This document shows positions 1 through 35,110 of a stretch of DNA of 35,110 nucleotides, piece after piece; position 1 is the stretch's first letter, and each line of letters begins with the position of its first letter. Position numbers and translations under genes: made by a program. Source of the stretch: Sulfitobacter sp. (lineage in GTDB: Bacteria > Pseudomonadota > Alphaproteobacteria > Rhodobacterales > Rhodobacteraceae); the NCBI GenBank assembly GCA_024636395.1, contig JAGXHD010000246.1, forward strand, positions 1 through 35,110. The letters are read 5' to 3'. The notes beneath the pieces are model-generated. The model searched no databases. It was not told the DNA's origin and was given only the letters and a program-made list of their open reading frames with translations.

Positions 1-74
1 AGATTCTCGCCGTCATAGCTTTTCTGTACGCGATCAAACTCGACAAAGGCGTCGGTGCTTTTTGTATCAGCCAA
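1..74 (-). CDS. ABC transporter ATP-binding protein, N-terminus only (runs off left edge)
   Basis: Reverse strand from a TTG at 74 reads (M)ADTKSTDAFVEFDRVQKSYDGENL, typical of the N-terminus of polyamine/Fe-type ABC ATPases; GGGAG lies upstream. No Walker motifs are visible because of truncation. Confidence 0.55.
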   Translation of the reverse strand, partial: MADTKSTDAFVEFDRVQKSYDGEN

Positions 75-241
75 ATTTATGGCTCCCTGTGGACTTGTTA
101 TGTTCAACACTTGCGAAATGTAAACGCATGCTGGGGTCTGTTTGCAACTCGATAAACCGACATTAGGGCATTTGGCGTCGATTCAAGGCGAATTACCTAC
201 AAAAACCTCTATTTTAGGCAAAGCGCCCGCAAAAAATGCAA

Positions 242-267
242 TCCGGACGCGAATTTACGCGTCCGGA
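242..267 (-). terminator. Rho-independent terminator of the class III aminotransferase
   Basis: Perfect 10-bp inverted repeat TCCGGACGCG-AATTTA-CGCGTCCGGA just after the stop at 277; on the minus strand it is followed by TTGCATTTTTTG. Confidence 0.75.
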
Positions 268-276
268 ATGGTTTGA

Positions 277-1674
277 TCATGATTCCGCTTTGAGCATATT
301 GTCGTCTTTGAGCGCCTTGTAAGTGTCATCGAGCGCCAGTTTTGCGCGGGCGTGGAAAACCTCGATCTCCTCCGGTGTGATCACCAACGGTGGCGAAATG
401 ATCATGCGGTCGCCCACGTGACGCATCACCAGATTATTGGCAAAGCACCGCTCCCGGCACATGAAACCCGCCGTGCCCGTCTCCATCGCAAATTTGGCAC
501 GCGTCTCCTTGTGCGGCGTCAGCGGCAGCGATGCCATCATGCCGCTCACGTTCAGCCCGCCGACCAGCGGATGCTCGGCAAGCTTGTCCAGAACGGCGCG
601 GAACGCGGGTGCGGCCACATTGTTCACGTGGTCGAGAATATTGTCGTCCTGCATGATGCGCAGATTTTCCAGCGCCACAGCCGCACAGACGGGATGGCCG
701 GAATAGGTGTAGCCGTGATTGAACTCGATGGCATTGATCACCTCCGCGATCTCGTCACACACGATCGAGCCGCCGATGGGCACGTAGCCGGAGCTGAGCC
801 CCTTCGCGATGGTCATGATGTGCGGCTTGATCCCCATCGTGGTGGAGCCGAACCAGTTGCCCGTGCGCCCGAAGCCGCAGATCACTTCGTCGGCGATGAT
901 CAGCACATTGTACTTGTCACAGATCCGCTGGATCTCGGGCCAATAGGTGCTGGGTGGCACGATCACACCGCCGGCACCCTGCACCGGCTCCGCGATGAAC
1001 GCGGCGACATGCTCTGCGCCCAGCTCTAGAATCTTCGCTTCCAGCTCCTGCGCGCGCGCAAGGCCGAACTCTTCGGGCGTGTGGCTGCCCCCTTCCGCAT
1101 ACCAGTCGGGCTGCCCGATGTGATGTATGCCTGGGATAGGCATACCACCCTGCGCATGCATATAGGTCATCCCTCCCATGGAGCCGGAGCCCATGGACGA
1201 GCCGTGATAGCCGTTCAGCCGGCTGATGACGTGCGATTTCTCTGGATGGCCCTTCTCGGCCCAATAGACACGCACCATGCGCAGATTGGTGTCATTCGCC
1301 TCTGAGCCGGAACCCGCAAAGAAAACGTGGTTCAACCCCTCGGGCGCCAGCTTTGCCAGCTCCGCGGCCAGCGAGATCGCTGGCGTGTGCGTGGTGTTGA
1401 AAAAGGTATTGTAGAACGGCAGCTCCTTCATCTGGCGCGTTGCCGCGTTCACGAGCTCGTCACGGCCGTAGCCGAGGTTCACACACCACAGGCCCGCCAT
1501 CGCATCAAGAATTTCGTTGCCCTCGCTGTCGCGCAGGTAAATTCCCTTGCCCGACGTGATCACCCGCACGCCGCGCTCTTTCAGCTCGTCGTTCGTGGTG
1601 AACGGATGCATGTGGTGGGCGGCGTCCAGCGCCTGCAATTCTGCGGTTGGCAGATGGTGTGAAACAGTTGTCAT
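277..1674 (-). CDS. Class III pyridoxal-phosphate aminotransferase (putrescine/omega-amino acid:pyruvate type)
   Basis: 465 aa ORF; motifs GSGSEANDTNLRM, IADEVICGFGRTGNWFG, TIAKGLSSGYVPIGG (PLP lysine); next to polyamine transport genes. Confidence 0.9.
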   Translation of the reverse strand: MTTVSHHLPTAELQALDAAHHMHPFTTNDELKERGVRVITSGKGIYLRDSEGNEILDAMAGLWCVNLGYGRDELVNAATRQMKELPFYNTFFNTTHTPAISLAAELAKLAPEGLNHVFFAGSGSEANDTNLRMVRVYWAEKGHPEKSHVISRLNGYHGSSMGSGSMGGMTYMHAQGGMPIPGIHHIGQPDWYAEGGSHTPEEFGLARAQELEAKILELGAEHVAAFIAEPVQGAGGVIVPPSTYWPEIQRICDKYNVLIIADEVICGFGRTGNWFGSTTMGIKPHIMTIAKGLSSGYVPIGGSIVCDEIAEVINAIEFNHGYTYSGHPVCAAVALENLRIMQDDNILDHVNNVAAPAFRAVLDKLAEHPLVGGLNVSGMMASLPLTPHKETRAKFAMETGTAGFMCRERCFANNLVMRHVGDRMIISPPLVITPEEIEVFHARAKLALDDTYKALKDDNMLKAES

Positions 1675-1716
1675 AAAAGGCCCCTATAGGCTAAAGATTG
1701 GCTGACCTTAAAATAT

Positions 1717-1848
1717 GATCAAATTCCTGCGCGGTCAATCAGACAGCCGCACCATTCCCCCATCTGGGCGATCAATTTTTGCGCAGAAATCGCGCGGAAC
1801 GGGTCCCGGTGATATGAATCGCCTTGGCAAGGCGCGCAAAATTTGGTC
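1717..1848. promoter_or_regulatory. Divergent promoter region with three copies of a GATCAAwTTyyTGCGC element
   Basis: 1717-1732 (+) GATCAAATTCCTGCGC; 1770-1784 (+) GATCAATTTTTGCGC; 1834-1848 (-) GACCAAATTTTGCGC. Confidence 0.5.
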
Positions 1849-1900
1849 ACCCTTACTGCAATGCCGGAGAAAACCGGCTGTCACTTGTGGGAGCTTCATA

Positions 1901-2986
1901 ATGTTTAAAACACTTTTTGCCAGTACGGCGGCTGCAGCGCTGATGACGGGCGCCGCGTTGGCCAACGAAGTTCGGGTCTACAACTGGTCCGATTACATCG
2001 ACGAGTCGCTGCTGGCCAAATTCGAGGAAGAAACCGGCATAGACCTCATCTATGACGTGTTCGACAGCAACGAAGTGCTGGAGACTAAAATGCTCGCGGG
2101 TGGTTCGGGGTATGACGTGGTTGTACCCTCCGGCACGTTCCTCCAGCGCCAGATCACCGCAGGCGCGTTCCAGAAGCTCGATACGTCCAAACTGCCCAAC
2201 ATCGAGAACATGTGGGACGTCGTGGAGAGCCGGACAGAGCAGTATGACCCCGACAACGCCTACTCGATCAACTACATGTGGGGCACCACGGGGATTGGCG
2301 CGAATGTGGGCAAAGTGCGCGAAATTCTCGGTGAGGATGCACCGATCGACTCGCTGGAACTGGTCCTCAACCCCGACAACATGTCCAAGCTGGCCGATTG
2401 CGGCGTGCACTTCCTCGATGCCCCCGCAGAGATGATGCCGATGGCGCTGAAATACATCGGCGAGGATCCTGACAGCAAAGACCCCGAAGTGCTCGCAAAG
2501 GGCGAAGAGGTCATGATGCAGATCCGCCCCTATATCCAGAAGTTCCACAGCTCTGAATATATCAACGCGCTTGCCAACGGCGATATCTGCGTCGCGGTCG
2601 GCTGGTCAGGTGATATCCTTCAGGCGCGGGACCGTGCGGCCGAAGCCGATAACGGGGTAGAGATCGCCTATCATGCACCCAAAGAAGGTGCGCAGATGTG
2701 GTTTGACCAGATGGCCATTCCCGTCGACGCGCCAAACGTCGAGAACGCGCACATCTTCCTGAACTTCATTATGGATGCGCAAAATATGGCGGCGGCGTCA
2801 AACTATGTCTATTACGCCAACGGCAACAAGGCATCGCAGGAGTATCTTGTAGAGGACGTGATCGGTGATCCGGCCATCTATCCCGACGAGGCGACGCTGA
2901 ACAATCTGTTCACCACCACGCCCTACGAGCCAAAAGTGCAGCGCGTCGTGACGCGCAGCTGGACCAAGATCAAATCCGGTACCTAA
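1901..2986 (+). CDS. potF: Polyamine ABC transporter substrate-binding protein (PotF-like)
   Basis: Start MFKTLFASTAAAALMTGAALANEVRVYNWSDYIDESLL: signal peptide plus the YNWSDYI motif of PotD/PotF proteins. The track ORF begins further upstream, but ATG 1901 fits the signal peptide. Confidence 0.88.
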   Translation: MFKTLFASTAAAALMTGAALANEVRVYNWSDYIDESLLAKFEEETGIDLIYDVFDSNEVLETKMLAGGSGYDVVVPSGTFLQRQITAGAFQKLDTSKLPNIENMWDVVESRTEQYDPDNAYSINYMWGTTGIGANVGKVREILGEDAPIDSLELVLNPDNMSKLADCGVHFLDAPAEMMPMALKYIGEDPDSKDPEVLAKGEEVMMQIRPYIQKFHSSEYINALANGDICVAVGWSGDILQARDRAAEADNGVEIAYHAPKEGAQMWFDQMAIPVDAPNVENAHIFLNFIMDAQNMAAASNYVYYANGNKASQEYLVEDVIGDPAIYPDEATLNNLFTTTPYEPKVQRVVTRSWTKIKSGT

Positions 2987-3002
2987 AACGCGGTGATCGA
3001 AA

Positions 3003-3026
3003 GGACAGGGCCGCATGGCCCTGTCC
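3003..3026 (+). promoter_or_regulatory. Intercistronic stem-loop between potF-like and potG-like genes
   Basis: Perfect 10-bp inverted repeat GGACAGGGCC-GCAT-GGCCCTGTCC in a 69-nt gap, with no U-tract directly after it. Confidence 0.7.
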
Positions 3027-3055
3027 CATCTGCCTTCATTTAACGGGGTGATCTT

Positions 3056-4204
3056 GTGGCGAAACCAAAACCGGATACCTGGGACAATCAGTTTGCTCCC
3101 TGGGACAACCCGAACGAAAAGCCGCTGATCCGGTTCAAGGACGTGACCAAACGGTTCGGTGATTTCGTCGCGATCGACAGTCTGAGCCAGGACATCTACG
3201 AGAAAGAATTCTTTGCGCTGCTCGGCCCGTCCGGCTGCGGTAAAACCACGATGATGCGCATGCTCGCAGGCTTCGAGAACGTTTCGAGTGGCTCCATCGA
3301 GCTTGCCGGTCAGGACATTGCAAATGTGCCGCCCAACAAGCGCGCCGTGAATATGATGTTCCAGTCCTACGCGTTGTTTCCGCATCTGAGCGTTTACGAA
3401 AATATCGCCTTCGGCTTGCGCCGCGACAAATTCCCGAAAGACAAACTCGACGCCCGCGTGGCCGAAATGCTCAAGCTGACGCGGCTGGAGAAATTCGGGC
3501 GCCGTAAGCCGCACCAGATTTCGGGTGGCCAGCGCCAGCGTGTGGCGCTCGCCCGCAGCCTTGCCAAAGGGCCCAAGCTGCTGCTTCTAGACGAGCCTCT
3601 GGGCGCGCTCGACAAGAAGCTGCGACAGGAGACCCAGTTCGAGCTAATGGACATTCAGGAAACCACCGGCACCACCTTCGTGATCGTCACCCACGATCAG
3701 GAAGAAGCGATGACCGTCGCCAGCCGCGTGGCCGTGATGGACGAAGGGCGCATTATTCAGGTCGCCACTCCCGGTGGCATCTACGAGGCGCCCAATTCCG
3801 TCTACGTTGCCGATTTCATCGGCGATGTAAACATCATCAAAGGCACCGCAAAACCGGCGGGCCCTGATCAGTATTTCGTCGACTGGGGCGTCAATCAGGC
3901 GCCTATTCTGGCCACCTCCGACCGGCCGTTCACGGACGGGCAGGAATGCCATCTCGCCATTCGCCCCGAGAAAATCTCCATCACCAAGGCAAAGCCCGAT
4001 GAGGCGGAGAACGCGGTGCAGGGCAAGGTCCTCGACATTGCCTATCTTGGAAACCTCAGCACATACCATGTTGAGCTTCCGGGCGGACAGATCATCAAGG
4101 CACAAACCGCCAACACCCGCCGCCTTTCGCGCCGGGACATTACTTGGGAAGATCCCGTCTGGATCCGCTGGAACGCCACGGCCGGCGTGTTGCTGGAGCG
4201 CTGA
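3056..4204 (+). CDS. potG: Polyamine ABC transporter ATP-binding protein (PotG/PotA-like)
   Basis: GTG start; Walker A LLGPSGCGKTT, signature SGGQRQRVALARSL, Walker B LLLLDEPLGALD, C-terminal TOBE-like region. Confidence 0.92.
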   Translation: MAKPKPDTWDNQFAPWDNPNEKPLIRFKDVTKRFGDFVAIDSLSQDIYEKEFFALLGPSGCGKTTMMRMLAGFENVSSGSIELAGQDIANVPPNKRAVNMMFQSYALFPHLSVYENIAFGLRRDKFPKDKLDARVAEMLKLTRLEKFGRRKPHQISGGQRQRVALARSLAKGPKLLLLDEPLGALDKKLRQETQFELMDIQETTGTTFVIVTHDQEEAMTVASRVAVMDEGRIIQVATPGGIYEAPNSVYVADFIGDVNIIKGTAKPAGPDQYFVDWGVNQAPILATSDRPFTDGQECHLAIRPEKISITKAKPDEAENAVQGKVLDIAYLGNLSTYHVELPGGQIIKAQTANTRRLSRRDITWEDPVWIRWNATAGVLLER

Positions 4205-4283
4205 CGGTGGTTATCAGTAGATTATTCAAAAACACGAACGTTTCGCTCGAGAAACATCGGGCATTCTTTCAGGCCCCCCTCTG

Positions 4284-5159
4284 ATGCGCCGCTTCGCCCT
4301 CATCGCACTGCCCTATACGTGGCTGCTGGCGCTCTTTCTCGTGCCCTTCCTGATCGTTTTCAAGATTTCCCTCTCGGACATCGCCCTCGCAATCCCGCCC
4401 TATACGCCCACGATCAAGGATGGTTTCAGCGCGCTGATCCGCGGCCTCGATTTCGAGAACTTCATCTTTCTGACCACCGATGATCTCTACTACAAAGCCT
4501 ATATCAGCAGCCTGCAGATCGCTTTGATCTCGACGTCTCTGACGCTGCTTGTCGGCTATCCGATGGCCTATGGGATGGCCCGCGCGCCGGCCGAATGGCG
4601 CGCCACGCTAATGATGCTGGTGATCCTGCCGTTCTGGACCTCGTTTTTGATCCGCGTCTATGCGTGGATTGGCATCCTGAGCAACGAAGGGTTCCTCAAC
4701 CAGTTTTTGCTGTGGACCGGCCTGATCTCTACGCCGCTGACGATCCTAAACACCAATACCGCCGTCTACATCGGTATCGTCTACACCTATCTGCCGTTCA
4801 TGATCCTGCCGATCTATGCCGCGCTGGACCGGCTGGATGACAGCCTCATTGAGGCCGCAGAAGATCTCGGTTGCTCGCGCCTCTCCGCCTTCTGGCTGGT
4901 GACAGTGCCGCTCTCGAAAAACGGGATCATAGCGGGCTGCTTTCTTGTGTTCATCCCCGCGCTGGGTGAATTTGTGATCCCCTCGCTGCTCGGCGGATCT
5001 GGCACGCTGATGATCGGTAAAGTGCTCTTTGAAGAATTCTTCAACAATCGCGATTGGCCGGTGGCCAGCGCCGTGGCCGTGATCCTGCTGCTGATCCTGA
5101 TCGTGCCCATCGTGCTCTTCCAGCGCAATCAGCAAAAGCAGGCGGAGGCGGACACATGA
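4284..5159 (+). CDS. potH: Polyamine ABC transporter permease (PotH-like)
   Basis: Multi-TM protein with EAAEDLGCSRLSAFWLVTVPLSKNGI permease motif. Confidence 0.88.
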   Translation: MRRFALIALPYTWLLALFLVPFLIVFKISLSDIALAIPPYTPTIKDGFSALIRGLDFENFIFLTTDDLYYKAYISSLQIALISTSLTLLVGYPMAYGMARAPAEWRATLMMLVILPFWTSFLIRVYAWIGILSNEGFLNQFLLWTGLISTPLTILNTNTAVYIGIVYTYLPFMILPIYAALDRLDDSLIEAAEDLGCSRLSAFWLVTVPLSKNGIIAGCFLVFIPALGEFVIPSLLGGSGTLMIGKVLFEEFFNNRDWPVASAVAVILLLILIVPIVLFQRNQQKQAEADT

Positions 5160-5974
5160 AACGCCTGAGCACCTTCAACGTCACAAGCCTGACCTTCGGC
5201 TTTGCGTTCCTCTACCTCCCAATGCTTCTGCTCGTGATCTACAGTTTCAATTCTTCACGCCTCGTCACAGTCTGGGCAGGGTTCTCTACCCAGTGGTACG
5301 GCGAGTTGCTGCGCGACGAGGCATTCCTGAGCGCTGCATGGATCACCATTAAAGTCGCCGTGATGTCCTCTACGCTCGCCACGATCCTGGGGACCATGGC
5401 GGCCTATGTGTTGGTCAACTCCGGTAAATTCTTCGGACGCACCCTATTTTCCGGCATGATCTACGCGCCGCTTGTGATGCCCGAAGTCATAACCGGCCTG
5501 TCGCTGCTGCTGCTCTTCATCGGCATCGGGCTTGACCGCGGGATCCTCACTATCGTGCTGGCCCACACCACATTCGCGATGTGTTTCGTCTCGGTCGTGG
5601 TCTCCTCGCGCCTCGTCAGTTTCGACCGCTCGCTTGAAGAGGCCGCTCTCGATCTGGGGTGCACCCGCTTCGATGCGTTCCGCCTCGTGACGCTGCCGAT
5701 CATCGCACCTGCGGTCATTTCTGGCTGGCTTCTGGCGTTCACGCTCAGCCTCGATGATCTCGTAATCGCGTCCTTCGTCTCCGGCCCGTCCTCAACCACC
5801 CTCCCGATCAAGATCTGGAGTTCTGTGCGGCTGGGCGTCACCCCGGAGATCAACGCGCTTTCGACCCTGATGATCGGGATTGTAACCATCGGTGTGATTA
5901 CAGCATCGCTCATTTCAAAACGCAGCGCTGTGCGCGCGCAAAAGGATGCACAGGCCGCAGAGCGCTCCGCGTGA
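5156..5974 (+). CDS. potI: Polyamine ABC transporter permease (PotI-like)
   Basis: ATG at 5156 overlaps the potH stop (ATGA); EAALDLGCTRFDAFRLVTLPIIAPAVISG motif. Confidence 0.87.
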   Translation: MKRLSTFNVTSLTFGFAFLYLPMLLLVIYSFNSSRLVTVWAGFSTQWYGELLRDEAFLSAAWITIKVAVMSSTLATILGTMAAYVLVNSGKFFGRTLFSGMIYAPLVMPEVITGLSLLLLFIGIGLDRGILTIVLAHTTFAMCFVSVVVSSRLVSFDRSLEEAALDLGCTRFDAFRLVTLPIIAPAVISGWLLAFTLSLDDLVIASFVSGPSSTTLPIKIWSSVRLGVTPEINALSTLMIGIVTIGVITASLISKRSAVRAQKDAQAAERSA

Positions 5975-7299
5975 AACGCTTGTTCGGCGCCTATGCCTAT
6001 GGTGAGGGTCCGCGCGAGGGCTGCTGGTGGGATGCCACGGCGGACATTCCCGCATATCCTCCCTGCGCTGACAGTGCGCGCACGGATGTCGCGATCATAG
6101 GCGCGGGGTTTACCGGGCTGTCCGCCGCCCTGCATCTCGCGCGTGCGGGGGTGTCCGTGACCGTGTTCGAGGCGGAACGAGTCGGCTGGGGTGCTTCGGG
6201 GCGCAACGGCGGGTTTTGTTGCCTGGGTGGCGGCATGCTGGGCGATGCGGCGCTCGATAGCCGCTTTGGCGCGGGCGGGCGAATCGCGTTCAGGCGCAGC
6301 GAACTGGCTGCGATAGGGCTTGTTGAGCGTATCATCGGCGAAGCAGAACTGGACGTCGATCGCCATTCCGATGGCGAGACGATCCTCGCGCACCGCCCCA
6401 AAGACTGCGCTGCATTGATGGCGGAGGCCGCCCGGCTTGCGGAAAACTATGGCGTCAGCCACCAGATGCACAGCACAGCCGACCTCGCGGACCATGGCAT
6501 GGCGGGTCCGTTCCACGGAGCGCTGACGATCAATGCAGGGTTTGCGCTTAACCCGCGCAAATATCTGCGTGGGCTTGCCGCAGCCGCCACCGCATCAGGC
6601 GCGCGGCTGCACGAGGGCAGCGCCGTGACAAGTCTCGAGAAGGGCAAGGACGGCTGGTGCCTGCAAACAAGCGGCCACTTGGTGCAGGCCGATCAGGTGA
6701 TCGTGGCGAGCAATGGATATTCCTCGGAGGATCTCCCCGACTGGCTGGCAGCGCGGTATCTCCCGAGCCAGTCGAACGTCATCGTGACCCGTCCCTTGAT
6801 GCCATCCGAGCTTGAAGCCGCAGGATGGACGAGCCGTCAGATGGCGTATGATACGCGCAATCTACTGCATTATTTCCGGCTGATGCCGGACAACAGGTTC
6901 CTTTTCGGGATGCGCGGGGGCGTGTTTACCGGCGCACGGGCTGAAGAGCGCGCAAGGGCGCGGATCCGCGCTGATTTCGATGCGATGTTCCCCGCATGGC
7001 GGGGAGTTGAAACCACGCACAGCTGGTCAGGGATGGTGTGTCTCGCGCGCGACAGGCTTCCCTTCGTCGGCGCGGTGCCTGCACAGGAAGGCCTTTGGGT
7101 TGGCCTGTGCTACCATGGCAACGGCGTTGCCATGGGCAGCTACGGCGGCGCGCTTCTCGCGGAGCTCGTGCAGGGGCGCGTACCCGATATGCCCTATCCC
7201 AACGCTCTACGTGCGCCGCTGCGGCGATTTGAGTTGGGCCGTTGGCGCCGGGCAGTGATGCCTTTTGCTTACGGCGCCTTCATGCTGGCAGACCGCTAG
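5971..7299 (+). CDS. FAD-dependent oxidoreductase, gamma-glutamylputrescine oxidase (PuuB/OrdL)-like
   Basis: GTGA overlap with potI stop; Rossmann motif DVAIIGAGFTGLSAALHLARAGVSVTVFEAERVGWGASGRNGGF. Confidence 0.85.
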   Translation: MKRLFGAYAYGEGPREGCWWDATADIPAYPPCADSARTDVAIIGAGFTGLSAALHLARAGVSVTVFEAERVGWGASGRNGGFCCLGGGMLGDAALDSRFGAGGRIAFRRSELAAIGLVERIIGEAELDVDRHSDGETILAHRPKDCAALMAEAARLAENYGVSHQMHSTADLADHGMAGPFHGALTINAGFALNPRKYLRGLAAAATASGARLHEGSAVTSLEKGKDGWCLQTSGHLVQADQVIVASNGYSSEDLPDWLAARYLPSQSNVIVTRPLMPSELEAAGWTSRQMAYDTRNLLHYFRLMPDNRFLFGMRGGVFTGARAEERARARIRADFDAMFPAWRGVETTHSWSGMVCLARDRLPFVGAVPAQEGLWVGLCYHGNGVAMGSYGGALLAELVQGRVPDMPYPNALRAPLRRFELGRWRRAVMPFAYGAFMLADR

Positions 7300-7970
7300 C
7301 TGCCCGCGCGCAACGCCGTGATCTCATGCGCCGCAACGGCGGTACCGCCCTCGAAAATGACTTGGGCTTCATTGCCGATGTTTTGCACTTCGACGATGCG
7401 CGCGTAGGTATCCGCCCGTGATGAGGGCAGGGCAATTCCGTTCACACCGGTTGCCTCAATCTCGAATCGGTAGAGCCCTGGTGTGACAGCCTGGCCGTTT
7501 TGCTGGACGCCCGCCCAGAGCACCGGATCGGAGGAGACAGAAAGCGCGCCGCGGTCCACCTCACGCCCCTGCGAATCATAGACGACAAGCTCCATCGCTT
7601 GCGCCCCGACGGGCGGCGTGGGCAGGACCGTAATGGGCGTATTGTCAAAGGGGACTGCCGCGGACGTGCGCCCCTCCATCCCGATCCAGCCGGCCAGTTG
7701 TCCCATATTGCCGCTGCTGAGCTGCGTTGCCAGCGCGGTGAGCAGGTCATTCGACAGCACCTGTTGCTCGACCATCTAGAATTGGGCGAGCTGTGCGGCA
7801 TATTCCGAACTGTCTAGCGGCTCCAGCGGATCCTGATATTTGGCCTGCGTCGTGAGCATCTTGATGAACGTCTCGAAATCGGACGACAAAACGGCCTTTG
7901 CCTGTGGAGAGGAGGCCGCAGCGCCCGAAACGCTTGCTGTGGCGGAGGAAGAGAGGGTTGGGGAAATCAT
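7296..7970 (-). pseudogene. flgD: Flagellar hook-capping protein FlgD interrupted by an in-frame TAG (7776-7778)
   Basis: N-half 7776-7970 ends ...TTQAKYQDPLEPLDSSEYAAQLAQF*; C-half 7296-7775 starts MVEQQVLSNDLLTALATQLSSGNMGQLAGW in the same frame with no gap. Together they rebuild a normal FlgD (AQF-[S/T]-xVEQQ region). Confidence 0.85.
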
Positions 7971-7979
7971 GAGGGCTCC

Positions 7980-9533
7980 TTACAAGCGAACATCGACGCC
8001 GCGCGCCGGCGCCGCATCAAGATGGATTATGGTAGATTCATCGGGCGTGGCAGTCGCCTGCTGGCCGCCGGATGAAGGGTCACCGCCCGAACCAGAACCT
8101 GCATGATCGCCAGAGTCGGCCCCTTGCCCGAAGGCAAAGCTGATCGACTCGTAGCCCATGCTTTTGAAGGTCTGGCCAAGCTGGTCGATATGCCGACGCA
8201 TCAGATCAAGCGTTTCTGGCCGCTCTGCAATGATGCTGACCGTGATGGCACCATCCTCCGCGACGACGGACATCCGGACACGGCCAAGCTCCTGCGGCGA
8301 GAGGGCGATCTCGGTGGGCCGGTGGGCCGCCTGCGCCATCACGTCGACCAGTTGCCGAGCGATATGGGGGGTTAGATCAGCCCGAAGGCCCGTTGTGCCG
8401 GTCGGCGGTATGGCTGCGCGCGCCGTATCCCAATTGAAAACCTCTGGCGTGTCCGAGGAGGCCAGCAAAGAATGAGCCCCCTCGATTTTGCTTTGGATAT
8501 CTGTCGTGAAACTGCCTGCGTCGGCCTTTACCAAAGTTAGACCGGACGGACTAGCAGGCTGCGGTGTGGTCGGATTTGAAGGAGGTGCGATGGTTTGATT
8601 GAGCTCTCGCGGCGCACCTATGTCACCTGCCGAGCGTTGCAGCTGCGGCTCTGGCGCGGGCTTGGATCTGGCGGCTTTGTGAAGCCGCGCCGCTTCGCCA
8701 AGTGCAGCCTCCTTATCCGTCATCATGGGCTTTTCAGTGCTATTTGTGGCCAAATGCAGAAAGGTCTGCCCAACGATTTGCGCAAAAGAGGAGGCCGCAC
8801 GCGCGGGGGGAGTGTTCTGCAGGGCTGATGCGTCTCCTGTCGAAGCAAGTGCCGCGCTTGACTGTGCGCTCCCCGAGATCCCTTCCGCAGTTACTCCACC
8901 GTCTGGAACAGAGGGCACCGCTTGTAGTGGCGTCGTTCCTGATCCTGAGGGGAGCGTCAGGGCGGATTTCTGCTCGTACTCTGGCTTGGCCTCGATGGTC
9001 GCTTCAGGAAGCCCTGTGCCCCTGCGCATTTGTCCAAAGATGGCACCGTCAGTACCGTTCTCGTCCAACGTCTCCGTTCCTTCCGAGGGCATTGTCATTT
9101 TGGCATCTGTAATGGAATGTGGTGTTGCAAAAGGTGCCGCACCGCTGTTGTTGGAGGATTGTCGCGTGTCAGATCCAGCGGAAACCGGAGCCTGCGCAGA
9201 CCTTGGAAATTCTGTCTTTTCAGCAGCAAACCGGTCTGACTGAGCCCTCTCGCCTCCGTTTGGTTCGGCTGTGGCAGTGCTGCCGACGGAGACGGCACGC
9301 GCGTCTTCACGCGGCCCGTTTTGCTGTTCCGCTCCTGACGCGGTATCTGCTGTGGGCATCTGATCGGGCATTCCTGCAAAGAGCGCGGCAAACTCAGACT
9401 GGTCGTTTCTGGGTCGCCGGGAATCCTGTGATGCTGTGCCTTGCTTTTCCAGGGCGGATTGAGCGGGCACTCCCAAGGCGAGATTAACAGTGGCCTTTGC
9501 GGATTGACCGATATGTCCAACGGGAAAATTCAT
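7980..9533 (-). CDS. fliK: Flagellar hook-length control protein FliK
   Basis: Low-complexity polar N-terminus and C-terminal Flg_hook domain PTEIALSPQELGRVRMSVVAEDGAITVSIIAERPETLDLMRRHIDQL. Confidence 0.88.
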   Translation of the reverse strand: MNFPVGHIGQSAKATVNLALGVPAQSALEKQGTASQDSRRPRNDQSEFAALFAGMPDQMPTADTASGAEQQNGPREDARAVSVGSTATAEPNGGERAQSDRFAAEKTEFPRSAQAPVSAGSDTRQSSNNSGAAPFATPHSITDAKMTMPSEGTETLDENGTDGAIFGQMRRGTGLPEATIEAKPEYEQKSALTLPSGSGTTPLQAVPSVPDGGVTAEGISGSAQSSAALASTGDASALQNTPPARAASSFAQIVGQTFLHLATNSTEKPMMTDKEAALGEAARLHKAARSKPAPEPQLQRSAGDIGAPRELNQTIAPPSNPTTPQPASPSGLTLVKADAGSFTTDIQSKIEGAHSLLASSDTPEVFNWDTARAAIPPTGTTGLRADLTPHIARQLVDVMAQAAHRPTEIALSPQELGRVRMSVVAEDGAITVSIIAERPETLDLMRRHIDQLGQTFKSMGYESISFAFGQGADSGDHAGSGSGGDPSSGGQQATATPDESTIIHLDAAPARGVDVRL

Positions 9534-9653
9534 GTGCGCGCCTTTCGGGGTTCTGCCTCGATCCTGGCCACTTAAGCACAGGCTTCCTTACCGGTTGTTT
9601 ACTGCTTTGGGCTCATGATCGGGAAAATCCACTCAATTTAAGGAGTATTCCCA

Positions 9654-9938
9654 ATGATCCCGATTCCCCCTGCCGCGTCGGCGGTCGGCTCTGTCCTGCC
9701 CCCGCGTGAGGCGGCGCTGATGGAGGCGGCGCAAAACCTAGAGGCCGTCTTTCTGGCAGAGATGCTGCAATCTGCGGGCCTCGGTCAGACCAGCGAAAGC
9801 TTCGGCGGTGGCGCCGGAGAGCAACAGTTTGGCTCGTTCCTCATACAGGAGCAGGCAAAATACATCGTAAAAGGCGGTGGCATCGGGCTGGCGCAATCAT
9901 TGTTCGAAGCATTGAAGGCACAAGAAAATGACATCTGA
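9654..9938 (+). CDS. flgJ: Rod-binding protein, FlgJ N-terminal-like
   Basis: 94 aa; AAQNLEAVFLAEMLQSAGLGQ...GGGAGEQQFGSFLIQEQAKYIVKGGGIGLAQSLFEAL matches the rod-binding family style. Confidence 0.8.
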   Translation: MIPIPPAASAVGSVLPPREAALMEAAQNLEAVFLAEMLQSAGLGQTSESFGGGAGEQQFGSFLIQEQAKYIVKGGGIGLAQSLFEALKAQENDI

Positions 9939-10281
9939 AACCACTGATTTTTCCCGGCTTGATTCCTTGCTGGAGCAGGAGCGCGCGTTTCTTCTGGAAG
10001 GCGATCTGGAGGGATTAGGCACGTTGCTGCCTGCAAAGGAGCAGCTGGTCGCGCTTTTGCTGAGCGACGTTGCCGCGAATCGCGACCAGATCACGCCGCT
10101 GGAGGGCAAGCTCCAGCGCAATCAGCTGCTGCTGGATGGCGCGCTGGATGGAATCAGGGCAGTTGCCGCACGGCTCGCCGCATTGCGTCAGGTCCGGACG
10201 GCACTCGATACCTACGATGCGCGCGGTCGCAAGCTCAGAGTCGAAATGGCGGCAGTGCCGAAAGTAGAGAAGCGCGCCTGA
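9928..10281 (+). CDS. flgN: FlgN-like flagellar chaperone
   Basis: Overlaps the flgJ-like stop by 11 nt; helical 117 aa protein LDSLLEQERAFLLEGDLEGLGTLLPAKEQLVALL. Confidence 0.6.
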   Translation: MTSETTDFSRLDSLLEQERAFLLEGDLEGLGTLLPAKEQLVALLLSDVAANRDQITPLEGKLQRNQLLLDGALDGIRAVAARLAALRQVRTALDTYDARGRKLRVEMAAVPKVEKRA

Positions 10282-10306
10282 AATCGCTGCATATATAGGA
10301 GTCATT

Positions 10307-10332
10307 GGCCCGTGCTTCGTCTTGTGCGGGCC
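10307..10332 (+). terminator. Probable terminator of the flgJ-flgN pair
   Basis: GGCCCGTGC-TTCGTCTT-GTGCGGGCC, 9-bp RNA stem including two G-U pairs, followed by AGTTTATTA. Confidence 0.5.
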
Positions 10333-10534
10333 AGTTTATTAAAATGCACGACAGAGGCATTTGGGAGATTAAGACTTTCGAAAGCGTGAGACGAGCATGG
10401 TGGCGATGCATCCGAAACCGGGTGGCGCGGCGCTCTCAGGAAGGGGCTGCATACGTCAGAATGGCATTCCTGTCCGATCATGTGCGGACGTTACCCGGGC
10501 GTAAAGCGCCTCATCGAAAGGAACATGCTTCAAT

Positions 10535-10627
10535 AGCGACTTTCCATGCACCGCCATGGTGGCCACCGCCTTTGATGACCTTTTTACGTTTAATGATGAC
10601 TGGCGCGAGATTTGCATTCGCACTCAT
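10535..10627 (-). pseudogene. motB: 5' stub of motB (flagellar motor protein MotB)
   Basis: Reverse strand ATG at 10627 after GAGGTGGTGGAT reads MSANANLAPVIIKRKKVIKGGGHHGGAWKVA, the canonical MotB N-terminus, then IEACSFR* in place of the expected YADFVTAMMAFF. Confidence 0.78.
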
Positions 10628-10756
10628 ATCCACCACCTCATTTTCACCCAGAAACAGGAATACCCGCTCAGACGTTATCAAACCGCTAATCGCGCAGGCT
10701 GTGGTTAGCAGGAAGTAAAGCTTGCAATCGGTCTGTGGTAGCGGCCAGATCACACC

Positions 10757-11974
10757 ATGGACGATTTGATCACCGACAGCCGATATTCCTGGACCCGCCT
10801 TGCGCTGACGCTTTTGGTGGCGACGGTGATAAATGCCGGGATGTGGGCGATTGTCGTGATCATGCCGGCGGTCGAGACGGAGTTTGGCGGCAGCCGTGCG
10901 ATGGCCTCTTTGCCCTATACCTTGACGATGATCGGCTTCGCGACAGGCAACTACGCATTGGGCCGCGCTGTGGACCGCTTTGGAATCACGCTGTCGCTTA
11001 TCCTCGCATCGGCGGTGACTGCTGTAGGCTACGGGCTGGCGACGCTGTCGGGTTCGCTACTTATGCTCTCGCTGGCGCAGCTTCTCGTGGGATTCGCGTC
11101 CGCTGTCGGCTTTGGGCCGTTGATTGCGGATATCTCGCACTGGTTCGTGCGCAGGCGGGGCATCGCCGTCGCGATCGCGGCATCGGGTAATTATCTATCG
11201 GGTGCGATCTGGCCCATTCTGCTGGCTGGCGTGCTGCAAGAAAGCGGCTGGCGGGCCGTGTATCTGGTGATGGCGGTTGTCACGCTCGCTGTGGTGATTC
11301 CGCTGGCATTCGCCCTGCGCCGTAGCCTGCCGGAGGAGGCGCAAACCGCAGCACAGACCGCCTCCTTGCTCAACGCGAAATCGGCGGGTCTGTCGCCGCG
11401 CGCTCTGCAATATCTGCTGGGGTTCGCCGGCATTTGCTGTTGCCTCGCCATGTCCATGCCGCAGGTGCACATCGTGGCGCTGTGTGTGGGGCTTGGATAT
11501 GGTCCGGCCGTGGGCGCGCAGATGCTGTCGCTGATGTTGCTTGGCGGTGTCGCATCCCGCATCGTCTCTGGGTTGCTGGCCGACAGGCTCGGCGGCGTGC
11601 GCACCCTTCTGATCGGGTCGTGTTTGCAAACGCTGGCGCTGTTTCTGTATCTGCCCGCGGGCGGCATGGTCTCGCTCTATCTCGTCAGCCTGGTTTTCGG
11701 GCTGAGCCAGGGGGGAATCGTGCCCAGCTATGCGCTCATCGTGCGGGAATACATGCCCGCCAAGGAGGCAGGGGCGCGTGTTGGTTTTGTCATGATGGCG
11801 ACGATTTTGGGGATGGCACTGGGCGGCTGGCTGTCGGGTGTGATCTACGATTTAAGCGGGTCCTACACGCTCGCCTTCGTAAATGGCATTGTCTGGAACG
11901 GGGTGAACGTTGCCATCATCCTTTGGCTGATCTCTCGCAGCCGTCCGCGTGCACGTACGGCCGTGCTGGCCTAG
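10757..11974 (+). CDS. MFS transporter
   Basis: 405 aa, about 12 predicted TM segments, RRRGIAVAIAASGNYLSGAIWP loop; start MDDLITDSRYSWTRLALTLLVATVINAGMW. Confidence 0.85.
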   Translation: MDDLITDSRYSWTRLALTLLVATVINAGMWAIVVIMPAVETEFGGSRAMASLPYTLTMIGFATGNYALGRAVDRFGITLSLILASAVTAVGYGLATLSGSLLMLSLAQLLVGFASAVGFGPLIADISHWFVRRRGIAVAIAASGNYLSGAIWPILLAGVLQESGWRAVYLVMAVVTLAVVIPLAFALRRSLPEEAQTAAQTASLLNAKSAGLSPRALQYLLGFAGICCCLAMSMPQVHIVALCVGLGYGPAVGAQMLSLMLLGGVASRIVSGLLADRLGGVRTLLIGSCLQTLALFLYLPAGGMVSLYLVSLVFGLSQGGIVPSYALIVREYMPAKEAGARVGFVMMATILGMALGGWLSGVIYDLSGSYTLAFVNGIVWNGVNVAIILWLISRSRPRARTAVLA

Positions 11975-11975
11975 T

Positions 11976-12866
11976 TCACCACTTGCGCCGCTTCATCAGA
12001 CCGATCTGCTTTTGCCGCTCGCGAAAGCGGTTTTTGTCGTCTTCGGTCGTCTCGTCCACGCAGTGATGGCAGCTCACGCCCGCCTCATATCCGGCCCGAT
12101 CAGTGTCCGCCGGTAGGATCGGACGGCGGCAGCCGTGACACAGAAGATGGGGGCCGGGCCTCAGCCCATGCTCCACGCTCACGCGATTGTCGAACACGAA
12201 ACATGAACCCTGCCAGGTACTTTGCGCGGCAGGCACGTCTTCGAGGTACTTCAGGATGCCGCCCTTGAGATGGAATACGTCCTCGACCCCCTGACCGAGT
12301 AGATAGTTCGTCGACTTCTCACAACGGATGCCGCCGGTGCAGAACATGGCGATCTTCTTATTGTGAAAGCGGTGCTTGTTGGCCTCCCACCATGCGGGAA
12401 ATTCGCCGAAGCTGGCGGTTTTTGGGTCGATTGCACCATCAAACGTGCCGATCGCCACCTCGTAATCGTTTCTGGTATCGATCACGGCTACATCGTCGCG
12501 GCCGATCAAGTCGTTCCAGTCTGCGGGTGCCACATAATGCCCGACGCTCGCGCGCGGGTCCACGTCGGGCTGGCCCATCGTCACGATCTCGCGTTTGATG
12601 CGGACTTTCATCTTCCCGAAGGGCGGCACATCGGAGTGAGCGATCTTGTGCTCGAGGTCGGCACAACCCGGTAGGGCGCGCAAATGCGCCAGCACGATAT
12701 CGACCGCGGCCTGCGACGGCCCCGCGATCGTCCCGTTCACCCCTTCACGCGCGAGCAGCAGCGTTCCTGTCACGCCCTGCGCCAGACACAGTTCCTGCAA
12801 CGGCGGCTTGAGCGCGTCGGGATCGTCAAAGCGTGCAAAGTGGTAAAGGGCTGCGATGGTGTACAT
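11976..12866 (-). CDS. trhO: tRNA uridine(34) hydroxylase / rhodanese-related protein (TrhO/YceA)
   Basis: MYTIAALYHFARFDDPDALKPPLQELCLAQGVTGTLLLAREGVNGTIAG and rhodanese loop IAMFCTGGIRCEKSTNYL. Start placed at 12866, downstream of the track ORF start. Confidence 0.9.
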   Translation of the reverse strand: MYTIAALYHFARFDDPDALKPPLQELCLAQGVTGTLLLAREGVNGTIAGPSQAAVDIVLAHLRALPGCADLEHKIAHSDVPPFGKMKVRIKREIVTMGQPDVDPRASVGHYVAPADWNDLIGRDDVAVIDTRNDYEVAIGTFDGAIDPKTASFGEFPAWWEANKHRFHNKKIAMFCTGGIRCEKSTNYLLGQGVEDVFHLKGGILKYLEDVPAAQSTWQGSCFVFDNRVSVEHGLRPGPHLLCHGCRRPILPADTDRAGYEAGVSCHHCVDETTEDDKNRFRERQKQIGLMKRRKW

Positions 12867-12927
12867 AGGATCGAAATAGGCTGCGCAGGGGTTGTTGTGC
12901 AAGAGGTGCATGGGGTAAAACAGAGTC

Positions 12928-12943
12928 CATCCAATTCCTGCGC
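12928..12943 (+). promoter_or_regulatory. Fourth copy of the repeated element, in the trhO/pncA divergent promoter
   Basis: CATCCAATTCCTGCGC, 14/16 identical to the copy at 1717-1732; extended TTCCTGCGCAGAAA is near-palindromic. Confidence 0.45.
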
Positions 12944-12956
12944 AGAAAGTTATTTC

Positions 12957-13550
12957 ATGCACGCCCTTCTCGTCATCGACGTCCAGAATGATTTTTGCAA
13001 CGGTGGCGCTCTCGCCGTTGCGGGTGGGGATAATATCGTCGCGGGGATCAACACGCTGATGGGCCGGTTCGACGCGGTCGTGCTGACACAGGATTGGCAT
13101 CCGGCCGGCCATTCCTCTTTCGCCTCCAGCCATGCGGCCAAAGCTCCCTATGACATGATGCAAATGCCCTACGGTCCACAGGTTCTCTGGCCCGATCATT
13201 GTATTCAAGGCACTGTAGGAGCGTCGTTTCACCCCGTGTTAGAGACCGATCGCGCCGATCTGGTGATCCGCAAGGGGTACAATCCTGCCATCGACAGCTA
13301 CTCTGCGTTTTTCGAGAATGACCATAAAACGCCGACGGGTCTCGAAGGGTACCTGCGCACGCGGGGGATCACCGACCTGACCCTTGTGGGTCTCGCCCTG
13401 GACTTTTGCGTGAACTATTCGGCGGTGGATGCGGCCCAGCTTGGATTTGCGGTGACGGTCAACACGGACCTGTGCCGCGCGATTGACCTGAACGGGTCAT
13501 TGGCGGAGGCGCGCAAAGCCATGACAGGCGCGGGTGTCACCCTCCGCTGA
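12957..13550 (+). CDS. pncA: Nicotinamidase/pyrazinamidase
   Basis: MHALLVIDVQNDFCNGGALAVAGGD, DWHPAGHSSFAS, LVGLALDFCVNYSAVDAAQLGF (catalytic Cys). Confidence 0.92.
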   Translation: MHALLVIDVQNDFCNGGALAVAGGDNIVAGINTLMGRFDAVVLTQDWHPAGHSSFASSHAAKAPYDMMQMPYGPQVLWPDHCIQGTVGASFHPVLETDRADLVIRKGYNPAIDSYSAFFENDHKTPTGLEGYLRTRGITDLTLVGLALDFCVNYSAVDAAQLGFAVTVNTDLCRAIDLNGSLAEARKAMTGAGVTLR

Positions 13551-14196
13551 AGGGCGAATCTTCCATCGGTGTCAGGTTCAGGAGCCCGAGCGCATCCAGA
13601 CCGCCCAGCGTCGCGTCGACTGCGACCGTGGCGAGAATGATGCCCATCACGCGGCTGATGACGCTGGCGCCGGTGGTCCCGATGAGCTGACCAATTTTGC
13701 TTGCCAGCAGCAGTAGAACCAGCGTGATCAGCAAAACGAATATCAACAATCCAGCGGTAATCACCTGATCAATGACAGGATTGGTATGATTGTCGGTCAG
13801 TATGACGATCGCCAGCATCGCACCGGGTGACGCGATGGAGGGCATCGCCAGCGGAAACACCGCACCTGACAAATGATCGCGTCCGGCTTCCTCGATCTCC
13901 CTTTGGGGCTTTGCGTCGCCAAAAATCATGCTGAGCGCGAAAAGAAACAGAATGATCCCGCCCGCCACCTGAAACGAGCCAAGGCGAAGACCAAGCGATT
14001 CAAGCAGATACTGCCCGCCGATCAAAAAGGCCATCAGGACCGCAGCCGACACCAGAACCGCGCGGACTGCGAATTTCCGGTGCAGCGATTTCGGCACATG
14101 TGCCGTAGCATACATGAAAACAGGCAGGCTGCCGATCGGATCGATGACCACAAAAAGAGTAATGAGTTCCCGAAGAAGAGTTGGCCAGTCAAACAT
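13537..14196 (-). CDS. MarC family integral membrane protein
   Basis: MFDWPTLLRELITLFVVIDPIGSLPVFMYATAHV, GAMLAIVILTDNH; six-TM MarC pattern. 3' end overlaps pncA by 14 nt. Confidence 0.85.
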   Translation of the reverse strand: MFDWPTLLRELITLFVVIDPIGSLPVFMYATAHVPKSLHRKFAVRAVLVSAAVLMAFLIGGQYLLESLGLRLGSFQVAGGIILFLFALSMIFGDAKPQREIEEAGRDHLSGAVFPLAMPSIASPGAMLAIVILTDNHTNPVIDQVITAGLLIFVLLITLVLLLLASKIGQLIGTTGASVISRVMGIILATVAVDATLGGLDALGLLNLTPMEDSPFSGG

Positions 14197-14293
14197 GATA
14201 CGCTTTCAGTGCTTTGCGGGTTGCCGGTGCTCTACCTGCTTGCTCCCTTGGGGATGTTGCGCCACACATACACTGCCTAACGGAGCAAGCCAA

Positions 14294-15586
14294 ATGGTTG
14301 ATATCGCCACGCGAGTCTGGAATCATAAATGGAAGATCGATCCCATTGTGCGGTCGCTCATCGATACAGATTTCTACAAGCTCCTGATGTGCCAGTCGAT
14401 CTTTCGCAACAAGCCCGACACGGAGGTGACGTTCAGCCTCATCAACCGATCCAAGCATATCCCTTTGGCCGATTTGATTGACGAGAGGGAGTTGCGCGAG
14501 CAGCTCGATCATATCCGATCGCTTTCGCTCAGCCGGGGCGAATCCACGTGGCTGCGTGGCAATACATTCTATGGCAAGCGCCAGATGTTCCGCTCCGATT
14601 TCATGGAATGGTTCGAGAACCTAAAGCTGCCGCCCTATCATCTTGAGCGCAAGGGCGATCAATACGAGCTGACGTTCAAGGGCAAATGGCATGAGGTCAT
14701 GCTCTGGGAGATTCCGGCGCTTGCCGTGTTGATGGAGCTACGCGGCCGCGCGGTTCTCGACCGGATGGAGCGGTTCGAGCTTCAGGTGCTCTATGCCCGC
14801 GCGATGACGCGCGTGTGGGAAAAGGTCGAGGCGCTGCGCGATATACCAGATCTGTCGATTGCCGATTTCGGCACGCGGCGGCGCCACAGCTATCTGTGGC
14901 AGGACTGGTGTGTGCAGGCCATGAGCGAAGGGCTGGGCGCTAAATTCACCGGCACCTCCAATTGCAAGATCGCCATGAAGCGGGAGATGGAGGCAATCGG
15001 CACCAACGCCCACGAGTTGCCCATGGTCTATGCCGCACTGGCGCAAAGCGATGAAGAGCTGTTTCAAGCTCCCTATAAGGTCTTGGAGGATTGGCACGAG
15101 GAGCACGAAGGCAACTTGCGCATCATTCTGCCTGACACTTACGGTAGCCAAGGCTTTCTGGATAACGCGCCCGATTGGCTGGCTGGCTGGACCGGCATCC
15201 GCATCGACAGCGGCGATCCCGCCACTGCCGCACAGCAGGCGATCAATTGGTGGATTTCACGTGGCGAGGATCCGCGCAAGAAGCGGGTAATTTTCAGCGA
15301 TGGCCTCGATGTTGCCAAGATCAAGGAACTCCACCAGCAATTTTCGGGCAAGACGGCGATTTCCTTTGGTTGGGGAACGCTTCTGACCAATGATTTCCGT
15401 GGCCTTGTACCCGACGATGCGCTGTCCCCCTTCAGTCTCGTTTGTAAAGCGGTCAGCGCAAATGGCGTGCCGACTGTGAAACTCTCGGACAACCCCAACA
15501 AGGCGATGGGACCGGCCGATGAGATCGAGCGCTACAAGCGTGTGTTCAGCCTTGGCAAGCAGGAAGCGCAGGAGGTGGTAGTATGA
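14294..15586 (+). CDS. pncB: Nicotinate phosphoribosyltransferase
   Basis: MVDIATRVWNHKWKIDPIVRSLIDTDFYKLLMCQSIF, FGTRRRHSYLWQ, GTSNCKIAMKREMEAIGTNAHELPM, IDSGDPATAAQQAI, FSDGLDV. Start at 14294 preferred. Confidence 0.93.
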   Translation: MVDIATRVWNHKWKIDPIVRSLIDTDFYKLLMCQSIFRNKPDTEVTFSLINRSKHIPLADLIDERELREQLDHIRSLSLSRGESTWLRGNTFYGKRQMFRSDFMEWFENLKLPPYHLERKGDQYELTFKGKWHEVMLWEIPALAVLMELRGRAVLDRMERFELQVLYARAMTRVWEKVEALRDIPDLSIADFGTRRRHSYLWQDWCVQAMSEGLGAKFTGTSNCKIAMKREMEAIGTNAHELPMVYAALAQSDEELFQAPYKVLEDWHEEHEGNLRIILPDTYGSQGFLDNAPDWLAGWTGIRIDSGDPATAAQQAINWWISRGEDPRKKRVIFSDGLDVAKIKELHQQFSGKTAISFGWGTLLTNDFRGLVPDDALSPFSLVCKAVSANGVPTVKLSDNPNKAMGPADEIERYKRVFSLGKQEAQEVVV

Positions 15587-16491
15587 CCACGACGCACGAA
15601 GCGGACGAGGACGAACGTAATCAGAATATCCTGATCTACATCAACGGGGCGCTGAAGCCGCGCGCGGAGGCGACCGTCTCGGTCTACGACAGTGGCTTTC
15701 TTTTGGGTGACGGGATGTGGGAGGGAATGAGGCTCTATAATGGGGTTTGGGCGTTTTTCGACGAGCATATGGACAGGTTCTTCAATTCCTGCAAAGCGGT
15801 CTCGCTCGATGTGGGAATGGACAAGGCGGGCATTGCCGAGGCCCTGCAGCTGACTGCGCAAGCCAACGGGATGACTGACGATGTCCATTGCCGTTTGATG
15901 CTGACGCGAGGTGTGAAGGTCAAGCCGTTTCAGCATCCTTCGCTGTCGCGCAGCGGGCCGACGCTTGTGATTATCATGGAGCACTCAAAGCCCGTGGAGA
16001 AGCTCGCCTCTCAGGGCATCCGCCTTGCGACGGTCCCGCAAGTGCGCGGCCTTCCGATGGCGCAGGATGCCAAATACAACAGCCATTCCAAGCTCAACTG
16101 CGTGATCGCGTGTTTGCAGGCGGAGCAGGCGGGCGCGGACGAGGCGCTGATGCTCGATCCACATGGCTTTGTGAACACCACCAATGCCTGCAATTTTTTC
16201 ATCGTACGGCGCGGGGAGGTTTGGACCTCGACCGGTGACTATTGCTTGAACGGGGTCACGCGGCAGAAGGTGATTGATCTGTGCCGGGCAGACGGGATCC
16301 CGGTCTTTGAGCGGAACTACTCCCTCTATGAGGCTTACGGCGCAGACGAGGCCTTCCTAACCGGCACTTTCGGCGCGCAAACACGGGTGTCGGAGATTGA
16401 CGGCAAGCCCATCGGCGATGGCACTTACGGCGTGACGGACCGGATCAGGCAGCTCTACAAGCAGGCGATTGCCGAAAATATCGCGCGCTAG
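15583..16491 (+). CDS. Class IV aminotransferase (branched-chain/D-amino acid type)
   Basis: YINGALKPRAEATVSVYDSGFLLGDGMWEGMRLYNG, KYNSHSKLNCVIA, TNACNFFIV. ATGA overlap with pncB stop. Confidence 0.88.
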   Translation: MTTTHEADEDERNQNILIYINGALKPRAEATVSVYDSGFLLGDGMWEGMRLYNGVWAFFDEHMDRFFNSCKAVSLDVGMDKAGIAEALQLTAQANGMTDDVHCRLMLTRGVKVKPFQHPSLSRSGPTLVIIMEHSKPVEKLASQGIRLATVPQVRGLPMAQDAKYNSHSKLNCVIACLQAEQAGADEALMLDPHGFVNTTNACNFFIVRRGEVWTSTGDYCLNGVTRQKVIDLCRADGIPVFERNYSLYEAYGADEAFLTGTFGAQTRVSEIDGKPIGDGTYGVTDRIRQLYKQAIAENIAR

Positions 16492-17330
16492 CTTTTTGCC
16501 TTGCGCGCTGATGTACGGCGGGTGGCTAGGTTCGAGCGGATAAATGCTGCGATGAAGATCGCGGTCAGGATCAGGATGATCGTCGGTGCGGGTGCGCTGT
16601 CGAGGAAAAAGCTCGCATAGACACCCAGAACACCCGAAATCATCGTCACACTTACAGCAATGGGCAACATGCGTGAGAATTGCTGAGTCAGTAAAAACGC
16701 GATTGCACCGGGCGCGATGAGCAGGCCAATCGACAGGATGATGCCCACTGCCGAAAGCGTCGCCACGATCGTGAGGGAGATCAGCGCCAGCAACCCGTAG
16801 TGCAGCCAGCCTACCCGAAGGCCCACCGCCTGCGCCTGCACCGGATCGAAGGCATGCAGCATCAGATCACGCCGTTTGGCGAGCAACACTGCCGCCACGA
16901 AGAGCGAGATCAGGCCCGCTGTCCACAGATCCGCGGCACCCACGCCCAACATATTGCCGAACAGAATATGATCGAGGTGCATCTCCGTGCTGATCTTGGT
17001 GTACATCACAATGCCGAAGCCGAACATGCCGGAAAAGACGATACCCATGACAGTATCTTGCTTGATGCGACTGTTCTCCGCGAGAAATCCGGTTGCCAGC
17101 GCGCAGAACATGCCCGCACAGAACGCTCCGATGATAAGCGGAATACCGAACACATAGGCCGCCACCACACCGGGCAAAACCGCATGGCTGATTGCATCGC
17201 CCATAAGCGACCAGCCTTTAAGGACGAGATAGCACGACAGAAGGCTGGTTGGCACGGCGATCATGAGCATGATGACAAAGGCATTCTGCATGAATGCGAA
17301 CTGGAAAGGCTGGAGCAGCGTGTCCATCAT
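16488..17330 (-). CDS. sitD: Mn/Fe (chelate) ABC transporter permease, SitD-like
   Basis: [59 protein letters not shown]-3 permease family. Confidence 0.88.
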   Translation of the reverse strand: MMDTLLQPFQFAFMQNAFVIMLMIAVPTSLLSCYLVLKGWSLMGDAISHAVLPGVVAAYVFGIPLIIGAFCAGMFCALATGFLAENSRIKQDTVMGIVFSGMFGFGIVMYTKISTEMHLDHILFGNMLGVGAADLWTAGLISLFVAAVLLAKRRDLMLHAFDPVQAQAVGLRVGWLHYGLLALISLTIVATLSAVGIILSIGLLIAPGAIAFLLTQQFSRMLPIAVSVTMISGVLGVYASFFLDSAPAPTIILILTAIFIAAFIRSNLATRRTSARKAKS

Positions 17331-18181
17331 GGCAGCAGCGCCTCCCGCGCTTTGCGCCGCGCGGCGAGATAACCATGTTTTGGCGCAAACACGAAAGCGG
17401 TAAGGAAAATGAGGGTTTGCAGGCTGACAATGATACCGCCTGTCGCGCCGTCGACGAAAAAGCTCAGATAGGCGCCAAGAAACGAAGTAACTGCGCCGAT
17501 GCTGACGCTCATCACCAAGAGGCGGGGGAAGCGGTCCGTCAAAAGATAAGCCGTGGCGCCCGGTGTGACCACCATTGCGATCACCAGAAAGGCCCCGACC
17601 GTTTGCAGTGCCGCCACGCAGGACGCCGAGAGCAGCATGAAGAAAACCACCTTTAGCAGATCGGGCTTCAGCCCGATGGAGCGGGCGTGGCTCTCGTCGA
17701 AAAACGTGACCATCAGATCCTTCCACTTCGCCAGCAGGATCGCCAGCGTCACGAACCCGATGATCGCAAGCTGCACCGTATCGGAGGGCGTGATGGCGAG
17801 GATATTGCCCATCGTAATGGTCTGAACAGAGACTGATGTTGGTGATAGTGACACCATGAAAAGTCCCAGCCCGAAGAAGGACGTGAAGATCAGACCGATG
17901 ATCGTATCCTCCTTAAGTCCGGAGCGCTGGTTGAGAAACAGCATTGCCCCCGCCGCGAGGCCGCCTGCGGCAAACGCCCCCAAGGCAAAAGGCAGGCCGA
18001 GCATATAAGCCCCCGCAACACCGGGTACGATGGAGTGGCTCAGCGCATCGCCGATCAGCGACCATCCCTTAAGCATAAGATAGGCGGACAGAAAGGCACA
18101 GACACCGCCGACAAGCGCACTTACCCACATCGCGTTGAACATGTATCCATAGGAGAACGGCTGCAAAAGCGTCTCTATCAT
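17327..18181 (-). CDS. sitC: Mn/Fe ABC transporter permease, SitC-like
   Basis: [59 protein letters not shown]; 4-nt overlaps with both neighbours. Confidence 0.88.
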
Positions 18182-19026
18182 TCGGCTTTCTCACGATCTG
18201 TCTCGTCCGCATAGACGACGAAGGGGCGTTCGTCGTCGGTGATGACGCGGATCGAGCGTGCATCGTCGTCATCATGCAGGTCCGAGCCGCCGATTACAAA
18301 GTGGCGCAGGACGCCGCCGAACGCGAGCTCCAGATTCTCGTGGGTGAAGGTTTGCTGTGTCGTGCCGTAGGCGATCACAGTCTCTTTCACCAAAATGGTA
18401 CGGTCACAAAACTCTGGTACAGACCCTAGATTGTGGGTTGAGACCAGCATCACGCGCCCCTCGTCACGCATCTCGCGCAGCAGGTCGATGATCTGGTCCT
18501 CTGTCTGGACGTCCACACCGGTAAAAGGCTCGTCGAGGAGGATCACCCGCCCCTCTTGGGCAAGCGCACGGGCGAGAAACACACGCTTGCGCTGTCCTCC
18601 CGACAACTCGCCGATCTGACGATGCCGGAACTCGGCCATGTTCACCCGCTCGAGCGCCGCTGTCACGGCTTTATGATCAGCCTTCGCCGGATGGCGGAAA
18701 AACCCCATGTGCCCATATCGTCCCATCATCACGACGTCCTCGACGAGCACGGGAAAAGACCAATCGACCTCTTCGGATTGCGGCACATAGGCGACGATAT
18801 TTTGCTTGAGCGCCTGCTTGACTGGCATTCCGAGGACCGAAATCTCGCCTTTGGCTGCTGGCACGAAGCCCATAATCGCCTTGAACAGGGTCGATTTACC
18901 GGCCCCGTTGACGCCGACGAGGGCCGTGATGGTCCCTGTGGGGATTTCGAATGTCGCATTGCGCAGCGCGGTATGCCCGTTTCGGTACGTGACTGTTACA
19001 TCACGAGCGCGGATTCCTTCGCTCAT
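18178..19026 (-). CDS. sitB: Mn/Fe ABC transporter ATP-binding protein, SitB-like
   Basis: Walker [13 protein letters not shown], signature [15 protein letters not shown], Walker [13 protein letters not shown]. Confidence 0.9.
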
Positions 19027-19916
19027 TCAGTCAGGCCCCGCAGGATCGTCTCTGACGTCACCGTCAGTAGATCGAGATAGGTCGGCACTGGCCCATCCGC
19101 TTCTGTCAAACTATCGACATAGAGGACACCGCCGTACCGCGCTCCTGTCTCGCGCGCGACCTGCTCGGCAGGAGCCTGCGATACGGTCGATTCACAGAAC
19201 ACCACAGGAATATCATTCTCGCGGATGGTATCGATCACCTTGCGAACCTGCTGGGGCGTGCCTTGCTGGTCCGCGTTCATCGGCCAGAGATAGAGCTCCT
19301 TCATGCCGAAATCACGGATCAGATAGCTGAACGCCCCTTCGCATGTGGCAAGCCACCGCTGCTCCTCGGGCACAGCCATGATCGCATCACGCAGCGGTGC
19401 GATCGCCTCGGTAATCTGCGCCTTATAGGCCTCCGCATTCATGCGGTAGATGTCGGCGTTGGCCGGGTCATGCGTCACGAAGGCATCGCGGATATTGTCG
19501 ACATATATCAGCGCTGTGCTCAGCCCCATCCACGCATGTGGATTGGGCTTTCCGTCATATTCGCCCTCTGTAATGCTCATCGGCTCGATCCCTTCGGTGA
19601 GCGTGGCGGAGGGAATGTCGCGCAGGTTTGAGAGGAACTGCTCGAACCAAAGCTCGAGATTGAGGCCGTTCCATAAGATCAGATCTGCATCCTGCGCGCG
19701 AATGATGTCGCGGGGCGTGGGCGAGTACCCATGGATTTCAGCGCCGGGTCGCGTGATGCTTTCCACGATTGCTGCATCGCCCGCCACATTCTGCGCCATG
19801 TCGGCGATGACCGTAAAGGTGGTGATGGCCTTGAATTTGTCTTGGGCGATGGCCGCCGTACCGAACAGCACCAATGCGCTGGTTGCTACGAGGGTCTTCA
19901 GGTTGCTGGTAAACAT
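19023..19916 (-). CDS. sitA: Mn/Fe ABC transporter substrate-binding protein, SitA-like
   Basis: [71 protein letters not shown]; cluster A-1 lipocalin-free metal SBP motifs [22 protein letters not shown]. Start at 19916 matches the signal peptide. Confidence 0.9.
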
Positions 19917-19982
19917 CCGGGTCGGCTCCAACTGGTCTCAGGTCTGAAAAATGCATATGAGAACTATTCACAACTGTAAATA

Positions 19983-19999
19983 AGAATGATAACGATTCT
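19983..19999. promoter_or_regulatory. Candidate Fur/Mur operator in the sitA/mur intergenic region
   Basis: AGAATGATAACGATTCT, AGAAT-N7-ATTCT dyad resembling a Fur box, between a metal ABC operon and a Fur-family gene. Confidence 0.55.
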
Positions 20000-20036
20000 C
20001 AAAGATAGCGGTTTATGTGAATGTAGGATGCGGACG

Positions 20037-20462
20037 ATGGCGGGCGAGAGTGAGCGGACAGAAAAAATGATCACCGCACTGCGCAAAGCGGGGATCCGCG
20101 TGACGCGTCAGCGGATAGCACTTCTGGGCGTGTTGGCAGATGCCGACGATCATCCCGATGCAGCCGAACTTCATAACCGGGCCAAACGGGTCGAGCCGAC
20201 AGTATCGCTTGCAACAGTGTACCGCACGCTTTCGGCGCTGGAGGAGGAAGGGGTCGTGCACCGCCATTCCTTCGAGGGCGGTGGCGCGCGCTTCGAGACG
20301 ACCCATGAAGAGCATCATGATCATATTCTCGATGTGGAAACTGGACAGGTCATCGAATTCCAGTCCGACAAGATTGAGCAGCTTCAAGACGAGATCGCCC
20401 GCGAATTGGGTTATGAGGTGGTGCACCACCGTCTCGAGCTTTACTGCCGCAAAAAGCGCTAG
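20037..20462 (+). CDS. mur: Fur-family regulator, probably a manganese uptake regulator (Mur)
   Basis: MAGESERTEKMITALRKAGIRVTRQRIALLGVLADADDHPDAAELHNRAKRVEPTVSLATVYRTLSALEEEGVVHRHSF, HEEHHDHILDVETG. Divergent from sitABCD. Start could also be ATG 20028 or upstream. Confidence 0.82.
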   Translation: MAGESERTEKMITALRKAGIRVTRQRIALLGVLADADDHPDAAELHNRAKRVEPTVSLATVYRTLSALEEEGVVHRHSFEGGGARFETTHEEHHDHILDVETGQVIEFQSDKIEQLQDEIARELGYEVVHHRLELYCRKKR

Positions 20463-21346
20463 GCCCGCTTGAGCTGTCGCTCGCGCCAGACAATCAGCAA
20501 ACCGCTAATGAGTATCAGAAGCGCGCCCGGAAACAGCTCCCGCCAAGGCGCTTCATCGAAAAACAACCAGCCTAGGGCAAAGGCCAGTGGAATGCCGAAG
20601 TAATTGAAGGGCGCCAGATTGCTCTGCTCGGCCATCCGGTAGGCCATGATGAGCAGGAGCACGGCCGACCCGCCAAACCCTCCCATAGCCATGAGCCACC
20701 AGATGTCTCCGGACTGGCTCAATGGAGTGAATCCGCCCGTAGCGAGAGCGAGCATGACCGCGCCGAGAAGGGCAACGATGCTGGAATAGAGATTGATCAG
20801 TGGGGTCGGCACGTCATCGTCCATCATGCGGGCCGTCACGCCGACGAGCGCATAGCCCACAGCGGCGCCGAGGGGCAGGAGGGCGGCCATCGAAAAACTG
20901 TCGGAGCCAGGCCGTACGATCCAGATCACCCCGATAAATCCGAGAACCACCGCGCACCAGCGGATCCAGCCGACCTTTTCGCCCAGCAGCGGCACCGCCA
21001 GCGCAACGGCGAACAGTGAATTGGCGTAGGTGATCGTGGAGGCGGTCGCAAAGGTCAGCAGCCCCAGCGACAGATAGAATGAAAACTGGGCAAATGTGAG
21101 GATCACCCCGCGCGACAGGGCGAGCCGCCATTGCCGCAGCTTCCACGGGCGTCCGTTCTCGTGCCAGCCGCGCGAGGCATAGAGCACGATCAGCGACGGG
21201 ATCAGCCCGAACATGTTGCGCCATGCCGAAAGCTCAGCAGCACTATAGCGGGGTGACAAATGCTTGATGATCAGGCCCATCCCGTCGAAAAGCGTCAGCG
21301 CGCAGAGGAGGAGGAGAATGGCCGTAAAGGTGCGATCGGTTTTCAT
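20459..21346 (-). CDS. DMT/EamA family transporter
   Basis: MKTDRTFTAILLLLCALTLFDGMGLIIKHLSPRYSAAELSAWRNMFGLIPSLIVLYASRGW; ten TM, duplicated EamA halves. Confidence 0.85.
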   Translation of the reverse strand: MKTDRTFTAILLLLCALTLFDGMGLIIKHLSPRYSAAELSAWRNMFGLIPSLIVLYASRGWHENGRPWKLRQWRLALSRGVILTFAQFSFYLSLGLLTFATASTITYANSLFAVALAVPLLGEKVGWIRWCAVVLGFIGVIWIVRPGSDSFSMAALLPLGAAVGYALVGVTARMMDDDVPTPLINLYSSIVALLGAVMLALATGGFTPLSQSGDIWWLMAMGGFGGSAVLLLIMAYRMAEQSNLAPFNYFGIPLAFALGWLFFDEAPWRELFPGALLILISGLLIVWRERQLKRA

Positions 21347-21469
21347 CGGCGCATGATGTGCCTGAAATGCGCCAATGACCAGCGCACATCCGCACAACGG
21401 AGCGCGCCCAATATTCCTCGTTTTTTGAATAAACTCCGGCTCCAAGAAGTCATCCCGGACCCGCGTCTG

Positions 21470-21889
21470 CTATTCCGGATCGACCTTGCCGCGCATCGCC
21501 TTTACCTCGCCGCGCACCTTCTTGGCTTTGAGGCGCCGCTTTTTCGACCCTAATGTGGGTCTTGTCGCGATCCTGCGCTTGGGCGGTGTCAGCGCCTTCT
21601 CGATCAGTTCCTTGAGCCGCTCGCGCACCAGTTCGCGGTTGCGCGCCTGACTGCGGGTCTCGTCACATTGCAGCACCAGTGCGCCTTCGGTGGTCCAGCG
21701 CCTTCCCGCCAGCCTGCGCAAACGGTTTTTTACAGGAAGTGGAAGAGAAGGGGATGTTGCGGCTTCAAACCGCAATTCAACGGCGGATGACACCTTGTTG
21801 ACATTCTGCCCGCCGGGACCCGAGGCGCGCATGAAGCTTTCGCTAAGCTCCCAGTCCTGAATGATGATCGCGTCAGTAATATGCAGCAT
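21470..21889 (-). CDS. arfB: Alternative ribosome-rescue factor ArfB (YaeJ)
   Basis: GPGGQNVNKVSSAVELRF catalytic GGQ motif and basic C-terminal tail KKRRLKAKKVRGEVKAMRGK. Start at 21889. Confidence 0.9.
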   Translation of the reverse strand: MLHITDAIIIQDWELSESFMRASGPGGQNVNKVSSAVELRFEAATSPSLPLPVKNRLRRLAGRRWTTEGALVLQCDETRSQARNRELVRERLKELIEKALTPPKRRIATRPTLGSKKRRLKAKKVRGEVKAMRGKVDPE

Positions 21890-21935
21890 GGAAAACAGTA
21901 TAGCGCGCAAGCCGCGCTGCCCCAAGATGCGAAAT

Positions 21936-21960
21936 GGGCCACCCTGAAACAGAGCGGCCC
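21936..21960 (-). promoter_or_regulatory. Leader hairpin upstream of arfB
   Basis: Minus-strand GGGCCGCTCTGTTTCAGGGTGGCCC, about 9-bp RNA stem with two wobbles. Confidence 0.45.
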
Positions 21961-22032
21961 AATCGAATTGTAAGGAGGCGGGATCGGTTAGACCGATTGT
22001 CCACTTCGGATTTCAGTGAGCCAGGGGCTGCC

Positions 22033-22089
22033 CTAGCAAACGACCTCCAAAGCTGTTCCGACACCTCGCTCCAGTACCTTTCTTGACAC
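22033..22089 (-). CDS. Putative 18-codon micro-ORF (MSRKVLERGVGTALEVVC) with a very strong ribosome-binding site
   Basis: Minus strand AAAGGAGGTGATC-TA-GTG TCA AGA AAG GTA CTG ... GTT TGC TAG; the GGAGG core is 7 nt from GTG. Confidence 0.45.
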   Translation of the reverse strand: MSRKVLERGVGTALEVVC

Positions 22090-22198
22090 TAGATCACCTC
22101 CTTTGCATTTTGTTAAACCTGTACAATTGTTTGCACAGGTTATCCGGATCGCAAAGCATTTTTTGTAGTGGATTCCAGCGCGCCGGAATTTCGCCTAT

Positions 22199-22816
22199 TT
22201 ATGTGGCACGCAGGCGCGCGGTGATTAGACGGAACGGTACCAGCGCGAGCAATGCCAGCGAGAGCTTTACCGCCCAATCGGCCACCGCCAGCGACACCCA
22301 AAGTGGCGCTTCGGGCCCTTTGCCGAGGATTGGCAAGATCTCCGAAGCCCATGATACGTCCGTGCCGGGATGGACGAAGGAAAAAGCCCCCGAAAAGGCG
22401 ATGGTAAAGAAAATCGCGGTATCCACCGTGCTTCCGACCAGCGTCGAGACGAGGGGTGCTTTCCACCAGCTGCCGCCACGCAGCGCGCTGAAAATGCTCA
22501 CATCGAGCAGTTGCGCTGTGAGGAAGCCGATGCCCGAAGCGATCGCGATGCGAACAGTGACCAGCGGGCCGAATTCGCCCATGATCTGTGTTCCTATCAG
22601 GGAGCAGACGACCCCGACGACGAAGCCCACAAGAACGACTCGGCGTGCAGCCTGTGTGCCGTAAACGCGATTCATGATGTCTGTGACCAGAAAGGCGAGC
22701 GGATAGGTGAAAGCTCCCCATGTCAGCCAGTTGCCATAAAGAAACTGGACCAGAACATTTGAGGCCACCACGATGAGGGCCATGGCGATGATGCCGGGAA
22801 GATGCGTGCGCGTCAT
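22199..22816 (-). CDS. yhhQ: Queuosine precursor transporter (YhhQ/DUF165)
   Basis: ASNVLVQFLYGNWLTWGAFTYPLAFLVTDIMNRVYG, QLLDVSIFSALRGGSWWKAPLVSTLVGSTVDTAIFF. Confidence 0.88.
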   Translation of the reverse strand: MTRTHLPGIIAMALIVVASNVLVQFLYGNWLTWGAFTYPLAFLVTDIMNRVYGTQAARRVVLVGFVVGVVCSLIGTQIMGEFGPLVTVRIAIASGIGFLTAQLLDVSIFSALRGGSWWKAPLVSTLVGSTVDTAIFFTIAFSGAFSFVHPGTDVSWASEILPILGKGPEAPLWVSLAVADWAVKLSLALLALVPFRLITARLRAT

Positions 22817-22909
22817 AATTTGATACCGTTTTATGCAAGGGTGCGGCGACTTGGCCCGCGATCATCGCGGACAGCGGGCATCTAGGCAGGTTTTGCCAAC
22901 GGTGCAACC

Positions 22910-23797
22910 CTATTCAGCAACGGTGAACTCCACGATCTGAGTGCGCTGGATCCGGAAAAAATTGTCATCCGAGATCATGGTGACGTGCAGCTGCCCTTGC
23001 GCGTCTTGCCAAACGCTGATGCCCTCGAGGTTGTCAAAACGCGCAGGAAATGAGGTCATCAGCGTGTATTCGCGCGCATTGGCCGGGTCGAGCACGAACA
23101 TCCGCACGCGGCTGCGAAACCCCAAGGGCGTCGCCGCCCGCTCCAGTAGCCAAAGGCGGCCCGAGGGATCAAGATCAGCACCCACGGGCACGAAAGGACC
23201 ACGCTGCGGGATGCGGGCCGCGATCCGCCAGCCGCCGTTTTGATAAGCATAAAGCGGGAACGGCTTTCCGGCGTCGGGGGCCTTTTCCGGAAGCGCAAAA
23301 AGCGTGCCATCGGGCCCTATTGCCAGCGCTTCGATGCCAGCATTGTCGCCCAGCGTGTCTTTGAACGGCAGGTCTATCCGCCCGCCTGTCCTGCCCGTGG
23401 AAAGATCGACCTGCATGATCCGGTGTCGATGCTCGAACGACAGATACGCCGTACCATCTGCACCAATCGCGAGCCCTTCGGCATCGCCGACCCGTTTATC
23501 CAGCCGGACACCTTTTGCATTTTTGAGCCCTGTTCTGCTCTGCACGCCGATCCCGGTCAGCTGCCCTCCGGAACGCTGCAAAACCGCATCGACCAGCTCT
23601 CCGCGATCACTGACGATCGTCATCCGGGTGCCTTGATCCCGCACTTCGATCCCGGACCAGCCTCCAAACCACGGTGCGTCAAGCTCCCAGCGCATCGCCC
23701 CGCTGAATTGGAGCGTCGTTTCTGCCAGCGCCCCGCTGCACAGGCAAAACAACGCCAGCGCCAGCCGGATCAATTGACTTCGAGCACAGCTTTGCAC
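22910..23797 (-). CDS. Secreted esterase-like activity of phytase family protein
   Basis: Signal peptide; FGGWSGIEVRDQGTRMTIVSDRGELVDA, DAEGLAIGADGTAYLSFE, NAGIEALAIGPDGTLFALPE. Confidence 0.8.
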   Translation of the reverse strand: MQSCARSQLIRLALALFCLCSGALAETTLQFSGAMRWELDAPWFGGWSGIEVRDQGTRMTIVSDRGELVDAVLQRSGGQLTGIGVQSRTGLKNAKGVRLDKRVGDAEGLAIGADGTAYLSFEHRHRIMQVDLSTGRTGGRIDLPFKDTLGDNAGIEALAIGPDGTLFALPEKAPDAGKPFPLYAYQNGGWRIAARIPQRGPFVPVGADLDPSGRLWLLERAATPLGFRSRVRMFVLDPANAREYTLMTSFPARFDNLEGISVWQDAQGQLHVTMISDDNFFRIQRTQIVEFTVAE

Positions 23798-24720
23798 TGC
23801 GCGGGCAGGTCCGCGAGAAGCAGCTCACCGCGCGGTTTCGGCGTGGCTGTCGGCTTCGAGGGCTGTGGTTTTGCCTTTGGCGGGCTGATGATATTCGCCT
23901 GCCACTGTCGTGCATCGTCACAGCCGTCACCCGCAGGGGGCGGGGTCTGGTTTACACAGCCGCGCGCACCGTTGGGGCAGGCGAGGCGGACGTGAAAGTG
24001 GTAGTGGTGCCCGTACCACGGCCGGATCTTGCGCAGATAGCTGCGGTCGCCGCGCTCATCATCGCACATCTGGACCTTTGCCCCCGGAAACACGAATATC
24101 CGCTCGGTGCGCGGATCTTTCGCCGCGGCCTTGATGATTTCGTGGTGCGCCCGCGTCCACGAGCCGTTGACGTAGGCACCGTTGGCACGGCGTGTCGAGA
24201 TCGACGAGATGTTCTCGCGCTGTACCCGCGTCAGGCTGAGCGACGTTGGCGGCAGCATCCAGATATCTGCATCAAGCCCGATTTGGTGGCTTGCGTGGCC
24301 GGTCAGCATCGGGCCTCCACGCGGCTGGCTCATGTCACCGACATAGAGGCCGTTCCAACCCGGCTGCTGGGCGGCAAACTGGCTGAGCTTCTTGACCATA
24401 GCCACAAGCTCGGGGTGCCCCCAGTTGCGGTTGCGCGACAGGCGCATCGCCTGCCATGTGGGCCCTGTCTCGGGCAGTTGCTGTGCCCCCGCGAGGCATC
24501 CCTTAGCATAGCTGCCGAAAGCGGCAGGCGATTGGGCGGTGCCGGAGGACTTGGTTCCGAACAGCTTTTTTGCCTCTACATTGCTCAGCGGGCCAGCCAG
24601 TTCGCCGATGGTGGGGAGCTCCATCCGCTCTTCTTTGGAGCCGCTGATGTCACGCGCGCCACCGCAGCTTGCCATCAGGACGCCAAGCGCCGAAATAATA
24701 AGGAGTTTTTTTACATTCAT
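23770..24720 (-). CDS. mepA: Penicillin-insensitive murein endopeptidase
   Basis: Lipoprotein-like start MNVKKLLIISALGVLMASCGG; RGGPMLTGHASHQIGLDADIW; WYGHHYHFHVRLACPNGARGC. Confidence 0.92.
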   Translation of the reverse strand: MNVKKLLIISALGVLMASCGGARDISGSKEERMELPTIGELAGPLSNVEAKKLFGTKSSGTAQSPAAFGSYAKGCLAGAQQLPETGPTWQAMRLSRNRNWGHPELVAMVKKLSQFAAQQPGWNGLYVGDMSQPRGGPMLTGHASHQIGLDADIWMLPPTSLSLTRVQRENISSISTRRANGAYVNGSWTRAHHEIIKAAAKDPRTERIFVFPGAKVQMCDDERGDRSYLRKIRPWYGHHYHFHVRLACPNGARGCVNQTPPPAGDGCDDARQWQANIISPPKAKPQPSKPTATPKPRGELLLADLPAQCKAVLEVN

Positions 24721-26090
24721 TTGAAGAAGTCCCCTCTAGGTTTAACCCAGAGTAGCAGAACCAGCCCCACGATGAACAGCCCCACAACCGGGCTGACGCC
24801 CAATCTCTGGCTACCAGTCAGCTGGCTTGTTAGCGCGATCAGCGCGGGGGCGAGGAATGACGTCGCTTTGCCCGAAAGGGCGTAGAGGCCGAAAGCTTCG
24901 GTCATCCGCGCGGGGTTGGCCTGCCGGGTCATCATGTTGCGCGACGACGCCTGGAGCGAGCCGCCTGCAGCGCCGATCACCGCGCCCGCGATGAAGAAGG
25001 TGATGTCGGGCGCGCTGGAGCCTTCGGCGACGGTAATGCCCATGATCGAAGTGGGCGTTATCATCACGACCAGCAAGGCCACGCAAGCCAGCGTTACCAC
25101 GCAAAACACGATCACTGGCATTGGACCCAAGCGGCGGTCGACCTTGCCGGAGATCCAGCAGGCAACAGCGCCTGAAATCGCCGCGATAATCCCGAAAATA
25201 CCCACCTGTGTGATCGACCAACCCAGCACCCCGAGCGCATAGATGCCCCCGAAGGTGTACATCCCGTTGAGTGCATCGCGGTAGAACATCGAGGAGCTAA
25301 GATAGGCCAGCAGGGAAGGGTGGCGCGGCAGGCCCCTGAGCGTGGCGCCCAGATCACGCAGGCTTTTGCCGATCAGTAGCCGTGCGGCGCCCGTTGGTTT
25401 TGTGTCGCGGGTGTAGAGAAAGAAGGGGACCATGAAGACCGCAAACCAGATCGCGGTGAGCGGTCCCACGATGCGGGTATCGGCCTTTGTTGCCGGATCA
25501 AGGCCGAAGAGGGGGCTGAGGCCCGCCATCGTCGTGCCGTTCGCGCCCGCTTGAAAGAGCGCGAGCATCAGCGCCAGCGCCACGACGCCGCCAACATAGC
25601 CGAAGGCCCAGCCCGAGCCGGACAAGCGCCCCAACTCGGCCGGGTCCTTGTCGAGTTCAGGCAGATACGAATTGGTAAAAATTGTCGCAAATTCCATCCC
25701 GATGAGGCCGATGCCGAAGAAAAACAGCGCCCAGATAACGGAGAAATCCTGTGGTGCGGTCCACCACAACGCGCCGGAGCCCACAAAATACATCACAGAA
25801 AACAGCCAGATCCACGGCAGCTTGCGCCCTGAATTATCCGCAATGGCCCCTAGCACCGGCGCAAGCACAGCGATCGTTATCCCGGAGATCGCCAGCCCCC
25901 AACCCCAGTAGGCCTGCGCTTGTGCGCGTGCAGCCTCGGTTGCCATTCCCCCTGTAATCATGTTTGCCGAAACGGTGCCCGTGAAATATGGCCCGAATAT
26001 GAAGGTCAGCAGGAGGGTGTTGTAGGGTTGGCTGGCCCAATCGAAAAAATACCAGCCCCAGATGCGCTTGCGCTGCGATATTGCTTTCAT
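24717..26090 (-). CDS. MFS transporter, Atg22-like (UMF1)
   Basis: MKAISQRKRIWGWYFFDWASQPYNTLLLTFIFGPYF; multi-TM. Start placed at 26090. Confidence 0.85.
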   Translation of the reverse strand: MKAISQRKRIWGWYFFDWASQPYNTLLLTFIFGPYFTGTVSANMITGGMATEAARAQAQAYWGWGLAISGITIAVLAPVLGAIADNSGRKLPWIWLFSVMYFVGSGALWWTAPQDFSVIWALFFFGIGLIGMEFATIFTNSYLPELDKDPAELGRLSGSGWAFGYVGGVVALALMLALFQAGANGTTMAGLSPLFGLDPATKADTRIVGPLTAIWFAVFMVPFFLYTRDTKPTGAARLLIGKSLRDLGATLRGLPRHPSLLAYLSSSMFYRDALNGMYTFGGIYALGVLGWSITQVGIFGIIAAISGAVACWISGKVDRRLGPMPVIVFCVVTLACVALLVVMITPTSIMGITVAEGSSAPDITFFIAGAVIGAAGGSLQASSRNMMTRQANPARMTEAFGLYALSGKATSFLAPALIALTSQLTGSQRLGVSPVVGLFIVGLVLLLWVKPRGDFFK

Positions 26091-26165
26091 TTCAACCTGC
26101 TCCCCCGTTTGTACTGACGTAGAACAGGCCAAAGAGTTTGGTGCAAGAAGTGGTTTCGCGCCGGA

Positions 26166-26705
26166 TCAGTCCTGCATAGGAGGCCATGGACGCGTCGTCT
26201 CGGCGCGGGTCCAGTTCCGGATCCAATCGGGCATTGCGGGGGAGATCGCCTGCTGGCCTAGCGCGGCGAGTATGCGCGGGGGTTTCACGATCCCGTTCTT
26301 GTCCGTCGCTGCGGCGCGGTAGAGGACGTGGCTGGCACATTCACCATCGCGCTTCCACATCGACTGCTCAATATACATGAATTTATCGTCCCAGCATACG
26401 GCACGGCTGCGCACCTCGAACCGCTCGAAAGGGCGGATGCGGCGACGAAAGCGCACGTGCGATCCGGCCATCGTCAGGTTCCACCGCTCGCGTCGCAGAA
26501 CCGCGACCAGACCCGCGCGCTGCGCCATCGCGCTGCGCCCCAGATCATAAAGGGTGAGCGCTCGGCCATTGTTTAGTTCAAGAAAGACGTCAAGATCATG
26601 TGGCCAGCAGATGTGATGCGACACATGCATCTCGGTCAAAGTCTTGAAGCGCGGCTGGCGGCTGGCCAGCCAGACATCTTTGAACAGGCGCAAAAACGGG
26701 AACAT
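26166..26705 (-). CDS. Acyl-CoA thioesterase-like (4HBT family)
   Basis: WPHDLDVFLELNNGRALTLYDLGRSAMAQRAGL hot-dog fold motif; 179 aa. Confidence 0.8.
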   Translation of the reverse strand: MFPFLRLFKDVWLASRQPRFKTLTEMHVSHHICWPHDLDVFLELNNGRALTLYDLGRSAMAQRAGLVAVLRRERWNLTMAGSHVRFRRRIRPFERFEVRSRAVCWDDKFMYIEQSMWKRDGECASHVLYRAAATDKNGIVKPPRILAALGQQAISPAMPDWIRNWTRAETTRPWPPMQD

Positions 26706-26837
26706 GGGGGCACTCCTTATTGCCCTCCAATTGACCTGAGGCGGGCCTGCGTCAACCAGGTACCTCGCGGCACCCTTGTCCTTTTTGTGCGCGAGGCTTA
26801 ATTGCTGGTCAGACGTTTTGGAAAAGGACTGCCGCTT

Positions 26838-27125
26838 GTGACCTCACTCTTCATGATCCTGATGCTTTTGTTGAATATTCTGTGGTTCTTCATCATTGCC
26901 CATGTGGTAATGTCCTGGCTGATCAATTTTCAGGTGCTCAACACGCGCCAGCCCTTGGTCGCGCAGATTTGGTATGGCATAAACCGACTGTTAGAGCCTA
27001 TTTACGCACCCATCCGCCGCGTGCTGCCCAACATGGGCGGGCTTGATCTGGCACCCTTGGTAGTGCTCATCGGTGTGGCGGCCGCGCGGATCGTACTGAC
27101 AAATAATGCGGCGCTCTTTTACTGA
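26838..27125 (+). CDS. YggT family membrane protein
   Basis: (V/M)TSLFMILMLLLNILWFFIIAHVVMSWLINFQVLN...LEPIYAPIRRVLPNMGGLDLAPLVVLI; GTG at 26838 gives the usual ~95 aa. Confidence 0.85.
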   Translation: MTSLFMILMLLLNILWFFIIAHVVMSWLINFQVLNTRQPLVAQIWYGINRLLEPIYAPIRRVLPNMGGLDLAPLVVLIGVAAARIVLTNNAALFY

Positions 27126-27242
27126 GGAGCAGCTCCGATCAAGCCACTGGAAATCGCGGAACGCGGTAGGAGAAGTCCTTGCCCCGCTTCTGTCGATATG
27201 TGACTTTGGCGGCGCTGTATTTCCCAACACTAGGTCTCCTAA

Positions 27243-29288
27243 ATGTCAGGCGCTGCCCCGCTGCTAAAAGATGTATTCGGCTTTGACGGGTTTCGTCCGG
27301 GACAAGAGGAGATCGTTGAGGCGGTGACCGCGGGCGAGAACGTGCTGGCGATCATGCCCACGGGGGGTGGGAAATCCCTGTGCTTCCAATTACCTGCCCT
27401 GATGCGTGATGGCGTCACCGTCGTGATCTCCCCGCTTATTGCCTTGATGCGCGATCAGGTCCGCGCCTTGCAGGAACTGGGTGTGGGTGCAGGTGCGCTG
27501 ACGTCCGGCAACACCCCCGAAGAAACGGACGCGGTCTGGGAAGGGCTTGAGGCGGGCACGCTCAAGCTTCTGTATATGGCTCCCGAGCGCCTAGCTGCCG
27601 GATCAGTGATGGGGATGCTCAAACGGGTCGGTGTGCGCATGATCGCCGTGGACGAGGCGCACTGCGTGAGCCAGTGGGGCCATGATTTCCGACCCGATTA
27701 CCTGCGCATCGGAGAGTTGAAGCGCGCGCTCGATGTGCCGCTCGCCGCCTTCACAGCCACCGCGGATACCGAAACGCAGGCCGAGATCGTTGAGAAGCTG
27801 TTTGGCGGTGTTGCCCCACGGTCCTTCCTACGCGGCTTTGATCGGCCTAATATTCACTTGATGTTCGCCGCCAAGAACTCGCCTCGCAATCAGATCCTGA
27901 ACTTTGCAGCTGCACGGCGCGGGCAATCGGGGATCGTCTATTGCGGGACGCGCGCCAAGACCGAAGGCATCGCGCGTGCCCTCAACGATGCCGGGCAAAC
28001 GGCGATCCACTACCACGGCGGGATGGAGGCGGAAGATCGCCGCATAGCTGAGCGGCGATTTCAGCAAGAGGATGGCCTGATCGTCGCGGCCACTGTCGCG
28101 TTCGGGATGGGGATCGACAAACCCGATATTCGCTGGGTGGCTCACGCTGACCTGCCCAAAAGCATCGAGAGCTATTACCAGGAGATCGGCCGCGCGGGCC
28201 GTGATGGTGCGCCCGCCGAGACGCTGACTCTGTTTGGCCCGGAGGACATTCGCCTGCGCCGCACCCAGATCGACGAAGGGCTTGCCCCACCGGAGCGCCG
28301 CACCGCCGACCACGGTCGTCTCAACGCGCTGTTGGGACTTGCGGAGGCGCTGGAATGTCGCCGCAAGACGCTGCTGGGGTACTTTGACGAGGCGGAGGTA
28401 ACCTGTGGCAACTGTGACCTGTGCGACAGCCCGGTGGATATGTTTGACGGCACGACCGCTGTGCGCAAAGCGCTCTCGGCGATGCTGCGCACCGAGGAGT
28501 GGTTTGGCGCGGGGCATCTGATCGATATTCTGCTCGGCATCGAGACGGACAAGATAAAGCAGCGTGGCCACCAATCTCTGCCGACCTATGGCGTGGGAAC
28601 GGAATACACCAAACCTGAATGGCAGGCCGTTTTCCGGCAGATGATGGGCCGTGATCTGGTGCGCCCCGATCCCGCCCGCCACGGCGCGCTGCGGATGACC
28701 GATGCCGCTTTGCCGATCCTGCGCGATGAGCAATCCATCACCCTGCGCCGCGACAGCATCAAGGCCGCCGGATCCACACGCCGCCCCGCCGTGAAAGCGA
28801 TGGTCAACGATGAGGATGCACCATTGCTGAGCGCGCTGAAGGCCAAGCGGCGCGGACTTGCTGAGGCGGCAAAAGTGCCCGCCTACATCATCTTTACCGA
28901 TCGCACGCTGATCGAGATGGCGGAGACGCGGCCCGCAAATCTCGACCAGATGGCAGGGATCAGCGGGATCGGCGCGAAAAAACTTGAAAGTTATGGCGCG
29001 GCGTTTCTGGAAGTAATAAACGGCGAGGCCGCGATGATGCACCCGCAACGCCGCAAGCTGGCCGGGCGTGGTGCGGGCGATCTCTACGACCAGCTCCTCG
29101 AAGTGCAGTCTGTCCTGTCGCGCGGTGCGCTGGGCACAGATAAGCCGCTGAGCTGTTCGGCATCGCTGCTGGCCAAGGTAGCGCAGATGCGCGGCGCGAA
29201 CGAGGATGCGATGGAGCGGCTTCTGGGCGACAAGCGCGCGGAGCGTTTCGGTGCCGCCTTTCTGGACGTCCTGCGCAGCGCGGACTAG
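27243..29288 (+). CDS. recQ: ATP-dependent DNA helicase RecQ
   Basis: IMPTGGGKSLCFQLPAL, AVDEAHCVSQWGHDFRPDY, Zn-binding Cys cluster CRRKTLLGYFDEAEVTCGNCDLC, HRDC domain at the C-terminus. Confidence 0.96.
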   Translation: MSGAAPLLKDVFGFDGFRPGQEEIVEAVTAGENVLAIMPTGGGKSLCFQLPALMRDGVTVVISPLIALMRDQVRALQELGVGAGALTSGNTPEETDAVWEGLEAGTLKLLYMAPERLAAGSVMGMLKRVGVRMIAVDEAHCVSQWGHDFRPDYLRIGELKRALDVPLAAFTATADTETQAEIVEKLFGGVAPRSFLRGFDRPNIHLMFAAKNSPRNQILNFAAARRGQSGIVYCGTRAKTEGIARALNDAGQTAIHYHGGMEAEDRRIAERRFQQEDGLIVAATVAFGMGIDKPDIRWVAHADLPKSIESYYQEIGRAGRDGAPAETLTLFGPEDIRLRRTQIDEGLAPPERRTADHGRLNALLGLAEALECRRKTLLGYFDEAEVTCGNCDLCDSPVDMFDGTTAVRKALSAMLRTEEWFGAGHLIDILLGIETDKIKQRGHQSLPTYGVGTEYTKPEWQAVFRQMMGRDLVRPDPARHGALRMTDAALPILRDEQSITLRRDSIKAAGSTRRPAVKAMVNDEDAPLLSALKAKRRGLAEAAKVPAYIIFTDRTLIEMAETRPANLDQMAGISGIGAKKLESYGAAFLEVINGEAAMMHPQRRKLAGRGAGDLYDQLLEVQSVLSRGALGTDKPLSCSASLLAKVAQMRGANEDAMERLLGDKRAERFGAAFLDVLRSAD

Positions 29289-29317
29289 ATACCATTACAG
29301 GGTAAAGAGGAGCGGAT

Positions 29318-30097
29318 ATGCTTGTTGTGATTTCACCGGCGAAAAAGCTGGACTGGGCCGAGCGGGACGTGGCGACCACCACGCCCGATTTTCTCGACGC
29401 AGCGGCGGAACTTGTTACGGCAGCGCGCAAGCTGAGCGTGAGTGATCTGAAAGCGCTGATGTCGCTGAGCGAAAACCTTGCGACACTGAACCGCGATCGT
29501 TTCAAGTCCTATGTCGCGGCGCCACAGGCCGATCTGACACGGCCCGCTGCGCTCGCCTTTGCCGGTGATACCTATCAGGGGCTGGAGGCAGCGAGCTTGG
29601 ACTCCGAAGAGATGGAGTTTGCGCAGGATCATTTGCGGATCCTGTCTGGGCTCTACGGTGTGCTGCGGCCACTGGATGCGATCCAACCCTACCGCCTCGA
29701 AATGGGCAGCAAGCTCAAGACGAAACGCGCGAAGAGCCTCTATGAGTTTTGGGGCAGCGGGATTTCCGAAGCGTTGAATGCGCAGGCGCAAGCCACTGGC
29801 AGCGATGTGCTAATCAACTGTGCCAGTCAGGAATACTTCGGCGCTGTGAACCTTGAAGCGCTGGAGTCGCGCGTGATCACGCCGCAGTTCATGGAAGAGA
29901 AGGACGATGGCAAAGGCCCGAAAATCGTGAGCTTCTACGCTAAAAAAGCGCGCGGTGCGATGGCGCGTTTTGTGATGCAAAACCGGATCAAGGAGACTGA
30001 CGGCATCCTCGACTTCAATATCGGTGGCTATACGTACATGCCGGAAATGTCCAAGCCGGAAGCGCCTGTGTTCCTGCGCCCCTATCCTGCATCCTGA
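29318..30097 (+). CDS. yaaA: Peroxide stress protein YaaA
   Basis: [58 protein letters not shown]. Confidence 0.94.
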
Positions 30098-32253
30098 ACC
30101 TGCGCTTGTGTGATCTGCTCGGTGCCCAGCGGCTGCGCCAGCAGTATGTGATCCTCGATCATCGCGCGGCGCAGCGGTTTGGTGAGGTAGTGATCAAGCC
30201 CCGCCTTAAGGATTGATTTGTCATCGTCCGGCAAAGCGTGGGCGGTCATGGCGACTACGGGAATATGGCCTCCTTGCCGCGCCTCGATCTCGCGGATTTT
30301 TTGAGTCGCTTGTTTGCCATCCATGCGCGGCATCGAGATGTCCATGAATATGAGGTCCGGCTTGAAGCTTTGATAAAGCTCGACCGCTTCCTCACCGTTG
30401 GCTGCAAATTGCAGAGCGATGTTGAGTGATTTGACCATCTTGCTGAACACGAGCTGATTTGTGCGGTTATCCTCCGCAGCAAGCACGCGCATCTTGCGCA
30501 ACTTGACCGGGGCAGTCGGCTTCTCGACAAAGGGTGCGATCTTTTCCAGCTCGGTAAACAGGGCGCGGCGCGGCAATGGTTTTTGCAGCATTGCGCTAAA
30601 GCCTTGGGCACGCGGATCATCCTTGAGCCCCATCAGATTAGAGCTCAGCAGAAGCAAAGGTATCGTGCTTCCCCGCGCGCGCAGGGCTTCGGCGAGGGCG
30701 AGTGCATCGACGTTGGGGAGCTTATGGTCCGTCACGATCATGTCGATCGTGTCGTCCAGTTCACCGAGTGCGGCGGCAGCGGAATTGACCCCGATAGTTT
30801 GCAGCTGGAGCTGCGCGAGTTGCCGCTCCAGAATGGCGCGGTTCTCCGCCATGTCATCCACCACCAATACCCTGCGCAGGTGGCGCGCGAGAGATGGATA
30901 CTCCGTATCGATCGCACCATTCGCCTCCATCTGAATCCTGAAACCAAAGCACGACCCGACGCCTTCCTCGGATGTGACCCAGATCTCCCCTTTCATCAGC
31001 TCGACCAGACGTTTTGTGATGGCAAGGCCAAGGCCGGTGCCATCGAACTGCCGGTTCCGCTCGTTTTCGACCTGATTGAATTCGCCGAAGATGTGGCCGG
31101 TCATGTGATCGGGGATGCCGATGCCCGTATCCTCGACTGCGATGTGGATGGAAACCTCGCCCGCTGCGGCATCCGCAATACCTGTCACACGGACCAGAAC
31201 ATGACCTTCGATGGTAAACTTGATCGCATTCCCGATGAGATTGGTCAGAACCTGCCTGATGCGGCCGGCGTCGCCGATCATATCGGTCGGCAGGAACAAA
31301 TCATAATCCAGCAACAGCCCGAGCCCCTTATCGCGGGGCATCGGTTGAAGCAGCATGATGACTTCCTGGCAGGCACGCTCCAGATCGAAAGGGGATTTGT
31401 TCAAAGCAAGGCGTCCCGCCTCGATCTTTGAATAATCCAACACGTCATTGATGATCACCAGGAGAGCCTCGCCGGAGTTCTTGATGGTCTGGACGTAGAG
31501 GCGCTGCTCCTCGTCGAGCGGGGTGTCGTCAAGCAGATCGGCCATGCCAACCACACCGTTCATCGGTGTCCGGATCTCGTGGCTCATATTGGCGAGGAAG
31601 GCAGATTTGGTGCGGTTGGCCGCCTCCGCCTGCTCTCGCGCTGAATGGAGCTCGCGCTCATATTGAACTGTTGCAGTGATATCGAGCCCGAGGGACACCA
31701 CATCGCCTCCGGGGCCGCGCTGGTCGATCATCTTGATGTAGTTGCCATTCCACAGCTGGATCACTTCCGGCTCCGGATTGCGGCCCTGAAACCGCGTCAG
31801 CATGCGCTGGCGCCACGCAGTCGGCTCCATCCCGCCCAGATCGACGATCCCCTCATCGGTGAGCGCCTGAAGGATCGTCACGAAATTCACGCCCGGTTTG
31901 ATCACTTCAAGGCCGTCGAAAACGGCCAGATAAGATTGATTTGCCATGATCAGGCGGTTGTCACCGTCGAAAAAGGCAAAGCCATCCTTGATCGTCTCGA
32001 TGGAGTGCCATAACCGCCGCTCGACGACCGCGATCTTCTCGTGGGCGGCGTTAAGGTCGGATTTGACCTTGCGGTTCTCGGCCCCCATGCTTTCGACGAG
32101 GGCGCGGGTATCCACGATCTCATCGCTCAACTCGCGCGCGTGGCGGCCCAGCTTGCGGTTTGCAGCAAACAGTTCGGCCTTCTTGAGCTCGAGCATACGT
32201 TCCGCAGCCAACCTGCCCCGCCGCTCTTCGGTGAGTTTTTGTTGTAGACTCAT
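30082..32253 (-). CDS. Hybrid histidine kinase (coiled-coil, PAS-HisKA-HATPase-REC-REC)
   Basis: His[22 protein letters not shown]; HATPase [29 protein letters not shown]1 [10 protein letters not shown]...[12 protein letters not shown]2 [11 protein letters not shown]...[11 protein letters not shown]. No obvious N-terminal TM helix or HPt. Confidence 0.92.
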
Positions 32254-32379
32254 CGGTCCCTCTTTGGTCGTCCTGCCTGCTTCTTGTGCGCCACTGGCAG
32301 TAAATACCCCATTAATGGCCCAAGGTTCCCCGACAAACCGGCTGGACTAATCGTATGTGTGGTGCGACTGCATGACATC

Positions 32380-33291
32380 ATGTCGCTTGCTCTTTCCGTC
32401 CTGCCATTGTTGCTGATTATCGCGTCCGGCTATGGGCTTGCGAAATCGCAGATCATTCCCCGCAGTGCCTGGGGCGCGATCGAGACACTGTCGTTTCGCG
32501 GGCTTATCCCTGCGACCTTGATCCTTGCCATTTCACGCTCCGATCTCTCGATCGAGCGGTTCGGCAGCTTTGGTCTGGCGCTGGTGGGGACGTTGATGCT
32601 CCTGTCGGTTCTGGTGCTCGCGTTGCGGCTCTTGCCGCAGTCTGTGCTGGCCAATTCTTCGTTCACTTCGATGTTTCAGGGCAGTGTCCGGTGGAATGCT
32701 TTCGTCGCTCTCGCGGCCGCAGAGCAGTTTCTAACCGGTGGCATCGCACTGATGGCAATCGCGATCGCGGTCCTGATCCCGATGATCAATATCATCTGCA
32801 TCATCGTGCTTGCCGCGTTTGGGCCGTCGCGGGCCAGCGTGGGAAAAGTGCTGGGCACTCTTTCGCGCAACCCGTTGGTGCAGGCTTGCGTAATAGGGCT
32901 CGCGCTCAATTTCAGCGGGGTCTCCCTGCCTGTCCCCGTGGCGGATGCGCTGGAGATGATCGGCCGGGGCGCATTGGGCATAGGGCTGCTCGCGGTGGGT
33001 GCTGGAATCAGCCTGCGCAGGCTCACACGGCTCGATTGGCGGGTGTGCTTTGGCGTGCTGATGCGGCCTGTGCTTGCATCCGGCATATTTGCAGTGCTCG
33101 GCACCCTTCTCGGGTTGCCCCCGGTGCAGGTGTTCGCCGGTATTCTGGTGTTTGCCGCCCCCGCGGCTTCTAATGGCTATATCGTCGCCAAGCAGATGGG
33201 CGGCGATGCTGATCTCTATGCCGATATCATGACATGGCAGGTGGTAATGTCGCTGCTGGCGCTGCCCTTTTGGGCGCAAATCATCCTTTAG
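32380..33291 (+). CDS. AEC (auxin efflux carrier) family transporter
   Basis: MSLALSVLPLLLIIASGYGLAKSQIIPRSAWGAIETLSFRGLIPATLI; ten-TM pattern; ATG 32380 preferred. Confidence 0.85.
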   Translation: MSLALSVLPLLLIIASGYGLAKSQIIPRSAWGAIETLSFRGLIPATLILAISRSDLSIERFGSFGLALVGTLMLLSVLVLALRLLPQSVLANSSFTSMFQGSVRWNAFVALAAAEQFLTGGIALMAIAIAVLIPMINIICIIVLAAFGPSRASVGKVLGTLSRNPLVQACVIGLALNFSGVSLPVPVADALEMIGRGALGIGLLAVGAGISLRRLTRLDWRVCFGVLMRPVLASGIFAVLGTLLGLPPVQVFAGILVFAAPAASNGYIVAKQMGGDADLYADIMTWQVVMSLLALPFWAQIIL

Positions 33292-35110
33292 CGGCGACCT
33301 TCGCGCAGCCAAGCTGCCGTGATCAAACCCGCGCTCAGCAAGAGTACCAACCACGCCGGCAGGATCGGTGTCTGGCGCACGTCTCGGGTCTCGTAGGCCT
33401 CGCGCGGGGTCAGGCCGATCCAGCCACGCCCTGCCGCCGGACGCCCTGCGCGCACATTGCGGATGCTGGGCAGACCTTCCTCCAAACGGCTCTCTCCGCC
33501 ACGCATTGCCGCCATAACAGGTTCCAGCACAGACGAATCAGCAATCGTTTCAATAAATTCACGCGGCGCGGCGGGGCCAAGGCCGATCACACTGGTCTGG
33601 TCGCCGTTTTCGAGCCGGTACAGCCCGATCTCGGGGCCTGTGAAAATTGTCTCGAACCGTCCCGGTGCTGCGGGTGACAGGGGCATCTCGATAACGGTGC
33701 CATCGGGCCCAGTGATCATCAGTGGGGGGACGTCCTCGCTCAGGGTGCGCCGCTCGATCCGCATGGTCTGGCCTTCCGCTGTCGCAGTCAGGGCTTCTTC
33801 CTCAAGCTCCGGCTCTCCCATCATCCAGTGGGCCAGACGTCGCAACAATTCCAGCTGTGGCCCCCCGCCTTCATACCCACGGTTCCACAGCCATGCTTGA
33901 TCGGAGGCCAGAAGCGCCACGCGGCCATCTTCGACACGGTCCAGAATCAGGAGCGGACGATCCTCGATGCCCGTCATGACCACATTGCCGGAGGTCGCGG
34001 TAACGTCGATCTGGCGCAGCCAGCGGCCCCAATCGCCGTTCTGTGGTAGGCCCGAAGTGACCGGATGGCGATTGCCGATATCCGTCACCACAGGCAGGTA
34101 CGGCGCATCGATGACCCGCGCGCTCGGCGTTGCGGGCAGAACGTCGCCCAGCGGCGTCCGGAAGAGGCTGTCGGCGCTGGCAAAATCCGGGCCCGCCGAT
34201 ACCAGAACAGCCCCGCCCTTACGCACATAATTGGCGATATTCTCCAGATAGAGCGAAGGCAGGATGCCGCGCCGTTTGTAGCGGTCAAAAATGATCAGAT
34301 CGAAATCGTCGATTTTTTCCATGAACAACTCGCGGGTGGGGAACGCGATGAGCGACAGCTCCGATACCGGCACGCCGTCCTGCTTTTCCGGGGGGCGCAG
34401 GATTGTGAAATGCACCAGATCCACAGAGCTGTCCGACTTCAGCAGGTTGCGCCATGTGCGCCCGCCCGCGTGCGGCTCCCCGCTGACCAGCAGCACGCGC
34501 AAACGGTCACGCACACCGTTGATCTGGATCACGGCGGCGTTGTTGCGGTCGGTCAGCTCGCCTTCGGCTGCTGGGAGGGAAAAGCGGATCACGTTGCGCC
34601 CACCGTGCGGTAGGGTCACGGGCAGCTCAAGATCCTCGCCAATCGGCACGCGAAACCGCTGGGCCTCTTCTCCGTCGATGGAGATATCAAGCTCGGTCAC
34701 GCCTTCGCTCGCGGGGGCTGCCCCCAGATCGTCGATGCGTAGGGTCAGCACGACAGGTTCGCCAATGATCGCAAAAGCGGGCGCGCCAAGGACACGCAGG
34801 CGGCGATCCCAATCTGTGGCCTCACCGCTGAGCAAAACATGGAAAGGGGCAGGCAGATCGACGGGCAGATCAGCATCATGGACCCGGCCATCGGTAAGCG
34901 CTACGACCCCGGCAACCCGTGCGCGGGGCTCTTCGGCTAAGGCCTCAGAGAGCGCGGCCAACAACTCGGTGCCGGCATCGCCGGGTCCGTCGGGCACGGT
35001 GATCCGGCGCAGTTCGGTGTTGGGGCGTGCGGTGATCTGTGCCGCAAGACGGTCGGCAGCGTCTGAGGTTTGCGCCGCACGGTCGCCCAGGCGCTGGCTG
35101 GCGCTTTCAT
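33288..35110 (-). CDS. Large membrane-anchored protein with GATase1-like domain, C-terminal part (gene continues past right edge)
   Basis: The frame stays open to the window end (ESASQRLGDRAAQTSDAADRLAAQITARPNTELRRITVPDGPGD...), so the track start at 34997 is internal. VVALTDGRVHDADLP region and C-terminal TM ILPAWLVLLLSAGLITAAWL. Confidence 0.75.
   Translation of the reverse strand, partial: ESASQRLGDRAAQTSDAADRLAAQITARPNTELRRITVPDGPGDAGTELLAALSEALAEEPRARVAGVVALTDGRVHDADLPVDLPAPFHVLLSGEATDWDRRLRVLGAPAFAIIGEPVVLTLRIDDLGAAPASEGVTELDISIDGEEAQRFRVPIGEDLELPVTLPHGGRNVIRFSLPAAEGELTDRNNAAVIQINGVRDRLRVLLVSGEPHAGGRTWRNLLKSDSSVDLVHFTILRPPEKQDGVPVSELSLIAFPTRELFMEKIDDFDLIIFDRYKRRGILPSLYLENIANYVRKGGAVLVSAGPDFASADSLFRTPLGDVLPATPSARVIDAPYLPVVTDIGNRHPVTSGLPQNGDWGRWLRQIDVTATSGNVVMTGIEDRPLLILDRVEDGRVALLASDQAWLWNRGYEGGGPQLELLRRLAHWMMGEPELEEEALTATAEGQTMRIERRTLSEDVPPLMITGPDGTVIEMPLSPAAPGRFETIFTGPEIGLYRLENGDQTSVIGLGPAAPREFIETIADSSVLEPVMAAMRGGESRLEEGLPSIRNVRAGRPAAGRGWIGLTPREAYETRDVRQTPILPAWLVLLLSAGLITAAWLREGRR

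Follow-up and report, generated by a model that had tools for sequence, protein, structure and literature searches.

In the window, by which we mean the whole 35,110-nucleotide stretch of Sulfitobacter sp. DNA analysed here, the gap between a yhhQ-like gene and arfB raises the question of whether it holds a leader that controls arfB or a small gene of its own. An earlier note had described a micro-ORF behind an extended Shine-Dalgarno (SD) sequence, an anti-SD in the same RNA, and two hairpins, and had read them as an arfB leader. All of these elements were present on the minus strand at the positions given there (Table 1), and their conservation was far above chance. The extended SD AAAGGAGGTGATC had a single exact copy in the window, and five matches were found when up to two mismatches were allowed, compared with 0.62 expected. 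The minimum-energy fold of the window RNA, in which the SD was paired with the anti-SD, had an energy of −106.2 kcal/mol, compared with a mean of −80.8 kcal/mol for shuffled sequences (z = −5.5; 0 of 200 shuffles were as low). Within the region upstream of arfB, no Rfam family was matched at the gathering threshold, and a search for tRNA and tmRNA returned none.

Table 1. Features of the yhhQ–arfB gap and its neighbours in the window (SD, Shine-Dalgarno; R1, covariance model described in the text)
Feature	Coordinates	Strand	Evidence or remark
Structured RNA from SD to terminator tail, R1 match	21927..22104	-	149.5 bits, E 1.6e-39; window copy is within the R1 training set
Extended SD AAAGGAGGTGATC	22092..22104	-	sequence; core GGAGGTG (22095-22101) pairs with the anti-SD
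18-codon micro-ORF VSRKVLERGVGTALEVVC*, GTG start	22033..22089	-	sequence; length and stop conserved
Start-codon hairpin, helix 2, alignment columns 12-17 with 30-35	22070..22093	-	96.7% of cells paired, 92 sequences
Inner helix 3, 5′ strand TCGG, columns 44-47	22058..22061	-	96.2% paired; two-sided changes in 4/4 pairs
Inner helix 3, 3′ strand CCGA, columns 155-158	21984..21987	-	alignment
Stop-codon hairpin, helix 4, with stop TAG (22033-22035) in the stem	22021..22036	-	two-sided changes in 5/6 pairs; 79.4% paired
Local hairpin ATCGGT-CTA-ACCGAT	21983..21997	-	sequence; alternative to helices 3 and 5
CCCGCCTCCTTA, directly after the local hairpin	21971-21982	-	sequence
Anti-SD CGCCTCCTT, whose first seven bases (21974-21980) form the conserved pairing with the SD core	21972..21980	-	helix 1, 97.8% of cells paired (92 sequences)
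GGGCC...GGCCC hairpin of the terminator	21935-21961	-	sequence
Intrinsic terminator TGGGCCGCTCTGTTTCAGGGTGGCCCA with short T tail, helix 6	21930..21961	-	two-sided changes in 11/11 pairs
Approximate −35 place; weak TTTGCG-like sequence in the window	22148..22153	-	position counts in relatives
Possible own arfB promoter TTGGGG-N17-TATACT, 7 nt before the ATG	21897..21925	-	sequence inspection alone; window-specific; absent from the consensus scan output
arfB, downstream neighbour, ATG at 21889	21470..21889	-	NF006718 equivalog, 185 bits
yhhQ-like queuosine precursor transporter, upstream neighbour	22199..22816	-	TIGR00697 above cut-off; PF02592

Distribution and conserved fold of the RNA

The window RNA was the local copy of a folded RNA of ~190 nt. 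A covariance model (R1) was built from an alignment of 92 sequences drawn from matches to the Rfam model RF01867. In a sample of 111 Rhodobacteraceae-like genomes, one per genus, R1 found a single copy in 96 at E ≤ 1e-7, many of these 96 matches being members of the R1 training set. The RF01867 model itself matched 129 of 150 Rhodobacteraceae genomes at E ≤ 0.01, every one of them below its cut-off. A plain DNA search gave matches in 20 of 61 genomes, mostly to homologues of the window RNA, and the named contigs with the same locus were Rhodobacterales, such as Roseobacter sp. GAI101, Ruegeria, and Defluviimonas.

Counted on an alignment of related sequences from which the structure had itself partly been read, standard pairs occupied 92.0% of the pair cells in the 92 distinct sequences, and all five pairing measures were higher than in any of 500 shuffles or any slid control. 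Helix 1 joins the SD to the anti-SD, and its seven core pairs were complete in 19 of the 20 held-out loci, which lie outside the alignment. The SD core was invariant across the alignment; nearly all variation in its partners was C/U opposite G or A/G opposite U, and the two most variable partner positions had changed at least 16 and at least 19 times on the yhhQ tree. Helix 2 encloses the start codon, helix 3 is UCGG:CCGA, helix 5 was weaker, and helix 6 is the terminator. We read the figure of 79% for helix 4 as lowered because part of the alignment is one base out of register. In the Rhodobacteraceae form, the predicted pairing probability of the SD core was 0.95, compared with 0.68 when the rest of the RNA was shuffled. 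A candidate switch between the local hairpin and helix 5 was examined through column 150, which covaried with both columns 119 and 158 in raw counts; in the tree-controlled version, too few branches were supported.

The conservation of this fold across about 90 genera supports the earlier proposal of a structured RNA, and the SD:anti-SD pairing was kept over the same range, so the comparison with relatives that the note had called for came out in favour of the pairing. On the predicted folds, a switch between an open and a closed ribosome-binding site is plausible. The perfect ATCGGT-CTA-ACCGAT hairpin to which the note had drawn attention is present in the sequence, but it represents an alternative fold, because the better-conserved helices 3 and 5 need the same bases.

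Micro-ORF and neighbouring genes

Of 96 loci, 88 had an ORF of exactly 18 codons, whose stop codon was TGA (44), TAG (33), or TAA (11). On the tree, switches from one of these stops to another numbered at least 30. TGG, which is also compatible with the pairing of the stop hairpin, was never seen at this position, compared with 16.7 occurrences expected if the second and third letters varied freely. No in-frame premature stop was present, compared with 37-40% of sequences in the other frames, the sequences in this comparison having been preselected by ORF length. Among the held-out loci, 18 of 20 had 18 codons: 13 in the standard register and five in which the distance from SD to start was 1 or 2 nt shorter and the ORF was still exactly 18 codons long. 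The remaining two had 20 codons.

Amino acid constraint was confined to the first part of the ORF. The pN/pS ratio was 0.60 for codons 2-12, compared with 0.85 in both other frames, and 1.08 for codons 13-18, indicating no constraint on the residues there. The peptide pattern V-S-R-x-x-L-E-x-x-V-G-T was conserved, and serine was nearly always retained at codon 2 through at least 29 changes of its third base. AGA, TTG, GAG, and ACA were conserved as codons, beyond amino acid identity, which points to a constraint at the RNA level. Diverged members retained the ORF length and had mostly lost the peptide (for example, MSIGIQEQLVRITCEVRI); they had also lost the GATCC extension and retained AAAGGAGGTG, the anti-SD, and the ORF. 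The loss of GATCC weakened the long 16S complement as a candidate conserved feature. Judged from these comparisons, the constraint on the peptide looks modest, and a fixed length of translation, not the C-terminal residues, looks to have been selected. The micro-ORF with its extended SD, as described in the note, is conserved in relatives and bears, in its length and stop, the marks of translation.

In relatives, position counts placed a TTGACA-like element in a cluster at −47 to −51 from the SD; a sigma-70 consensus scan gave no match in the RNA region of the window. Because of the promoter spacing in relatives, the 5′ end likely lies ~14 nt upstream of the SD, near 22118. A 24-bp near-palindrome, ACCTGTGCAA-ACAA-TTGTACAGGT, was also observed on the minus strand at 22117-22140, overlapping the presumed promoter and the RNA 5′ end. 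The nearest relative (L086/L112) keeps it only in part, which would suit an operator or hairpin specific to this genome.

At the other end of the RNA, the terminator stands between it and arfB; its T tail was weak in the window genome and stronger in relatives. In 80 of the 93 family loci, arfB lay no more than 450 nt downstream, at a median of 53 nt and a minimum of 16 nt from the terminator stem. A constant position upstream of arfB was not found: at 13 of the 93 loci, all with sufficient flank, the RNA was kept and arfB was not there. yhhQ, upstream in 88 of 93, was the more constant neighbour. In other orders, neither yhhQ nor arfB lay beside the RNA, and by crude ORF calling the neighbours were diverse and unrelated. 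The stop-hairpin/terminator alternative, the single anti-terminator arrangement tested, showed no covariation and paired no more than column composition predicts, which spoke against arfB attenuation by this route. Control of arfB by the RNA, which the earlier note had preferred, was therefore not borne out, because a covarying terminator intervenes, arfB is missing at 13 of 93 loci, the neighbours in other orders differ, and the anti-terminator pairing does not covary. The fallback that it had named, an independent small mRNA or an anti-SD sRNA, is the better reading. As arfB can lie as near as 16 nt past the terminator stem, read-through into it may still occur.

Further observations concern the flanks. 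A run of 20-21 bases (GGGCAGCGCGGCTTGCGCGCT) at 21903-21923 on the minus strand overlaps the possible arfB promoter and has exact matches at other places in two relatives (G018:C3:261739 and G024:C56:54527). A phytase-like esterase (PF13449) lies upstream of yhhQ in most relatives, and the second upstream neighbour, from its translation, looks like a murein endopeptidase; the esterase and endopeptidase neighbours are at 23770-24720 and 22910-23797 on the minus strand.

Relation to CC2171 and other small RNAs

The only Rfam lead was a match of the window to RF01867 (CC2171) at 22.6 bits, below the gathering score of 75; the best score among 150 family genomes was 53.2 bits, and none reached the cut-off. 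With E relaxed up to 5, the region returned CC2171, mir-87, and suhB (13.5 bits, cut-off 41) alone, and no CcsR/cuckoo or alpha-r14 anti-SD family. The matches of R1 and RF01867 coincided in many genomes from other families, such as G237 (90.5 bits with RF01867), G229, and G405, and this agreement was reciprocal and included members above the cut-off.

An exact 20-mer, AAAGGAGGTGATCCAGTGTC, was present in 119 or more stretches, and almost all the listed ones were from Alphaproteobacteria; the carriers included Bosea, Bradyrhizobium, Methylobacterium, Microvirga, Devosia, and Brevundimonas, and an ORF of 14-26 codons followed in most of these loci. Since the loci of other orders were picked by this 20-mer, the evidence from them is limited to the rest of the RNA. 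Across 125 other-family loci, which the SD/start profile matched partly by construction, a terminator profile gave 75 matches inside the RNA and 9 outside, and a profile of the middle gave one non-significant match inside. No homology with other orders was detectable in the middle of the RNA, and alignment was limited to the two ends. From these comparisons, the window RNA would be either a diverged relative of RF01867 or a parallel limited to its ends, and it was kept out of RF01867 because its score lies below the cut-off.

Predicted accessibility differed between the groups. In other-order loci, the SD was predicted to be more open than in shuffled sequences (0.57 vs 0.71; start region 0.35), and in Bradyrhizobium it was predicted to be sealed by CACCTC within the ORF. 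A sealed SD as a class-wide rule was rejected, most other orders being predicted open. On these predictions, the sealed form is a design of Rhodobacteraceae and a few others and no general rule, and sealing appears not to be required in every such RNA because the SD and start in other orders are mostly predicted to be open.

Individual lineages had features of their own. Bradyrhizobium loci L164, L169, L173, L174, L183, L192, L193, and L206 carried a 14-codon ORF, VS(Y/F/C)(T/L/P)KRCHLAGIAR*, whose TGT-CAC-CTC codons contain an anti-SD; its pairing with the SD is predicted at P 0.86 (start 1.00), and a conserved GGACCAGCGAG segment lies downstream. In Rhizobiales loci such as L154, L178, L207, and L214, an ORF of ~25 codons contained a conserved TW(I/T)LAS stretch. 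The codons of this stretch are similar to the 16S 3′ tail and would be able to base-pair with the SD, a pairing unused in the open fold predicted for most; the amino acid conservation may stem from RNA pairing. In L118, L119, L120, L126, and L172, from other alphaproteobacterial families, GGNGCARCCUC within the ORF resembles the Rhodobacteraceae stop hairpin GGCAGCCC, and it is the predicted SD partner in L118 and L126.

CC2171 is a Caulobacter sRNA of unknown function (Rfam RF01867). It shares with the window RNA the 5′ box AAAGGAGGUGAUC(C/U)AGUGUC, a similar length, an intrinsic terminator, and about one copy per genome. In contrast to most RF01867-like relatives, which are predicted to be open, the window RNA has its SD sealed by a 3′ anti-SD in the predicted fold, and whereas Rfam files CC2171 as a non-coding sRNA gene, the window RNA carries a conserved micro-ORF. 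In Mesorhizobium huakuii, MH_s33 has been assigned to RF01867 and its RNA-seq transcript coordinates given (PMC5596092), and Rfam 15 lists CC2171 among the families with improved structure (PMC11701678). The main text of Schrader et al. 2014 reports, without naming them, two earlier-predicted Caulobacter ncRNAs as translated (PMC4117421). Our literature search, which covered papers available without subscription, found CC2171/RF01867 in two papers, no functional study of it, and no small RNA paper that gives the 5′ box, returning one paper on 16S processing instead; the Ruegeria and Paracoccus sRNA literature gave no entry that could be linked to the window RNA.

Other known small RNAs share parts of this design. 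Alphaproteobacterial anti-SD sRNAs of the CcsR/cuckoo and alpha-r14 types carry an anti-SD CCUCC segment, as does the window RNA, but it has no tandem CCUCCUCCC loop motif and its anti-SD pairs with the SD of the same RNA. In sequestered-SD mRNAs, which act as translational switches, the SD and start are held in secondary structure, and the same occlusion is predicted here; however, the whole window mRNA is only ~190 nt, its ORF is fixed at 18 codons, and we know of no ligand or temperature response for it. In Sinorhizobium meliloti, rnTrpL/peTrpL is a dual-function sRNA and small leader mRNA (PMC10117765). RNAs of the rnTrpL type and the window RNA are both short and have a terminator and an ORF of 14-18 codons, but rnTrpL, located upstream of trpE, is leaderless, whereas the window RNA has a very strong SD, its own anti-SD, and no constant downstream gene. 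The window RNA has the conserved ORF and conserved stop expected of a dual-function sRNA or small mRNA.

Proposed mode of action and alternative explanations

With moderate confidence, we interpret the locus as a small RNA gene in its own right. Its product would be a small mRNA that seals its own ribosome-binding site and is remodelled when a ribosome passes over the 18 codons. Sequence comparison among relatives shows a conserved fold, predicted to hide the SD and start, together with a length-locked ORF whose stop is selected, a terminator, and one copy per genome. We infer from these that the RNA is expressed and translated, that the fold and translation are mutually exclusive, and that CCUCC is released; the passage of the ribosome, and possibly a trans effect of the released anti-SD, would outweigh the sequence of the peptide. 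A promoter of its own in the yhhQ–arfB gap would start the RNA, and its own terminator would end it. In the ground state, the anti-SD just 5′ of the terminator would seal the SD, and a hairpin would hold the start codon. Opening of the seal would expose an unusually strong 30S landing site, and translation of the 18 codons would unfold the start hairpin, the inner helix, and the stop hairpin, leaving the 3′ CCUCC segment single-stranded. The output could lie in the anti-SD once it is freed, in the peptide, or in read-through that reaches arfB, and the pN/pS of codons 2-12 leaves room for a functional peptide.

The peptide could also be the point of the gene, selection keeping the 18-residue product and the structure merely tuning its translation. 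The conserved V-S-R-x-x-L-E-x-x-V-G-T pattern, the lower pN/pS of codons 2-12 (0.60, compared with 0.85 in both other frames), and the serine kept at codon 2 through at least 29 third-base changes are consistent with such a gene, but codons 13-18 are unconstrained (1.08), AGA, TTG, GAG, and ACA keep their codon identity, and diverged members such as MSIGIQEQLVRITCEVRI keep the length and little of the peptide; we regard this explanation as unlikely. The proximity of arfB, within 450 nt in 80 of 93 loci and as close as 16 nt to the stem (median 53 nt), would suit a cis leader or attenuator that expresses arfB by regulated terminator read-through. We nevertheless consider such a leader improbable, given the RNA retained without arfB at 13 of 93 loci, the other neighbours in other orders, yhhQ as the steadier neighbour (88 of 93), and an anti-terminator pairing without covariation.

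Still less probable, in our judgement, is a trans-acting anti-SD sRNA whose CCUCC binds target SDs while the ORF is incidental. It would account for the conserved C-rich 3′ segment CTAACCGRCCCACCTCC adjoining the terminator, as in known anti-SD sRNAs, but not for the selection on ORF length and stop, and in the predicted fold the SD of the same RNA already occupies the anti-SD. We give very little credence to a 30S decoy, in which the near-perfect complement of the 16S tail would titrate 30S subunits: although the 13-nt SD is well longer than a normal SD and A-to-G changes at column 11 preserve the wobble with 16S, diverged members without GATCC still have AAAGGAGGTG, the anti-SD, and the ORF, and the site is predicted to be sealed in the Rhodobacteraceae form.

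The small mRNA with a self-sealed ribosome-binding site can be taken one step further, to a ribosome-gated anti-SD riboregulator, a proposal that we advance only tentatively and hold to be doubtful. Opening by a 30S subunit and an 18-codon run would free CCUCC to bind the SDs of other mRNAs, the ORF would serve as a ruler for the passing ribosome and not to supply a peptide, and similar devices, wired differently, would occur throughout the Alphaproteobacteria under the CC2171 label. If ribosome passage does free the anti-SD, the cell could read out its translation capacity, and such a riboregulator would turn that capacity into regulation of its target mRNAs.

Most genera of a large family carry this one-copy RNA, which lies near an Rfam entry of unknown function filed as non-coding. 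In the window, it combines what is among the strongest possible ribosome-binding sites with a length-locked micro-ORF, and both can, by prediction, be hidden; this unexplained sRNA is therefore testable by a few point mutations. These findings suggest that some alphaproteobacterial 'ncRNA' labels may conceal small mRNAs.
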